From contig NZ_JACDOH010000001.1 in assembly GCF_017656155.1 (NCBI RefSeq), positions 124,001 to 188,000 of the forward strand: a stretch of DNA of 64,000 nucleotides, written 5' to 3'. The first letter of the stretch is position 1. Each line of letters starts with the position of its first letter. The position numbers and the translations under genes are program-made. The DNA is from Thermosyntropha sp. (lineage in GTDB: Bacteria > Bacillota > Syntrophomonadia > Syntrophomonadales > Syntrophomonadaceae). Shown here in pieces: positions 1-64,000 of this stretch. Under the pieces are notes generated by a model. It saw only the letters and a list, made by a program, of their open reading frames with translations, ran no database searches and was not told where the DNA came from.

Positions 1-252
1 TTTTTAGATAAATTGATTAATTTTGCTCTTCCCCGGGTACGCGATTTTAGAGGAGTGTCGCCTGATGCTTTTGATGGTAGAGGAAATTATGCTTTGGGAA
101 TAAAAGAACAGACTATATTCCCCGAGATTGAATACGACAAAATTGATAAGATTAGAGGTTTAGAAGTTAGCATAATTACTACGGCTAAAACGGATGAAGA
201 AGCACGTGAACTTTTAAGACTTATGGGAATGCCATTTAGAGATAGGGGGTAA
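1..252 (+). CDS. rplE: 50S ribosomal protein L5, C-terminal part
   Basis: The reading frame is open from the first base and ends with TAA at 250-252, so this is the last ~83 residues of a protein whose N-terminus lies outside the window. The residues RVRDFRGVS, the GNYALGI segment and the FPEIEYDK segment are typical of the L5 C-terminal half. L5 binds 5S rRNA in the central protuberance of the large subunit. It directly precedes the S14 gene, the normal spc-operon order. Confidence 0.95.
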
Positions 253-260
253 GTGATTAA

Positions 261-446
261 ATGGCCAAGAAATCTATGATAGCCAAGCAGAAGAGGCCTC
301 AAAAATTTAAGGTTCGTGAATATAATCGCTGCAAAATATGTGGAAGACCTAGGGCATATATGCGGAAATTTGGCATGTGCAGAATATGTTTCCGTGAACT
401 TGCTCATAAAGGCGAAATTCCAGGAGTTAAGAAAGCAAGCTGGTAG
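261..446 (+). CDS. rpsZ: 30S ribosomal protein S14, zinc-binding type Z
   Basis: This 61-residue protein has the length of the short zinc-containing S14 paralogue. It carries two CxxC pairs (C24/C27 and C40/C43) that form the zinc ribbon. It binds 16S rRNA in the head of the small subunit. The ATG lies 8 bases after the L5 stop, and the gene sits between L5 and S8 as in other Firmicutes. The zinc-free S14 paralogue is not in this window. Confidence 0.96.
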
Positions 447-473
447 TGTTGTTATGTAAAGGAGGTATAAAAT

Positions 474-872
474 ATGGTCATGACTGATCCTATCGCCGAT
501 TTCCTGACCCGGATCAGAAACGGCAACATGGTCATGCATGAGACCGTTGAGGTACCCAGTTCTAAAATGAAACTTGCCATTGCCAAGATTATGAAAGATG
601 AAGGGTACATCAAGGATTATGAATATATCGAAGATGGAAAACAAGGAATAATCAGAATATACCTCAAGTATGGACCTAATAAAGAAAAGGTTATTACTGG
701 GATAAAAAGAATCAGTAAGCCAGGTCTCAGGGTATATGTAAAGAAAGACGAAGTTCCTAAGGTACTGGGTGGACTGGGAACAGCAGTTATATCCACTTCG
801 AAAGGTGTAATGACTGATAAAGAAGCACGCAAGCTTGGGCTTGGCGGAGAAGTAATTTGCTATATATGGTAG
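474..872 (+). CDS. rpsH: 30S ribosomal protein S8
   Basis: The 132-residue product begins with [14 protein letters not shown] after two extra residues and ends with the GGEVICYIW-type C-terminus characteristic of S8. S8 binds the central domain of 16S rRNA and, in many bacteria, represses translation of the spc operon. The ATG at 474 is spaced about 8 bases from a strong AGGAGG; an ATG two codons later is also possible. Confidence 0.97.
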
Positions 873-890
873 CTGAAGGAGGGAAAATGC

Positions 891-1430
891 GTGTCAAGAG
901 TTGGAAGAAAGCCTATCAGTCTACCCAAAGGTGTAGAAGTTAAAATAGAAGGAAAAACAGTTACCGTCAAAGGACCTAAAGGGGTATTAACCCAGGAAAT
1001 CCCTGGTGATATTACTGTAACCCAAGAAGGAGACCAGCTGATAGTTACGAGAGCAAATGATCTGCGTCAAAATAGAGCTTATCATGGTTTAGTTCGCGCC
1101 TTGCTGGCTAATATGGTTGAAGGGGTTACTAACGGTTATGAAAAGCGCTTAGAGCTGGTTGGAGTTGGATATCGTGCTCAGTTGCAGGGCAAGAAACTGG
1201 TAATAAATATTGGATTTTCCCACCCGGTAGAAGTTGAGCCGCCTCAAGGAATTGAGTTTGAAGTTCCAGCACCCACCAAGATTGTGGTAAAAGGCATTGA
1301 TAAACAGCTGGTAGGAAACACAGCGGCTCATATAAGAGCTATAAGAAAACCTGAACCGTATAAAGGTAAGGGAATTAAATATGAAAATGAACAGATTAGA
1401 CGTAAAGCTGGTAAAGCTGGTTCTAAATAG
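891..1430 (+). CDS. rplF: 50S ribosomal protein L6
   Basis: The 179-residue protein starts SRVGRKPI and has the two repeated L6 domains. The C-terminal segment with the [10 protein letters not shown] motif contacts 23S rRNA near the factor-binding site. The start is a GTG preceded by GAAGGAGGG. It follows S8 and precedes L18 in the standard order. Confidence 0.97.
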
Positions 1431-1451
1431 GTTTAGAAGGGAGTGAGGACC

Positions 1452-1817
1452 TTGTTTAAGAAACCCAGCAGAAACGAATTAAGAAAGATTAAACACAGGA
1501 GAGTGCGCAAAAAGGTATCTGGAACTGCAGAAACTCCCAGACTCTGTGTTTATAAGAGCCTTAATCATATATATGCTCAGATTATAGATGATGAAAGAGG
1601 AGTAACTTTAGTATCTGCTTCAACCCTGGATAAAGATTTGCGCGGGCTTCCTTCAAAAACTAATATTGAAGCAGCGAAAATGGTTGGAGCTAGTATTGCA
1701 GAAAAAGCCCTGGCTAAAGGAATAACTAGTGTGGTTTTCGACCGCAGTGGCTATAAGTATCATGGAAAAGTAGCAGCTTTGGCTGATGCTGCACGTGAAA
1801 AAGGGCTTAATTTCTAG
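1452..1817 (+). CDS. rplR: 50S ribosomal protein L18
   Basis: The product matches L18 ([14 protein letters not shown] near the N-terminus; [14 protein letters not shown] and [12 protein letters not shown] at the C-terminus), which binds 5S rRNA. Two starts are possible: GTG at 1443, which touches the GAAGGGAG ribosome binding site, and TTG at 1452, which lies about 8 bases from it and gives a start close to the usual L18 N-terminus. I prefer TTG at 1452 (121 residues). Confidence 0.93.
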
Positions 1818-1847
1818 TTTTTAAATCCGTAAGCTAGGAGGGAAAAG

Positions 1848-2351
1848 ATGAGCGATAATAAACAAGCTGCTCCGGAAATGATAGAAAAAGTTATCAATAT
1901 CCGCAGGGTTGCTAAGGTAGTAAAAGGTGGACGAAGATTTAGCTTTAGTGCCTTGGTAGTTGTTGGTGATGGTCAAGGGAAGGTAGGAGTAGGCACAGGT
2001 AAGGCAGCTGAAGTTCCGGAAGCTATCCGCAAAGCCTTGGAGAATGCCAAAAAGAATATGATTACTGTTCCTTTGATCGAGGATCGGACTATACCACATG
2101 AACAGTTAACAAAGTTTGGTGCAGCCAAAGTATGGATGAAGCCTGCTGCTCCCGGTACCGGAGTTATAGCTGGTGGTGCAGTAAGAGCAGTTCTCGAGGC
2201 TGCCGGGGTTAAAGATATACTCACAAAATCTTTAGGTTCAAATAATTCTATAAATATGGCTTATGCAACTATTGAAGCATTAAAGAGTCTCAAAAGAGCA
2301 GAAGATGTGGCAAAACTGCGGGGTAAAACCATAGATGAGATATTGAATTAG
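1848..2351 (+). CDS. rpsE: 30S ribosomal protein S5
   Basis: This is a 167-residue S5. It has the N-terminal double-stranded-RNA-binding segment ([16 protein letters not shown]), the [12 protein letters not shown] loop and the C-terminal [12 protein letters not shown] region. S5 contributes to decoding accuracy and mRNA helicase activity at the small-subunit entry site. The ATG follows AGGAGGGAAAAG at good spacing. Confidence 0.97.
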
Positions 2352-2362
2352 GAGGGATAAAA

Positions 2363-2548
2363 TTGCCTAAGCAATTAAAAATTACCTGGACTAAGAGCAC
2401 TATAGGCTGCCCTCAAACCCAGAGAGCGACTATTAAAAGTTTAGGACTTAAAAAACTTAATCAATCGGTGATAAAAGAAGACTGCCCCCAGATTAGAGGG
2501 CAGATAAATAAAGTAAAGCACCTGGTTACTGTGGAAGAAATCGAGTAA
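2363..2548 (+). CDS. rpmD: 50S ribosomal protein L30
   Basis: This is a 61-residue short-form L30 with the [22 protein letters not shown]-terminal region. It uses a TTG start seven bases after GGAGGG. L30 is a small non-essential large-subunit protein found between S5 and L15 in most bacteria, as here. Confidence 0.96.
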
Positions 2549-2567
2549 ATTTAAGGGAGGTTTTACA

Positions 2568-3008
2568 GTGAGACTGGATGAACTAAAATCTCCGGCTGGC
2601 GCGAATAAACGCCCGAAAAGAGTAGGAAGAGGTCCAGGATCTGGTCATGGGAAAACCTCTACTCGCGGACATAAAGGGCAAAAGGCTCGTTCCGGTGGGG
2701 GAGTAAGGCCTGGATTTGAGGGTGGACAGATGCCCTTACAAAGACGCATACCAAAGCGCGGATTTACTAATATATTCAAAAAAGAATATGCCATTGTTAA
2801 TGTTAAAGACCTTAATGTCTTTGAAGATGGAACTGAAATAACTCCGGAGCTTCTTATCTCCAGAGGTTTAATTAAATCAGTAAAAGATGGAGTAAAAATA
2901 TTAGGTGATGGAGAATTAGAAAAGAAGCTTGTGGTTAGGGCTCATAAAGTAAGCAAACAGGCGGAAGAAAAGATAAACGCCAGGGGCGGCAAGGTTGAGG
3001 TGATTTAA
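2568..3008 (+). CDS. rplO: 50S ribosomal protein L15
   Basis: The 146-residue product has the basic glycine-rich N-terminal extension ([21 protein letters not shown]) that threads into 23S rRNA, and the C-terminal globular domain ending GGKVEVI. Translation starts with GTG behind GGGAGG. The stop codon TAA shares its last A with the ATG of secY, indicating translational coupling. Confidence 0.97.
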
Positions 3009-4273
3009 TGTTAGGCTCTGTTGGGCAGGCAGTTAAGGTTGGGGACCTGCGAACAAAAATATTATTTACCTTAATGATGCTCCTGGTGTTCCGGCTGGGA
3101 GCCCATATACCTGTACCCGGAATAAATACAGATGCTATTGAGCAGCTATTAGGTGGTCAGCTGTTTGGTTTTTTTGATATAATTTCTGGTGGTGCATTTA
3201 AAAAATTCAGTATATTTGCAATGAGTATTACACCATATATTAATGCATCCATCATAATGCAGCTTTTGCAGGTAATTATTCCGCGATTAGAAGAACTCTC
3301 CAAAGAAGGAGAGGAAGGACGCAAGATTATTGCCCAATATGTGCGTTATGGAACTGTAGTACTGGCATTCATTCAGGCTATTGGAATGTCTATTGCTTTA
3401 GCTAGATATGGCGTAGTTGTGAATCCGGGTATTGGGTCATATCTCCTGATTGCTGTTTCTCTTACCGCTGGAACTGCTTTCCTCATGTGGATTGGGGAAA
3501 TGATTACCGAGAGAGGTATTGGCAACGGTATTTCACTTTTAATATTTGCCGGTATAGTTTCGCGCCTGCCGGGTGAATTTGGTGCAGTTATTCAGCAGAT
3601 TTCCGGCGGCATAATCGGGGTATTTAACATAATCCTGTTTATTGTAATTGCCTTGGCTATAATTGTTGCCATTATTGCTGTAAATGAAGGACAAAGAAGA
3701 ATTCCTATACAGTATGCCAAAAGAGTGGTAGGAAGAAGGGTTTACGGTGGGCAAAGCACTTTTTTGCCTTTAAAAGTTAATTCGGCCGGGGTTATTCCGA
3801 TAATTTTTGCTATGTCACTTATGATGTTCCCGGCGACCATAGCGTCTTGGACTGATCCTCAGTCCAGTTTAAATCAGTTTTTAAATACTTATTTCCATTT
3901 TGGCACTGTGGCATATAATGTTATTTATGCTGCTTTGATTGTTTTCTTTACCTATTTCTATGTAGCAATAATATTCAATCCATTAGATGTAGCAGAAAAT
4001 ATTAAAAAGTATGGCGGATTTATTCCGGGAATACGTCCGGGGAGACCTACTGCGGAGTATATTGATAAAGTACTGTCCCGCCTTACGTTAGCAGGTGGAA
4101 TTTTTCTTGCATTAATCGCAGTACTGCCTACAATTGTGATAGGTATAACCGGGATAACCGGTATATGGTTTGGAGGAACTGCTTTGTTGATTGTAGTTGG
4201 GGTTGCACTTGATACTATGAAACAGATTGAATCCCACCTCCTGTTGAGAAGTTATGAAGGATTTGTGAAATAG
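3008..4273 (+). CDS. secY: Preprotein translocase channel subunit SecY
   Basis: This 421-residue integral membrane protein has ten predicted hydrophobic segments. It carries SecY signatures: the INASIIMQLL plug-region motif, GIGNGISLLIF in the middle, the cytoplasmic loop with RRIPIQYAKR, and PGIRPGRPT near the C-terminus. SecY forms the protein-conducting channel with SecE and SecG and is driven by SecA or the ribosome. The ATG overlaps the L15 stop by one base. Confidence 0.98.
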   Translation: MLGSVGQAVKVGDLRTKILFTLMMLLVFRLGAHIPVPGINTDAIEQLLGGQLFGFFDIISGGAFKKFSIFAMSITPYINASIIMQLLQVIIPRLEELSKEGEEGRKIIAQYVRYGTVVLAFIQAIGMSIALARYGVVVNPGIGSYLLIAVSLTAGTAFLMWIGEMITERGIGNGISLLIFAGIVSRLPGEFGAVIQQISGGIIGVFNIILFIVIALAIIVAIIAVNEGQRRIPIQYAKRVVGRRVYGGQSTFLPLKVNSAGVIPIIFAMSLMMFPATIASWTDPQSSLNQFLNTYFHFGTVAYNVIYAALIVFFTYFYVAIIFNPLDVAENIKKYGGFIPGIRPGRPTAEYIDKVLSRLTLAGGIFLALIAVLPTIVIGITGITGIWFGGTALLIVVGVALDTMKQIESHLLLRSYEGFVK

Positions 4274-4283
4274 GAGATGATCA

Positions 4284-4937
4284 GTGGTGAATATTATATT
4301 AATGGGGCCTCCGGGGGCCGGAAAGGGCACTCAGGCAGAAAAAATTAAAGCAACCTATCCTATACCTCATATTTCAACCGGGGATATGTTCAGAGAGGCA
4401 GTAGCTAAAGGTACGCCTCTAGGATTAGAAGCAAAAAAGTACATGGATGAAGGAAGATTGGTTCCGGATGAAGTAACAATTGGCATAGTTGAGGAAAGGC
4501 TTGCCCAGCCAGATTGTGCAAAAGGTTTTCTTTTAGATGGTTTTCCACGTACAATTGCCCAGGCTGAAGCTCTGGATCGGGTTTTAAGCGAAATGGGCAA
4601 AAAAATTGAAGCAGCTGTAAATATTTCTGTTCCAGATGAGATTTTAATTGAACGTATGAGTGGAAGGGTTACCTGTAAAGAATGTAAAACGGTTTACCAT
4701 GTTAAATTTAATCCTCCCGCCAAAGAAGGGGTTTGTGACAAATGTGGTGGAGAGCTGATAGTACGAAGTGATGACCGCGGGGATACAGTTAAAAAGCGGC
4801 TTGCTGTTTACCATGAACAAACTAATCCCCTTCTGGATTATTACGACAGATCCGGAGTTCTTTGCAACATAGATGGAGACCGTTCTGCAGATTTAGTTTT
4901 TGAAGACATCAAAAAGGTATTGGAGAATCTTGGATGA
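4284..4937 (+). CDS. adk: Adenylate kinase, zinc-lid type
   Basis: This is a 217-residue long-form adenylate kinase that interconverts ATP, ADP and AMP. The P-loop GPPGAGKGT is at residues 8-16, and the AMP-binding segment STGDMFR and the DGFPRT motif follow. The LID domain has four cysteines (C131, C134, C151, C154) arranged as two CxxC pairs, the structural zinc site typical of Gram-positive enzymes. The start is GTG, immediately followed by a second GTG. The stop overlaps the map start (ATGA). Confidence 0.98.
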   Translation: MVNIILMGPPGAGKGTQAEKIKATYPIPHISTGDMFREAVAKGTPLGLEAKKYMDEGRLVPDEVTIGIVEERLAQPDCAKGFLLDGFPRTIAQAEALDRVLSEMGKKIEAAVNISVPDEILIERMSGRVTCKECKTVYHVKFNPPAKEGVCDKCGGELIVRSDDRGDTVKKRLAVYHEQTNPLLDYYDRSGVLCNIDGDRSADLVFEDIKKVLENLG

Positions 4938-5701
4938 TAATTTTAAAGACTCCTGATGAAATTGTCAAAATGCGCCTGGCGGGAAGAGTAGTGGCGGAAA
5001 TTCTCAAAATACTGGAAGAAAAAGTAAAGCCAGGAATAACAACCAACAACTTGAATGCGATTGCCGAATTTGAGTGTAAAAGACGAGGGGCAGTCCCTGT
5101 TTTTAAAAATTATCCCAATCCCCGCGGGGGGCGTCCTTTCCCTGGGGTTATATGCGCCTCGGTCAATGATGAGGTTGTTCATGGTGTCCCTTCAAACAGG
5201 GTTCTTGAAGAGGGAGATATTATCAGTATAGACTTTGGGATTATACTGAATGGATATGCAGGAGATTCCGCCATTACTGTTCCGGTAGGAGAAGTTAAGG
5301 CGGAAGCTTTAGGGCTTATTAAAGTTACGGAAGAGGCGCTTTATAAAGGCATCGAAAAGGCGGTGCCGGGAAACCGGTTAGGCGCAATATCCAATGCTAT
5401 TCAGAGATATGCTGAAAAACAGGGTTTTTCTGTGGTGCGTGACTTTGTAGGCCATGGCATCGGACGTAGTATGCACGAAGATCCTCCTGTACCCAACTTC
5501 GGAAGACCTGACCGCGGACCAGTGCTTAAACCAGGAATGACTTTAGCTATTGAACCCATGCTTAATGTAGGGACTTACAGGGTTTATACGGCCCCTGATG
5601 GGTGGACAGCGATAACTTATGATCACAGCCTTTCCGCTCATTTTGAGCATACAATTGCTATAACTGATAATGGTCCGGAGATTTTGACCAAGAGGTCTTA
5701 G
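4934..5701 (+). CDS. map: Type I methionine aminopeptidase
   Basis: This enzyme removes the initiator methionine from nascent proteins. The five metal ligands are visible at D100, D111, H174, E207 and E238, in the motifs SIDFG, GDSA, GHGIG, IEPM and EHT. The length (255 residues) fits the cytosolic type Ia enzyme without an N-terminal extension. It is translationally coupled to adk through the ATGA overlap. Confidence 0.97.
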   Translation: MIILKTPDEIVKMRLAGRVVAEILKILEEKVKPGITTNNLNAIAEFECKRRGAVPVFKNYPNPRGGRPFPGVICASVNDEVVHGVPSNRVLEEGDIISIDFGIILNGYAGDSAITVPVGEVKAEALGLIKVTEEALYKGIEKAVPGNRLGAISNAIQRYAEKQGFSVVRDFVGHGIGRSMHEDPPVPNFGRPDRGPVLKPGMTLAIEPMLNVGTYRVYTAPDGWTAITYDHSLSAHFEHTIAITDNGPEILTKRS

Positions 5702-5714
5702 GAGGCGGTTTTTT

Positions 5715-6005
5715 TTGGATGATAGGATAGGCAAGGTTGTATTTTCCAAGGCTGGCAGGGATAAGGGCAGAATGTTTGTTGTGGTAGGGGTTGTTAATAA
5801 TAATTTCTGTCTGTTAGCGGACGGTGATTTGCGAAAGATTGAAAATCCCAAACTGAAAAACAGCAAACATCTGCAGTTCACTAATATAATAGCCGAAGAT
5901 GTTATGGCCTATCTAAAAGAAGGTAAAGTTCCGGAAAATCATGTTATAAGAAAAAACCTGAAGAAAATCGGGGAAGCTAGAGAAAGAGATGGGAAGGAGG
6001 TCTGA
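5715..6005 (+). CDS. KOW-domain RNA-binding protein (L14e-like)
   Basis: This 96-residue basic protein begins with a KOW-type motif ([21 protein letters not shown]). Small proteins of this kind, related to archaeal and eukaryotic L14e, are regularly encoded between map and infA in clostridia. Function is not established; the position suggests a ribosome-associated role. The start is TTG, because the ATG nearby is out of frame and hits a stop. GGAGG at 5701-5705 overlaps the end of map. Confidence 0.88.
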
Positions 6006-6007
6006 TA

Positions 6008-6226
6008 ATGGCGAAAGATGATGTTATTGAGGTTGAGGGTACAGTTATTGAACCACTCCCTAATGCTATGTTTAGGGTTGAACTGGAAAACGGCCATAAG
6101 GTCCTCGCCCATGTATCTGGAAAAATGCGCATGAACTTTATAAGAATATTGCCAGGAGACCGGGTAATGGTGGAATTATCACCTTATGATCTGAACCGTG
6201 GTAGGATAATATATCGTTTTAAATAA
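6008..6226 (+). CDS. infA: Translation initiation factor IF-1
   Basis: This is a 72-residue single S1/OB-fold protein with the IF-1 signature ([48 protein letters not shown]). IF-1 occupies the A site during initiation. The ATG is two bases after the preceding stop, preceded by GGAGG. Confidence 0.98.
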
Positions 6227-6259
6227 GATCCCGTGGAATGAGTTAAGGAGGGAATAACT

Positions 6260-6373
6260 TTGAAGGTTAGACCATCAGTAAAGCCAATGTGTGAAAAGTG
6301 CAAGGTAATAAAGCGTAAAGGTAAAGTCATGGTAATTTGTGAAAACCCAAAGCATAAACAGGTACAAGGTTAA
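6260..6373 (+). CDS. rpmJ: 50S ribosomal protein L36, zinc-binding form
   Basis: A 37-codon frame beginning with TTG at 6260 and ending TAA at 6371-6373 encodes [20 protein letters not shown] and a C-terminal half ending HKQVQG. Residues C11, C14, C27 and H32 form the zinc site of the C-plus form of L36. It lies between infA and rpsM, the usual place. The ribosome binding site is AAGGAGGG at 6245-6252. Confidence 0.96.
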
Positions 6374-6393
6374 TTTTCAGGAGGTGGACAGTT

Positions 6394-6762
6394 TTGGCAA
6401 GAATTGCGGGTGTAGATTTACCGCGTGATAAAAGGGTTGAAATCGCATTAACTTATATATATGGGATAGGCAGACCTTCTTCCCAAAAAATACTGGCTAA
6501 GGCAGGTATAAATCCTGATACCAGAGTCAAAGATTTAACTGAGGAAGAAGTTTCCAAGCTGAGAGAAATTATTGACCGCGAATATACCGTAGAAGGCGAC
6601 CTTCGTCGTGAGGTCAGCATGAACATAAAGAGATTGATGGATTTAGGTTGTTATCGTGGCCTTCGCCATCGTCGCGGTTTGCCGGTAAGAGGGCAAAGAA
6701 CCAAGACTAATGCACGGACTCGTAAAGGACCTAGAAGAACAGTTGCTGGCAAGAAAAAATAG
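6394..6762 (+). CDS. rpsM: 30S ribosomal protein S13
   Basis: This is a 122-residue S13 with the N-terminal [20 protein letters not shown] helix and the basic C-terminal tail containing [19 protein letters not shown], which reaches into the decoding region. The start is TTG behind AGGAGGTG. It opens the alpha-type block S13-S11-S4-RpoA-L17. Confidence 0.98.
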
Positions 6763-6781
6763 CCAAAAGGGGGATAATTGA

Positions 6782-7174
6782 GTGGCCAAAAAGACAACCA
6801 CCAGAGTTAAAAGACGTGAAAAAAAGAATGTTGAATATGGTATTGCGCATATTAAATCTACTTTTAACAACACTATTGTTACAATAACTGATAAGAAAGG
6901 CAATGCTATTGCCTGGGCAAGTGCTGGAACTGTTGGATTTAAAGGTTCAAGAAAAAGCACACCGTTTGCTGCTCAGCAGGCTGCTGAAGCTGCTGCAAAG
7001 GCAGCTATGGAACACGGAATGAAAGAAGTTGAATGTTATGTAAAAGGACCTGGGGCAGGGCGTGAAGCTGCTATACGGTCACTGCAGGCTGCAGGTCTGG
7101 AAGTAAGTGTAATAAAAGATGTTACACCTATTCCTCATAATGGATGCAGACCGCCTAAAAGAAGAAGAGTTTAA
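6782..7174 (+). CDS. rpsK: 30S ribosomal protein S11
   Basis: This 130-residue product has S11 hallmarks ([35 protein letters not shown]-like segment, and the C-terminal [16 protein letters not shown]). S11 sits on the small-subunit platform next to the E-site mRNA. The start is GTG after GGGGGATAATTGA. Confidence 0.98.
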
Positions 7175-7191
7175 GGAGGTAGTGGTATAAA

Positions 7192-7821
7192 GTGGGAAGA
7201 TATACTGGATCAGTTTGTCGCCAGTGCCGCCGCGAAGGAGAGAAGCTGTACTTAAAAGGAGATAGATGTTATTCCGATAAATGTGCAATGGAAAGACGCC
7301 CTTACGCTCCGGGAGTTCATGGTCAGGGACGCCGTCAGAAACTCAGTGAATATGGAATTCAGCTGCGTGAAAAGCAGAAAACCAAGAGAATTTATGGAGT
7401 ACAGGAGAAACAGTTCCGCAATTATTTTGCTAAGGCTGATCGGCAGAAGGGAATAACCGGGGAAAATCTTTTAATACTTTTAGAGAGAAGATTGGACAAT
7501 GTAGTTTATCGTTTAGGTTTTGCATCTTCCCGTAGGGAAGCACGCCAGCTTGTAAGTCATGGGCACTTTACTGTTAATGGAAGAAAGGCTAATATTCCTT
7601 CTATGCTGGTTAAAGTTGGTGATGTAATTCAGGTGAAAGAAGGCAGCAAATCCTCTCCTAAATTCCAGGAGTTAAAGGAACAGGCTGCTTATAAAACTGT
7701 GCCAGAATGGCTTAGCGTAGATGTAGAAAATATGAAGGGAACAGTCTTGGCTTATCCTACAAGGGATCAAATAGATACTCCAGTTAAGGAACAGCTTATA
7801 GTTGAGCTGTATTCAAGATAA
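7192..7821 (+). CDS. rpsD: 30S ribosomal protein S4, zinc-binding form
   Basis: This is a 209-residue primary 16S rRNA-binding protein. The N-terminus carries four cysteines (C9, C12, C26, C31), the zinc-ribbon variant of S4. The central S4 RNA-binding domain contains [21 protein letters not shown]4 often autoregulates the alpha operon. The start is GTG after AAGGAGGT. Confidence 0.97.
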
Positions 7822-7846
7822 AGACCCTGAAGGAGGGGATAGATAA

Positions 7847-8797
7847 ATGCTGGAGATGGAAAAACCCCGTATTGAATGTGTAGAAAAGAGTGAGGAAGCA
7901 AACTACGGGAAGTTTGTTATCGAGCCTTTAGAACGGGGGTATGGCACTACACTGGGCAATTCTTTGAGGAGAGTTTTGCTCTCATCTTTGCCTGGGGCGG
8001 CTGTTACGTCAATTAAAATTGATGGGGTTTTGCATGAATTTTCGACTATTCCCAATGTGGTTGAGGATACTACCGAAATAATACTTAATATAAAAAAGCT
8101 GGTAGTAGGCTATAACGGAAGTGAACGCAAAATTATAAGGATTGAGCAGACCGGGCCCAAAAAAGTTACGGCTGCAGATATTGAACATGACTCAGAGGTA
8201 ACTATACTCAATCCTGACCTTCATATAGCAACGCTGGATGAAGGGGCCCGGCTTAATATTGAGATGACTGTGGAACGCGGTCGGGGTTATGTGAGTGCAG
8301 ATCAACAGCCGATAAAAAAAGAGGAAATAGTAGGGCTAATTCCGATAGACTCTATTTACACACCGGTAAAAAAAGTTAACTACACGGTGGATAATGCTAG
8401 AGTGGGCAAAAAAACTGACTATGACAGCCTTACTCTGGAAGTGTGGACTGATGGAAGCATTAAGCCAGAAGAGGCTGTAAGTTTATCAGCTCAGATTCTT
8501 ATTGAATATCTGAAGCTTTTTACTGAAATTAATGATACCTATGCAGAGGTAGAAATTTTGGTAGAAAAAGAAGAAGAGAAGAAAGACAAGATTTTAGAAA
8601 TGTCGATTGAAGAATTGGAGCTTTCGGTTCGTGCTTCCAATGGGTTAAAACGGGCTAATATCAACACCGTAGGGGATCTAGTTCAGAAAACCCGGGAAGA
8701 AATGAGCAAGATAAGAAATTTAGGCCAGAAATCATTAGAAGAGATCGAGAAGAAGCTGAAAGAGCTCGGTTTGGGCTTTAAACAGCCGGAAGATTAA
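7847..8797 (+). CDS. rpoA: RNA polymerase alpha subunit
   Basis: This 316-residue protein has an N-terminal dimerisation domain ([18 protein letters not shown] is diagnostic). A flexible acidic linker around residues 235-250 leads to the C-terminal domain that contacts UP elements and activators ([21 protein letters not shown]). The ATG follows AAGGAGGGG. Confidence 0.98.
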
Positions 8798-8813
8798 GAA
8801 AGGAGGGCGCAAG

Positions 8814-9155
8814 GTGAGTTATCGTAAATTAGGTTTAAGAAGTGATCATAGAAAAGCTATGCTTAGAAATGCTGTTACTTCTCTTTTAGACGGAGAAAAG
8901 ATAACTACTACTGAAACCAGAGCTAAAGAGATTCAGCGGATAGCCGATAAGATGATTACCTTAGGAAAACGCGGAGATTTACATGCCAGAAGACAGGCAT
9001 ATGCATACATTATGCGGGAAGATGTAGTTCATAAATTATTTACTGAACTGGCTGAACGTTATTCAGACAGACAGGGAGGGTATACCCGGATTGTCAGAAC
9101 TGGATTCCGCAAAGGGGACGGAGCTCCTATGGCAATCCTGGAATTAGTTGACTAA
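8814..9155 (+). CDS. rplQ: 50S ribosomal protein L17
   Basis: This is a 113-residue L17 with the [21 protein letters not shown]-terminus and the [21 protein letters not shown]-terminal motif. It lies near the peptide exit tunnel. The start is GTG behind AAAGGAGGGC. It ends the classic alpha-operon block; the ECF transporter genes follow six bases later. Confidence 0.98.
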
Positions 9156-9161
9156 AGAACT

Positions 9162-9983
9162 ATGATTGAATTTGTAAATGTCCACTACTACTATAAGGAG
9201 AATAGTTCTTTAATTCTGAACAATATCAGCTTTACGATAAATAAAGGCGAATTTATTGGAATCGTAGGCAGGAATGGTTCGGGTAAGTCGACTTTAGCCC
9301 GTATGTTTAATGGAATCTTAATCCCTAGTAAAGGCAAAGTCCTGGTAGATGGACTTGATACGAGGAAAGCAGAAGATCTTATTAAAATACGGCGTAAAGT
9401 AGGCTTGCTCTTGCCTAATCCAGACAATCAAATAGTATCCAGCGTTGTAGAAGAAGATGTAGCTTTTGGGCTTGAAAACCTGGGCATAAAACCAGAGGAG
9501 ATCCGGCTCCAGGTAGATGAGGCATTAAAGCTGGTAGAAATGGAGGAGTTTAAAAAACATCCTCCTTATCTTTTATCAGGTGGGCAAAAGCAACGGGTAG
9601 CCTTGGCTGGGATTTTAGCTTTAAAGCCGGATTATTTGGTTTTAGATGAGCCTACTTCTATGATAGAGCCGGAAGGAAGAAAGCTTATAACCGGTTTGTT
9701 AAAACAGATAAATTCTGAATTAGGGGTTGCTCTTATCTGGATAACTCATGATTTAGAAGAAATAATAGAAGCTGACCGCATATTGGTGGTGGCAAACGGA
9801 AAAGTAAAAGAGTATAAAAAACCTAAAGAATTATTAGGAAAGGCTGATATCTGGAAAGAAGCAGGGATTGAGCCTTTAGCCATTACTCAGTTTATGCAAA
9901 ATTTAAAACAGTATGGAATAGATTTTAAACCTGAAGAATTTACAGTTCAGGAAATGGTGGATTTTTTATGCCGATTAAAATAA
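9162..9983 (+). CDS. ecfA1: Energy-coupling factor transporter ATPase EcfA1
   Basis: This is a 273-residue ABC ATPase of the shared ECF module. It pairs with EcfA2 and EcfT to energise several vitamin- or metal-specific S components. Walker A is GRNGSGKST, the signature motif is LSGGQKQRVA, and Walker B is LVLDEPTS. The D-loop reads SMIEP where most relatives have SMLDP, a conservative variation. It starts 6 bases after rplQ with almost no ribosome binding site, suggesting coupling, and overlaps ecfA2 by 16 bases. Confidence 0.95.
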   Translation: MIEFVNVHYYYKENSSLILNNISFTINKGEFIGIVGRNGSGKSTLARMFNGILIPSKGKVLVDGLDTRKAEDLIKIRRKVGLLLPNPDNQIVSSVVEEDVAFGLENLGIKPEEIRLQVDEALKLVEMEEFKKHPPYLLSGGQKQRVALAGILALKPDYLVLDEPTSMIEPEGRKLITGLLKQINSELGVALIWITHDLEEIIEADRILVVANGKVKEYKKPKELLGKADIWKEAGIEPLAITQFMQNLKQYGIDFKPEEFTVQEMVDFLCRLK

Positions 9984-10846
9984 AAGGCGTAACTCATATA
10001 TATAAAAAAGGAACCCCTTTTGAAAAGAAGGCTTTAGAGGATATATTTCTTAACATAGAAAACGGTGAAATTCTAGGGATTATGGGTAAATCAGGGTCGG
10101 GCAAGTCTACCTTTTTGCAGCTTTTAAATGGACTTTTAAGACCATGTAGAGGAAAGATAATAGTTGATGATTATGATATAACTATGATTCCTGCAGACGA
10201 AATAGCAGCTGTTCGACGGGAGGTTGGATTAGTTTTCCAATTTCCTGAAGAACAGATTTTTGAGACTGATGTATATAAGGAGATTGCTTTTGGACCTAAA
10301 AACCTGGGCATAGATGAAAAAAAAACCTTCGAAAGAGTAAAAACAGCCATGAAGCTGACAGGGCTGGAATACGTTAAATTTAAAGACCGCCGTCCTAATG
10401 AGCTTAGCGGTGGAGAAAAAAGAAGGGTGGGCATAGCCGACATATTAGCTTTGAATCCCCGTTATTTACTTTTAGATGAGCCTTTTGCGGCTTTAGATTA
10501 TGAGGGGAGAAGGAAAATATACCAGAGTATAAAAGAACTTAATCAAACCCGGGGAACAACTACAATTATTGTTTCACACAATTTAGAATATCTTGTTCCC
10601 GTCTGCAATCGATTATTAATTTTAGCAGATGGCAGAGTTAAGCTTGATATCAAGATAGATGAGATTGCATTGTATATAAAAGAAATAAAAAATTTAGGCG
10701 TGTCCCCTCCTTTGCATCATGAAGTTTTATATTATTTAAAGGAAAAAGGGTTTAATATCAATGTTAAGGTTAGAACCAGGGAAGAGGCAGCCCGAGAAAT
10801 TGCAAAGTATTTAGGGACTCTTAAGGATGAAGTGAAAAGTGGTTAA
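9968..10846 (+). CDS. ecfA2: Energy-coupling factor transporter ATPase EcfA2
   Basis: This 292-residue ABC ATPase has Walker A GKSGSGKST, a Q-loop in VFQFPEEQIF, the signature LSGGEKRRVG and Walker B LLLDEPFAALD. The EQIF-type Q-loop neighbourhood is usual in EcfA2. The start overlaps ecfA1 and the end overlaps ecfT by 8 bases, so the three proteins are probably made in a coupled way. The substrate-binding S component is not encoded here. Confidence 0.95.
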   Translation: MPIKIKGVTHIYKKGTPFEKKALEDIFLNIENGEILGIMGKSGSGKSTFLQLLNGLLRPCRGKIIVDDYDITMIPADEIAAVRREVGLVFQFPEEQIFETDVYKEIAFGPKNLGIDEKKTFERVKTAMKLTGLEYVKFKDRRPNELSGGEKRRVGIADILALNPRYLLLDEPFAALDYEGRRKIYQSIKELNQTRGTTTIIVSHNLEYLVPVCNRLLILADGRVKLDIKIDEIALYIKEIKNLGVSPPLHHEVLYYLKEKGFNINVKVRTREEAAREIAKYLGTLKDEVKSG

Positions 10847-11597
10847 GAATATTGGTTTAGGACAGTATATTCCTGGAAATTCGATCTTGCACAGATTAGA
10901 TCCGCGGAGTAAAGTGATAGGAACCGTTATTTTGGTTGTTGGTACTTTTACCTCAGCTTATCCCGTAGAGACAGGGATTTTTTTAGGAACAGTTTTGATA
11001 CTGGGGGCTTTAAGCCAGGTAGGGATAAGATATTATTTTGATTCCCTTAAACCTTTACTGTATTTGATTTTGATAACTGCTTTTTTTCAGGTCTTGCTGG
11101 CGGAAGAAGAACTCGGACAGAGATTTGATGCAGCCTTAAATTTAGGATTGCGACTTTTTATAATTATTTTTTCAATGCAAGTTTTGATGGGGACAACTTC
11201 TCCATTATCCTTAACCAGCGGAATGGAAAAAATGCTTTCTCCGCTTAAAAGAATAAAATTTCCAGTACATGAGCTTATAATGATAATGACTATAAGTTTG
11301 CGCTTCATCCCCCTTTATATTGAAGACTGGGAACGGATAAAAAAAGCTCAGATGAGCCGGGGAATAAATTTTGAGGAAAAAAGTATTATAAAAAGGCTAA
11401 AAAACTATATATCTGTATTAATACCTCTCCTGCGTATATCGTTTCAGCGGGCAGTCGACCTGGCGACTGCTATGGAATCAAGGTGTTATCAGGGAGAAGG
11501 AGAAAGAAGTCATCTTAATGTTTTAAAATTTACCCCATATGATTTTATGTATATCGGAATTATAGGAGGAGTGTGGCTCATAACTATCTGGTTATGA
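10839..11597 (+). CDS. ecfT: Energy-coupling factor transporter transmembrane protein EcfT
   Basis: This is a 252-residue membrane protein with about five hydrophobic segments. It has the family start LGQYIPGNSILHRLDPRSK. The two coupling-helix arginine motifs appear as AQMSRG and AMESRCYQG. It links the two ATPases to exchangeable S components. The GTG start lies inside ecfA2. Confidence 0.95.
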   Translation: MVKNIGLGQYIPGNSILHRLDPRSKVIGTVILVVGTFTSAYPVETGIFLGTVLILGALSQVGIRYYFDSLKPLLYLILITAFFQVLLAEEELGQRFDAALNLGLRLFIIIFSMQVLMGTTSPLSLTSGMEKMLSPLKRIKFPVHELIMIMTISLRFIPLYIEDWERIKKAQMSRGINFEEKSIIKRLKNYISVLIPLLRISFQRAVDLATAMESRCYQGEGERSHLNVLKFTPYDFMYIGIIGGVWLITIWL

Positions 11598-12346
11598 ATG
11601 AAGGAAATATAAAAAGGATAAAGCTTGTAATTGAATACGATGGTACTAATTATCACGGTTTTCAGGTGCAGAACAACGCCCATACGGTGCAGGCTGAGCT
11701 GGGACAGGCTATCCTGAAACTTACTGGTGAAAGGGTTAGTGTTATTTCAGCCGGGCGCACAGATGCCGGAGTACACGCATTAGGACAGGTAGTAGTTTTT
11801 AGTACCTCATCTACTATACCTGTTGATAAATGGAAGCCAGCCTTGAACAGTGTTTTACCGCGGGATATCAGGGTTTTGCAAAGTTCAACTGTTGATGAAA
11901 ATTTTCATCCCCGATTCAGCGCTATAAAAAAGACTTACCGTTATATTATTTATCGGCAAGAGGAAGGAGCAGTCTTTTACCGCAATTATGCCTGGATAAA
12001 TGCAGAAAAATTAAATATTGAAGAGATGAGGAAAGCTGCCCATTTTATTTTGGGGAGGCATGATTTCAGATCTTTTTGCAGCAGCGGCTCAGCGGTAAAA
12101 AATTTTGAGCGAACAGTTACAAGATTGGATATAGAAGAAAAGAAACCTTTCCTGATTCTGGAGATAGAAGCTGATGGTTTTTTATACAATATGGTTAGAA
12201 TAATAGTAGGAACACTGGTGGAAGTAGGTAAAGGCACATATAGTTCAGAATATGTGAAAGAGATTATTGAGTCTAAAGATAGGAATAAAGCTGGAGCAAC
12301 TGCACCGCCTCAAGGGCTTTATCTGGTAAAGGTAGAATACCTATAA
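11594..12346 (+). CDS. truA: tRNA pseudouridine(38-40) synthase TruA
   Basis: This enzyme isomerises uridines 38-40 in the tRNA anticodon arm. The catalytic aspartate lies in SAGRTDAGVHALGQ, and IEYDGTNYHGFQ is the usual N-terminal motif. The ATG at 11594 overlaps the ecfT stop as ATGA and gives a typical N-terminus (250 residues). An in-frame GTG at 11573 sits only two bases from AGGAGGA and is less likely. truA after ecfT is the standard Firmicute order. Confidence 0.95.
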   Translation: MNEGNIKRIKLVIEYDGTNYHGFQVQNNAHTVQAELGQAILKLTGERVSVISAGRTDAGVHALGQVVVFSTSSTIPVDKWKPALNSVLPRDIRVLQSSTVDENFHPRFSAIKKTYRYIIYRQEEGAVFYRNYAWINAEKLNIEEMRKAAHFILGRHDFRSFCSSGSAVKNFERTVTRLDIEEKKPFLILEIEADGFLYNMVRIIVGTLVEVGKGTYSSEYVKEIIESKDRNKAGATAPPQGLYLVKVEYL

Positions 12347-12365
12347 TAAAACTTAAACCCTTTTC

Positions 12366-12398
12366 TTGACAAAAGGAAATAAGATTAGCTAATATAAT
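12366..12398 (+). promoter_or_regulatory. Probable promoter for rplM-rpsI
   Basis: A perfect -35 TTGACA at 12366-12371 is followed after 18 bases by TAATAT (12390-12395); an overlapping TATAAT at 12393-12398 would need 21 bases. It lies in the gap between truA and the leader hairpin. Confidence 0.6.
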
Positions 12399-12400
12399 TA

Positions 12401-12489
12401 GGTAGGCTTATTTTTATATGCCTGTCTGGCCCCGTTGGCAGGTATATAAAAATAAAAAGCTGTAAGCAAGATAAACAGGAGGGAACGAT
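12401..12489 (+). promoter_or_regulatory. Candidate L13 ribosomal-protein leader
   Basis: A 16-bp helix with one G-U pair joins 12409-12424 to 12439-12454, closing a G/C-rich 14-base loop. It lies between the promoter and rplM. Firmicutes commonly have an autoregulatory L13 leader RNA upstream of rplM-rpsI, and this hairpin is in that place. Assignment to the Rfam L13 leader family is by position and general shape only. Confidence 0.6.
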
Positions 12490-12924
12490 GTGAAAACCTA
12501 CATGGCCAAACCTGCGGAAATTGAACGCAAATGGTATGTTATAGATGCTAGTGGACAGACACTTGGTAGGCTTGCTTCAGAAGTTGCAACAATTTTGAGA
12601 GGCAAACATAAACCGATATATACACCTCATGTTGATACCGGAGATTATGTAATCATTATTAATGCAGAAAAGGTTGTTTTAACTGGCAACAAACTGGATG
12701 AGAAGTTATATCGCCGTCATTCCGGGTATCCAGGCGGTTTAAAGGAAATGACCTATCGCGAATTCCTGCAGAAAAAGCCGGAAAAAGCCATTGAAGTAGC
12801 AGTAAAAGGGATGCTTCCACATAACCGCTTGGGAAGAAAGATGTTTAAAAAACTTAAAGTGTATAGAGGAAGCGAACATCCGCATCAGGCTCAAAAACCA
12901 GAAATTCGCGAGCTTAGAGGGTAA
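12490..12924 (+). CDS. rplM: 50S ribosomal protein L13
   Basis: This 144-residue L13 contains [17 protein letters not shown], the [13 protein letters not shown] segment and the [19 protein letters not shown] motif. It is an early assembly protein of the large subunit. The start is GTG at 12490; the ATG two bases earlier is immediately followed by a stop. It forms an operon with rpsI. Confidence 0.97.
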
Positions 12925-12935
12925 GGAGGATGAAG

Positions 12936-13328
12936 ATGGCAAAGGTACAATACTGGGGAACCGGACGCAGAAAAAAAGCTATAGCCAGAGTTAGGTTAAT
13001 ACCTGGTGATGGCAGAATTATTATAAATAACCGTGAGTTTGAAGATTTCTTTCCTAACAAGGTCAGCCGCCTTATAGTTAAACAGCCTTTAGTGCTGACC
13101 GATATGGAAGGCAGATTTGATGTTATATGCCGGGTACACGGCGGAGGAGTAAGCGGGCAGGCAGGTGCTGTTCGTTTAGGTATTGCACGGGCTTTAGTTA
13201 AAGCAAATCCTGATTTAAGACCGCAGCTTAAAAAAGCCGGTTTCTTAACCCGCGATCCACGCATGAAGGAAAGAAAAAAATACGGATTGCACAAAGCAAG
13301 AAAAGCACCGCAGTACTCCAAACGCTAA
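12936..13328 (+). CDS. rpsI: 30S ribosomal protein S9
   Basis: This 130-residue S9 begins [20 protein letters not shown] and ends with the basic tail KAPQYSKR whose last arginine contacts P-site tRNA. An upstream in-frame ATG at 12930 overlaps the AAGGAGGA ribosome binding site, so the ATG at 12936 is preferred. A strong terminator follows. Confidence 0.97.
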
Positions 13329-13343
13329 AAACAAAAAAAATGC

Positions 13344-13387
13344 AAAGGAGACATTTCTCAAATGCGAGAATGTCTCCTTTTATTTTT
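13344..13387 (+). terminator. Terminator after rpsI
   Basis: A roughly 15-bp stem (arms at 13344-13359 and 13366-13380, with one bulge) is followed by TATTTTT. It closes the rplM-rpsI unit. Confidence 0.85.
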
Positions 13388-13493
13388 GCTCCAAGTTATT
13401 TAACTTAAACTTCCTTGTGAACATCTAGTTATTAAAAGGGGGCTGAAAGCATATATAAAACTAATAATAAGATTATGCCCAGGGGGAAAATAA

Positions 13494-14213
13494 GTGCAGA
13501 GGAAACAGGTCAAGATAGTTGTATGTTTATTTTTGCTGCTCACATTTATGGTGATAAGATGGGAAAACAAAACTGAGACAGAGCTTATGGTGTATAATGT
13601 TGCCAGTAAGGTAATAGTAATTGATCCCGGACATGGTGGAATAGATACGGGAGCAACCCGGGGAAATATTATAGAAAAGGATATAACTCTAAAAATGAGC
13701 CAAAAATTAGCCTCTGAACTGGCTGCAGCAGGAGCAGCTGTAATAATGACCCGCAGCAGCGATACTGATTTGGTAGAGGATAATTTTAAGGGAAGTTACC
13801 GGGAGAGGCACCGGAAAGGCCTTAGCAAAAGGGTAGAAAAGGCTAATCAAACCGGGGCTGATTTATTTGTCAGCATCCATACCAATGCAGATCCCAACCC
13901 GCGCTGGTCAGGAGCTCAGACTTTTTACCATCAGCAAAGTGAAGAAAGCAAAAAAGCGGCTGAAGCTATACAAAGTGAAATAAAAAGGCTTTTAAAAAAT
14001 ACTAAAAGGGATGCATTAGCGGGCGACTACTTTGTAATGAACAATACAGAAATGCCTGCAGTTTTAGTAGAAGTAGGATTTATATCCAACTATAAGGAAG
14101 GTAAATTGTTAACTGATGAAGAATATCAGAAAAAAATGGCCCATGCTATATGTTCAGGAATAGTGAAGTATTTTGCTTCAGAATCAGGAGTAAATGAAAA
14201 GGCTAAAAGATAA
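13494..14213 (+). CDS. cwlD: Spore-cortex N-acetylmuramoyl-L-alanine amidase CwlD
   Basis: This is a 239-residue Amidase_3 protein with an uncleaved N-terminal membrane segment (about residues 6-20). The catalytic region has VIDPGHGGIDTGA (zinc histidine), SIHTNAD and the VEVGFISN motif with the catalytic glutamate. CwlD trims peptides from muramic acid so that muramic-delta-lactam can form in the spore cortex, which is needed for germination. Size, single anchor and absence of repeats fit CwlD better than vegetative amidases. The start is GTG behind AGGGGGAA. Confidence 0.88.
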   Translation: MQRKQVKIVVCLFLLLTFMVIRWENKTETELMVYNVASKVIVIDPGHGGIDTGATRGNIIEKDITLKMSQKLASELAAAGAAVIMTRSSDTDLVEDNFKGSYRERHRKGLSKRVEKANQTGADLFVSIHTNADPNPRWSGAQTFYHQQSEESKKAAEAIQSEIKRLLKNTKRDALAGDYFVMNNTEMPAVLVEVGFISNYKEGKLLTDEEYQKKMAHAICSGIVKYFASESGVNEKAKR

Positions 14214-14225
14214 GGAGGCCTTGAT

Positions 14226-15620
14226 ATGCTGGTTTATGCAGCTCTTTCTCCCCACCCTCCCTTGCTTATTCCGGAAATTGGGGGGACAAACCTTGGAAAA
14301 GTAGAAAAAATCGTAGATAGCATGAAAAAAATAGCAGATGATATTAAAGGGGCTGATCCCGAAACTATTGTTTTTTTTACTCCTCATGGCAATGTTTTCA
14401 GTGATTGTCTTAGTGCTCTTAGTATGCCTGAATTAAAAGGAGATTTTGCCGCATTTGGCTGTAGGAATGTTAATTTTAAGGTAGAAAACGACCTTACTTT
14501 GCTTAAGAAAGTTGCAGTGCAGGCAAAAGATGAAGGTATAGATTTTATTCTAATAGATGAAGAAACAGCCGCAAGAAATCGCCTTAATGCAAGGCTTGAC
14601 CATGGGATATTAGTTCCCATGTATTATCTTAAAAAGGCAGGGCTTGATGATGTTGCAATATTAGCTATCAGCATAGGCTATTTACCGTTTTTAAAACTTT
14701 ATAAATTTGGCAAAATTGTAGAGAAAGCTGCCGCCGACCTTGGCAGAAGAGTGGCGATTGTAGCCTCTGGAGATATGTCGCACCGTTTGAAGGAAGAGGG
14801 ACCTTACAGTTATCATCCCGATGGCCCGGAGTTTGACCGGATGATAAAAGAACACATGGAAAAAGGAGAAGTTGAAGCTTTGCTGAAAATACCAAATGAT
14901 ATAAGGGAAAATGCCGGGGAGTGTGGCTACCGCTCGCTGGTTATGATGCTGGGAAGCTTAGATGGTAGAGATTTTCAAATAAAACATTTGGAATATGCCG
15001 GCCCATTTGGTGTAGGTTATCTTACTGCAGGTTTGCTGCCGGGAAACCAGGGGATAAGCTATCTTAACAAAATGGAAAATGATGAGAAAAAGAAAATGGG
15101 AGAAATAAGAAAAAATGAATCTCTTCCGGTTAGGTGGGCGCGAATGGTTTTGGAAAGCTATATTACCGAACAAAAAATACCTGAACTTCCAGCTGAAATG
15201 AAAACTCTGGAGAAGCAAAAGGCGGCTGCCTTTGTTTCGCTTAAAAAATACGGAAGCCTTAGAGGGTGTATAGGAACGATTCTTCCTGCCCATGAAAACC
15301 TGGCTTTAGAGATTGCCTATAATGCAATAAGTGCTGGAACCCGTGATCCCCGGTTTTTGCCAGTGGAAAAAGAGGAGCTTAAGGATTTAGTTTATTCGGT
15401 AGATGTTTTAGAAAAACCTGAGCCTTGTACTAAGGATGATTTAGATCCGAAGAACTATGGAGTAATAGTAAGCAAAGGCAGCCGGCGTGGTCTTCTTTTG
15501 CCGGATCTGGAAGGAGTAGACACTGTAGAAGAACAGCTTTCAATTGCTTTACAAAAGGCAGGAATAAGACCGGATGAAGATTATCAGATAGAGAGGTTTA
15601 AAGTTACAAGATATACTTAA
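14226..15620 (+). CDS. AmmeMemoRadiSam fusion: LigB-like domain plus AMMECR1 domain
   Basis: This is a 464-residue two-domain protein. Residues ~1-270 resemble the class III extradiol dioxygenase catalytic (LigB) / Memo-like fold: SPHPPLLIPEIGG at the N-terminus, FTPHG, LDHGILVPMYYL and ASGDMSHRL, which supply histidines and acidic residues of a possible metal site. Residues ~290-464 are an AMMECR1 domain (FVSLKKYGSLRGCIGTI, ISAGTRDPRF, LLPDLEGVDTVEEQL). AMMECR1, Memo-type and a radical SAM enzyme form a conserved trio of unknown function. The radical SAM partner starts 16 bases downstream and cwlD ends 12 bases upstream. Substrate and reaction are unknown. Confidence 0.88.
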   Translation: MLVYAALSPHPPLLIPEIGGTNLGKVEKIVDSMKKIADDIKGADPETIVFFTPHGNVFSDCLSALSMPELKGDFAAFGCRNVNFKVENDLTLLKKVAVQAKDEGIDFILIDEETAARNRLNARLDHGILVPMYYLKKAGLDDVAILAISIGYLPFLKLYKFGKIVEKAAADLGRRVAIVASGDMSHRLKEEGPYSYHPDGPEFDRMIKEHMEKGEVEALLKIPNDIRENAGECGYRSLVMMLGSLDGRDFQIKHLEYAGPFGVGYLTAGLLPGNQGISYLNKMENDEKKKMGEIRKNESLPVRWARMVLESYITEQKIPELPAEMKTLEKQKAAAFVSLKKYGSLRGCIGTILPAHENLALEIAYNAISAGTRDPRFLPVEKEELKDLVYSVDVLEKPEPCTKDDLDPKNYGVIVSKGSRRGLLLPDLEGVDTVEEQLSIALQKAGIRPDEDYQIERFKVTRYT

Positions 15621-15636
15621 AGATTGGTGAAAGGAT

Positions 15637-16638
15637 ATGATTAAGATTAAGGAAGCTTTGTTTTATGAAAGGCTAGAGGAAGATAAAGTGAAATGTCTTT
15701 TATGTCCGCATGAATGCAGGATAATGCCCGGGAGAACTGGTATTTGCCGGATGAGAAGAAACCTGGAAGGAAAACTCGTAAGTTTAAATTACGGTAGACT
15801 GGCTGCTCTGGCCTTAGACCCAATTGAAAAAAAGCCTTTTTATCATTTCTATCCCGGGAAAAATATTTTATCGGCGGGGACAGCAGGCTGCAATTTTTCC
15901 TGCGGATTTTGCCAGAACTACCATTTAGCTCATGAAATCCCTGACTTATATGAGGTGGATCTGTCTGGGCTGGTTGCCGTGACAATGGATGCGCAAAGAA
16001 AAGATTCGATAGGATTAGCTTTTACTTATAATGAGCCTTTGATATGGTATGAATATGTTTTGGAAACAGCTGAAATTTTAAAAAATGAAAATCTGAAAAC
16101 AGTTTTAGTTACCAACGGTTATATAAAAAAGAAGCCTTTAAAAAGGCTTTTGCCCTGTATAGATGCCTTAAACATTGATGTAAAAGCCTTTACCGATGAG
16201 TTTTACCGGAGAAACTGCCGGGGAGATTTAAAAACGGTTATGCAGACGGTGGAGGAGGCAGCTTTAACTGGGCATGTGGAGATTACTACCCTTATAATTC
16301 CGGGAGAAAATGACAGTGAAGAAGAATTAAGAAATCTTTCCCGCTGGCTTGCCGAATTAAATCCGGATATTCCTCTGCACTTTTCCCGCTATTATCCGGC
16401 TTATAAATTTACTTCCAGTCCTACTCCGGAAGGAACGTTAAAAAAAGCCCGGGATATTGCAAAAGAGTATCTTAACTTTGTTTATTTAGGTAATCTTCCG
16501 GGAGAACAAAACAATACCCCGTGTTTGAATTGCGGTAATATTTTGATAAAGAGGGATGGTTATAAAACTCAATTTGTAAATTTTGAAAATGGAAAGTGCC
16601 GCTCGTGCGGAGCTGAAGCTTATTATATAAAGATGTAA
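15637..16638 (+). CDS. AmmeMemoRadiSam system radical SAM enzyme
   Basis: This is a 333-residue radical SAM protein. The cluster motif is CNFSCGFC (CxxxCxxC) near residue 87. An N-terminal CLLCPHECRIMPGRTGICR segment, which resembles that of activating-enzyme relatives, is extra to the core. A C-terminal four-cysteine knuckle (CLNCG ... CRSCG) could bind zinc or a second cluster. Family members always travel with AMMECR1/Memo-like genes, as here, and the substrate is not known. The ATG follows GAAAGGAT, 16 bases after the fusion gene, so the two are almost certainly co-transcribed. Confidence 0.92.
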   Translation: MIKIKEALFYERLEEDKVKCLLCPHECRIMPGRTGICRMRRNLEGKLVSLNYGRLAALALDPIEKKPFYHFYPGKNILSAGTAGCNFSCGFCQNYHLAHEIPDLYEVDLSGLVAVTMDAQRKDSIGLAFTYNEPLIWYEYVLETAEILKNENLKTVLVTNGYIKKKPLKRLLPCIDALNIDVKAFTDEFYRRNCRGDLKTVMQTVEEAALTGHVEITTLIIPGENDSEEELRNLSRWLAELNPDIPLHFSRYYPAYKFTSSPTPEGTLKKARDIAKEYLNFVYLGNLPGEQNNTPCLNCGNILIKRDGYKTQFVNFENGKCRSCGAEAYYIKM

Positions 16639-16642
16639 GAAA

Positions 16643-16704
16643 GGGAAGGCAGAAAAGCCTTCCCTATCTATATGAAAGCTTATCGGGAATAATCCCGACA
16701 AGCT
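16643..16704 (+). terminator. Two tandem hairpins after the radical SAM gene
   Basis: The first is a perfect 8-bp stem GGGAAGGC/GCCTTCCC (16643-16650, 16657-16664). The second is AGCTT-A-TCGGGA paired with TCCCGA-C-AAGCT (16677-16704). Neither has a clear T-run, so they may act together as a weak terminator or transcript stabiliser. Confidence 0.5.
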
Positions 16705-16831
16705 ATTCTAAATTTATCTTTTCCATAAAATAAGATATGAATACATAAGGGAAAAAGTTACAGAAATATTCTAAAATTAAGACTTTTAGTATAGTATATA
16801 GTTAGTAGGAAAAAATAGGGGGGAAGGTGTA

Positions 16832-17614
16832 ATGAGTTATAGGTATGTGAAAATCGAACGTGAAAACTATACTGGTATATTGTGGGTTAGTAGGCCGGAG
16901 GTATTAAATGCACTTAATACTGAGGTTTTAATGGAAATAGGAAAAGCGATTGATGAACTCGGCAGGGATGAAGGAGTAAGGGCAATTATTGTTACCGGAG
17001 TTGGAGATAAGGCCTTTGTGGCTGGAGCTGACATCAGGGAAATGCAGTCTTTAAATGCAGTCCAAGGCAGGAGTTTTGGGAAAACAGGTCAGGAGGTTTT
17101 TAGAAAAATTGAGGAGCTTGAAAAACCGGTTATTGCAGCGATAAATGGTTTTGCTTTAGGTGGCGGATGTGAATTGGCCATGGCTGCCGATATCAGGCTG
17201 GCATCTGACAAGGCTAAATTCGGACAACCGGAGGTGACTTTAGGTATTATTCCCGGCTTTGGAGGAACCCAGCGTTTAAGCCGGCTTATAGGCAAAGGGC
17301 GGGCTATGGAGCTTATCCTGACCGGCAGCATGATAAGCGCTGAAGAAGCATACCGGATTGGTTTGGTTAACTATGTTTATCCTGCAAATGAACTATTGAA
17401 AGAAGCAAAGAAAATGGCAGAAAAGATAACTTCCAATGCCCCGTTGGCTGTGAAATTTGCAAAATCGGCCATAAACAAAGGGGGACAGACCGATATAGAC
17501 ACCGGTATGAGCATAGAAGCCGATCTTTTTGGTTTATGTTTTGCAACGGAAGACCAGAAAAGTGGAATGAAAGCGTTTATAAACAAAGAAAAAGTGGAGT
17601 TTAAGGGATGTTGA
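16832..17614 (+). CDS. Enoyl-CoA hydratase / crotonase
   Basis: This is a 260-residue crotonase-fold enzyme. It contains the oxyanion-hole and catalytic motif AINGFALGGGCELAMAAD, with catalytic glutamates at E114 and E134 (GQPEVTLGIIPGFGGTQRL). Both glutamates are present, so it should hydrate 2-enoyl-CoA (crotonyl-CoA to 3-hydroxybutyryl-CoA) or run the reverse, either in fatty-acid oxidation or in butyrate formation. No other beta-oxidation genes adjoin it, so it appears monocistronic. The ATG follows GGGGGGAAGG. Confidence 0.92.
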   Translation: MSYRYVKIERENYTGILWVSRPEVLNALNTEVLMEIGKAIDELGRDEGVRAIIVTGVGDKAFVAGADIREMQSLNAVQGRSFGKTGQEVFRKIEELEKPVIAAINGFALGGGCELAMAADIRLASDKAKFGQPEVTLGIIPGFGGTQRLSRLIGKGRAMELILTGSMISAEEAYRIGLVNYVYPANELLKEAKKMAEKITSNAPLAVKFAKSAINKGGQTDIDTGMSIEADLFGLCFATEDQKSGMKAFINKEKVEFKGC

Positions 17615-17647
17615 AATAAAATTAATTGTCGATTAGATTTTTGATGA

Positions 17648-17667
17648 GGGCGTAAAGCCCGTTTTTT
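17648..17667 (+). terminator. Weak terminator after the crotonase gene
   Basis: A short GGGC/GCCC stem (17648-17651 and 17656-17659) is followed by G and six T residues. The stem is short but the T-run is clear. Confidence 0.45.
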
Positions 17668-17832
17668 GTTTATAAGTCTGCTTTATGAATTAGATAGCCG
17701 AAAATAAACATAAAAATATGCAGGATTATATTGGAAGAAGGAGAAATAGAAAGAAGAAAGTTTTTTCAAAATAAACACAATAATCATAATATTTGTTCAG
17801 GTAATATATGCCGGAAGATAAGGAGGGGTAAT

Positions 17833-19029
17833 ATGCTTAACCGCCGCAATATAACAGCTGAAGAACTGCGCCAAAAGGATGAAGAAATAGCCCGCTTAAA
17901 AAGAGAAATCAGTATTTTAAAGGCAGTTAAGAATGCCATGCCTGATGCTTATTACATAAGGGATATGGACTACAACATAATATTATGGTCTAAAAATATG
18001 GAAGAACTTACAGGTTACAAGGAGAGCGAAGTTTTAGGGAAAAAGTGTTATGACATTATAAAAGCTCCAGTGTGCAAGGATTGTCCTACCCAGAAGTGCG
18101 TTTTAAATAAATCCGGATTTGTGAAAGAAGCTCAAGATACCATGTATGACCGTTATGGCAACCCTAAGGTATGTTTAGTTTCTAATGGAGGAGTATATGA
18201 TGAAGAAGGTAATCCAATAGGGGCTATTGAGATAAGCAAAGATATAACTAAATATCACAACCTTACCAGTTCAGTTGGTGAACAGGCAGAACAGCTCAGT
18301 GCAGTATCTGAGGAGTTGGCTGCTTCTTCGCAGGAAGTAAGCGATCTTTCTGAAAAAGTAAGCGAAAATTCAGCTGAAGTTTTGCGTTTAACTGAAATTG
18401 GAGTAGAAAATACCCGAAAAATTAATGAGAAAACCATTTATTGCCAGGAATTTGCAGTCAGTATAAAAGAAAACATAGAGCAAATTAATCGTTCAATGCG
18501 CGCTTCGGTAGATAAAACTGGTATTTTGAAGCAGAAGTCGGAATTCATAATAAATGTTGTAACTTCTATTCAGAATATAGCTTCCCAGACTAATCTTTTG
18601 GCATTAAATGCTTCCATTGAAGCTGCTCGGGCTGGAGAGGCGGGCAAAGGTTTCGCAGTGGTAGCCGATGAAATAAGGAAACTGGCGGAAAGCTCAAATA
18701 TATCAGCTCAGGAGATTAAAGGAACCATTGATGAAATTATTAAACTGGTTATGGATGCTACTGAATATTTGGGAAGCACAGCAAGAGAGTTGGAGGAAGG
18801 ACAAAACCGCATAATGGAACTGGCACATCTGATAGAAGAAATTGCCGGCGAATCAGAACAGCGCTTTGAACTTATGGAAGATATAAATAAAGCAGCTACC
18901 TATACTTCTAGAATAAGTGAAGAACAGAGCCAATCTATGCAGGAGGTAGCAAGGGTAGGCCAGGAGCTGGCAGTGATAGCTCAAAAGCTGCAGGAAGAGC
19001 TGGAAAAGATGAGAAATGTGAGTTTGTAA
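17833..19029 (+). CDS. Soluble PAS-domain methyl-accepting chemotaxis protein with cysteine-rich PAS
   Basis: This is a 398-residue chemoreceptor without membrane segments, so it should act in the cytoplasm. A short coiled coil (residues ~8-30) leads into a PAS domain (~35-140). The PAS domain carries five cysteines, C72, C81, C84, C89 and C114, of which C81/C84/C89 form a CxxCxxxxC cluster. The signalling domain (~145-398) has the CheA/CheW hairpin tip [21 protein letters not shown]. The cysteines suggest sensing through a metal, cluster or redox change, which is inference. The ATG at 17833 has AGGAGGGG in front; the frame is open upstream but without a ribosome binding site. Confidence 0.9.
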
Positions 19030-19067
19030 GATGAGTAGTGCCAGAGATTAAAAAGCAGGCTTATAAT

Positions 19068-19108
19068 AAAATATTCCCGGTGACAAAAAACCGGGAATAT
19101 TTAGTTTT
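19068..19108. terminator. Bidirectional terminator between chemoreceptor and minus-strand gene
   Basis: A perfect 12-bp stem, AAATATTCCCGG/CCGGGAATATTT (19068-19080 and 19091-19102), is flanked by A/T-rich tails on both sides. It can serve the plus-strand chemoreceptor and the convergent minus-strand gene. Confidence 0.75.
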
Positions 19109-19162
19109 ATAAACATGGTTATAGAATTTTGTAATTTAAAGCAATTTAAAAATTTTTTTAGA

Positions 19163-19498
19163 TTAACCTTTATAAAAGCTGCTTATAAATGAATAGCCAA
19201 TTAGAATACCGATTGCATCTTTAAAAAAACTGTTGATTACCATGTGATAGCGGATAAAAATGTCTTGCACATTAAAAATCAATATTAGATAAAATGCTAA
19301 CAAAGGAATCGTAAATACCATAATTTGCAGCTTATCAAGTTTCCAACTTCCGGGAATGCTGTATTGCCTTGTTATGTGGATAATACCTAAAATGATACCA
19401 AGTATAATATAAGAGAGATTAATAATACTTAATTGAATTACAGCGTTATATGTTTTTGAATAATATTTATTAGAAATAAACACGGCAGCAGATAGCAT
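19163..19498 (-). CDS. Hypothetical small membrane protein, possibly 5'-truncated
   Basis: The 111-residue frame from ATG at 19498 contains three strongly hydrophobic stretches (IIILGIILGII-like near residue 35, IMVFTIPLLAFYLILIF near 65, and AIGILIGYSFISS near the end). I do not recognise the family. There is no ribosome binding site before this ATG. The frame continues upstream to a TTG at 19522, but those codons are the antisense of a chemoreceptor remnant, so the true 5' end may have been lost at a recombination junction near 19500. Confidence 0.5.
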   Translation of the reverse strand: MLSAAVFISNKYYSKTYNAVIQLSIINLSYIILGIILGIIHITRQYSIPGSWKLDKLQIMVFTIPLLAFYLILIFNVQDIFIRYHMVINSFFKDAIGILIGYSFISSFYKG

Positions 19499-19502
19499 TC
19501 CT

Positions 19503-19795
19503 GAAACTGGCGGAAAGTTCAAATCTATTTGCTCAGGAGATAAAAGGCACTATAGATGAGATAACCGTTTAGTAGCCCAGGCTACCCAGTATCTTTTAGA
19601 TACCGCCAGGGAGCTGGAAGAAGGACAAAAGCGGATAACGGAGCTTGCCGGCTCAAGATGTAGAGCTGCAAATAGTTTTTATTACTAAAGTGCAAGCTGC
19701 CATAAATGAACTGAAAGAAGAAACCGAGATGACAGTAAACGTTCAAGACAATATAATAACAGCAGCTATACAATATCCGGACAGCATAAGCTGAC
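19503..19795 (+). pseudogene. Decayed fragment of a methyl-accepting chemotaxis protein
   Basis: Translated in pieces, this stretch reads [20 protein letters not shown], then two consecutive stop codons near 19570. After a frame change it reads [25 protein letters not shown]. It clearly parallels residues [20 protein letters not shown] through [16 protein letters not shown] of the intact receptor encoded at 17833-19029. It has no 5' part, at least two disruptions and a further frame change around 19655. The remaining ~140 bases are open in a third frame to a TGA near 19793. It is a relic of a tandem or dispersed receptor paralogue. Confidence 0.8.
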
Positions 19796-19808
19796 CTCAG
19801 CAAATCCG

Positions 19809-19850
19809 AAGCCCTGCGGGAGCCTTATCGGCTGACCTGCAGGGCTTTTG
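19809..19850 (+). terminator. Terminator hairpin
   Basis: A 9-bp stem AAGCCCTGC/GCAGGGCTT (19809-19817, 19839-19847) encloses a smaller AGCC/GGCT hairpin and runs into TTTT. It lies just after the chemoreceptor remnant and probably once ended it. Confidence 0.75.
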
Positions 19851-19929
19851 ATATGTTTTCCCGCTTTTTCTTTCTGTTTTTCCTGGCGAGGTTTATAATG
19901 GAAAAAAGGCTTAAAGGGGAGGGAATGAG

Positions 19930-20589
19930 GTGGATATTAATATAGTAACATTGGGAATAACCAACACTTACATTATTAAGGGCAAGAACGGTTATATTAT
20001 GGTTGATGCAGGAGAGCTCAGAAAGGAAAAGAGTTTTTTAAGGCAGGTTAAAAACTTAGGAATTGACCCTAAAAAAATTAATCTTATCATTATTACCCAC
20101 GCTCATTTTGACCATATTGGAAGTTTGGCGGATATTAAGAATATGTGCGGTTGTCCGGTGCTTATTCATCCATATGAGGCGGATATTCTAGCCAGAGGTG
20201 AGGTGGTTATACCACCAGGGACTAATACGGCGGGAAGTGTTATGAGCACAATGGGAAAAGGTTTAAAATTTTTGTTCCGCTTTAAACCGGTTACAGCAGA
20301 GCTCAGGTGTGAAGGGGAGTTTGACCTGCGTCCTTACGGGGTTAATGGAAGGGTTATCCCGACCCCGGGTCATACAAAAGGGTCTCTTTCGGTGGTTTTA
20401 GATGACGGCAGAGCAATGGTAGGGGATTTGGCCATGAATTTTGCCTTTCAGAAGACGAATTATCCCATTTTTGCTGAAATGCCGGAAGAGGTTTATAAAA
20501 GTTGGGATAAGATAAAAAAAGCGGGAGCAGAAACTATTTATCCTGCTCATGGAGCCTGCTTCCCAGTCAGCAATCTGATAGAAAAATAA
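19930..20589 (+). CDS. Metallo-beta-lactamase-fold hydrolase
   Basis: This 219-residue protein has the binuclear metal motif THAHFDHIG (H57, H59, D61, H62), the third-site histidine H148 in TPGHTKGS, the bridging D166 in VGDL and H207 in YPAHG. All ligands are present, so a hydrolase is expected, of the broad group that includes glyoxalase II and various thioesterase- or lactonase-like enzymes. The substrate cannot be told from sequence. It starts with GTG behind AGGGGAGGG and is flanked by terminators, so it is transcribed alone. Confidence 0.88.
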   Translation: MDINIVTLGITNTYIIKGKNGYIMVDAGELRKEKSFLRQVKNLGIDPKKINLIIITHAHFDHIGSLADIKNMCGCPVLIHPYEADILARGEVVIPPGTNTAGSVMSTMGKGLKFLFRFKPVTAELRCEGEFDLRPYGVNGRVIPTPGHTKGSLSVVLDDGRAMVGDLAMNFAFQKTNYPIFAEMPEEVYKSWDKIKKAGAETIYPAHGACFPVSNLIEK

Positions 20590-20619
20590 AAATAATATAA
20601 GCTTGGAAGGGGATTTTTT

Positions 20620-20647
20620 AAGGCAGCTTTAAACGGCTGCCTTTTTT
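20620..20647 (+). terminator. Terminator before the arginine operon
   Basis: The stem GGCAGC/GCTGCC (20622-20627, 20636-20641) has a TTTAAACG loop and six T residues. The same AGCTTTAAACGGCT core recurs in the terminator after argG. Confidence 0.85.
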
Positions 20648-20681
20648 GTTTTTGAAGCAGGTTAAGAATGACAGAACACCA

Positions 20682-20710
20682 TTGAAAAAATATTCATATA
20701 GATGTATAAT
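20682..20710 (+). promoter_or_regulatory. argC promoter with overlapping ArgR-like box
   Basis: The -35 TTGAAA (20682-20687) and -10 TATAAT (20705-20710) are separated by exactly 17 bases. An imperfect palindrome TGAAAAAATATTCA (20683-20696) overlaps the -35 and resembles the arginine-repressor box consensus (TGAAT-A/T-rich-ATTCA). Binding here would block RNA polymerase when arginine is plentiful. The repressor gene is not in the window. Confidence 0.75.
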
Positions 20711-20794
20711 TATAAAAACATTATGGAATCTTACAGGATATGGTTATTAAATTTAAGATTCGTAAATAAGGTCAGCAAAGGAGGTTTTTAAAAA

Positions 20795-21841
20795 ATGGCA
20801 AAATATAAGATAGGCATAATCGGGGATGGTTATACGGCTGCTGACCTTTTAAGGTTGATGGCAGGTCATGATGAAATAGAACCGGTTTGCATATTTTCGG
20901 TTGATAACATAGGAAAGAGAATAGATGAGGTATATCCAAGCCTTGCGCACTTTAGCTCTTTGGTTTGTGAACCTACCGATTTGGGGACTATAAAGAAAAA
21001 ATGTGATGCAGTTTTTTTGGCTCTTCCTCATGGACTTTCAGTGCCAATAGTTTCCGAACTGGCAGCTGCCGGGATAAAGTGTATTGATTTAGGAGCAGAT
21101 TTTAGGCTGAAAGATGCCCGTGTTTATGCTGCCTATTATGATAAAGAGCATGAAAATCCGTATCTTTTAAATAAGGCAGTTTACGGTATACCTGAACTTA
21201 ATCGGGAGAAGATAAAAAATGCAGATATTATAGCAAATCCCGGATGTTTTCCGACCAGTGCTATAATCCCCCTCTCTCCCCTGCTTAAAGCTGGAGTGGT
21301 TGAAAGTGAGAATATAATCATAGATTCGAAAACTGGGGTATCAGGGGCAGGGAGAAGTTTGAAGCTTGCCAGCATGTTTTGTGAAGTAAATGAAGGGGTA
21401 AAAGCTTATAGTGTAGGAAGACACCGGCATATGCCGGAGATAGCTCAGGAGCTAAGCTTGGCTGCCGGTAAAGAAGTTGACCTTGTTTTTACTCCCCACC
21501 TTGTTCCCATGAGCCGCGGAATTTTAAGCACGATTTATGTAAGGCTTAAGCCGGGGGTTAAGGGTAAAGAGATAAGAGAAGTTTTAGAAGAACAGTATGA
21601 AAATGAGTTTTTTGTTCGACTTCTGCCGAATGGACTTATGCCCCAGACCAGGTGGGTTTATGGCAGTAATTTTATAGATATAGGGATTTATAGCGATGAA
21701 AATAGAGGAAAGGCTATTTTGGTTTCAGCAATAGATAATTTGGTTAAAGGGGCTTCAGGGCAGGCCCTGCAAAATTTAAACCTGGTTTTGAGATTGGAAG
21801 AAGGAAAAGGGTTAAAAAATTTAGCACCATTATTTCCATAA
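20795..21841 (+). CDS. argC: N-acetyl-gamma-glutamyl-phosphate reductase
   Basis: This 348-residue enzyme reduces N-acetylglutamyl-5-phosphate to the semialdehyde with NADPH. The nucleotide-binding start is GIIGDGYTAADLLRL, and the catalytic cysteine is C151 in IANPGCFPTSA. Residues GRHRHMPEI belong to the active-site region. It is the first gene of argCJBDFG, behind AAAGGAGG. Confidence 0.97.
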   Translation: MAKYKIGIIGDGYTAADLLRLMAGHDEIEPVCIFSVDNIGKRIDEVYPSLAHFSSLVCEPTDLGTIKKKCDAVFLALPHGLSVPIVSELAAAGIKCIDLGADFRLKDARVYAAYYDKEHENPYLLNKAVYGIPELNREKIKNADIIANPGCFPTSAIIPLSPLLKAGVVESENIIIDSKTGVSGAGRSLKLASMFCEVNEGVKAYSVGRHRHMPEIAQELSLAAGKEVDLVFTPHLVPMSRGILSTIYVRLKPGVKGKEIREVLEEQYENEFFVRLLPNGLMPQTRWVYGSNFIDIGIYSDENRGKAILVSAIDNLVKGASGQALQNLNLVLRLEEGKGLKNLAPLFP

Positions 21842-21864
21842 GATGAAGCTGGAGGATGATGCAG

Positions 21865-23070
21865 ATGAAAATTATAGATGGTTCAATAACTGCTCCGAAA
21901 GGTTTTAAGGCGGGAGCGGTATGTGCAGGGATAAAGAAGAAAGGTAAAAGGGATATTGCTGTTATATATTCAGAGGTAAAATGCAGTGCGGCCGGGGTTT
22001 TTACTACCAACAAGGTGCGGGCAGCCTGTGTCGACTTTAACCGGGAACAGTTAAAAGACGGTTTTGCCCAGGCTGTTGTGGTAAACAGCGGGAATGCCAA
22101 TGCCTGCACAGGTGAAAGGGGATGGCAGGATACGATTAAGATGGCGGAAACAGCTGCCAATCTTCTCAATATTGATGTTAAAGATGTTATAGTTGCTTCT
22201 ACCGGAGTTATCGGGGTGTTTATGCCGATGGATAAGGTTTTGGACGGTATCAGTCGGGCGGTGCAAAACCTATCTGCTGAAGGAGGGGCTGATGCTGCCC
22301 TGGCTATTCTTACAACCGATTTGGTTACCAAGGAGATAGCGGTGGAAATCGAGCTTGGCGGAAAGCCGGTAAGGATTGGGGCTATAGCCAAAGGTTCTGG
22401 CATGATTCATCCAAATATGGCGACTATGCTCGCTTTTATAGCTACTGATGCCAATATAAGCAGCCGTTGTCTGCAAAAGCTTTTGTCCTCTTCGGCGGAT
22501 GTTTCCTACAACATGATAAGCGTAGATCGGGACACATCAACTAATGATATGGCGATTATTATGGCGAACGGATTAGCAGGAAACGAGCTTATCGATGATG
22601 AAAATTCACCTGAGTTTAAGGAATTTAAGAAGGCTTTGAATTATATAAACATAACCTTGGCCAAGATGATTGCCAGAGATGGGGAAGGGGCTACCCGCCT
22701 TATTGAAGTGAAGGTGATTAACGCCCCTGATGAAAAAAATGCCCGGCTTATTGCCCGCTCTGTTGTTTCTTCAAACCTTACCAAAGCTGCGATTTTCGGG
22801 CATGATGCCAACTGGGGCAGGATTTTGGCAGCAGCAGGCTATTCCGGGGCGGATTTTGATCCCGGTAAGGTTGATATATATCTGGGGTCCGAGAAAATGG
22901 CGGAAAACGGTATGGGATTGATTTTTGACGAAGACAAGGCATTGGAGGAATTACAAAAAGACCCGGTGGTAATTATTGTAGATCTTAAATCAGGGGATAA
23001 AACAGCTGCCGCCTGGGGATGCGACCTTTCCTACGATTATGTCCGCATAAATGCGGAATACCGGACTTGA
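21865..23070 (+). CDS. argJ: Bifunctional ornithine acetyltransferase / N-acetylglutamate synthase
   Basis: ArgJ moves the acetyl group from N-acetylornithine to glutamate, giving the cyclic arginine pathway. The self-cleavage site is visible in NMATMLAF, where the chain splits before the threonine that becomes the nucleophile. Two start codons at 21856 and 21859 lie on top of the GGAGGA ribosome binding site, so the ATG at 21865 (MKIIDGSITAPKGF, 401 residues) is preferred. The stop overlaps a possible argB start (ATGA at 23070). Whether it is mono- or bifunctional cannot be read directly. Confidence 0.95.
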   Translation: MKIIDGSITAPKGFKAGAVCAGIKKKGKRDIAVIYSEVKCSAAGVFTTNKVRAACVDFNREQLKDGFAQAVVVNSGNANACTGERGWQDTIKMAETAANLLNIDVKDVIVASTGVIGVFMPMDKVLDGISRAVQNLSAEGGADAALAILTTDLVTKEIAVEIELGGKPVRIGAIAKGSGMIHPNMATMLAFIATDANISSRCLQKLLSSSADVSYNMISVDRDTSTNDMAIIMANGLAGNELIDDENSPEFKEFKKALNYINITLAKMIARDGEGATRLIEVKVINAPDEKNARLIARSVVSSNLTKAAIFGHDANWGRILAAAGYSGADFDPGKVDIYLGSEKMAENGMGLIFDEDKALEELQKDPVVIIVDLKSGDKTAAAWGCDLSYDYVRINAEYRT

Positions 23071-23090
23071 TGAAAACGGGGGGATTAACA

Positions 23091-23954
23091 TTGGTCATAA
23101 GTGCGATGGAAAAAGCAGAGATACTGGTGGAAGCCCTGCCTTATATAAAGGAGTTTTACGGCAAAAAAGTAGTTATAAAATACGGCGGGGCTGCCATGAT
23201 CGACTGTGAGCTAAAACATAAGGTTATGCAGGACATTGTTCTTATGAAATATGTAGGTATGCACCCGATTGTAGTACACGGTGGGGGACCGGAGATAAGC
23301 GGGATGCTTAAACGCTTGGAGCTGAAAAGCGAGTTTGTTGATGGCTTAAGGGTTACTGATGCGGAAACTATGGAAATAGTAGAGATGGTTCTGGTAGGCA
23401 AGGTGAATAAAGAAATCGTAGCTGGAATTGAAGCTAATGGGGGAAAAGCAGTCGGGATTTCCGGCAAAGATGGAGGGCTTTTAAAAGCCGGGCCTATTGA
23501 CTCTACCGGCAGGTTAGGTTTTGTGGGAGAAGTCAGAAGTGTAAACCCGCAGATAATCGAGACGGTTATTGAAAATGGCTATATACCTGTAATTGCACCG
23601 ATTGGCATGGATAATAAACAGCAGAGTTATAATATTAATGCTGATTTGGCTGCTGCTGCCATTGCGGTAGCGATGAAGGCGGATAAACTAGTGCTTTTAA
23701 CCGATGTTCCCGGCCTGTTAAGGGAACCCGATAATCCTTCTTCTCTTATTTCGGTTCTTAAGGTAAGCGAAGTTGATAATTACATCAGGGATGGAATTAT
23801 TGCCGGCGGGATGCTTCCAAAAATAAAGTGCTGTGTAGAAGCTGTAACCGGTGGAGTAGGAAGAACCCACATAATCGATGGAAGAGTGCCTCATTCTATT
23901 TTATTGGAAATATTCACCAAACAGGGGATAGGAACTATGGTTATCGATGAATAA
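23091..23954 (+). CDS. argB: Acetylglutamate kinase
   Basis: This amino-acid kinase phosphorylates N-acetylglutamate, often the arginine-feedback step. Motifs include KYGGAAM near the N-terminus, VVHGGGPEIS, and the C-terminal GGMLPKIKCCVEA. I favour TTG at 23091, behind GGGGGGATT, which gives the usual short N-terminus before MEKAEILVEALPYI (287 residues). The ATG at 23070 overlapping the argJ stop is an alternative. Confidence 0.95.
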   Translation: MVISAMEKAEILVEALPYIKEFYGKKVVIKYGGAAMIDCELKHKVMQDIVLMKYVGMHPIVVHGGGPEISGMLKRLELKSEFVDGLRVTDAETMEIVEMVLVGKVNKEIVAGIEANGGKAVGISGKDGGLLKAGPIDSTGRLGFVGEVRSVNPQIIETVIENGYIPVIAPIGMDNKQQSYNINADLAAAAIAVAMKADKLVLLTDVPGLLREPDNPSSLISVLKVSEVDNYIRDGIIAGGMLPKIKCCVEAVTGGVGRTHIIDGRVPHSILLEIFTKQGIGTMVIDE

Positions 23955-23980
23955 GGTGTTTTAAGGAAGGGGAAAGGCTT

Positions 23981-25171
23981 ATGACTAATAAAGAGATTTT
24001 AGATAAAGGACAGGCAAATATTATGTCAACTTATGCACGATTTCCCATAGCTTTAGTCAAAGGCAAAGATTCTTATGTATGGGATGCCGACGGCAAACAG
24101 TACCTTGATTTTGTGGCTGGAATTGCTACCTGTGTTTTAGGACATTCTCCTGATGCTTTAATACAGGCATTAAAGGAACAGGCTGCTAATCTGTGGCATG
24201 TTTCCAATCTCTATTGGATAGAGCCCCAGGTTAGATTGGCAGAAAAGCTTACCTGCCTTTCAGGATTAGATAAGGTTTTTTTCTGCAACAGTGGAGCTGA
24301 AGCTAATGAAGCGGCGATAAAGCTTACTCGCAAATATTTTTACCGGCAGAATGAGCCCGAAAAAAATGAGATTATTGTTTTTAAAAATTCTTTCCACGGG
24401 CGGACTATGGGGGCTTTGACTGCTACTGGTCAGTATAAATACCACGAAGGCTTTGCCCCTCTTTTAGAAGGAATAGTATATGCTGAATATAATGACATAA
24501 TGTCGGTACAAAACCTTGTAAATGACAGGACTGCAGCGGTTATGATAGAGCCGGTTCAGGGAGAAGGAGGCATAAGACCGGCTGATTTTAATTTTTTGCA
24601 GAGTCTTAGAAAACTGTGTGACCAGGAAGGGATTTTGTTAGTTTTTGACGAAGTGCAGACAGGGGTAGGAAGGACCGGTAAGTTTTTTGCCTTTGAAAAT
24701 TATGGGATAAAACCGGACATTGTCACTTTGGCCAAAGGCTTGGGAGGAGGTTTCCCGATTGGGGCAGTTATAGCCAGTAATAAGGCAGCGTTTGGATTTG
24801 CCCCGGGGGATCATGCTTCGACTTTTGGCGGCAATCCTTTGGCATGTGCGGTAGCAGACAAAGTGGTTGAAATAGTAGGAGAACCGGCTTTTTTAGAGGA
24901 AGTGGAAAATAAGGGAAGACTTTTAATGGAAGAGATTGAAAAACTTGCTGATCCCCGAATAAGAGAAATAAGGGGACGGGGGCTGCTTATCGGAGTAGAG
25001 TTTGACCGCGAAGTTAAAGGGCTTATTGAAATATGCCTTGAGAAAGGTTTGCTTCTGGTAGGTGCCGGGGGCAAGGTGGTTCGTTTTGTGCCTCCGCTAA
25101 CGGTGAATGAAATTGAAATAAGACAGGCGGCAGGAATATTTAAAGAGGCCTTAAAAAAATGGCAGGAATAA
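23981..25171 (+). CDS. argD: Acetylornithine aminotransferase
   Basis: This is a 396-residue class III PLP aminotransferase that converts N-acetylglutamate semialdehyde to N-acetylornithine. Motifs are NSGAEANEAAIKLTRKY, SFHGRTMGALTATGQ, DEVQTGVGRTGKFFA and the PLP lysine in LAKGLGGGFP (about K252). It may also serve lysine synthesis as succinyl-DAP aminotransferase, as is known for this family. Confidence 0.96.
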   Translation: MTNKEILDKGQANIMSTYARFPIALVKGKDSYVWDADGKQYLDFVAGIATCVLGHSPDALIQALKEQAANLWHVSNLYWIEPQVRLAEKLTCLSGLDKVFFCNSGAEANEAAIKLTRKYFYRQNEPEKNEIIVFKNSFHGRTMGALTATGQYKYHEGFAPLLEGIVYAEYNDIMSVQNLVNDRTAAVMIEPVQGEGGIRPADFNFLQSLRKLCDQEGILLVFDEVQTGVGRTGKFFAFENYGIKPDIVTLAKGLGGGFPIGAVIASNKAAFGFAPGDHASTFGGNPLACAVADKVVEIVGEPAFLEEVENKGRLLMEEIEKLADPRIREIRGRGLLIGVEFDREVKGLIEICLEKGLLLVGAGGKVVRFVPPLTVNEIEIRQAAGIFKEALKKWQE

Positions 25172-25183
25172 AGGAGTGGGAAT

Positions 25184-26125
25184 ATGTTTAAGATTAATGA
25201 TACTTTAAGGGGACGGGATTTTATAAGCGTTCACGATTTTACCGCTGAAGAAATAGCTTATATCCTGGAAGTAGGACATGCTTTAAAAAAGATGAAGAAA
25301 GAGGGAATAGAGCATCACTATCTTAAAGGTAAAACCTTGGGTATGATATTTCAGAAATCTTCTACCAGAACCCGGGTAGCTTTTGAGGTGGGAATGTATC
25401 AATTGGGAGGACATGCCCTGTTTTTAAGCCCGCGTGATATTCAACTGGGACGGGGGGAAACTATAAAAGATACGGCTAAAGTCCTTTCCCGTATGGTAGA
25501 TGGGATAATGATACGTACTTTTTCACATGATGAGGTTTTAGAACTGGCTTATCATGCTGAGATTCCGGTTATAAACGGCCTTACTGACCTGCTTCATCCT
25601 ACTCAGGTGATAGGAGACCTTATGACTATTCAGGAACATAAGGGGGCTTTAAAAGGGCTTAAATGTGCTTTTATCGGAGATGGCAACAATGTAGCTCATT
25701 CCCTTTTGTTTGGGGGAGCTAAAGTAGGAATGGATGTGGTAATCGCAAGCCCACAAGGATTTGAACCAGATGCAGAAATTTTGGCTAAAGCCAGAGAAGA
25801 TGCGAAAGAAACCGGGGCTAAGCTGTGGGTTGTTAATGACCCTAAAGAGGCTGTCAAAGATGCGGATATAGTGTATACTGATGTATGGGCAAGCATGGGG
25901 CAGGAGAATGAAGCGGAAGAAAAAGAAAAGGAATTCTGGCCTTATCAGGTAAACAGCGAGCTTTTAAGCCTGGCTGCGAAAGATGCCATTGTTCTCCACT
26001 GTTTGCCGGCTAAAAGAGGAAAGGAAATAACTGATGAAGTTATGGACGGACCTCAGTCGGTAGTTTTTGAAGAAGCGGAAAACCGCCTGCATGCCCATAA
26101 AGCAATAATGGCAGTCATAATGTAA
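25184..26125 (+). CDS. argF: Ornithine carbamoyltransferase
   Basis: The 313-residue enzyme makes citrulline from ornithine and carbamoyl phosphate. The carbamoyl-phosphate motif STRTR is at residues 60-64; HPTQ (in LLHPTQVIGDL) and the ornithine-binding HCLPAKRG follow. SMGQENEAEEK belongs to the SMG loop that distinguishes ornithine from aspartate carbamoyltransferase. It starts 13 bases after argD. Confidence 0.96.
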   Translation: MFKINDTLRGRDFISVHDFTAEEIAYILEVGHALKKMKKEGIEHHYLKGKTLGMIFQKSSTRTRVAFEVGMYQLGGHALFLSPRDIQLGRGETIKDTAKVLSRMVDGIMIRTFSHDEVLELAYHAEIPVINGLTDLLHPTQVIGDLMTIQEHKGALKGLKCAFIGDGNNVAHSLLFGGAKVGMDVVIASPQGFEPDAEILAKAREDAKETGAKLWVVNDPKEAVKDADIVYTDVWASMGQENEAEEKEKEFWPYQVNSELLSLAAKDAIVLHCLPAKRGKEITDEVMDGPQSVVFEEAENRLHAHKAIMAVIM

Positions 26126-26144
26126 AAAATAGGAGGCAGAAAAG

Positions 26145-27353
26145 ATGGAAAAGGTAGTTTTAGCTTATTCAGGAGGATTGGATACTTCTATAATTATCCC
26201 CTGGCTTAAAGAGAATTACGGATATGAAGTAATAGCTTTCTGTGCCGATTTAGGACAAGGTGAAGAATTGGAACCGGTAAGGGAAAAAGCCATAAAGTCG
26301 GGGGCATCCAAGATATATGTGGAAGATTTAAAGGAAGAATTTGTACGGGATTATATTTTTCCGGTGCTTAAAGCAGGAGCAGTTTATGAAAAAAAATATC
26401 TTTTGGGGACTTCTTTTGCCCGTCCGCTTATTGCCAAAAAAATGGTGGAAATTGCGGAAAAAGAAGGGGCGGTTGCCATTTGCCACGGGGCAACCGGTAA
26501 AGGAAATGACCAAGTCAGGTTTGAGTTGGGAGTCAAAGCCTTAAACCCGGACCTTAAAATAATTGCTCCCTGGCGGGAATGGGACATAAAATCCAGAGAA
26601 GATGCCATCGATTATGCCGTGAAGCACGGTATTGAAGTGCCGGTTACCAAAGATAAGATTTACAGCCGGGATCGCAATTTATGGCATATATCACATGAAG
26701 GCGGGGATTTAGAAGACCCGGCCAACGAGCCTAAAGATGACCTTTATGTTTTGACTGTTCCGCCGGAAAAAGCCCCGGACAAGCCGACTTATCTGGAAAT
26801 AGGCTTCAAAGAAGGGGTGCCTGTTTCTATAAATGGAAAAGAATATGGGCCGGTTGAGCTTTTAACTGAATTAAACCGCATAGGCGGGGAAAATGGCGTA
26901 GGGATTGTAAGCATAGTGGAAAACAGGTTGGTAGGCATGAAATCAAGAGGGGTTTATGAAACTCCGGGAGGAACTATTTTGTATACTGCCCATGATGAAC
27001 TGGAAAGGCTTACTTTAGATAGACGCACCCTTAAATTTAAACAGGAAATGGCTATAACCTATGCTGAATTGGTTTATGACGGCAATTGGTTCTGCAAGCT
27101 GAGATATGCGTTAGATGCTTTTGTAAACGAAACCCAAAAAACTGTGACTGGGACGGTAAAAGTAAAGCTTTATAAAGGAAACTGCCAGGCAGTAGCCTCA
27201 TGGTCGCCTTATTCCCTCTATAATGAAGAATTAGCAACTTTTGGAGCTAGTGAAATTTACAGCCATAAAGATGCAGCTGGGTTTATCAATCTTTTTGGTT
27301 TGCCACTTACCGTTCAGGCTTTACTGGAAAGAAAACTTAAAGAGGATAAATAA
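26145..27353 (+). CDS. argG: Argininosuccinate synthase
   Basis: This 402-residue ligase joins citrulline and aspartate with ATP. The PP-motif [10 protein letters not shown] is at residues 7-16, and [15 protein letters not shown] and [19 protein letters not shown] follow. It is the last gene of this cluster; a strong terminator follows directly and argH, the next pathway step, is not here. Confidence 0.97.
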
Positions 27354-27359
27354 AAAAGA

Positions 27360-27388
27360 GGATAGCTTTAAACGGCTATCCTTTTTTT
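27360..27388. terminator. Terminator between argG and the convergent gene
   Basis: The perfect 7-bp stem GGATAGC/GCTATCC (27360-27366, 27375-27381) is followed by seven T residues. The opposite strand also has a T-rich tail, so it can act in both directions. Its TTTAAACG loop repeats that of the terminator upstream of argC. Confidence 0.9.
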
Positions 27389-27392
27389 AATG

Positions 27393-27755
27393 TCATTGTT
27401 CTTCTTCAAAAGTAAACAGATGTTTGCCTGCTTTAGGCTCTCCGTTTTCGTAGAATTCGAAACCTATATCGGTACTTATAATTTTTACTTTGTTTTTTGC
27501 TACCAATTCATTTATGGTTTTGCTAATTTCTTCTAAAAGTTTTATCAATGTGTTGTTTTGTTCTACCACCAGGAGGATGCCGAGTTCACCATAATACTGG
27601 AAATTAGTATTTTCATCGGTTTTAGGATTTTCTTCGGTTACCACTTTGAATTCCTGGACAAAAATATCCGGGTTTTTTATGAAGTTTATTGGAATTTTAG
27701 TTAAGAGTTCGCTCTTTTTGGCATATCCTTTAAAAATACATTCCACCTGATACAT
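27393..27755 (-). CDS. Hypothetical protein
   Basis: This 120-residue soluble protein begins MYQVECIFKGYAKKSELLTK behind GAGAGGGTG. It is mixed alpha/beta in appearance and acidic at the C-terminus, without cysteines, signal peptide or membrane segment. The segment NTNFQYYGELGILLVVEQNN followed by an amphipathic helix may form a small sensor-like or dimer fold, but I do not recognise the family. The gene is monocistronic and convergent with argG. The frame is open further upstream but without a start signal. Confidence 0.7.
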   Translation of the reverse strand: MYQVECIFKGYAKKSELLTKIPINFIKNPDIFVQEFKVVTEENPKTDENTNFQYYGELGILLVVEQNNTLIKLLEEISKTINELVAKNKVKIISTDIGFEFYENGEPKAGKHLFTFEEEQ

Positions 27756-27918
27756 GAAAACACCCTCTCCCAGTTTTCTCCCTATTTTAGAACAGAATAA
27801 CATAAAACCGGTTAGGCAGCAATAAATATGACGCAGATTTTGATTTTGGTCTTAGTTTGAATTTCAGCGTATATTAATTAGTTTTTGTAACAAAATAAAT
27901 AAAGGAGGTGGATGGAAA

Positions 27919-28374
27919 GTGGTAAATTTAACCCAGAAAGAAAGAATGCTTTTAGAAGACCAGAAAAAACATGAACAGGTATGTGTCCAAAAGTATAATG
28001 AGTATGCCAGCAAGGCGACTGATCCTCAGTTAAAGCAGATTTTTACCGCTTATGCCAGGCAAGAACAGCAGCATTATGACACTATTAATCAGATTTTAAG
28101 CGGACAGCTTCCTGCTATGGGTGGGCAGGGGTCGCAGGGCATGCCGATTGCCGGAGGAATACAGCCGGGGGCAGGCAATCCTCAAGATGCTGCATTGTGC
28201 AGCGACATGCTTATGACGGAAAAATATGTTTCTGACACTTACAACACGGCGATATTTGAATTTACGGACAGTAACCTTCGCCAAATTTTGAACCATATTC
28301 AAAAGGAAGAACAGCAACATGGAGAAGGTATTTTTAATTATATGAATGCCAAAGGCATGTATAAACCGCAGTAA
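27919..28374 (+). CDS. CotF-family spore coat protein (ferritin-like)
   Basis: This 151-residue protein has two helical halves around a Gly/Pro/Gln-rich linker (GGQGSQGMPIAGG). Each half contains an EEQQH/RQEQQHYD motif of the ferritin-like CotF family, which is widespread in spore-formers as coat or outer-layer components. The N-terminus NLTQKERMLLEDQKKHEQVC is characteristic. The GTG start is 8 bases after AAAGGAGGTG. A terminator follows, so it is monocistronic. Confidence 0.85.
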   Translation: MVNLTQKERMLLEDQKKHEQVCVQKYNEYASKATDPQLKQIFTAYARQEQQHYDTINQILSGQLPAMGGQGSQGMPIAGGIQPGAGNPQDAALCSDMLMTEKYVSDTYNTAIFEFTDSNLRQILNHIQKEEQQHGEGIFNYMNAKGMYKPQ

Positions 28375-28397
28375 ACTTAACTTAATCCAGAATTGGG

Positions 28398-28439
28398 ACA
28401 GCCGGTTTTTCTTATTAAAGGAAAAGCCGGCTGTTTTTT
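28398..28439 (+). terminator. Terminator after the coat-protein gene
   Basis: The stem ACAGCCGG/CCGGCTGT (28398-28405, 28427-28434) is extended by A/T pairs towards the loop and followed by six T residues. Confidence 0.9.
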
Positions 28440-28583
28440 GATAAATGTTAATTTGAAAAAAAACACGAAAAAAGTCCTTTTTTTTTGGAAAATAAGCAGG
28501 AAAAAAATCGAGTAAGGCGAATATGATAGAAGTCTAAAATTAATGATTTAGTAATTTACATTTATAAAACAGGAGGGGAAAGG

Positions 28584-30560
28584 ATGGAATTAAAGTTTAC
28601 TCAAAGCATAAGGTTTAAAATTCTTGTTTCAGTACTTCTAGCTTGTATTATAGCCGGAATAATACAGGGGGCAGTGACTACTGTGAACGGGCGCAAGCTT
28701 TTGAGGGAAGAGATAACTGCGCACTGTAAGGATGTGGCTTTAGGCTACAGCAGACAAATTAATGCCGAGTTAGAAGGAAAGCTGAATGAGGTTAAGCTTT
28801 TGGCGGTGGTTGAAGGTGTTAACTTTATAAATATGAATGATGCTGAGATAGTGAATATTTTAAGAAAGGCTAAATCAGATGCCTATGATAATTTATACTT
28901 TATCTGGCCTGACGGCAGAGCAATTACTGATGCCGGTGTTTATGCTGATTTATCTGACCGTGAATATGTAAAAAAGGCTTTAAAGGGTGAAGCTAATATT
29001 GCAAGCCCGCTTATTTCCAAAGCGACGAAGAATCTGGTGGCTCCTATGGTGGTGCCGATTTATGATAATGGACAGCTTGCAGGTGCCTTAGGGGCTTCGC
29101 TTAAGATGGATAAACTCGTTGAACTGGTAACCAGCATAAAAATAGGGAAAACCGGCTATGCCTATATGATGGACAGCCAGGGCAATTGTGTGGCACATCC
29201 TAATAAAGATTACATATTAAAGCTTAATCAGTTTGAGCTGGGTGACCAGATGGCTGCTATTGGGAAAGAAATGGTGGCTTTAAAGACCGGTGTTGCCGAG
29301 TATGAATTTAAAGGAGAAAAGAAATATCTGGCTTATGCTCCGGTCAGCGTTGCCGGCTGGTCATTGGCGACAAATATTACCGTAGCAGAAGTTTCTGCCC
29401 CGCTTGTGGTTATGTTAAAACAGAATGTAATAGCAATTCTTGTTGTTCTCTTGGCTTTGGGAATTTTTATGTGGTATATGTCTGGAGCTTTTTCCCGACC
29501 GATTTTAGGAATGGTTGAAGTGGTCTCCAGAATAACCCGGAAAGATTTAACCCAGGATATAAAACAGACCAGCAATTCTGAATACGGGATTTTACAGAAG
29601 GCGTTTGCTGATCTTAACCGGAATCTGCGTGAGATAATTGGAGATATGAGCCAGACTTCTGGTATGTTGAACCAGATTTCTTCCCATCTGGTTAATATAG
29701 CTTCAGAAACCCAGACTGCTTCTGAACAGGTAGCCGCCAGTTCAGAACAGGTAGCAAAAGCTGCTTCTTCCCAGGCGGAAGATGCAGCTAAAATGAGTGA
29801 ACTGGCGCGTCAGGTTAATATTTCCATGCAGTCGGTAGGAAAGACTACCGAAGAGATTGCAAGCCAGTCAGCTAATTTTAAAGGGATTGTAGATAAAGTA
29901 ACCGGAATTATGAAAGTTCAGCAGGATAAGATGAATAAAACGGTTGCTACTTCCCATGAAGTAGCAGGGGTAATAGAAGAATTAAGCCGAAAAACAGGAG
30001 AAATAGGGGAAATAGTTACGGTTATAACCGGAATTTCCGAGCAAACTAATCTTTTAGCTTTAAATGCAGCTATTGAGGCAGCCAGAGCGGGAGAAGCTGG
30101 AAGGGGTTTTGCGGTTGTAGCTGATGAAGTGCGCAAATTGGCAGAAGAAACTTCGGCAGCTACCCTTAATATTGCAGCCATTATAAAAGAAGTGCAGAAT
30201 GAAGTATCAAAAACCGTAGATCAGGTAAAAGAAGTTGCTAGCCTGGTAAATGAACAGGGACAATCGCTGGATGAAAGTGCTGCTGCTTTTAACGATATAG
30301 AAAAAGGTGCAGATAAAATTGACCAGTCGATTCATGATATAAAAGCTGCTTTTGAAGAGGTTATAGCTTCAGTTGAGGAAATAACCCGGTCTATTGAAAA
30401 TATTTCGGCTGTTACTGAAGAGTCGGCAGCTTCTGCTGAAGAAGTAACTGCAATTACTCAGGGACAGTTGACAGCAGTTCAGAAAATAAAAGAAATAAGT
30501 GAAAATTTGGAAAGTTTAGGGAAGAAACTTCAGGATATAATAATTCAGTTTAAACTGTAA
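28584..30560 (+). CDS. Membrane methyl-accepting chemotaxis protein with dCache sensor
   Basis: This is a classical 658-residue chemoreceptor. The first membrane segment is at ~13-33, and an extracytoplasmic double-Cache-like region spans ~35-275 ([50 protein letters not shown]). The second membrane segment is at ~282-302, followed by HAMP and a long signalling domain with the tip [21 protein letters not shown]. dCache domains commonly bind amino acids or small carboxylates; the ligand is unknown. It is flanked by terminators and stands alone. Confidence 0.95.
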
Positions 30561-30564
30561 TTTT

Positions 30565-30610
30565 AATCCCCGGGATGTTATGAAGCAAGCATCCTGGGGA
30601 TTATTTTATT
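30565..30610 (+). terminator. Terminator after the dCache chemoreceptor
   Basis: The stem AATCCCCGGGATG (30565-30577) pairs with CATCCTGGGGATT (30590-30602) with one mismatch and runs into ATTTTATTT. Confidence 0.8.
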
Positions 30611-30630
30611 TCGAAAATAAAATAGTTTTG

Positions 30631-30653
30631 AATTTGAGAACCGTCCCCAGATT
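30631..30653 (+). repeat. Short dispersed repeat, copy 1
   Basis: A 23-base segment containing GAGAACCGTCCCCAG matches 18 of 23 positions of the reverse complement of 42628-42650. Both copies are intergenic. The GAACC-GTCCCC core resembles palindromic elements seen in clostridial genomes near REP-associated transposases, but no transposase is present here. Confidence 0.45.
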
Positions 30654-30763
30654 AAAAAGTATTTCGGTTCGAAATGTTTTTAGGATGTTTCAGGCTGAAA
30701 TGAATAGGAAAGGGGCTCAGGTTTAATAATATTTTTTAGAATCATACATGAGGGGTAGTTTGT

Positions 30764-31444
30764 TTGCTGAAAGATTTTGTGCATATAACTTTGGAATTAT
30801 CTGCTTCTTTTTTAGTTTTGCTGGGGATTATTAAGATTTTAGGCAAGTCTCAGATAGGGGAGATGCATCCTTTAGATTTTATAACGGCTATTGTTCTGGG
30901 CGAACTGGTAGGAGCGGCTGTTTATGAGCCCAAAGTAAACATTTTTTATATCATTTATGCACTTTTTTTCTGGGCTTTACTTCATTTGGCTGCCAGCTAT
31001 CTTACTTTAAAATTAAACGCAGTTCGCTATTATATAGACGACACGCCTTCAATTGTTATAAGAAATGGGAAAATTGACAAAGAAACGCTCAGGAAAAATA
31101 AAATGGATATAAACCAGCTGCAAAATCTGCTGCGGCAGAAGGGAGTTTTTTCAATAAAGGAAGTAGCTTATGCCATTTTAGAGAGGGATGGTTCGTGCAG
31201 TATAATGAAAAAACCTGAATATGATACGCCTACTTTAGCTGATTTAGGATTACCGGTAAAAACTGCGGAACTTCCGGTTACAGTAATTCTGGATGGAGAA
31301 ATTATTAAGGATAATCTAGAGTTGACAGGTTTTAATGAGAAATGGCTTAAAAAAGAGCTGGAGAAACGGGGGGTAAGGGATATTAAGGAGGTTTTGCTGG
31401 CTGAGTGGCAGCAGAGTTCCGGGCTTTATGTAGTCTTGCAGTAA
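30764..31444 (+). CDS. DUF421 (YetF-family) membrane protein
   Basis: This 226-residue protein has three N-terminal membrane segments (SASFLVLLGIIKILG, ITAIVLGELVGAAV, IFYIIYALFFWALLHLAAS). A cytoplasmic domain follows with the family motifs RNGKIDKETLRKNKMDINQLQNLLR and KGVFSIKEVAYAILERDG. Function of the family is not defined; a DUF421 protein on a mobile spoVA-type element influences spore heat resistance, so a spore-membrane role is possible. The TTG start follows AGGGGTAG. Confidence 0.85.
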   Translation: MLKDFVHITLELSASFLVLLGIIKILGKSQIGEMHPLDFITAIVLGELVGAAVYEPKVNIFYIIYALFFWALLHLAASYLTLKLNAVRYYIDDTPSIVIRNGKIDKETLRKNKMDINQLQNLLRQKGVFSIKEVAYAILERDGSCSIMKKPEYDTPTLADLGLPVKTAELPVTVILDGEIIKDNLELTGFNEKWLKKELEKRGVRDIKEVLLAEWQQSSGLYVVLQ

Positions 31445-31448
31445 TAAA

Positions 31449-31487
31449 AATAGGAACCACAATAATCGCTGTGGTTCCTATTTTTTG
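31449..31487. terminator. Bidirectional terminator between DUF421 gene and minus-strand operon
   Basis: The stem AATAGGAACCACA/TGTGGTTCCTATT spans roughly 31449-31482, with TTTTTT following on the plus strand and ATTTTTATT on the minus strand. It overlaps the stop codon of the minus-strand micropeptide gene at 31478-31480. Confidence 0.85.
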
Positions 31488-31582
31488 TTTAAAATGGTCG
31501 GAATAACCTTGAATGCCAGGAGATAAATAAAGGTTCCTCCCAAGATGAGAAGCAAAATGAAGCTTATTATTTTTTCAGCCAA
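31478..31582 (-). CDS. 34-residue single-span membrane peptide
   Basis: A short frame from TTG at 31582 to TAG at 31478 encodes MAEKIISFILLLILGGTFIY plus 14 more residues ending in NKK. It is one hydrophobic helix with a Gly-Gly kink and basic end. A GGGTGAT ribosome binding site lies four bases upstream of the TTG; an in-frame GTG at 31591 would add three residues. It is third in a minus-strand run behind the pyruvate-kinase-C-like gene (40 bases away) and ends in the shared terminator. No function can be assigned. Confidence 0.55.
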   Translation of the reverse strand: MAEKIISFILLLILGGTFIYLLAFKVIPTILNKK

Positions 31583-31613
31583 ATTTATCACCCATTTTAG
31601 TTTGGCTGAAAAA
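31571..31613. repeat. 13-bp perfect inverted repeat around the micropeptide start
   Basis: TTTTTCAGCCAAA at 31571-31583 is the exact reverse complement of 31601-31613, with a 17-base loop. On the minus-strand transcript the loop holds the GGGTGAT ribosome binding site and the TTG start lies at the stem edge. Each arm carries A/T runs on the wrong side for a terminator. Confidence 0.7.
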
Positions 31614-31621
31614 AAGGTTTT

Positions 31622-32185
31622 TTATTCAGGCTTTTTATCTCGCGGCATACAGATGATTTCTTTTACTTCAGTGTTAAAAAAATAGTTGGAATGGGCAGGT
31701 TTTATGACAATGGCAGCATCTGCTCCGCTGGCAGTTCCACCTATGGAGATTATTTCTTTACCGTACGGGATGAGCCCGGCATCGAGTGCCATAACTGCTA
31801 TTTCTACGGCTACTTTTACCCCCTGACCGAAAATTCTTAAGGTTTGTGCCATTATTTCCGCAGGATATACTCCTCCAAAATGATTGCGGATAGCCCGGTC
31901 AACTCCGGCAAAAAGATGGGTTGTAGTGAGAATTTTTACTCCTTTTTCAGTCAATTCTTTGCGGACTTCACTCTTCATTTCGTTTATTCCAGGTTCTTTA
32001 AAGCCGGTATGATGGGTTACGCAAACCAGATTGAGATCGGAATCTTTAAAAGCCAGGATTTTTTTTATGGTTTCCCCTTCGCATGAAGCTGCTACTATAT
32101 CTTTAATACCTAGCTCTTTTGCTTTTTTTAAAGCCAGTTTTACAGTTTCTTCTGTGTTGTGTTCTCCAGCTTTAGTGAAAAACAT
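31622..32185 (-). CDS. Stand-alone pyruvate kinase C-terminal (alpha/beta) domain protein
   Basis: This 187-residue protein corresponds to the C-terminal allosteric domain of pyruvate kinase without the catalytic barrel. It begins with NTEETVKLALKKAKELGIKDIVAAS and continues with VCVTHHTGFKEPG and GGTASGADAAIVIKPAHS. Such free-standing domains occur in clostridia and archaea; their role is unknown, perhaps binding a phosphorylated effector. The ATG follows AAAGGAGG on the minus strand, 26 bases after the HD-GYP gene. Confidence 0.85.
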   Translation of the reverse strand: MFFTKAGEHNTEETVKLALKKAKELGIKDIVAASCEGETIKKILAFKDSDLNLVCVTHHTGFKEPGINEMKSEVRKELTEKGVKILTTTHLFAGVDRAIRNHFGGVYPAEIMAQTLRIFGQGVKVAVEIAVMALDAGLIPYGKEIISIGGTASGADAAIVIKPAHSNYFFNTEVKEIICMPRDKKPE

Positions 32186-32211
32186 TATTTTTCCTCCTTT
32201 TATTTATTTTT

Positions 32212-33309
32212 TCAGTTTTTCAGTATTTCCCCTAATTCTTCCCTGGTGAGCGAACGGGTTATTATTACGGTAGTTAATTTGGAAAGATCTACTTCATAAG
32301 GGCGATATAATCTGTTCGTAGTTTTATTGTATATCATTTTCAGGATTGGTCTGGTAGGAGCAGACTTGTTTACATCTACTACTATCCCAATATCGCCGGT
32401 GTTTAATTCTACAATGGTTCCGATCGGATATACAGCTATGTTGGCAACAAGGGCGGTGATGCATTTGGGATCAAGGTAAATTCCTGACATACGATTTAAA
32501 ATAGTTATAGCCTGATTTATGGTATAGGAAGGCCGATAAGGCCTGTCAGATAAGAGTGCGTCATAGACATCTGCTACAGCTACTATGCGCGCATATTCAT
32601 GAATATCTTCTCCGGCAAGCCCCCTGGGATACCCCTGACCGTCCCAGCGTTCATGATGCTGAAATGCTATGTGAGCAGCAAGCAGGGGAATATCCGGATA
32701 TTTTCGAAGTATTTCAAAACCATATTCGGTATGGCGCTTAACTTCTGCATATTCTTCCCGGGTTAAATCGTCAGGTTTATTTAAAACCGCCGGGTCAAGG
32801 TATACTTTTCCTATATCATGCAAAAGTGCCCCTATTCCCAGTTCTTTAAGTTTTAAATCATGATAGCCCATGGTAATGCCGGCCATGATGGAGAGTATGC
32901 AGACATTGACTGAATGCCCAAAGGTATAGTCGTCAAAAGTTCGTATATCGCACAGATTTATGAGGATGTCGTGGTTATCGAGAATTTCATCGAGTATTTT
33001 ATTTACCATGCTTTTGACCATGCGGGTATTCATGCTGCGGTTTTGTTCTAAGGCTTCAAAAGCATTTTTTACTTCTTTTATTGTTTCTGCCCGGGTTTCT
33101 TCTGATACAGGTTCTCTTATTTCCAGGTTTAATTCATCGTCAAATTCGTCTTTTATGTATACAGAGATTATGCCTAGATTTTTCAGGCGGTTTATGTAAT
33201 TTTCATTTAGTTTAATGCCGGCATGCAAAAGTATACGGCCATCGCTGCTGTAAATATTGCGGGCAACTATCATATCAGGCGTTAAGTTTTCGATTCTTAC
33301 TTTTATCAT
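32212..33309 (-). CDS. HD-GYP domain protein (probable cyclic-di-GMP phosphodiesterase)
   Basis: The 365-residue protein has an N-terminal region (~1-110) without a recognised sensor domain and an HD-GYP domain (~125-310). Metal-binding and signature residues are present: H132, H164-D165 in LLHDIGK, H193, H218/H219 and the GYP triad at 226-228 with D247. HD-GYP proteins hydrolyse cyclic-di-GMP or related cyclic dinucleotides. No membrane segment is seen. It heads a minus-strand run with the pyruvate-kinase-C-like gene and the micropeptide. Confidence 0.93.
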   Translation of the reverse strand: MIKVRIENLTPDMIVARNIYSSDGRILLHAGIKLNENYINRLKNLGIISVYIKDEFDDELNLEIREPVSEETRAETIKEVKNAFEALEQNRSMNTRMVKSMVNKILDEILDNHDILINLCDIRTFDDYTFGHSVNVCILSIMAGITMGYHDLKLKELGIGALLHDIGKVYLDPAVLNKPDDLTREEYAEVKRHTEYGFEILRKYPDIPLLAAHIAFQHHERWDGQGYPRGLAGEDIHEYARIVAVADVYDALLSDRPYRPSYTINQAITILNRMSGIYLDPKCITALVANIAVYPIGTIVELNTGDIGIVVDVNKSAPTRPILKMIYNKTTNRLYRPYEVDLSKLTTVIITRSLTREELGEILKN

Positions 33310-33488
33310 CCTGCACCCTCTAGAAGATTATTTTTTAGATATTTTGTTTCCCGAAAGGTATTTTCTTCATCTTACCCGTTACTTCCTGCCGAGTAAATTA
33401 TTTTTTTGCGATTTTATGTTTAAAAATTGCATATAATCATTTTTAATGTAATATGGAAGATAATTGATAGGATAGACTTTTGTTTGCT

Positions 33489-33511
33489 ATTTAACACATA
33501 AAGTGTTAAAT
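33489..33511. repeat. Perfect 9-5-9 palindrome upstream of the 667-residue orphan
   Basis: ATTTAACAC, the spacer ATAAA and GTGTTAAAT form a perfect palindrome about 40 bases before the gene start. Its size and lack of T-run fit a repressor operator better than a terminator. Confidence 0.6.
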
Positions 33512-33549
33512 TACTTGTTAGCACTAAAGTATATCTGCAGGAGATGAAT

Positions 33550-35553
33550 ATGAAGAAAAGGTTGTGTATCCCGAAAGCGCTTTTAAAAAGCTTGGCTTTG
33601 GATATAAAAAGTTTAATTCACGATAATGAGGGAAGGTTAATAATTTTAGAGGTGGTAGAGGAAATTCCCTATGAAATAAGGGATTATATTTTAGAAGGTT
33701 TGGCTTCGCTTTTTGATGAAGATTTGGCGATATTTTTTAAACTGCTCAGGGAAGAGTATGGAGAGGAGCTAGAGGCAATATGCAGTAGGGCTCTGACTAA
33801 ATATCGTATGGCAGGAATAGATGTAGATGGGATTTCTTTTTTTGAAGGGGATTTTTATAAAGCATATGCCAGTTTAAGCCGTCAGACCGGAAGGATAAGC
33901 TTAGAGGTGGCCTGGTATAACAAGGCTAAAGACCTTACTCTGGAATGTTTTTATCTGGCTTATGATATGGAAGGTATTCACAGTTTTTTCCCGGTTAATG
34001 ATATTCCGGTAAAAAGATATGTTTCGGAACGCCGAGAAATGTTGGATATGGTAGAGTTGAACTTTGAAGAGGTTTGTATTCTCTTAAAAGAGGCTTATGA
34101 GATAAATAAGAAAAATATGACGCGTCCAGCCCCTGGAAAATTTTTGTATAAAAAATATCTTGAGTTTCCGGTTATTACAAATGAAAATACAGATTATTCT
34201 ATTACTCGCAAAGTTTCAGATTGGCTTATGCCGCGGCAGCTTGTAAACAGCCTTTTTTATGCTTTAAAACAAAGGGATTATATTTATATTGAATCTATTA
34301 TAGACAGAAATGAGTTGAAATCTTCGGTTCTGTATGAAGTATTAAATCCGGCTTTGGAGCCGGGGAATATGCTTCTGGAAGCACGGGCGAATGAAGTTAT
34401 TTTTTTGCGGGAGGCTGTCCAGGTAAGTGCTTATATGAAAGTAATGACTAAAGCTGGTTTTTTCAGGTATGATTTTGAATTTACCCTCAAGGAAGATGAA
34501 GATTTGAAGTGGAAACTGAATGCTGTTAAGGCTTCCGGACAAATAAAAGATAAGTTTTATTTTGATTTAGATCCGGCTGAAGTAAACTTCTTTTGCCTTG
34601 TTTATGAAATAGAAGATATTAATAAGCTTTTTGATTTTTTAGAGGAAGTTAGGCTTATTAAAGTAGCAGGAGAGATACCTCACGGTATTCACCTTAAGCT
34701 GTCAAGTTCTGAGTTTGAAGATGATTGGGATTATGGAATATCATTTTTAGAGCCTGCTGCCGCAGATATATTGATAAATGGTGATGAGTTTGTAGTTATT
34801 GGATTGGATTACGAGTTTCTGACTGAATTTGCCGATGAAATCCAAGTAAAAGCCAGAGATACTTTGGTTTCTAAGAGAGAGTATGAAGTAGATTTGGTTA
34901 CTGCTTATAATTACATACAGGGTGAATATGCCAGTTTTGAAGATGTTCTTGTTTACGGGCATGAACAGAGTTTACCTGATGGGATGCGGTTTCTATCTGC
35001 CCGCTATTTGGTTAAAAACCGCCTTAAAGTCAGGGAATTTTTAACTAACCTGGCTGATTGTTCATATAATATGGGAGATGCCTGTGATGTTTTTTATCAG
35101 TTTGAAGGGGAAGCCGAGGAAAAGTCTTTTTTAGCAGAATATCTTTTGGATGAAGAGTTTTTAATAGTGTCTGTATTTGGTGAGAATGATTTGAGCTTTT
35201 TAAGGGCGAATTTAGCCCGAGGTCTTTGTAATTATTTGGAGTTTGTAGGGATTGAAGTGCGTTCGGAAGGAATTTTTGCCCACTTAAACAGCGAGGTGCT
35301 AAAAACTTATCCGGAGTTGGAAAATGTGCTGAAAGAAGCATATTTGAATAAATGGGTAAAATCAAGGCTTAATGTTTTAAAGGGAATGAGCCCTAAGGAA
35401 GCTACACAAAGTATTGAAGGACAAGTCCTTTTGTGGGATATGTTTAAGCGAATGAGGAATAATGAAGGAAAAAGACGCTTTAAAAAAAGGGGGCGTATGG
35501 TTAGCTTTAAAGATTATATTGATAAGTTAGAAACCAGATGGAAAATTGAATAA
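33550..35553 (+). CDS. Large uncharacterised protein (667 residues)
   Basis: I do not recognise the main body. It is a soluble, acidic protein rich in aromatic and acidic residues, without signal peptide or membrane segment. The C-terminal ~60 residues (LNVLKGMSPKEATQSIEGQV, then LLWDMFKRM) look like the short helical module with a G-x-[ST]-P-x-E-A motif found at the end of SEC-C and Xre/MbcA-type proteins. The very end is basic (KRRFKKRGR). Three internal stretches share a hydrophobic-acidic rhythm that may be repeats. The start ATG at 33550 suits CAGGAGA better than the ATG at 33544. It is preceded by a palindrome and transcribed apart from its neighbours. Confidence 0.75.
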   Translation: MKKRLCIPKALLKSLALDIKSLIHDNEGRLIILEVVEEIPYEIRDYILEGLASLFDEDLAIFFKLLREEYGEELEAICSRALTKYRMAGIDVDGISFFEGDFYKAYASLSRQTGRISLEVAWYNKAKDLTLECFYLAYDMEGIHSFFPVNDIPVKRYVSERREMLDMVELNFEEVCILLKEAYEINKKNMTRPAPGKFLYKKYLEFPVITNENTDYSITRKVSDWLMPRQLVNSLFYALKQRDYIYIESIIDRNELKSSVLYEVLNPALEPGNMLLEARANEVIFLREAVQVSAYMKVMTKAGFFRYDFEFTLKEDEDLKWKLNAVKASGQIKDKFYFDLDPAEVNFFCLVYEIEDINKLFDFLEEVRLIKVAGEIPHGIHLKLSSSEFEDDWDYGISFLEPAAADILINGDEFVVIGLDYEFLTEFADEIQVKARDTLVSKREYEVDLVTAYNYIQGEYASFEDVLVYGHEQSLPDGMRFLSARYLVKNRLKVREFLTNLADCSYNMGDACDVFYQFEGEAEEKSFLAEYLLDEEFLIVSVFGENDLSFLRANLARGLCNYLEFVGIEVRSEGIFAHLNSEVLKTYPELENVLKEAYLNKWVKSRLNVLKGMSPKEATQSIEGQVLLWDMFKRMRNNEGKRRFKKRGRMVSFKDYIDKLETRWKIE

Positions 35554-35560
35554 AAAACCG

Positions 35561-35589
35561 TTGACAGAAGAAGATGGTTTAAATATACT
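35561..35589 (+). promoter_or_regulatory. Promoter of the ilv-leu cluster
   Basis: The perfect -35 TTGACA (35561-35566) and TATACT -10 (35584-35589) have exactly 17 bases between them. The T-box leader starts just downstream. Confidence 0.85.
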
Positions 35590-35595
35590 ATGTAG

Positions 35596-35881
35596 ATAAA
35601 TAAGTAAATCGTATAACAGGCTGTGAAGGGAAAGACTTATGAAATCACTTAATCACAGAGAGCCGGGGGTAGCTGAGAACCTGGTATTAATATTTCATAA
35701 GGGATCATCCCGGAGCTGCGATCTGAAAGACTTTTCTCAGGAGTCAAGTAGGTGATGCCGGATCTCCAGGTCCGTTATCAAACCTGGAAATGTACTTAAA
35801 GGGGTCGCATTTTTCTGCGACAAGCAGGGTGGTACCGCGGGAAATCCCTCTCGTCCCTGAACGGGTTGAGAGGGTTTTTTT
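35596..35881 (+). promoter_or_regulatory. T-box riboswitch, isoleucine specificity (AUC specifier)
   Basis: The conserved T-box core AGGGTGGTACCGCG is at 35826-35839. It is followed by a terminator stem CCCTCTC/GAGAGGG (35846-35852, 35868-35874) and seven T residues. Upstream, Stem I can be drawn with CTTATGAAAT pairing to ATTTCATAAG and a distal AGAGAGCCGGGGG...CCTGG part. The specifier position before the CCCGGAG conserved segment reads AUC (35704-35706), an isoleucine codon. Uncharged tRNA-Ile would pair with AUC and the T-box bulge and favour the antiterminator, switching on ilvD and the genes behind it. The next triplet is also AUC, so the assignment is robust to a three-base shift. Confidence 0.93.
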
Positions 35882-35974
35882 ATACCTGTTTTTTTAGGTT
35901 TTCTGCAAGATAGATATCATATTTGTTTTGGATGGAAAAATATTTTCTCCATGTGAAGAAAGGAGGAGGATCTT

Positions 35975-37636
35975 ATGCGCAGTGAAAGAGCTAAAAAGGG
36001 GATAGAAAAAGCCCCGCATCGGTCTTTGTTTAAGGCTTTGGGGTTGACTGACGAAGAGATTAATCGTCCGCTTATAGGAATAGTCAATTCTAAAAATGAT
36101 ATAGTTCCAGGACATATAAATTTGGATAAAATTGCAGAAGCTGTAAAAGCAGGGGTAAGGCTTAAAGGAGGCACTCCTTTAGAATTCAGCACTATTGGGG
36201 TATGTGATGGCATAGCTATGAACCATATTGGCATGAAGTATTCACTGGCAAGCCGTGAGCTTATTGCCGATACGATTGAAATTATGGCTGTTGCCCATGC
36301 TTTTGATGCTTTGGTTTTTATACCCAACTGTGACAAAATAGTTCCCGGTATGCTTATGGCTGCTGCCCGTTTAAATATCCCTTCTATATTCGTAAGCGGA
36401 GGTCCTATGCTGGCCGGTAATTTCAAGGATAAGAAGGTGAGTTTGTCTCAGGTTTTTGAAGGGGTAGGTGCAGCGGCTGCCGGCAGAATGACTGAGGAGG
36501 AACTTTATGAGTTGGAAGAAAGTGCCTGTCCTACCTGTGGATCATGTTCGGGTATGTTTACTGCCAATTCCATGAACTGCCTTACCGAAGCTTTAGGTAT
36601 GGCTTTGCCCGGTAATGGCACTATTCCTGCAGTATATTCTGAGAGAATAAGATTGGCTAAAAAGACAGGGATGCAGATTATGGAGCTTTTAGAGAGAGAT
36701 ATAAAACCTCTGGATATTATGACACCTGATGCTTTTTATAATGCCATTCGCCTGGATATGGCTATAGGGTGTTCAACCAATTCAGTCCTGCATCTCATGG
36801 CAATTGCTCATGAAGCAGGAATAGATATAGATTTGAATCTTTTTAATGAAATAAGCAAAACTACTCCGCATTTATGTAAAATAAGCCCGGCAGGAGAACA
36901 TCATATGGAAGACTTATACCGGGCAGGGGGCATTTCGGCTCTTTATAATGAACTGAACAAGAAAGGGTTGATAAAGACTGACTGCCTTACGGTAACTGGT
37001 AGGACAATAGGGGAAAATATTAAGAAGACAACAGTTTTGGATTATTCAGTTATAAGGCCGGTTGACAACCCGCACAGTGAAAGTGGGGGACTTGCCATAC
37101 TTTTTGGCAACTTGGCTCCTGATGGAGCAGTGGTTAAAAAAGGAGCAGTAGCCCCTGAAATGATGAAACATGAAGGGCCGGCCAGGGTATTTAATTCGGA
37201 AGAAGAGGCAGTAGAGGCTATACTGGGCGGAAAGATAAACAAAGGAGATATAATCGTTATTCGCTATGAAGGACCTAAAGGTGGTCCAGGTATGAGGGAA
37301 ATGCTTACACCTACTTCTGCAGTAGCTGGAATGGGATTAGACAAAGATGTTGCTCTTATAACCGATGGGCGCTTTTCCGGAGCTACTAGAGGTGCTTCTA
37401 TTGGCCACGTATCTCCTGAGGCTGCTGCAGGAGGGACTATTGCTTTAGTGGAAGAAGGCGACATTATACGAATAGATATTCCTGCCTGCAAACTGGAGCT
37501 TTTAGTAGATGAAAAGACTTTAGAAGCCCGCAGGGCTAATTATAAAGATCCTGAACCTAAGATAAAAACTGGATATATGAAACGATACGCCCAGATGGTA
37601 GAATCAGCCAGCAGTGGTGCAGTTTTTAAAAAATAA
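35975..37636 (+). CDS. ilvD: Dihydroxy-acid dehydratase
   Basis: This 553-residue iron-sulfur enzyme dehydrates the dihydroxy acids of the valine and isoleucine pathways. The cluster cysteines are in NCDKIVPG and [17 protein letters not shown]. The C-terminal [21 protein letters not shown] motif is diagnostic. It is the first gene after the T-box and is closed by a terminator-like hairpin before ilvB. Confidence 0.97.
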
Positions 37637-37652
37637 GCCGGGCTGATTTTAG

Positions 37653-37675
37653 GCGGGCGTTCAGGCCCGCTTTTT
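37653..37675 (+). terminator. Terminator-like hairpin between ilvD and ilvB
   Basis: GCGGGC/GCCCGC (37653-37658, 37665-37670) is followed by TTTTT. No strong promoter is visible in the 116 bases before ilvB, so this may be a partial terminator that sets the ilvD to ilvB ratio. Confidence 0.7.
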
Positions 37676-37791
37676 AAATAAAAAATTTTCAATATCAAAA
37701 CTATTTAATAAAAATTAAGCTTTGATTAACCTGTTTTTAAATATTAAGAGGCATAATTTAAAAGCGGGGAGAAGAAAGTGGAGGTGAGCCT

Positions 37792-39474
37792 GTGAAATTA
37801 AAAGGAGCCCAGATTTTACTGCGTTGTTTGGAAGAAGAAGGGGTAGATACCATATTCGGATATCCAGGTGGAGCAGTTCTTCCGATATATGACGCGCTTT
37901 ATGATTCAAATATAAGGCATATTCTGGTACGCCATGAACAGGGAGCAGCCCATGCAGCAGACGGATATGCGAGGGCTACAGGCAAAGTGGGGGTATGTAT
38001 AGCTACTTCAGGGCCGGGAGCAACTAATCTGGTTACCGGCATAGCCACTGCTTATATGGATTCGATTCCTCTAGTTTGTTTTACTGGACAGGTAGCAACC
38101 CATATGATAGGCAAAGATGCCTTTCAGGAAGCGGATATAACAGGGATTACCCTTCCCATTACCAAACACAATTATCTGATAGAAAGAACTGAAGATGTGG
38201 CAAGGGTGGTAAGGGAAGCTTTCTATATCGCACGGACTAATCGTCCAGGACCGGTAGTTGTAGATTTGCCCCGTGATGTTATGGAAAATGTAATCGATTA
38301 TGAGTCTGATAAAGAAGAAATCTGTATAAGAGGATACCGGGTTATGAAAGGATTTAACTCCGGGCAGGTTATAGCAGCAGTTGATTTAATCAGAAAAGCA
38401 GAACGACCTGTAATTTACGCAGGTGGAGGAGTGATTTCCTCAGATGCATCCTTAGAACTTAGAGAACTGGCAGAAAAAAGGAAAATACCTGTAACTACTA
38501 CTTTAATGGGGATGGGAGCTTTTCCTTCCAATCATTATCTGTCCTTAGGTATGCTAGGAATGCATGGCACCCGCTATGCCAATTATGCTATTTCGGAAAG
38601 CGACCTTATTATAGCAGTAGGGGTAAGGTTTGACGATCGTGTTACTGGTAAGCTGGATGATTTTGCTCCTCATGCCCGGATAATTCATATAGATATAGAT
38701 GCAGCTGAGATAGGAAAGAATGTGGATGTAGATGTTCCTATTGTAGGGCAGGTAAAAGAGGTTTTGGCTGCAATAAACCAGCGCTTGGATTCCGTAGAAG
38801 AATACACTGAGTGGCATAAGACGATTGACCGCTGGAAAGATGAATATCCGCTGGTTTACGGAGCCCCTTCCGAAGAAAGGATTATGCCGCAGCATATAAT
38901 CGAAGTTATATCAGAAATAACCCAGGGGAAAGCCATAATTACAACCGAAGTAGGCCAAAACCAGATGTGGGCTGCCCAGTATTATAAATTCAAATATCCG
39001 CGAACATTTATCAGCTCAGGTGGATTAGGAACGATGGGATTTGGTTTCCCCGCTGCCATCGGTGCCAAGGTTGCAAGGCCTGATCTTCCGGTTTTTGATA
39101 TAGCCGGAGATGGCAGTATTCAGATGAATATTCAGGAACTGGCAACCGCAGTGCAGTATAAATTGCCGGTCATCATATGTATACTGAATAATCAATATTT
39201 AGGCATGGTAAGACAGTGGCAAGGATTATTTTATAAAGGCCGCTATGCTTATACTGATGTTAGCCACCAGCCTGATTTTGTCCGGCTGGCAGAAGCTTAT
39301 GGAGCTGTCGGAATGAGGATTAAGGATTCATCTGAAGTGGAAAAGGCTATAAGAGAAGCCTTAGAAATAAAAGATCGTCCGGTTGTTATAGATTTTTGGG
39401 TAGAACGCGAAGCGGATGTTTATCCTATGGTTCCGCCCGGGAAGTCACTTATAGAGATGTTAGGGGGTGACTGA
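37792..39474 (+). CDS. ilvB: Acetolactate synthase large subunit
   Basis: This 560-residue ThDP enzyme makes acetolactate or acetohydroxybutyrate. The catalytic glutamate lies in [18 protein letters not shown]; the ThDP motif runs from GDGSIQMN to [22 protein letters not shown] and [12 protein letters not shown] are typical of the anabolic FAD-containing enzyme. The start is GTG behind GGAGGTG. The small subunit follows 5 bases downstream. Confidence 0.97.
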
Positions 39475-39479
39475 TTAAT

Positions 39480-39968
39480 ATGAAAAAGCACATATTATCA
39501 GTTACGGTAGAAAATAAACCGGGGGTTTTAACCAGAGTAGCTACATTGTTCAGACGAAGAGGCTATAACATAGAAAGCCTGGCAGTAGGTGAAACGGAAA
39601 ATCCCAGCATTTCACGCATGACGATAGTAGTAAATGGCGATGACCGCATTATTGAACAGGTTACTAAACAGCTTTATAAACTGGTTGATGTAATAAAGAT
39701 TGTTGACATTTCAGAAGAAAAAAGGGTGGAAAGGGAACTAGTCCTTATAAAAGTTAAGGCTGATGCGACAGTGAGGACAGAGATTGTGCAGATTGTAGAG
39801 ATTTTTAGGGCCAGGATTGTAGATATAGGCCGCGATTCTTTAATTATTGAAGCGACAGGAGATTCGGGCAAGATTGATGCTATTGAGGATTCTTTGAGGC
39901 CTTTTGGCATAATAGAACTAGTGAGGACAGGCAAGATCGCCATGGTGAGGGGCGGATCTAGAGGTTAA
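39480..39968 (+). CDS. ilvN: Acetolactate synthase small (regulatory) subunit
   Basis: The 162-residue protein has an N-terminal ACT domain ([23 protein letters not shown]) that binds valine for feedback control, followed by the C-terminal activation domain. [14 protein letters not shown] is the family hallmark. It directly follows ilvB and precedes ilvC. The name ilvH is used in some genomes for the same role. Confidence 0.96.
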
Positions 39969-40003
39969 AAGATAAAAATTGATAATAAGGAGGAATTTTA
40001 AAA

Positions 40004-41017
40004 ATGGCTAAAATGTATTATGATGCTGATGCTAATTTAGATTTACTTAAAGGTAAAACTATTGCAGTAATAGGATATGGTTCTCAGGGACATGCCCAGG
40101 CTCAAAATCTTAAAGATAGCGGACTTAATGTGGTAGTTGGTTTGAGAAAACCCTTTGACGCAGCAACCGAAGCTGAATGGAATGCGGTTATTGAAGCTGG
40201 ACTTACCCCGATGACCGTTGCTGAAGCAGCAGAAAAGGGTGATATTATTCAGATTCTAGTTCCTGACCAGATTCAGGCTGCTGTTTATGAAAAGGAAATT
40301 AAACCATATCTTAAAGAAGGAGATGCATTAGGTTTTTCTCACGGCTTTAATATTCACTATGGGCAGATAGTGCCGCCTGATTTTGTAGATGTTTTTATGG
40401 TTGCTCCCAAGAGCCCGGGACATCTGGTTCGAAGAATGTATACTGAAGGAGCAGGGGTTCCTGGTTTGGTTGCAGTAGAACAGGATTATACCGGAAAGGC
40501 TAAAGAAATTGCATTAGCTTATGCCTGTGGTATAGGGTGCACCAGGGCAGGGGTTATCGAAACTACTTTTAAAGAAGAAACCGAGACTGACCTTTTTGGA
40601 GAACAATGTGTGCTCTGCGGAGGGGTAACTGAACTGGTCAAGGCCGGTTTTGAAACCCTGGTTGAAGCTGGTTATCAGCCAGAAATAGCATATTTTGAAT
40701 GTCTGCATGAGCTCAAACTCATAGTTGACCTTATGTATGAAGGCGGCATGAGCTATATGCGCTACTCTATAAGCGACACTGCCGAATGGGGAGACTATAT
40801 AACTGGCCCTAAGGTTATCGGAGAAGAGTCAAGAATAGCTATGTATGAGGCGCTTAAAGATATACAGGAAGGAAAATTTGCAAAGGAATGGCTCCTTGAA
40901 AATCAGGTAGGAAGACCTCAATTTAATGCATTAAAGAGGCAGAACAGCGAACATCTCATTGAAAAGGTGGGCAGAGAGCTTAGAGATATGATGCCCTGGC
41001 TTAAGAAAAGCAAGTAA
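40004..41017 (+). CDS. ilvC: Ketol-acid reductoisomerase
   Basis: This is a 337-residue class I enzyme using NADPH and magnesium to isomerise and reduce acetolactate. The nucleotide loop is [17 protein letters not shown]; the catalytic part has [12 protein letters not shown] and the C-terminal SDTAEWGDY segment. GLRKP in the specificity loop suits NADPH. The ATG follows AAGGAGG. Confidence 0.97.
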
Positions 41018-41027
41018 ATTCAAAAGA

Positions 41028-41054
41028 GGGGTGATATTTTTCACCCCGCTTTTT
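41028..41054 (+). terminator. Terminator-like hairpin between ilvC and leuA
   Basis: A perfect 7-bp stem GGGGTGA/TCACCCC (41028-41034, 41041-41047) is followed by GCTTTTT. leuA begins 36 bases later without a clear promoter, so read-through is likely. Confidence 0.7.
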
Positions 41055-41089
41055 AAAATAATGAATTTCGTTTGCAAAGGAGGGGTATT

Positions 41090-42622
41090 GTGGCGAATAG
41101 TGACCGCATTTATATTTTTGATACTACTTTGAGGGATGGGGAACAGTCACCTGGTGTAAGCCTCAATGTCGATGAAAAGTTGGAAATAGCCCATCAGCTT
41201 ACCCGTCTGGGAGTTGACATAATAGAAGCTGGATTCCCTATTGCCTCTCCTGGAGATTTTGCGGCAGTTAAAAAGATTGCTGATAATATAAAAGGAGCAG
41301 TGGTGGCAGGATTGTGCCGTGCTAATTTTAAAGATATAGATCGCACCTGGGAAGCAGTAAAAGGAGCAGAAACACCCCGTATTCACACTTTTATCGCTAC
41401 TTCTGACATACATCTTAAATATAAACTGCAAAAGAGCAGGGAAGAGGTTTTGGAGCAGGCAGTAGAGGCAGTAAAGTATGCTAAAAAGTATTGCAGTGAT
41501 GTGGAATTTTCCGCTGAAGATGCTTCAAGAAGCGATATTGATTATTTGGCTCTGCTGATTGAAAAGGTTATTGAGGCAGGAGCAACGGTGGTAAATCTTC
41601 CTGATACTGTAGGTTATGCGGTGCCAGATGAGTTTGGCCTTTTTATCAGGACAATTTGTGAAAGAGTTCCCAATATAGATAAAGCAATCATAAGCGTTCA
41701 CTGCCACGACGATCTGGGTTTAGCGGTGGCTAATACTATGGCAGGGATTATGAACGGTGCAAGACAGGTAGAATGTACAATTAATGGCATAGGAGAAAGG
41801 GCAGGCAATGCTGCTTTAGAGGAAATTGTAATGAACCTGTATACCCGCCGCAGCTTTTATAAGAAAGATATTAATATAAATTATCAGGAAATTTACCGAA
41901 CTAGCCGCTTAGTCAGCACTTTAACCGGAATGCCGGTGCAGCCCAACAAGGCAATTGTAGGGCAAAATGCGTTCAGCCATGAATCAGGTATTCATCAGGA
42001 TGGGGTTTTGAAAGAAAGGTCTACTTATGAAATCATGAGTCCGGAACTGGTAGGAGTAAAAAGCAGTAAACTGGTTTTAGGCAAACATTCCGGACGCCAT
42101 GCATTCAGGGAGCGTTTAAAGGAGCTGGGTTATAAGCTGACAGAAGAAGAGCTGGAAAAGGCTTTTGTTAAATTTAAAGACATTGCTGACAAGAAGAAAG
42201 AAATAAGTGATGATGATTTGGAAGCTTTAGTAAATGAACAGGTAAGGGCAGTTCCGGAGAGATTCAGCTTAGAATACCTGCATATTTCCAGTGGAACCAG
42301 CATAGTTCCAACTGCTACGGTAAAGCTTAATATCGAGGGTAATATACTGGAAGCTGCCTCTACAGGTGATGGACCAGTCGATGCAGCATGTCATGCCATA
42401 GATAAGATAACTGATATTTACGGCAAGATGCATGATTATAAATTAAACTCCATCAGTGGAGGTAAGGATGCTTTAGGAGAAGTTATCGCCAAGATTGAGA
42501 TTGACGGCAAGCTTTATACCGGTCGAGGCTTAAGCACAGATGTAATTGAGGCAAGTGTTAAAGCTTATATAAATGCTATTAACAAGTATTATTATGAAAA
42601 ACAGCTTAATCGAAGTTCTTGA
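41090..42622 (+). CDS. leuA: 2-isopropylmalate synthase
   Basis: This 510-residue enzyme condenses acetyl-CoA with 2-oxoisovalerate, the first leucine step. The catalytic TIM barrel has [15 protein letters not shown] and the metal-binding [13 protein letters not shown]. The C-terminal regulatory domain follows from about residue 390. GTG at 41090 lies at the right distance from AAGGAGGGG; an upstream TTG at 41072 precedes that site and is rejected. Confidence 0.96.
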
Positions 42623-42627
42623 TTTAA

Positions 42628-42650
42628 AAATTGGGGATGGTTCCCAAACT
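42628..42650 (-). repeat. Short dispersed repeat, copy 2
   Basis: Read on the minus strand, this 23-base intergenic segment (core GGGAACCATCCCCA) matches 18 of 23 bases of 30631-30653. It lies between leuA and leuC. Confidence 0.45.
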
Positions 42651-42702
42651 GAATTTTTGGTTACCTTTTTGAAGAGAACGGAAAAAGGAGGAGTTAAGGA
42701 AA

Positions 42703-43962
42703 ATGGGAATGACGATAACCCAGAAGATATTAGCCAAACATGCAGGTAAAGATTATGTAGAGCCGGGAGAACTTATAAACTGCAAGGTTGATGTAGTCTT
42801 GGGGAATGATGTTACCTCCCCGGTAGCAATTGCGGAGTTCAACAAGTTAGGGGTAGATAAGGTTTTCGACAAAGAAAGGATTATGCTGGTTCCTGACCAT
42901 TTTACCCCTAATAAAGATATAAAATCTGCTGAACAGTGCAAAACAGTGCGGGAATTTGCCCGGAAATATGAGATAAAAAATTATTTTGAGATTGGACAGA
43001 TGGGGATAGAGCACTGCCTTTTACCTGAGCAGGGATTGGTTTTACCAGGTGACCTTATTATAGGGGCTGACTCTCATACCTGCACTTATGGAGCTTTGGG
43101 AGCATTTGCCACCGGGGTAGGGTCTACTGATATGGCAGCTGCTATGGCGACCGGAGAGGCATGGTTCAAAGTTCCGGAAACTATCAAATTTGTTTATTAT
43201 GGAAAGCTCCCGGAATGGGTGAGCGGAAAAGACCTTATTCTCCATACTATAGGAGATATAGGGGTCGATGGTGCACGCTATATGTCGATGGAGTTTACCG
43301 GAGAGGTAATAAAGAATCTTTCCATGGACAACCGCTTTACCATGGCTAATATGGCTATTGAAGCAGGTGGAAAGAATGGAATAATTGAACCGGATGAAAT
43401 AACTTTAGCTTATGTAAAGGAAAGGGCTAAAAGACCTTTTGAGGTTTATCAATCAGATGAAGATGCTAAATATTTTGAAGTCCGGGAATATGATGTTTCA
43501 AAACTTGAACCGTTGGTGGCTTTCCCTCATCTTCCGGAAAACGTAAGACCGGTAAGCGAGGCTGCTCATGTCTCCATAGACCAGGTGGTTATCGGTTCAT
43601 GTACCAATGGAAGAATTGAAGATTTAGAGATTGCGGCTAAGATTATGAAAGGGAAAAAGGTGCATCCGGAAGTAAGGGTTATTATTCTTCCCGGAACTCA
43701 ACAGATTTATTTGGAAGCAGTACGCCGTGGATATATCGAAATCTTTATTGAGGCAGGTGCAGCAGTAAGCACACCTACCTGCGGACCTTGCCTGGGAGGT
43801 CATATGGGTATTTTGGCTAAGGGAGAAAAGGCTTTAGCTACTACTAACCGCAACTTTGTAGGACGGATGGGACATCCGGAAAGTGAAGTGTATCTTGCAA
43901 GCCCGGCAGTAGCTGCGGCCAGTGCGATAACAGGCAGAATCACGCCTCCCTGGGCAGTTTAA
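42703..43962 (+). CDS. leuC: 3-isopropylmalate dehydratase large subunit
   Basis: This 419-residue aconitase-family subunit ligates a 4Fe-4S cluster through cysteines in [12 protein letters not shown] and [36 protein letters not shown] is the family signature. The short form (under 430 residues) is the type that can also serve citramalate isomerisation. It forms a heterodimer with LeuD. Confidence 0.96.
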
Positions 43963-43997
43963 TCGATTTTGAAGATGATAAGGAGGGGTATGAGAAA

Positions 43998-44501
43998 ATG
44001 AAGTTTACCGGCAAGGTTTATAAATTTGGCGCTGATATAGATACTGATGCAATTATTCCCGCTCGCTATCTCAATACATTTGATCCTGTTGAGCTTGCCA
44101 AGCATTGTATGGAAGATGCGGATCCGGAGTTTCCTAAAAAGGTACAGCCGGGGGATATAATCGTAGCTGATAAGAATTTTGGCTGTGGGAGTTCGCGTGA
44201 ACATGCTCCTATAGCAATAAAGGCAGCCGGAGTATCCTGTGTTATTGCCAAATCTTTTGCGCGCATTTTTTATCGTAACAGTATAAATATAGGCTTGCCT
44301 ATATTGGAATGTCCGGAAGCAGTTGATGCTATAAGCGAAGGTGATGAAATAGAGGTAGAATTGGAAACCGGTAAGATAAAGAACCTGCGTACCGGAGAAG
44401 AGTATAATGCTACTCCTTTTCCGGCTTTTATGCAGGAAATAATGGATAAAGGCGGTTTAATTGATTATGTAAAAGATAAACTGCAGAAAGAAAAGGCTTA
44501 A
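43998..44501 (+). CDS. leuD: 3-isopropylmalate dehydratase small subunit
   Basis: This 167-residue swivel-domain subunit carries [15 protein letters not shown] and the substrate-binding motif [17 protein letters not shown]. Together with LeuC it isomerises isopropylmalate and, in organisms with CimA, citramalate. It follows leuC by 35 bases behind AAGGAGGGG. Confidence 0.97.
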
Positions 44502-44529
44502 ATAAAATATACAGGAAAGGGTGCGTATA

Positions 44530-45609
44530 ATGTATAAGATTGCAGTTTTACCAGGAGATGGTATTGGAGTAGAGATTGTACCTGAGGCTATTAAAGCTTT
44601 GGAAGCGATTGGCGACAGATTTGGACATAAATTTGTTTTTAAAGAAGCACTGGTAGGAGGAGCTGCTTATGATGCAGTGGGACATCCTCTCCCTGATGAG
44701 ACTTTAGAGCTTTGTCAATCTTCCGATGCAGTTTTGTTGGGAGCCATCGGCGGACCTAAGTGGGACGACCTGCCGGTGCACCTGCGTCCGGAGGTGGGAG
44801 CACTTCTCCCTCTGCGCAAAGAGTTGGGGCTTTTTGCTAATTTAAGGCCCTGTATGCTTTTCCCTGGATTGATTCATGCTTCTACTCTTAAAGAAGAGGT
44901 CATAGAAGGGGTAGATATTTTAGTAGTAAGGGAACTTACCGGTGGGCTTTATTTTGGAGAAAAAACCAGGGAAAAGACAGCTGATGATGGACAGAAGGCT
45001 ACTGATATATTAAGCTATTCTACCTATGAGATTGAGCGGGTAGTCCGCTTTGCCTATGAAGCAGCCCGCAAGCGCAGAAAGAAGCTGTGTTCGGTTGATA
45101 AAGCCAATGTTTTGGAAAGCTCAAGGCTCTGGAGGGAAACGGTTACTGAACTTTCCAAGGAATATCCGGATGTTGAAACAGTTCACATGTATGTAGACAA
45201 CTGCGCTATGCAGCTTATCCGTAACCCCAAACAATTTGATGTTATAGTTACCGAAAACATGTTTGGAGATATATTAACTGATGAAGCTTCTATGCTTACC
45301 GGCTCTATCGGTATGCTTCCCAGCGCTTCTATCGGTGGAGAGGTTGGGCTTTATGAACCTGCTCACGGAAGTGCACCGGATATTGCCGGGCTTAAAAAAG
45401 CTAATCCTTTAGCTACTATTCTTTCAGCTGCTATGATGCTGCGCTATTCTTTTGATTTGGAAGAAGAAGCAAAGACAGTTGAAGCGGCAGTAAGGCAGGT
45501 ATTGATGGAGGGGTATCGTACTCCGGACCTTATGGAACCCGGCAAAATTGAGCTTAATACTGAACAAATGGGAGATAAAGTAGCAGAGAAAATCAGAATG
45601 ATGAAATAA
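44530..45609 (+). CDS. leuB: 3-isopropylmalate dehydrogenase
   Basis: This 359-residue beta-decarboxylating dehydrogenase has the start [19 protein letters not shown], the [12 protein letters not shown] segment and the metal-binding [15 protein letters not shown] motif. The Leu-rich [16 protein letters not shown] loop marks isopropylmalate rather than isocitrate specificity. ATG at 44530 is spaced about 9 bases from AGGAAAGGG; a GTG at 44521 overlaps that site. Confidence 0.96.
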
Positions 45610-45630
45610 AATGAGTGTAAAGGAGGAAAA

Positions 45631-47214
45631 ATGATTGGGGATAAAAGGTTTGATGTAGCAATTTATGATACTACTCTGCGCGATGGTTCCCAGGGAGAAG
45701 GAATTTCTTTCTCTCTGGATGACAAAATAAAAATTGCTAAAAAACTCGACAGTTTAGGAGTTGCTTACATTGAGGGAGGATGGCCGGGAAGCAATCCTAA
45801 AGATCTGGAATTTTTCCGGCAAGTAAGAAATCTGGAGTTTGAAAATGCCCGGATAACTGCTTTCAGCTCTACCCGTAAAGCAGGAATACCTATAAAACAG
45901 GATAATAATATAAAAACCCTCTTGGAATCAGGCGCTAAAACAATTGCTATATTCGGAAAGTCATGGGATTTTCACGTTACAAGGGCTTTAGAAACCACAC
46001 TCGAAGAAAATCTTAAAATGGTAAGGGATACCGTATCTTATCTTAAAGAACGCAATTTGGAAGTAGTATTTGATGCAGAGCATTTCTTTGATGGTTATAT
46101 AAATAATTCGGATTATGCCTTGTCTGTTTTAAAAACGGCAGAAGAGGCTGGAGCAGACTGGGTTGTTTTATGCGATACCAATGGAGGTACTATGCCATGG
46201 GAAGTTGAAAAAATAGTTTTAGAAGTTAAAAAACATATAAATGTGCCTTTAGGAATACATGCCCATAATGATTCAGCCTGTGCGGTGGTTAATTCCCTCA
46301 TAGCGGTGAGGGCAGGCTGCCGCCAGGTGCAGGGGACTATGAACGGTTTTGGAGAAAGGTGCGGCAATGCTGACCTGTGTGCGGTGATTCCCAACTTAGA
46401 GCTCAAGATGGGAATTAGGTGCCTCCCGGAAGGCAAACTTAAGCATTTGACTGAAGTTGCCCACTATATAAGTGAAATTGCTAATATGCCGCATTATAAT
46501 AATCAGCCTTTTGTAGGTTATGGCGCGTTTGCCCATAAAGGAGGGGTCCATGTAAGCGCCCTTTTAAAGGATTCTCTTACCTATGAACATATTAATCCTG
46601 AAGATGTGGGGAATCATCGGCGGGTTTTAGTTTCGGAGCTTTCAGGATTGTCCAACCTGCTTTACAAAGCGAAAGAATTTAATATGGATATAAACAACTA
46701 TGACGCTAAAACCCGGGAAGTTATAAAGAAAATCAAAGAACTTGAAAATCAAGGATTTCAGTTTGAAGGTGCCGATGCTTCTTTAGAACTGCTCTTGCGC
46801 AAAGGTTTTGGCGAATATGAAGATTTTTTTAAACTTAACAACCTAAAGATAATACTGGAAAAGAGCGAGGAAGACAGGATAACTTCAGAGGCTATGATAA
46901 AGATTACAATAGGAGATAAGACTTTCCATACCGCGGCTGAAGGTGATGGCCCCGTTAATGCACTGGATAACTGCCTGCGAAAGGCTTTGACTGAGGTTTA
47001 TCCGGAAATAAGCGAAATGCACCTTACCGATTATAAAGTGCGCGTTTTAAACGGAAATGAAGGAACTGCTGCTAAAGTAAGAGTACTCATTGAATCTTCT
47101 GATAAGACAGGTAAGTGGAGCACAGTAGGCGTTTCCGAAAATATAATTGAGGCTTCCTGGCAGGCTTTAGTAGACAGTATAAACTACCTTTTGATGAAAA
47201 GAAGAATACAGTAA
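45631..47214 (+). CDS. cimA: Citramalate synthase
   Basis: This 527-residue relative of LeuA has the CimA-specific pattern [20 protein letters not shown] and [13 protein letters not shown]. It also has metal ligands in [10 protein letters not shown] and a C-terminal LeuA-type regulatory domain. CimA condenses pyruvate and acetyl-CoA to (R)-citramalate, which LeuCDB convert to 2-oxobutyrate for isoleucine. No threonine deaminase gene is in the cluster, which fits. It is the last gene, behind AAAGGAGG, and a terminator follows. Confidence 0.95.
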
Positions 47215-47224
47215 TTCAGCAAAG

Positions 47225-47262
47225 AACAGCACCCGCTTTTTTGTCTACGGGTGCTGTTTAAA
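47225..47262 (+). terminator. Terminator after cimA
   Basis: A perfect 11-bp stem AACAGCACCCG/CGGGTGCTGTT (47225-47235, 47248-47258) is followed by a short TAAATT tail. Confidence 0.75.
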
Positions 47263-47401
47263 TTGGTTTGATTCTTTTTGAAAGAAAAGAGAAAAATTGG
47301 TTTAGGCTTAAGGATTAAATCTGAAAAACATAATTTTATTTTATAGATAGGCATAAAATTATTAAGTTAGACTTATTTAGAGGAATATTTTATCATAAAT
47401 T

Positions 47402-47424
47402 TACATATTAATACATAATATGTA
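47402..47424. repeat. Perfect 9-5-9 palindrome upstream of the 101-residue orphan
   Basis: TACATATTA, spacer ATACA and TAATATGTA form a perfect palindrome 54 bases before the gene start. The architecture (9-5-9) equals that at 33489-33511, though the sequence differs. It is a candidate operator. Confidence 0.55.
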
Positions 47425-47434
47425 GATTAATCCT

Positions 47435-47455
47435 CATTCTGCCGGGAGCAGAATG
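47435..47455 (+). repeat. Hairpin next to the ribosome binding site of the 101-residue orphan
   Basis: CATTCTGC/GCAGAATG form a perfect 8-bp stem with a CGGGA loop, ending six bases before AAAAGGGG. There is no T-run, so a post-transcriptional or operator role is more likely than termination. Confidence 0.55.
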
Positions 47456-47477
47456 AAAAGAAAAGGGGTTTTTGATT

Positions 47478-47783
47478 ATGAAGGAGGATAAAAAAAATAT
47501 AAGCAACTGCTATCGGGCTCTCTTAGCCCAGGTAAATTATTTGGATGGCATTTCCAATAAGAAACAGGATGTAAAGGATTTGTATGAAGAACTAAGTATT
47601 TTAGCATTTTATATTATGGAAGATGACTATGAAAGCATTATGAGAACAATAAATGAGATTAAGGAGTTGAGCCGAAAAATCGAAGAAAGTTCTTCTCAGG
47701 GAAAAGAGAAGACTTCGGCTTTTAATTTGATTTTGCAGGAAATTAAAACTCATTTAGATTATCTGCTGCTCCAATATGCCTGA
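47478..47783 (+). CDS. Hypothetical small helical protein
   Basis: This 101-residue, charged and almost entirely helical protein (MKEDKKNISNCYRALLAQVN onward) has a single cysteine and no membrane segment or known motif. A coiled-coil-like central part (YESIMRTINEIKELSRKIEES) suggests it binds a partner. ATG at 47478 fits the AAAAGGGG site better than the TTG at 47472. Two palindromes lie upstream and a terminator follows, so it is a self-contained unit. No function can be given. Confidence 0.7.
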   Translation: MKEDKKNISNCYRALLAQVNYLDGISNKKQDVKDLYEELSILAFYIMEDDYESIMRTINEIKELSRKIEESSSQGKEKTSAFNLILQEIKTHLDYLLLQYA

Positions 47784-47829
47784 ATATAATAAGAATAAAA
47801 GCAATTAATTTATCTTTGCCTGATTTGAG

Positions 47830-47854
47830 AGCAGGATGGACCTGCTGTTTTTTT
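47830..47854 (+). terminator. Terminator after the 101-residue orphan
   Basis: AGCAGG/CCTGCT (47830-47835, 47841-47846) is followed by G and seven T residues. Confidence 0.8.
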
Positions 47855-47963
47855 ATGGGCTTATTTTTTGAAAGTTTTTACATTATTAAAGGGGCTGACC
47901 CGAGGCTGCTTTAAATGGTATAGTAAATTAAAATGACTGGAGTTTTTGGGGGAGGATGAGGAA

Positions 47964-48926
47964 ATGAAAGCTATGATTATGGCGGCTGGAGTTGGTTCCA
48001 GACTTATGCCGCTTACCGCTAATATTCCTAAGCCGATGATACCGATGGGAAATCGCCCTTTAATGGAGAGTATAGTAGACCTTTTAAAAGAACATGGTTT
48101 TAAAGATATTATTGCTAATTTGCACTATCATGCTTCTATGATATTGAACCATTTTGGAGATGGTGAAAATTTTGGAGTATCTATGCATTATTCGGAAGAA
48201 GAAGAACTTATGGGCACGGCAGGGGGAGTTAAAAGGTGTGCGTGGTTTTTGGATGATACCTTTGTTGTGGTCAGCGGCGATGCTTTAACCGACATTGATT
48301 TGACCCGACTTTTAAATGAACATCAAAAAAGAGGGGCTTTAGCTACTATTGCCATAAAGGAAGTAGAGGAAGTAGAAAGATTTGGAGTAGTTATAACCGA
48401 TGGAGATGGCAGGATAAGAAGCTTTCAGGAAAAGCCTAAAAAAGAAGAGGCTTTAAGCCATTATGCCAATACGGGGATATATATTTTTGAACCGGAAATA
48501 TTTAAATACATACCGGAAAATGAGTTTTATGACTTTGGGAAACAGGTATTTCCTCATCTTGTAAATATAAAAGCACCTTTTTATGCCGTGCCGGTTGATG
48601 ACTACTGGTGTGATGTGGGAAATATTGAGACTTATCATAAAGCTAACATTGATGTTCTGGAAGGGAAGGTCAAAATAAAGGTTAACGGAAATATTATAAA
48701 CACTGGGAGAGGGAGAATACTTGCAGGTAGAGAGACTTTTTTAGATCCGGAAGCTCGAATCAGCGGAACTTCGATTATAGGTGACGGCTGCAGGATAGAA
48801 GCAGGGGCAGTTGTACATAATGCGGTTATATGGGACGGAAATGTTGTGGAGAAAAATATGGTCTTAAAAGATTGTGTCTTAGGGCATGGGTGCCTTATAG
48901 ATTGTAGAGATTTGGTCGGAAAATAG
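47964..48926 (+). CDS. Sugar-phosphate nucleotidyltransferase (mannose-1-phosphate guanylyltransferase-like)
   Basis: This 320-residue protein has the nucleotidyltransferase signature AAGVGSRLMPLTANIPKPM at the N-terminus, the metal-binding VVSGDALTDIDL motif and FQEKPKKEEA. A C-terminal left-handed beta-helix is suggested by the repeated I/V-x-x-x-x hexads (ARISGTSIIGDGCRIEAGAV). It should charge a hexose-1-phosphate with GTP or another nucleotide for polysaccharide synthesis; the exact sugar is uncertain. ATG at 47964 lies behind GGGGGAGG at 47948-47955. Confidence 0.85.
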   Translation: MKAMIMAAGVGSRLMPLTANIPKPMIPMGNRPLMESIVDLLKEHGFKDIIANLHYHASMILNHFGDGENFGVSMHYSEEEELMGTAGGVKRCAWFLDDTFVVVSGDALTDIDLTRLLNEHQKRGALATIAIKEVEEVERFGVVITDGDGRIRSFQEKPKKEEALSHYANTGIYIFEPEIFKYIPENEFYDFGKQVFPHLVNIKAPFYAVPVDDYWCDVGNIETYHKANIDVLEGKVKIKVNGNIINTGRGRILAGRETFLDPEARISGTSIIGDGCRIEAGAVVHNAVIWDGNVVEKNMVLKDCVLGHGCLIDCRDLVGK

Positions 48927-48944
48927 AAATTTTTTTGAAAAAAC

Positions 48945-48974
48945 AGTCGGAAACAAAGTCCGACTTTTTTTTTA
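48945..48974 (+). terminator. Terminator after the nucleotidyltransferase gene
   Basis: AGTCGGA/TCCGACT (48945-48951, 48959-48965) is followed by nine T residues. Confidence 0.9.
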
Positions 48975-49091
48975 TTTATTTTATATTGAATTTTTGTATA
49001 AATGAACTTCTATTAGAATAATTTGTCAATAAAGCAGGAATTTATAATTTAGAAGCGAATTTAACCAAAAATTAACTTGGGGGTAGAAGGG

Positions 49092-50609
49092 ATGAGAGAT
49101 AATACACTTCTTACTGAAAATATGTTGAAAAGCCACCGGCGGATGTTTATTGCTACGATTATAATTACAGTGCTGGCCAACCTTGCTACATTAGGGATTT
49201 ACTTCAGTGGAACCGGTTCGGAATCACTCGCCTTGAACAAAATATTGCAGGAGATTGCCATGGCATCGGCAATAATTTTTGCAACTTATCTTTTGGTGAA
49301 AAAAAATGCAGCCAGGGGAATAAGCAAGTATCTTACCGTTTTGATGGTAGGGATTATTATGTTTTTGTTTGATTGTGTAATGCATGGCTCAAAAGAGCTT
49401 TTTGCCAATCTATATCTGGTTATGGGCCTCAGTATTTTGTATTTCGACGTTCCGCTTACAGTTTTTGCTACTGTTCTTGTATTTGTTCTGCATACAGCGT
49501 GGATAATACTTTTTCCCCAAGTTATCCCGGAAGGTAATATAGGAGCTACTTTAGGGGTAAGATATTTTTGCTTCTTATGGTTTGGTATTGCAGCTGGGAT
49601 AATTGCCAATGTAGCCAGAAGACTTTTATTAAAATCAATAGAAAATAAAGATAAGGCTAACAAGCTGGCTGAAGAGTTAAGAAGAGCAGGGAGAGATGTT
49701 GCACTCAAGGCTGATATGCTTAAAAATTCCTCTCAGGAGCTTTTGACTTTAGCAGAGGAAACCGGAGAAACGGCAAGGCAGGTTAATGCCAGTGCAGAGC
49801 AAATGGCTGAGGCAGCAACTGAAGAAGCTAATCATGCAGGAAAAACGGCTGAAATGGTAAAACAGGTGGTAAATGCTTTAGAAAGTGCCGGAGAAGATAT
49901 AAATCAAGTTACAGTTAAGTCCCAGGAATTTAAGGAAATAGTGGAACAGGGGCTTAATGCTTTAGACCGGCAGAACCGGTATATGCAGGAAGGAAGCAGT
50001 GTGCAGGATTCGGTAAACCGGGCCGTTTATATGCTTAACCAGAAGTCGGCTCAGATTGTAAATATAGTAGATCTCATAAGCGGAATAGCCGACCAGACGA
50101 ACCTTTTGGCTTTAAATGCGGCTATTGAGGCCGCCAGGGCAGGAGAAGCCGGAAAGGGATTTGCGGTAGTGGCAGAAGAGGTACGCAAGCTGGCGGAAGA
50201 ATCAAGACAGGCTACCCAAGATATTGCTAGCCTTATAAATCAAATCCAATCCGACATGGAAGCTGCAGTTAAAGAAATAGAAAAATCCAACCAGGTAACC
50301 AGCAAGCAGTGTGAAGCAGTTGAGGAAAGCCAGGCCCTTTTCAACCGCATTGGGGAGGGCGCGCGCCTGATTGACAGGGCTATTCAGGAAGTATCAGCGG
50401 TGTTGCAGGAGGTTTTAGCTTCCAGCAATGAAATGGTGAATGAAGTTGAATTAATATCCTCTTCTACTGAGGAAGCAGCAGCCGGCAATGAAGAGATAAA
50501 TGCACTTATAACTCATCAGACAGAGGCGGTAGAAAAGATAATTGAAATGATAGCAGGCTTAGAAAAGGCTGTCGATGAGCTGCACCGAATGGCGGAAGAA
50601 CTGAAATGA
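49092..50609 (+). CDS. Chemoreceptor with a six-helix membrane sensor
   Basis: This 505-residue methyl-accepting chemotaxis protein has an N-terminal domain (~1-180) with about six membrane helices and very short loops, not a periplasmic ligand domain. There is no HAMP-like linker of normal length. The cytoplasmic signalling part carries the tip [21 protein letters not shown]. Such integral-membrane sensor domains are thought to read membrane-state or hydrophobic signals. ATG at 49092 is chosen over a TTG at 49077. Confidence 0.9.
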
Positions 50610-50616
50610 AAATTTA

Positions 50617-50651
50617 AACAGGGATGGCTGTTTTCCATCCCTGTTATTTTT
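50617..50651. terminator. Terminator between convergent genes
   Basis: A perfect 11-bp stem AACAGGGATGG/CCATCCCTGTT (50617-50627, 50635-50645) is followed by ATTTTT. The minus-strand side is also T-rich, so it may serve both genes. Confidence 0.85.
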
Positions 50652-50657
50652 GAGGCA

Positions 50658-51224
50658 TTATTTATTCGAATGTGACTTCGTAAGCTCGGAAAACTGTTTG
50701 TCTAAATCTTTCATATCCTGTTTGGTAATCTGCTCCATCGCTTCCGGGGCGGTTGGAGAAAAACTTATGATGCGCCAGCCGCCTTTTTCATAAATTAAAA
50801 TAGCAACTTCCATTCCCTGTTCTTTCCCTTTTTCAACAAAGCTGTACGCTACCACCGCACTGTTTTTTTCTCTTTTTGAGTATTTTTTCTGTATTTTAAT
50901 GCTGAGGTCGGAGGGGATTTTGTTTTTGCTTTCTATTTCAGTTATTATCTCAGTAATTTCTTTTATGATTTTATCCCGGTTTTTAATGAGCTCCTCCGGG
51001 GAATAAGACTGATACTGCGGCAGAAACTGTACTGCCCAGAAAACACTTAAATTTTGAGCTGCAGCAGCGTAATCCCGGTTAAAATAAGCAGTATAAAAAT
51101 CTTCTACTGCATTTTCTGCCGGTGAAGTGTCGACAAAAGCGGCATAATAATACATAAGGGCTAAAATTGCTACAATTACAAAATAGATATATCTAGGTAC
51201 TCCGTTAGCAGCAGTTTTGTTCAA
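50658..51224 (-). CDS. Membrane-anchored hypothetical protein
   Basis: This is a 188-residue protein starting with TTG behind GGAGGT on the minus strand (MNKTAANGVPRYIYFVIVAI). A single membrane anchor at ~12-29 is followed by an extracytoplasmic domain with AENAVEDFYTAYFNRDYAAAAQ and EVAILIYEKGGWRIISF. This pattern, a helix-rich start then beta-strands ending in a WRI strand, resembles NTF2-like or DUF4878-type secreted domains. That is a resemblance only; no function is known. It is divergent from the flavoprotein gene. Confidence 0.75.
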   Translation of the reverse strand: MNKTAANGVPRYIYFVIVAILALMYYYAAFVDTSPAENAVEDFYTAYFNRDYAAAAQNLSVFWAVQFLPQYQSYSPEELIKNRDKIIKEITEIITEIESKNKIPSDLSIKIQKKYSKREKNSAVVAYSFVEKGKEQGMEVAILIYEKGGWRIISFSPTAPEAMEQITKQDMKDLDKQFSELTKSHSNK

Positions 51225-51328
51225 TTTTATTACCTCCAGATCAGTGTTGCATATAACAAAAATTGTAACAGATAAAATCCTGCTAGACAACAAAAATAGA
51301 ACAAAAATAAAGTAAGGAGGGTAATCGT

Positions 51329-52582
51329 TTGGCAGAAATAGGCGTGATTGGAGGAGGGCCGGCCGGGATGATGGCAGCAATCACCGCAGCTAAAGCTGGT
51401 TCTAAGGTGGTTTTGTTCGAAAAAAAACCGCGGTTGGGCAGCAAGCTTAGGATTACAGGCAAGGGTAGATGCAACATAACTTCGGCGGAAGAAGACTTAC
51501 AAAATTTCATTTCTTCTTATCCAGGCAACGGGCGTTTTTTGTTCAGCGCTCTTCATGAATTTTCTAACTACGATCTTATTCGTTTTTTAAACGGATTAGG
51601 GGTTGAAACAAAGGTAGAGCGGGGAAAAAGGGTTTTCCCGGTTTCGGATGATGCAGATGAAGTGGTTAATGCCCTAAATTCTGAACTTAAAAGGATAGGG
51701 GTTAGAATAAGGCTTTCATCAGAGGTTGAGGATGTTTGCGTTGAAGGAGGCAGGGTAACCGGGATAAAAGCAGAAGGGGAGTTTTTCCCTTTTGATGCGA
51801 TTGTTATTGCTACTGGAGGATTGTCTTATCCGGGGACGGGTTCGACCGGAGATGGCTATCGTTTTGCTGAAAAGGTTGGTCATAAAATAATTACACCTTT
51901 TCCCGGACTAGTGCCTTTAGTGGTGGAAGAAGCCTGGGTAAAGGATTTACAGGGATTAAGCCTTAAAAATGTAAGGGCTGCATCTTATACCATGAAAGGA
52001 AAAAAAATAAATGAAGAATTTGGTGAGATGCTTTTTACTCATTACGGCCTTTCCGGTCCTATAATCTTAAGCATGAGCCGCGATATAGTAAGCTGTTTGC
52101 GGGAAAAAGGGGGGAAGGTTAAGGTTTTTATTGATCTGAAACCGGCTTTAGATGAAGAAAAACTGGACAAGAGGCTGCAGAGGGATTTGGCTAAATATGC
52201 AAGGCGCCGGTTTAAGAATGGCTTGGATGATCTTTTACCCGGAAAGCTTATTCCGGTGATAATAAATTTAAGCGGAATAGATAAAGAAAAACCATGTCAT
52301 CAAATAACGCGTGAGGAGAGAAGAAGGCTTTTAGAGCTTCTTAAAAATCTTAACTTTACTGTAAACGGAACCAGGCCGATAGCAGAAGCCATAGTTACTG
52401 CCGGGGGAGTGAATGTGAAAGAAATTAATCCCAAGACCATGGAGTCCAAACTGATAAAAGGATTATTTTTTGCCGGAGAAGTGATTGATGTTGATGGATA
52501 TACAGGAGGATTTAACCTGCAGGCAGCTTTTTCTACCGGTTTTGTAGCCGGGAAATATGCACATAAGATAAATAATCGGTAA
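51329..52582 (+). CDS. NAD(P)/FAD-dependent oxidoreductase, BaiN/HI0933 family
   Basis: The 417-residue flavoprotein starts with the FAD dinucleotide fold (EIGVIGGGPAGMMAAITAAKAG). It has the family motifs GKGRCNITSAEED, FATGGLSYPGTGSTGDGY-like sequence at ~167-183, and a C-terminal GEVIDVDGYTGGFNLQAAFSTGFVAG. Members include the clostridial bile-acid reductase BaiN and many of unknown substrate. It starts with TTG behind AAGGAGGG. Confidence 0.9.
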   Translation: MAEIGVIGGGPAGMMAAITAAKAGSKVVLFEKKPRLGSKLRITGKGRCNITSAEEDLQNFISSYPGNGRFLFSALHEFSNYDLIRFLNGLGVETKVERGKRVFPVSDDADEVVNALNSELKRIGVRIRLSSEVEDVCVEGGRVTGIKAEGEFFPFDAIVIATGGLSYPGTGSTGDGYRFAEKVGHKIITPFPGLVPLVVEEAWVKDLQGLSLKNVRAASYTMKGKKINEEFGEMLFTHYGLSGPIILSMSRDIVSCLREKGGKVKVFIDLKPALDEEKLDKRLQRDLAKYARRRFKNGLDDLLPGKLIPVIINLSGIDKEKPCHQITREERRRLLELLKNLNFTVNGTRPIAEAIVTAGGVNVKEINPKTMESKLIKGLFFAGEVIDVDGYTGGFNLQAAFSTGFVAGKYAHKINNR

Positions 52583-52638
52583 ATTCCTGCTGTTAGTCAT
52601 TAAAGAGATTCTTTTCACATTGACGATAAAAGATATTT

Positions 52639-52668
52639 TTGCTAACATTTGATTTAAAAATGTATAAT
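52639..52668 (+). promoter_or_regulatory. Possible promoter of the MoxR/VWA pair
   Basis: A consensus -10 TATAAT (52663-52668) has a weak -35 TTGCTA (52639-52644) 18 bases upstream, 28 bases before the start codon. Confidence 0.45.
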
Positions 52669-52696
52669 TAATAGATGAATATTGGGGGAATGGAAA

Positions 52697-53584
52697 GTGG
52701 TAGAAAAAATAAAAATATACCGTGGTTCATCTGACTATATAGTTTCTGAAGAGCTTATGAACAGTGTAAATATTGCGATTGCGTTGCAAAAACCGCTTCT
52801 TTTAAAAGGAGAGCCGGGAACCGGAAAGACCATGCTGGCGCAGAGTATTGCTGATGCGCTGGGATTAAAGCTTATTATATGGAACATAAAATCTACCACC
52901 AAGGCTCAGGAAGGCTTATATGTTTATGATACGGTGCAAAGGCTTTATGACAGCCAGTTTGGCGAAGGAGATGTTTCCGACATCAAGCAGTATATTAAAT
53001 TGGGCAAATTGGGAGAAGCGTTCGTTTCCGACGAACAGGTAGTCCTTCTGATTGACGAAATTGACAAGGCTGACCTGGAGTTCCCCAATGACCTCTTGTG
53101 GGAATTAGACCAGATGAGTTTTTATATCCCGGAAACGAAAGAAACGATTACGGCTAAACATAGACCTATAGTAATAATAACCAGCAATGCGGAAAAAGAG
53201 CTTCCGGATGCCTTTCTTAGAAGGTGTATTTTCCATTATATAGCTTTTCCTGCCCCGGAAGAAATGGAAAAGATAGTTCGGGTTCATCATCCCAACATTG
53301 AAAAGAAGCTTTTAGAACAGGCCATGGAAACCTTTTATATGCTGAGAAGCATCCCGAATATTCAGAAAAAACCCAGCACCAGCGAACTGATCGACTGGCT
53401 GCAGGCTTTGGTAGTAGGCGGTATTAAACCAAGCAAAATTAAGCAGGATCTTCCTTTCCTGGGAGTTCTGCTTAAGAAGAATGAAGATTTAGATTTGGTA
53501 TTAAATGAGGTATATAATAAAACTAGAAACAAGAATGCCAACTCTACTTATATTGGGAGCTCAATCAACCGTTTTCGGGTTTAA
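52697..53584 (+). CDS. MoxR-family AAA ATPase
   Basis: This 295-residue protein has a Walker A GEPGTGKT (~38-45), Walker B LLIDEIDKAD (~117-126), sensor-1 ITSNAEK and an arginine finger region DAFLRRCIFHY. MoxR ATPases act as chaperones, usually with a VWA protein encoded next door, to insert metals or activate an enzyme complex; the VWA partner is next here. GTG at 52697 follows GGGGG at 8 bases. Confidence 0.9.
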   Translation: MVEKIKIYRGSSDYIVSEELMNSVNIAIALQKPLLLKGEPGTGKTMLAQSIADALGLKLIIWNIKSTTKAQEGLYVYDTVQRLYDSQFGEGDVSDIKQYIKLGKLGEAFVSDEQVVLLIDEIDKADLEFPNDLLWELDQMSFYIPETKETITAKHRPIVIITSNAEKELPDAFLRRCIFHYIAFPAPEEMEKIVRVHHPNIEKKLLEQAMETFYMLRSIPNIQKKPSTSELIDWLQALVVGGIKPSKIKQDLPFLGVLLKKNEDLDLVLNEVYNKTRNKNANSTYIGSSINRFRV

Positions 53585-53610
53585 GCTCTAGTTAAAAGAG
53601 GGGATGTATC

Positions 53611-54822
53611 ATGTTTACCAGGTTTTTTTACACCTTAAAAGAATACGGTGTTCCTGTTTCTATGAATGAATGGTATACTTTGATGGACGCTTTAGAGAAA
53701 GGCCTGGCAGGCTCCAGCCTTACCGGTTTTTACTATCTGTGCCGTGCAATACTTGTAAAAACCGAGGCACATTATGACCGCTTTGATCTGGCTTTTGCCA
53801 GCTATTTTCGAGATGTAGAAACCCCTGAAGGTTTGCCCGAAAAAATTTGGGAATGGCTTGATAAAGAGCTGCCGGAAATGGAAATTACCGAAGAGATGAG
53901 GCGCAATAACCGGCAGCTTGACCTGGATGAACTAAAACGAATGCTGGAGGAAAGGTTAAAAGAACAGACCGAGGAGCATCATGGAGGAAACTACTGGATA
54001 GGAACCGGAGGGACTTCGCCTTTTGGACATTCCGGCTATCACCCCGGTGGAATAAGAATAGGGGGGCAGTCCCGTAACCTGTCGGCAGTAAAGGTGGCAG
54101 GAATGAGAAGGTTCCAGGAATTTCGAACAGATGAAACCCTAGGGGTTCGTCAGTTTCAGGTAGCCCTGCGCAAGTTGCGCCAGTTTACCTCCCGCTTAGA
54201 TGGGCAAAAAACCGAGCTTGATTTGGACGGAACCATTAACAAGACATGCCAGAATGCGGGAAGGTTGGAGCTGGTATGGGAAAGACCCAGGGAAAACAGT
54301 ATAAAGGTTTTGCTCTTAATGGATGCCGGCGGTTCTATGACTATATACAGCCGTCTGTGCAATCAGCTTTTTACTGCGGTTAATAAATCAAATCATTTTA
54401 AAGACTTAAAAGTATTCTATTTTCACAACTGCATATATGATTGGCTTTTTCATACGCCTCACTGCAGTTTGAGTGATTATACGGATACAGAATATGTGCT
54501 TAAAACTTATGATCCGGATTATCGGGTAATAATAGTGGGGGATGCCAGCATGGCTCCTTATGAGCTTACCAGAGTTGGAGGGATAATTGACTGGGAGCTT
54601 TACAATGATAAACCAGGAATAGATTGGTTAAGGAGAATAAGACGTCATTTCGAATATTCAGTCTGGCTTAATCCTATTCCCCGGGATTACTGGGACTGGA
54701 CTGACGGGGCTTTTACCATAAAAAAGATTGCTGAGATTTTCCCGATGGAGGAACTCACTGTTGACGGTTTGGAAAGGGCGATTAACAAGCTGCGCAGCCG
54801 GCAGGCGGTTGTAAATATATGA
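53611..54822 (+). CDS. VWA-domain protein, CoxE-like
   Basis: The 403-residue protein has an N-terminal helical region (~1-130), a Gly/His-rich stretch (HHGGNYWIGTGGTSPFGHSG) and a C-terminal von Willebrand A domain. The metal-ion-dependent adhesion site is present as DAGGS (D238, G240, S242). It resembles CoxE and pairs with the MoxR ATPase 26 bases upstream. Neither a carbon-monoxide dehydrogenase nor another obvious client is encoded nearby. Confidence 0.87.
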   Translation: MFTRFFYTLKEYGVPVSMNEWYTLMDALEKGLAGSSLTGFYYLCRAILVKTEAHYDRFDLAFASYFRDVETPEGLPEKIWEWLDKELPEMEITEEMRRNNRQLDLDELKRMLEERLKEQTEEHHGGNYWIGTGGTSPFGHSGYHPGGIRIGGQSRNLSAVKVAGMRRFQEFRTDETLGVRQFQVALRKLRQFTSRLDGQKTELDLDGTINKTCQNAGRLELVWERPRENSIKVLLLMDAGGSMTIYSRLCNQLFTAVNKSNHFKDLKVFYFHNCIYDWLFHTPHCSLSDYTDTEYVLKTYDPDYRVIIVGDASMAPYELTRVGGIIDWELYNDKPGIDWLRRIRRHFEYSVWLNPIPRDYWDWTDGAFTIKKIAEIFPMEELTVDGLERAINKLRSRQAVVNI

Positions 54823-54860
54823 ATGATAAATAGTAGGAAAACAGATAAATTTAGTTAACA

Positions 54861-54888
54861 AAATTCCCTTTTGGGGGATTTTTTTTTA
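54861..54888 (+). terminator. Terminator after the VWA gene
   Basis: AAATTCCC pairs with GGGGATTT through one G-U pair (54861-54868, 54874-54881) and leads into a long T-run. Confidence 0.75.
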
Positions 54889-54907
54889 TAAAAATGAAAA
54901 ATTAATA

Positions 54908-54935
54908 TTTACATACATTATATTTTCGTTATAAA
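54908..54935 (+). promoter_or_regulatory. Possible promoter of the acyl-CoA dehydrogenase/fix cluster
   Basis: TTTACA (54908-54913) and TATAAA (54930-54935) have 16 bases between them in an A/T-rich stretch, 66 bases before the first gene. Confidence 0.5.
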
Positions 54936-55001
54936 ATTATTACAAGAATAAAATATTTTAAAACGTAATGTTGAAAAAATAAGGTGGGGAGGAATTAAAT
55001 T

Positions 55002-56144
55002 ATGGATTTTTCATTAAGTAAAGAGGAACAGCTCATTCAGAAGGCAGCTGCCGAATATGCAGAAAAATTTATTGAACCTGTTGCCAAACAGATTGATGAA
55101 GAAAATAAAGTTCCGGATGAAATAATAAGAGGATTAGGAGAGCTTGACCTTTTTGGTATTCCGTTTGATGAAGAATATGGCGGTGCTGGAGCAGGTTATC
55201 TCTGCTATGTTCTGGCTATGGAACAGATAGCTGCGGCATCATCCGGAGTAGGGATGATTTTGTCTGCTCATACTTTAGGACTTGGAGCTATTGATAAGTT
55301 TGGAACTGAAGAACAGAAGAAGAAATATATGTTTAAACCTTGCCGCGGGGAAGAAGTAGCTTCTTTTGCATTTACTGAACCTGGAACTGGTTCTGACCCG
55401 AAACAGATTGCAACAACTGCCAGAAAAGAGGGAGATTATTACATCATAAACGGCACCAAGAGGTTTATTTCCAATGCCGGCTATCCGGGGCCGATTGTCG
55501 TATTTGCCAAAGAAGAGGAAACCGGCAAGGTAAGCGGTTTTATAGTTGAAAAGTGGTGTGAAGGATACTCTATATCTGAGCCGTGGGAAAAGCTAGGAAT
55601 GCATGGCGGACCTCTTTTAGATGTATATCTTAAGGATGTAAAGGTTCCGGCAGAAAACTTATTAGGCGGACCGGGAATGGGATATGCCATACTGCAGTTT
55701 GCCATATCCTTTGGCAAGGTAGGAGTAAGTGCCTGTGCGTTAGGCGGAGCGGAAGCTGCCTGTCGTGAAGCCTTCAAGTATGCTAAAGAAAAAATGCACC
55801 GGGATCAGCCTATTACCAAGTTCCAGGGAATAAGGCTTGCTTTGGCTGAAATAGCTGAGAGGGTGGAAGCATGCAGATGGCTGACTTATCGATTGGGCTA
55901 TTTGGCTGACAATGTTAAGAACCCGGCTCAGTTTGCAAAGGAAGCAGCTTTAACTAAAGATTTTATCTGTGCTCAGATTGTCGACATTTCCAGATTGGCA
56001 GTTAATGTTCACGGATCATATGGCCTGATGAAGGATTACAAAGTAGAGCGTTTGTGGAGAGATGCCATAATGGGTCTTCAGATTGAAGGCGTATCTGATA
56101 TGCAAAAAGAAATAGTAGCGGGAGTTATTATTGGAAGTAAATAA
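55002..56144 (+). CDS. Acyl-CoA dehydrogenase
   Basis: This 380-residue flavoenzyme has the N-terminal helical domain, FAFTEPGTGSDPKQIATTARK for FAD/substrate contact, and the C-terminal FAD-binding part with KFQGIRLALAEIAERVEA. The catalytic base is probably E362 in LQIEGVSDMQ, where butyryl-CoA dehydrogenases more often read YEGTSEIQ. The chain-length preference is therefore uncertain. It sits 67 bases before fixC and should pass electrons through the EtfBA pair downstream. Confidence 0.93.
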   Translation: MDFSLSKEEQLIQKAAAEYAEKFIEPVAKQIDEENKVPDEIIRGLGELDLFGIPFDEEYGGAGAGYLCYVLAMEQIAAASSGVGMILSAHTLGLGAIDKFGTEEQKKKYMFKPCRGEEVASFAFTEPGTGSDPKQIATTARKEGDYYIINGTKRFISNAGYPGPIVVFAKEEETGKVSGFIVEKWCEGYSISEPWEKLGMHGGPLLDVYLKDVKVPAENLLGGPGMGYAILQFAISFGKVGVSACALGGAEAACREAFKYAKEKMHRDQPITKFQGIRLALAEIAERVEACRWLTYRLGYLADNVKNPAQFAKEAALTKDFICAQIVDISRLAVNVHGSYGLMKDYKVERLWRDAIMGLQIEGVSDMQKEIVAGVIIGSK

Positions 56145-56152
56145 GACTGCAT

Positions 56153-56177
56153 AAGGGGGGTTTTCCTCCCCCCTTTT
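56153..56177 (+). terminator. Hairpin between acyl-CoA dehydrogenase and fixC
   Basis: GGGGGG (56155-56160) pairs with CCCCCC (56168-56173), extended by A-T pairs and followed by TTTT. It may act as a partial terminator between the dehydrogenase and the fix genes. Confidence 0.6.
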
Positions 56178-56211
56178 AAATATATCTTCCGGTAAAGGTG
56201 AGGTGGTAGGG

Positions 56212-57501
56212 ATGGAAGAAAGGTTTGATGCCATAATAGTCGGAGGAGGACTTGCAGGTTTAGGAGCAGCATATACTTTGGCCAGCGAAGGATTGGAGGT
56301 CTTGCTTTTAGAAAGAGGCGATTATTCCGGGGCTAAAAATGTTACCGGAGGTCGCATTTATGTAAATCCGGTGCGGGATATGTATCCTGACCTTTGGAAA
56401 AAGGCACCATTCGAAAGATTTATAGCCCATGAAGAAGTAACGGTTATGGCTAAGGAGCGCTCTATTACCGTCCGTTACAGTGGGGAAGAGCTTAAAAAGG
56501 AGCCTTATCAGAGCTACAGCATTTTGCGCGCCAAATTTGACCGCTGGTTTGCCAAACAGGCAGAACGCAAAGGAGCTATGATTGTAACTAAAAGCAAGGT
56601 TGATGATTTAATACGGGAAAATGGAAGGATAGCAGGGGTTATTACCGGCGGAGAAGAACTTAAGGCAGATGTTGTTATTGCCTGTGACGGGGTTCTTTCT
56701 TTAACAGCTGAAAAAGCCGGACTGCGCAGCCCTGGAAATCCTAAGGATTATGCAGTAGGAGTAAAGGAAGTAATTGAACTTGACCCGGCAGTTATTGAGG
56801 ACAGGTTTGCCCTTGCCGATGGAGAAGGAGCTGCCCGTCTTTTCATGGGGGAAGTTACCAAAGGCATGTTCGGCGGAGGCTTTTTATATACCAACAAAGA
56901 GAGTATAAGTTTGGGACTGGTAGTAAGTATCAAAGAGCTTATGGAAAATAAACAGGGTATTGAAATTCCGGTTATGTTTGAAGAATTTAAAAATCGGCCG
57001 GAAATAGCAGCTCTTATAAAAGGAGGACAGACTGCTGAATATTCAGCTCATGTTATCCCGGAAGGCGGCTATAAAGCTTTAACCAGGCTTTATGGTGATG
57101 GCATTTTAGTTGCAGGAGATGCGGCCGGTTTTGCAATGAATATAGGAGTTACGGTAAGAGGAATGGAATATGCTTTAGCTTCAGGCTATTATGCGGCTAA
57201 AGCTGTTATAAAGGCAAAAGAAAAAGGCGATTTTAGCGCAAAGACCCTTTCGATATATGAAGATATGCTTAAGTCAAGTTTTGTTATGAGAGATTTCATA
57301 AACTTTAAAGAAGCTCCTCATGTTCTGGAAAATCCCAGGTTCTTTAATTACTACCCGGAACTTGTCGGCAATATTATGCGCGACTTGTATGCGGTTCCGG
57401 CCGGACCCAAAGAAAAACTTTATCCAACGGTTAAGAGATACCTGGGCTTTAAGCAGCTTTGGGCTATGGCAGGCGATATGCGGAAGGTGATGAAAATATG
57501 A
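56212..57501 (+). CDS. fixC: FixC-type electron-transfer flavoprotein dehydrogenase
   Basis: This is a 429-residue FAD protein of the FixC/ETF-quinone oxidoreductase family. The dinucleotide fold is IIVGGGLAGLGAAYTLA, then the family segment GDYSGAKNVTGGRIYVNPV. GDAAGFAMNIGVTVRGMEYALASG contacts FAD. FixC with FixX accepts electrons from FixAB and passes them to a membrane quinone. ATG at 56212 fits AAGGTGAGG; its stop overlaps the fixX start as ATGA. Confidence 0.93.
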   Translation: MEERFDAIIVGGGLAGLGAAYTLASEGLEVLLLERGDYSGAKNVTGGRIYVNPVRDMYPDLWKKAPFERFIAHEEVTVMAKERSITVRYSGEELKKEPYQSYSILRAKFDRWFAKQAERKGAMIVTKSKVDDLIRENGRIAGVITGGEELKADVVIACDGVLSLTAEKAGLRSPGNPKDYAVGVKEVIELDPAVIEDRFALADGEGAARLFMGEVTKGMFGGGFLYTNKESISLGLVVSIKELMENKQGIEIPVMFEEFKNRPEIAALIKGGQTAEYSAHVIPEGGYKALTRLYGDGILVAGDAAGFAMNIGVTVRGMEYALASGYYAAKAVIKAKEKGDFSAKTLSIYEDMLKSSFVMRDFINFKEAPHVLENPRFFNYYPELVGNIMRDLYAVPAGPKEKLYPTVKRYLGFKQLWAMAGDMRKVMKI

Positions 57502-57782
57502 GCGAAACCTTAAATTTAAAGGCCAAATTAGGACTTAATGTTTTTAAAGAAGACAAAGAGAGACATATCAATATAAAGCCGGGGATGGAAAAAGACCCGC
57601 GCTTAAAGAGGGCGGTTCTGGTATGTCCGGCCGGACTTTACAGCTTAAATGAACAGGGTGAGGTAGAGTTTACCATTGACGGCTGCCTGGAATGTGGAAC
57701 CTGCCGCATAGCATGTGGCACGGAGGTTTTAGAGTGGAAATATCCCAATGGCGGCTCTGGGGTTCAATTCAGGTTTGGATAA
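57498..57782 (+). CDS. fixX: Ferredoxin-like protein FixX
   Basis: The 94-residue protein starts MSETLNLKAKLGLNVFKEDK and has CPAGLY and CLECGTCRIAC for a 4Fe-4S cluster, ending WKYPNGGSGVQFRFG. It is closely similar in layout to E. coli FixX. It works with FixC as the ferredoxin arm. The ATG overlaps the fixC stop, so longer upstream frames are not real. Confidence 0.93.
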   Translation: MSETLNLKAKLGLNVFKEDKERHINIKPGMEKDPRLKRAVLVCPAGLYSLNEQGEVEFTIDGCLECGTCRIACGTEVLEWKYPNGGSGVQFRFG

Positions 57783-57805
57783 AAATATCAAAGGAGGTTT
57801 TGCAG

Positions 57806-58555
57806 ATGAATGTTGTGGTAGCTATGAAACAAATTCCTGACCTACAGCAGATAAGGATTAAAAACCGCCAGCCGGTTTTTGACGATGTGCCTCTTACTTT
57901 TGGAAGCATTGATAAAAATGCTCTGGAGGCCGGAGTAAATTTAAAAGAAAATGGGCTGGCTGATAAGGTGATTGTTCTTTCCGCCGGCAACGAAGATTTG
58001 GAGGATACAATAAAAGAGGCTTTAGCTGCTGGAGCAGATGAAGCATTTCTTATTTTGGGCGATGATCTTAACGGAGCTGAAAGCAGCGTTATAGCTCAAG
58101 TTTTAACTGCAGGGATTAAACAGATAGAAGATGTAGGACTTATTCTTTTTGGAGAAGGCAGCGGGGATAATTACTCAGGGCAGGTAGGCTCAAGGGTAGC
58201 TGAAATTTTAGGATGGCCTCAGGTAGGTTATGCCGGAGCTGTAAAGGTAGAAGGGAATAAAGCGGTGGTAACCAGGGTTTTGGAAGACGCGGAAGAAGTG
58301 GTGGAAGTTTCTCTTCCGGCTGTTATAACTGTGGTTTCCGGCATAAATGAAGCGCGAATTCCTTCGGTAACACAGATTTTAAAGGCAGGAAAGAAGCCGA
58401 AAGAAATAGTGGAAGAAGATGAACTGGACGAAATAAACAAGGATGCTCTCATTACTACGGTAAGCAATTTGGCTCCCGAAAGCGACCGCAAGCGCGTAGT
58501 AGTCAAGAGTACAGCTGAACTTGTTGATAAACTGAAAAGTGAGAACATGATTTAG
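57806..58555 (+). CDS. etfB: Electron transfer flavoprotein beta subunit (FixA-type)
   Basis: This 249-residue subunit begins MNVVVAMKQIPDLQQIRIKN and contains the FixA-like GEGSGDNYSGQVGSRVAEIL motif in place of the usual short-chain ETF sequence. It should carry the FAD that takes electrons from NADH in bifurcating FixABCX. ATG at 57806 follows AAGGAGG; an upstream GTG-type frame is rejected. Confidence 0.92.
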   Translation: MNVVVAMKQIPDLQQIRIKNRQPVFDDVPLTFGSIDKNALEAGVNLKENGLADKVIVLSAGNEDLEDTIKEALAAGADEAFLILGDDLNGAESSVIAQVLTAGIKQIEDVGLILFGEGSGDNYSGQVGSRVAEILGWPQVGYAGAVKVEGNKAVVTRVLEDAEEVVEVSLPAVITVVSGINEARIPSVTQILKAGKKPKEIVEEDELDEINKDALITTVSNLAPESDRKRVVVKSTAELVDKLKSENMI

Positions 58556-58570
58556 GAGGGGGTGGCTTTT

Positions 58571-59491
58571 ATGGCAGGAATTTTAGTTTTCAGCGATAGA
58601 ACTAATTTGGCATTGGAAATTTTGACAGCAGCCGGGGTTATCGGCGGAACAGCTAAGGTGTTGGTAATAAATAATGATGAACAGGCGCAGGCTTTATCTG
58701 ATGCCGGAGCTGACGTTTATAAATTAAGCAATGATGATATAAGCTTGGCTGATGTAGGACAGGTTGCCGAAGTTTTAAAGGAAGCGGCAGAAAAGCTTAA
58801 TGCTGACATTATTCTTCTATCTTCCAACCGTAGAGGAAAAGAATTGGCTGGGAGATTGGCCCAGAAGATAGGAGCCGGATGCTTAACTGATGTTTCAGCT
58901 ATCAATGTTAATGGAGATAAGATTGAATGTCAGCGCAATGCTTTAGGTGGGGCAACTGTAGCTACCCAGTACATAAACGGGGATAAAAAGGTTATAGCTG
59001 TATCTCCACGCAGCTTTGCTCCATTTGCCGGAAGCGGAGGCAGTATAAACGAGATCGATATAACTATTCCCGCTTCAACGGTGAAGGTGCTGGAAGTAAA
59101 GCCGAAAGCTGCTGATACAGTTGATATTGCTGCGGCTGAAAAATTAGTAATAGTAGGGCAGGGTCTTAATAGCAAAGATGACATTCCTATGATTGAGGAG
59201 TTGGCTGCCAAAATTGGAGCGGAAGTTGCCTGCTCCAAACCGGTAGCCACCGATAAGAAATGGTTTTCCGAAGAGCACGTAGTAGGACTTTCCGGAAAGA
59301 TATGCAAGCCGGAACTGGCCATTATTTTAGGGGTATCCGGACAGGTTCAGTTTACCGTAGGTATAAGAGATGCTAAAGTGATTGCAGCTGTAAATACAGA
59401 TGAAAATGCGACTATAAATACTATGGCAGACTATGTCCTTACCGCTGACCTGCATGAAGTGGTCAAGGAAATGAATGAGATTTTGGGATAG
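58571..59491 (+). CDS. etfA: Electron transfer flavoprotein alpha subunit (FixB-type)
   Basis: This 306-residue subunit has an N-terminal domain and a C-terminal FAD domain with GLSGKICKPELAIILGVSG and an AVNTDENATINTMADYVLTADLHE ending. It completes a FixABCX (EtfABCX) set with etfB, fixC and fixX. ATG at 58571 lies 8 bases after TAGGAGGGGG; a GTG at 58562 overlaps that site. A strong terminator follows. Confidence 0.93.
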   Translation: MAGILVFSDRTNLALEILTAAGVIGGTAKVLVINNDEQAQALSDAGADVYKLSNDDISLADVGQVAEVLKEAAEKLNADIILLSSNRRGKELAGRLAQKIGAGCLTDVSAINVNGDKIECQRNALGGATVATQYINGDKKVIAVSPRSFAPFAGSGGSINEIDITIPASTVKVLEVKPKAADTVDIAAAEKLVIVGQGLNSKDDIPMIEELAAKIGAEVACSKPVATDKKWFSEEHVVGLSGKICKPELAIILGVSGQVQFTVGIRDAKVIAAVNTDENATINTMADYVLTADLHEVVKEMNEILG

Positions 59492-59531
59492 TTAGAAAAA
59501 AGTTGATTTAAAAATAAACATATTTTTCGGT

Positions 59532-59579
59532 AAAATCAGCATAAAGCTTTATAAAGCTTTATGCTGATTTTTTTTGGTT
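59532..59579 (+). terminator. Terminator after etfA
   Basis: A perfect 18-bp stem AAAATCAGCATAAAGCTT / AAGCTTTATGCTGATTTT (59532-59549, 59554-59571) with a TATA loop is followed by TTTT. It is the longest perfect hairpin noticed in the window. Confidence 0.9.
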
Positions 59580-59614
59580 GGTAAATTTTTAAACAAGATG
59601 TAAATGTTTGTAAA

Positions 59615-59643
59615 TCAATATCTTGTAAAAAGAGCATATAAAT
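59615..59643 (+). promoter_or_regulatory. Possible sigma-E-like promoter of prkA
   Basis: TCAATAT (59615-59621) and CATATAAAT (59635-59643) have 13 bases between them. They resemble the mother-cell sigma-E pattern (ATATT then CATACAAT-like) known to drive prkA and yhbH in Bacillus. The match is partial. Confidence 0.4.
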
Positions 59644-59709
59644 ATAACATTAGAAGCTCTTTCTTTAGTTTTTAATGGGGAAAGTTTTTTTAAGGGAGGG
59701 GACAATTAG

Positions 59710-61635
59710 ATGTCTGATGACTTTAACCGCCTGATTAAAGAAGACAGAGAAAGAAGAAAACATGAGAGTTTTAGAGGGACTTTTCTGGATTATCTTAATA
59801 TAGTTAAAGAAAACAAAGATGTAGCGATGCTGGCTCATGAAAGGATGTACCGGCTCATTACTGAACCGGGGACAGAAGTCGTAAAGACGGAGGATGACCC
59901 CCGTTTAAGGCGTATTTACGGGCATGATATTATAAAAAGATATAGGTTTTTTGCCGACGATTTCTTTGGGATTGATAAAACCATTATGGAGATAGTCCGG
60001 TACTTTCATTCTGCGGCTATGCGGGGTGAAGAATCGAGACAGGTATTGTATCTGGTGGGACCGGTAGGGTCCGGAAAATCCTCTATTATGGAAAGCCTTA
60101 AAAGAGCCCTGGAAAACAGCCCGCCTATTTATGCTTTAGAGGGATGTCCTATGCGGGAAGAACCTCTGCATCTGCTTCCCAAGCACTTAAGGCCTGAATT
60201 TGAAAGGATTTTAGGGGTAAAGATTGAAGGGGATTTATGTCCGATATGCAGATATCGCCTGATTAATGAATATAAGGGGGAATATGAAAAATTCGGGGTA
60301 GTAACGGTTGATTTTTCTGTCCGTTCGCGTAAAGGGATAGCGGTTGTGCCTCCGGTTGACCCTAATAATCAGGATACCTCGGTGCTTATTGGTTCGGTAG
60401 ACATATCTAAAATGGATTTGTATCCGGAAGATGATCCGCGGGTTTTAACGCTTAATGGAGCCTTTAATGCTGGTAACCGTGGTATTGTAGAGTTTATTGA
60501 GATATTTAAAAATGATGTTGAATATCTACATACCATAATTACCGCTACTCAGGAAAAATCAATACCTTCTCCCGGAAAAGGACCTATGATTTATTTTGAT
60601 GGCATAATTCTGGCTCACTCTAATGAAGCGGAATGGAACAAATTTAAATCAGATAACACTAATGAAGCTATTTTAGACCGCATAGTAAAGATAGAGGTTC
60701 CTTATTGTCTGGAATTAGACCAGGAAGTAAAGATATATCGCAAAATTTTGAGACAGAGCAAGTTTGATGCTCATATTGCTCCTCATACTATTGAAGTGGC
60801 TTCAATGTTTGCCATTTTAAGCCGCCTTAATCCTTCCAACAAGGTAGATATAATGACTAAGATGCGTATTTACAATGGGGAAGAGATAGTTCAAAAAGAT
60901 GCTCAGCCGCGGATTGATATTCAGGAGTTAAGAGAAGAAGCGGGCAAGGAAGGGTTTAAAGGTATATCTACCCGCTTTATTATGAAGGCTATAGATAATG
61001 CCTTATCTGAATCTCCTCATAATTGCATAAATCCCATTATTGTTATGGAATCCCTGATAAAATCGGTTAAAGCGACTGATATGCCGGATGATGAGAAACA
61101 GAAGCTCTTGGGGTATCTTAAGGATACCATAAAGAAAGAGTATCACCGCATATTAGAAAAGGAGATCACCAGAGCCTTTATTCATGGTTATCGTGAACAG
61201 GCAGAAACTTTATTTAACAATTATTTAGATCATGCAGAAGCTTTTGTAAATAAAACTAAGCTCAAAGACAAGAATACTGGCGAAGAGTTGGAACCGGATG
61301 AAAAATTTATGGAATCTATCGAGGCTCAGATAGGACTTACAGGAAATGCGGCCAAAGGCTTCAGGCATGATGTTACTTCCTATATGTTTTCCCTTTTGCG
61401 CAATAAAAAGAAAATTGATTATGAAAGTTATGAACCTTTAAGAGAGGCTATTGAAAAGAAACTGACTGCTTCGGTGCGCGAAATTTCCCGTGTTATTACC
61501 AGTGCCAGAGTTAGGGATGAGGAACAAAAGCGCAAATATGATGCGATGGTAGAAGAGATGAAAAGGAACGGTTATTGTGATCACTGCTGTAATGTAGTTT
61601 TGAAGTATGCAGCTAATAATTTGTGGAGAGACTGA
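59710..61635 (+). CDS. prkA: PrkA family AAA-domain serine protein kinase
   Basis: This 641-residue protein has an AAA domain with Walker A GPVGSGKSS (~117-125) and a C-terminal kinase-like domain with REISRVITSARVRDEEQKRK. CPICRYRLINEYKG is a conserved cysteine-containing loop. PrkA, YhbH and SpoVR are encoded together in spore-formers and in other bacteria, where the trio influences stress or sporulation; the exact chemistry is unclear. The ATG follows AAGGGAGGGG. Confidence 0.95.
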   Translation: MSDDFNRLIKEDRERRKHESFRGTFLDYLNIVKENKDVAMLAHERMYRLITEPGTEVVKTEDDPRLRRIYGHDIIKRYRFFADDFFGIDKTIMEIVRYFHSAAMRGEESRQVLYLVGPVGSGKSSIMESLKRALENSPPIYALEGCPMREEPLHLLPKHLRPEFERILGVKIEGDLCPICRYRLINEYKGEYEKFGVVTVDFSVRSRKGIAVVPPVDPNNQDTSVLIGSVDISKMDLYPEDDPRVLTLNGAFNAGNRGIVEFIEIFKNDVEYLHTIITATQEKSIPSPGKGPMIYFDGIILAHSNEAEWNKFKSDNTNEAILDRIVKIEVPYCLELDQEVKIYRKILRQSKFDAHIAPHTIEVASMFAILSRLNPSNKVDIMTKMRIYNGEEIVQKDAQPRIDIQELREEAGKEGFKGISTRFIMKAIDNALSESPHNCINPIIVMESLIKSVKATDMPDDEKQKLLGYLKDTIKKEYHRILEKEITRAFIHGYREQAETLFNNYLDHAEAFVNKTKLKDKNTGEELEPDEKFMESIEAQIGLTGNAAKGFRHDVTSYMFSLLRNKKKIDYESYEPLREAIEKKLTASVREISRVITSARVRDEEQKRKYDAMVEEMKRNGYCDHCCNVVLKYAANNLWRD

Positions 61636-61645
61636 GGGTGGTTTT

Positions 61646-62815
61646 ATGGCTGTCTTTCGGGATTTTGAAGGTGAAGGAAGGGACAGGAGCGCTGAGGATC
61701 GCAGGAGGCACAGAGAGCTGGTAGAAGATTCCATAAAGCGGAATATAGGCAGTATAGTGGCAGAAGAAAGTATCATTGGGCAAAGTAAGGAAAAGGTATT
61801 TAAAATACCAATAAGAGGAATAAAGGAATACCGATTTGTTTATGGAGAAAACAGACCGGGGGTAGCCTCAGGCAAGGGTGATGAAAAGAGAGGTCAGAGA
61901 ATTCCGGGAAATAGAGGGGGAGAGATTCCCCAGGCAGGGAATGGAGCAGGAAGTATAGAGGGTGAGGATATTTATGAAACTGAAATCACTTTGGAAGAAT
62001 TGATTGAATATATGTTTGAAGATTTAGATCTTCCGTATATGGAAAAAAAGAAGTTCTCCTATATTCAATCAGAAAAAAGCACTAAGAGGTGGGGGATACA
62101 GAGAAAAGGGATTCCCCCGCGCCTTAACAAAAAAAGGTCTATGATGGAGAGGATAAAGCGGAAGAAAGCTGCAGAGAGGACATTAAGGGAATTAGGATTG
62201 GATGAGGAAATAGAAAGATTCCCCTTTAGCGAGGAAGATCTGCGCTATCAACGGGTAAAAGAAGACATAAGACCGGAGTCTAATGCTGTTGTTATATGTA
62301 TTATGGATAATTCAGGCTCCATGTATCTAAGTAAAAAGTATATGGCGCGCAGCTTTTTTTTCCTGCTCTATCAGTTTGTCCGCTATCGTTATGCCAATGT
62401 GGATCTAGTATTTATAAATCATACTACTACGGCTAAAGAGGTAGATGAAGATTCTTTTTTTCATAGGGGAGAATCAGGAGGGACTATAATCAGCAGCGGC
62501 TATGAAAAGGCTTTGGAAATTATAAATGAGAGGTATGACAAAGAGATCTGGAATATATATGCGTTTCACTGCAGTGATGGTGATAACTGGCCGGAAGATA
62601 TAGCCAGAGCAGTAGAAAAGGCTAAGGAGCTTGCTGAGGTGTGTAATTTGTTCGGCTATGGTGAAATTGTTTCTTCCTGGAGTCCTGCCAGTACTATGTT
62701 AAGTGAATATAAGAAGGTCATAAATGCTCCAAATTTTGTTTGTGTTATTTTGAGCAGCAAGGAAGACATATGGCCTGCCTTTAAAAAAATATTAACGGTC
62801 GCCGAGAAGGAGTGA
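61646..62815 (+). CDS. yhbH: YhbH-family protein (DUF444, VWA-like)
   Basis: The 389-residue protein begins MAVFRDFEGEGRDRSAEDRR and has a lysine/arginine-rich middle and a C-terminal von Willebrand A-like domain with IMDNSGSM (~218-225). The Bacillus counterpart is needed for efficient sporulation. ATG at 61646 follows GAGGGTGG; longer upstream frames inside prkA lack a start signal. It lies 10 bases after prkA. Confidence 0.93.
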   Translation: MAVFRDFEGEGRDRSAEDRRRHRELVEDSIKRNIGSIVAEESIIGQSKEKVFKIPIRGIKEYRFVYGENRPGVASGKGDEKRGQRIPGNRGGEIPQAGNGAGSIEGEDIYETEITLEELIEYMFEDLDLPYMEKKKFSYIQSEKSTKRWGIQRKGIPPRLNKKRSMMERIKRKKAAERTLRELGLDEEIERFPFSEEDLRYQRVKEDIRPESNAVVICIMDNSGSMYLSKKYMARSFFFLLYQFVRYRYANVDLVFINHTTTAKEVDEDSFFHRGESGGTIISSGYEKALEIINERYDKEIWNIYAFHCSDGDNWPEDIARAVEKAKELAEVCNLFGYGEIVSSWSPASTMLSEYKKVINAPNFVCVILSSKEDIWPAFKKILTVAEKE

Positions 62816-62819
62816 TAAG

Positions 62820-64000
62820 GTGGGGTGTGATTATATAATAGATGACCTCATTAAATATAATCAAAAAATAGAGGAGATCGCCCGGGATAAAGGGCTTGAT
62901 TTTTATCCTCAGGAGTTTGAGCTTTGCTCATATGAGGAGATGATAGGGTATGAGGCGTATTCAGGCATGCCTGCCCGTTATCCCCATTGGAGTTTTGGCA
63001 AAGCTTATGAGCGGAAGAAAACTTTCTATCGCTATAATCTGACCGGACTTCCTTATGAGATGGTCATAAATTCTAATCCTTGCTTGGCGTATCTTATGAA
63101 AGATAATACCGTGCTTCTACAGATACTTACCATGGCTCATGTGTATGGGCATAATGATTTTTTTAAAAATAACCGACTTTTTAAAACAGGCACCAGAGCT
63201 GAAAACACCATAGAAATGTTTAAAACCCATGCGGATAAGATAAGAACTTATATTGCTGATCCCAGCATAGGGTATGTTAAGGTTGAGAGGATACTTGATG
63301 CTGTGCATTCTATACGTTTTCAGACGGTAAGGATTGTGGGAGAAAAGCGTTTAAGCAAAGAAGAAATAAAAGCCAGGCTTATAGATCAGTTTATGCCTAA
63401 ACCGAGTGAACATCCCCTCCTGGAAGACAGTTATAATGTGAAAATGCCTGATCTTAATAAAATTCCTTTGATGCCGGAAGATGACCTTTTGCTTTTTATA
63501 TATGAACATGCTCCTTTAAAGGATTGGGAAAAGGATATAGTCATGATGGTGAGGGAAGAGAGTCTTTATTTCTTGCCTCAGATGGAGACCAAAATTATGA
63601 ACGAAGGCTGGGCCAGCTACTGGCATTATCAGATTTTAAGCAGTATGGATTTGCCTGATAATTTATATTTAGAGTTTTTAAAGAGACATAATCAGGTGAT
63701 TGCTGCGATAGAAGGAGGCATTAATCCTTATCATCTGGGCTTTAAAATATTTGAAAAATTGGCACGGAAAAATGGAACTGATTTTATTTTTGAAGTGCGA
63801 AATGAAGAGAGGGATGTATCTTTCTTGCGCCGATATTTTGATAAAGAGCTGTGCAGGGAGCTTAATCTTTTTCAGTTTAAAAAGAGCGGGCGGGATTATG
63901 TAGTTACTGAAATTGCAGATGAGGAAGGTTTTGAAAAAATAAGAGAGACTTTGATTGCTAATACCGGGGTAAATACCATACCTGTTATTAAGGTTGCAGA
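62820..64000 (+). CDS. spoVR: SpoVR-family stage V sporulation protein, 5' part
   Basis: The frame opens at GTG 62820 (GTG GGG TGT GAT) behind AAGGAG and continues to the last base, so about 393 residues are present of a protein usually ~460-500 long. Visible SpoVR features are QEFELCSYEEMIGYEAYSGM, RYPHWSFGKAYE, EMVINSNPCLAYLM, and MAHVYGHNDFFKNN. SpoVR is involved in cortex assembly in Bacillus and travels with prkA and yhbH, as here. It ends at the window edge, so truncation is from sampling. Confidence 0.93.
   Translation, partial: MGCDYIIDDLIKYNQKIEEIARDKGLDFYPQEFELCSYEEMIGYEAYSGMPARYPHWSFGKAYERKKTFYRYNLTGLPYEMVINSNPCLAYLMKDNTVLLQILTMAHVYGHNDFFKNNRLFKTGTRAENTIEMFKTHADKIRTYIADPSIGYVKVERILDAVHSIRFQTVRIVGEKRLSKEEIKARLIDQFMPKPSEHPLLEDSYNVKMPDLNKIPLMPEDDLLLFIYEHAPLKDWEKDIVMMVREESLYFLPQMETKIMNEGWASYWHYQILSSMDLPDNLYLEFLKRHNQVIAAIEGGINPYHLGFKIFEKLARKNGTDFIFEVRNEERDVSFLRRYFDKELCRELNLFQFKKSGRDYVVTEIADEEGFEKIRETLIANTGVNTIPVIKVA

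Follow-up and report, generated by a model that had tools for sequence, protein, structure and literature searches.

Introduction

What does a protein that joins relatives of MEMO1 and AMMECR1 do beside a radical SAM enzyme, and does the spore-cortex gene in front of it hold a clue? Conservation of MEMO1 and AMMECR1 reaches as far as humans, and the two have been connected with cancer and with a developmental disorder; to our knowledge, no reaction has been assigned to either. We analyzed a 64,000-nt stretch of a Thermosyntropha sp. genome (the window) in which a fusion of the two kinds of domain precedes a radical SAM gene (rSAM) and follows cwlD. A preliminary description, made from the sequence, had grouped these proteins with a known trio and hinted at a tie to the spore cortex.

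Results

Gene spacing and hairpin placement support, without proving, a single transcript spanning cwlD, the fusion gene and the rSAM gene. The locus comprises the following features:

13340..13395, forward strand: hairpin with a U-rich tail in the rpsI-cwlD gap, with UUUUAUUUUUG after it (-19.8 kcal/mol; z -4.1 relative to shuffles)
13494..14213, forward strand: cwlD, spore-cortex N-acetylmuramoyl-L-alanine amidase, GTG start (TIGR02883, 228.8 bits, cut-off 221.55)
14226..15620, forward strand: AmmeMemoRadiSam fusion protein, 464 aa (family models and AlphaFold2 model)
14238..15020, forward strand: LigB/Memo-superfamily domain of the fusion, residues 5-265 (H10, H54, D125, D183, H186, C233 and GVGY262-265 conserved)
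15129..15614, forward strand: AMMECR1 domain of the fusion, residues 302-463 (LRGCIG 345-350 invariant)
15637..16638, forward strand: AmmeMemoRadiSam radical SAM enzyme, 333 aa (CX3CX2C C85/C89/C92, N-terminal Cys4, C-terminal Cys4 ribbon)
16636..16680, forward strand: strong hairpin directly 3' of the rSAM gene, with no long U-run (-20 kcal/mol, z -4.9)

All three genes point the same way, with cwlD ending 12 bases before the fusion gene and rSAM starting 16 bases after it, as the preliminary description had it. The first hairpin is likely a terminator that divides the ribosomal operon from cwlD-fusion-rSAM, and the second likely marks the end of the transcription unit. At the two internal junctions structure is no better than in shuffles, and no terminator separates cwlD from the fusion. 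These short gaps, together with hairpins at the ends of the unit only, make the proposed co-transcription with cwlD likely. A simple consensus scan of the locus called neither hairpin and found no promoter-like excess, and an Rfam search of 12000-20800 returned zero matches. Elsewhere in the window (59710-62815), adjacent genes resemble a PrkA serine kinase and a DUF444/YhbH-like protein, from sequence reading alone.

The locus holds an unexceptional AmmeMemoRadiSam module of the two-gene kind, fusion plus rSAM; the system is widespread and already has a name. The fusion matches Pfam LigB at 150 bits (residues 5-265) and Pfam AMMECR1 at 156 bits (residues 302-463), bearing out the assignment of both domains to one protein; against Pfam Memo, its N-terminal domain scores 26 bits, just below the cut-off of 27. 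The fusion passes TIGR04335 (AMMECR1-type, 133.2 > 99 bits) comfortably and TIGR04336 (Memo-type, 31.7 > 26 bits) only narrowly, because its N-terminal domain lies nearer LigB than Memo, and rSAM passes TIGR04337 (324.1 > 220 bits). Since both proteins exceed the NCBI curated cut-offs, and their order, fusion then rSAM, is that of the NCBIfam system, the earlier placement in the AMMECR1/Memo/radical SAM trio holds. The source genome has a single AMMECR1 gene and one rSAM over the cut-off, plus one weak rSAM relative. A literature search for a biochemical activity or function of the AmmeMemoRadiSam system found none. Among the closest known counterparts, amrB-amrS of Segatella hominis and Ideonella dechloratans also fuse a metal-binding domain to AMMECR1 with rSAM next, and the PH, SDxSH, CG, VGY and LRGCIG motifs are common to both systems; their N-terminal domain is canonical Memo, whereas the one here belongs to a LigB-like branch.

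Structure models place both proteins among known folds. The AlphaFold2 model of the fusion (mean pLDDT 93.8, pTM 0.84) drew as its best Foldseek matches TK2203, 2-aminophenol and dihydroxyphenylacetate dioxygenases, and archaeal AMMECR1 structures, with MEMO1 lower. TK2203 of Thermococcus (5HEE) is the closest (TM by target 0.89), but it has Asp at the position of the fusion's Cys and its chain lacks an AMMECR1 domain. Human MEMO1 (3BCZ, 7KQ8, 7L5C) shares the fold superfamily and, apparently, the positions of His, His and Cys, yet has no fused AMMECR1 and matches more weakly than the dioxygenases (TM by target ~0.51-0.56). For rSAM (pLDDT 95.7), the closest solved structure is pyruvate formate-lyase (PFL) activating enzyme (3CB8; TM by target 0.78-0.81). 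The two have the CX3CX2C motif in common, but 3CB8 matches the core only, lacking the N-terminal Cys4 and the C-terminal Cys4 ribbon, and it acts on a glycyl radical enzyme, whereas the partner encoded next to rSAM is the Memo-AMMECR1 fusion.

The additional cysteines of rSAM are largely family property. Besides C85/C89/C92, the protein carries C20/C23/C27/C37 at its N-terminus and C296/C299/C321/C324 at its C-terminus. The N-terminal Cys4 is universal in the family (71/71 relatives) and the C-terminal Cys4 optional (57/71), so that the sets described earlier as extra do exist but are not extra.

The dependence between the two genes is one-sided: rSAM is tied to the fusion, while the fusion sometimes occurs without rSAM. 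The fusion is present in 35 of 41 relatives and, in a phylum-wide sample, in 231 of 299 genomes, counting strong matches only (one marginal match, which would make 232, was left out); some genomes carry the two domains as adjacent separate genes. An rSAM over the cut-off occurs in 222 of the 231 fusion genomes versus none of the 68 fusion-negative ones (p = 7e-58). All 222 rSAM genomes thus fall within the fusion set, the best E-value among fusion-negative genomes, 1.7e-40, being far short of the cut-off. Nine of the 231 have the fusion without an over-cut-off rSAM, so the rSAM step is not always needed. A same-strand rSAM gene is present in 70 of 77 fusion stretches. Four fusion-negative genomes of one family (G208, G231, G252, G272) encode an rSAM relative below the cut-off (E 1e-33 to 1e-40), which may belong to a distinct family and have a different partner. 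Two other genomes, G211 and G253, carry two fusion copies each, neither with an over-cut-off rSAM.

The AMMECR1 family is mostly anaerobic. It occurs in 50.66% of 1,293 anaerobes versus 3.38% of 4,227 aerobes and had the highest importance among seven listed anaerobe markers (PMC13386939). This enrichment agrees with a radical SAM partner that is sensitive to oxygen, and it argues against O2-dependent ring cleavage.

Conservation suggests that the N-terminal domain of the fusion has a Memo-type His-His-Cys iron site, formed by H10, H54 and C233. These residues, with D125, D183, H186, G262, G264 and Y265, are present in all 77 homologues, and LRGCIG is present in 69/69 where AMMECR1 is fused. 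The preliminary description had made its account hang on conserved histidines in this domain, and H10, H54 and H186 supply them. MEMO1 binds Fe or Cu via H49, H81 and C244, the last at the position of Glu in LigB and DesB, and it showed no dioxygenase activity on several catechols (PMC11081632). A MAFFT alignment sets C233-G234 on the Cys-Gly of the canonical Segatella and Ideonella fusions, with H54 one column off; when one Memo was aligned by global profile, the Cys came out two positions away. The neighboring E232 could be the ligand instead, since it is conserved in 70/77 homologues (replaced in 7/77) and one extradiol dioxygenase aligns its Glu with it.

The cysteine tracks the company the domain keeps. 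Among the sequences seen here, it accompanies partnership with AMMECR1 in the LigB-like and Memo-like branches alike. It is absent in 16 relatives without AMMECR1, namely twelve secreted Memo-like proteins (ten of them in the combined MAFFT alignment) and four YgiD-like dioxygenase singles, and TK2203 has Asp there. By Pfam LigB and Foldseek the domain does have the LigB superfamily fold. In place of the invariant Glu that is the third iron ligand of LigB dioxygenases, however, it has Cys in 77/77, next to an E232 found in 70/77. Judged by these residues, and with AMMECR1 carriers mostly anaerobes, the LigB-type assignment made earlier is not supported, and the label should yield to Memo-type. 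The twelve secreted or lipoprotein-like Memo-domain proteins (L171-L182) come from some spore-forming relatives, where their genes usually lie beside a gene of ~400 residues; they have PHH, PNH and VDFSH motifs, carry Asp (LDSP) where Memo has Cys, and are not fused to AMMECR1.

Discussion

We tentatively propose, as a reading that falls somewhat short of probable, that the module consists of two enzymes, one with a Memo-type iron site, which together carry out a housekeeping modification, mostly in anaerobes. In the N-terminal domain, H10, H54 and C233 would hold a single ferrous iron in the manner of MEMO1, and D183 and H186 would be catalytic residues close by. The AMMECR1 domain, with its invariant LRGCIG loop, may bind the substrate or supply a thiol. 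The rSAM, resembling PFL activase, would activate a C-H bond by means of a 5'-deoxyadenosyl radical, acting on the same core substrate or on the fusion itself, and the iron domain would then finish the modification with no need for O2. The product would be a housekeeping modification of mostly anaerobic cells, neither an aromatic catabolite nor a part of the spore cortex.

An unlikely competitor holds that rSAM is an activase that modifies a residue of the fusion, as PFL-activating enzyme modifies PFL. The solved structure closest to the rSAM model is that very enzyme with its peptide, and rSAM never exceeds the cut-off without the fusion while the reverse does occur. The Gly-Tyr loop fits as well: GVGY (residues 262-265) is invariant in 77/77, two canonical fusions (Segatella, Ideonella) have RVVGY, and the loop Gly gives way to Ser or Thr in 12 secreted Memo-like proteins. 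Yet four fusion genomes that were checked and lack an over-cut-off rSAM (G053, G190, G211, G253) keep the loop, a persistence that we count against a glycyl radical; it could be purely structural, and the fusion fold differs from that of glycyl radical enzymes. The RVVGY of the Segatella and Ideonella fusions resembles the PFL glycyl radical loop, and MEMO1 presumably has Ser at the position matching the loop Gly. The specific version in which rSAM acts on the glycine of this (R)V-x-G-Y / G-V-G-Y loop in the Memo-AMMECR1 protein, either placing a radical there or modifying it permanently, is a long shot, the least probable idea we consider. If true, rSAM-linked Memo proteins would be activase-dependent metalloenzymes, and Memo proteins without rSAM, such as eukaryotic MEMO1, would have dropped that step.

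It is more doubtful than a general activase role that the module handles iron or copper, in storage, delivery or redox protection, without catalyzing a modification. MEMO1 does bind both metals and has an effect on iron homeostasis (PMC11081632), but D183, H186 and D125 are conserved besides the metal ligands, and the presence of a radical SAM enzyme dedicated to the module and the conservation of the LRGCIG loop likewise point to catalysis.

The position beside cwlD is an old gene order, and the presence of the module is independent of sporulation. Phylum-wide, among the best ~150 matches listed, cwlD lies within 5 kb upstream of the fusion in 71 of 78 same-contig pairs; the two are codirectional in 65 of those 71, and cwlD is divergent in six. 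With its 12-base gap and no terminator, this proximity is what speaks for an operon that serves cortex formation together with cwlD. The gene content speaks otherwise. The fusion occurs in 202/257 SpoIVA-positive versus 29/42 SpoIVA-negative genomes (p = 0.17, a guide only, as genomes are not independent), with no excess seen, so it does not follow the restriction to spore formers expected of a sporulation gene. In five stretches (L102, L103, L105, L126, L149) it follows ribosomal genes (rpsI) with no cwlD, and the top CwlD scorers are without the fusion. Because the fusion is nearly as common without SpoIVA and can follow rpsI without cwlD, we read the arrangement as inherited order, not spore function, and the spore-cortex hint of the preliminary description is not supported. 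Sporulation-sigma consensus scans of 66 regions upstream of cwlD gave 3 sigE-like hits (shuffles ~1) and 2 sigG-like hits (shuffles ~2), and none upstream of cwlD in the window, an unusable signal. A cortex operon is therefore already largely refuted and very improbable; it is the SpoIVA counts that lead us to reject a spore function of the module.

Wider neighborhoods do not name the substrate. Across 80 of them we see one ancestral gene order, ecfA-ecfT-truA-rplM-rpsI-cwlD-fusion-rSAM ... argCJBD, and a variety of other contexts, and no constant partner gene besides rSAM was found, so no substrate is indicated. In several lineages (L118, L121, L150, L157) an arginase-family gene precedes the fusion and rSAM, and in two of these lineages the genes sit inside an ornithine-degradation cluster.

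Slightly less credible even than the cortex operon is a LigB-type extradiol dioxygenase that cleaves the ring of an aromatic substrate: Pfam LigB is the best N-domain model, TK2203 and aminophenol dioxygenases are the top fold matches and most relatives could use E232 as the Glu ligand, but the carboxylate position holds an invariant Cys, E232 is not invariant, O2-dependent chemistry misfits an anaerobe-enriched family, and MEMO1 showed no such activity on several catechols (PMC11081632).

The locus itself is ordinary, yet it bears on the function of Memo and AMMECR1. Genome statistics take away sporulation as a clue to what the module does, and the Cys signature suggests that the LigB-like branch should be studied as Memo. 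The bacterial form brings relatives of MEMO1 and AMMECR1 together with a radical SAM enzyme in what is likely one short operon, expressible and testable.
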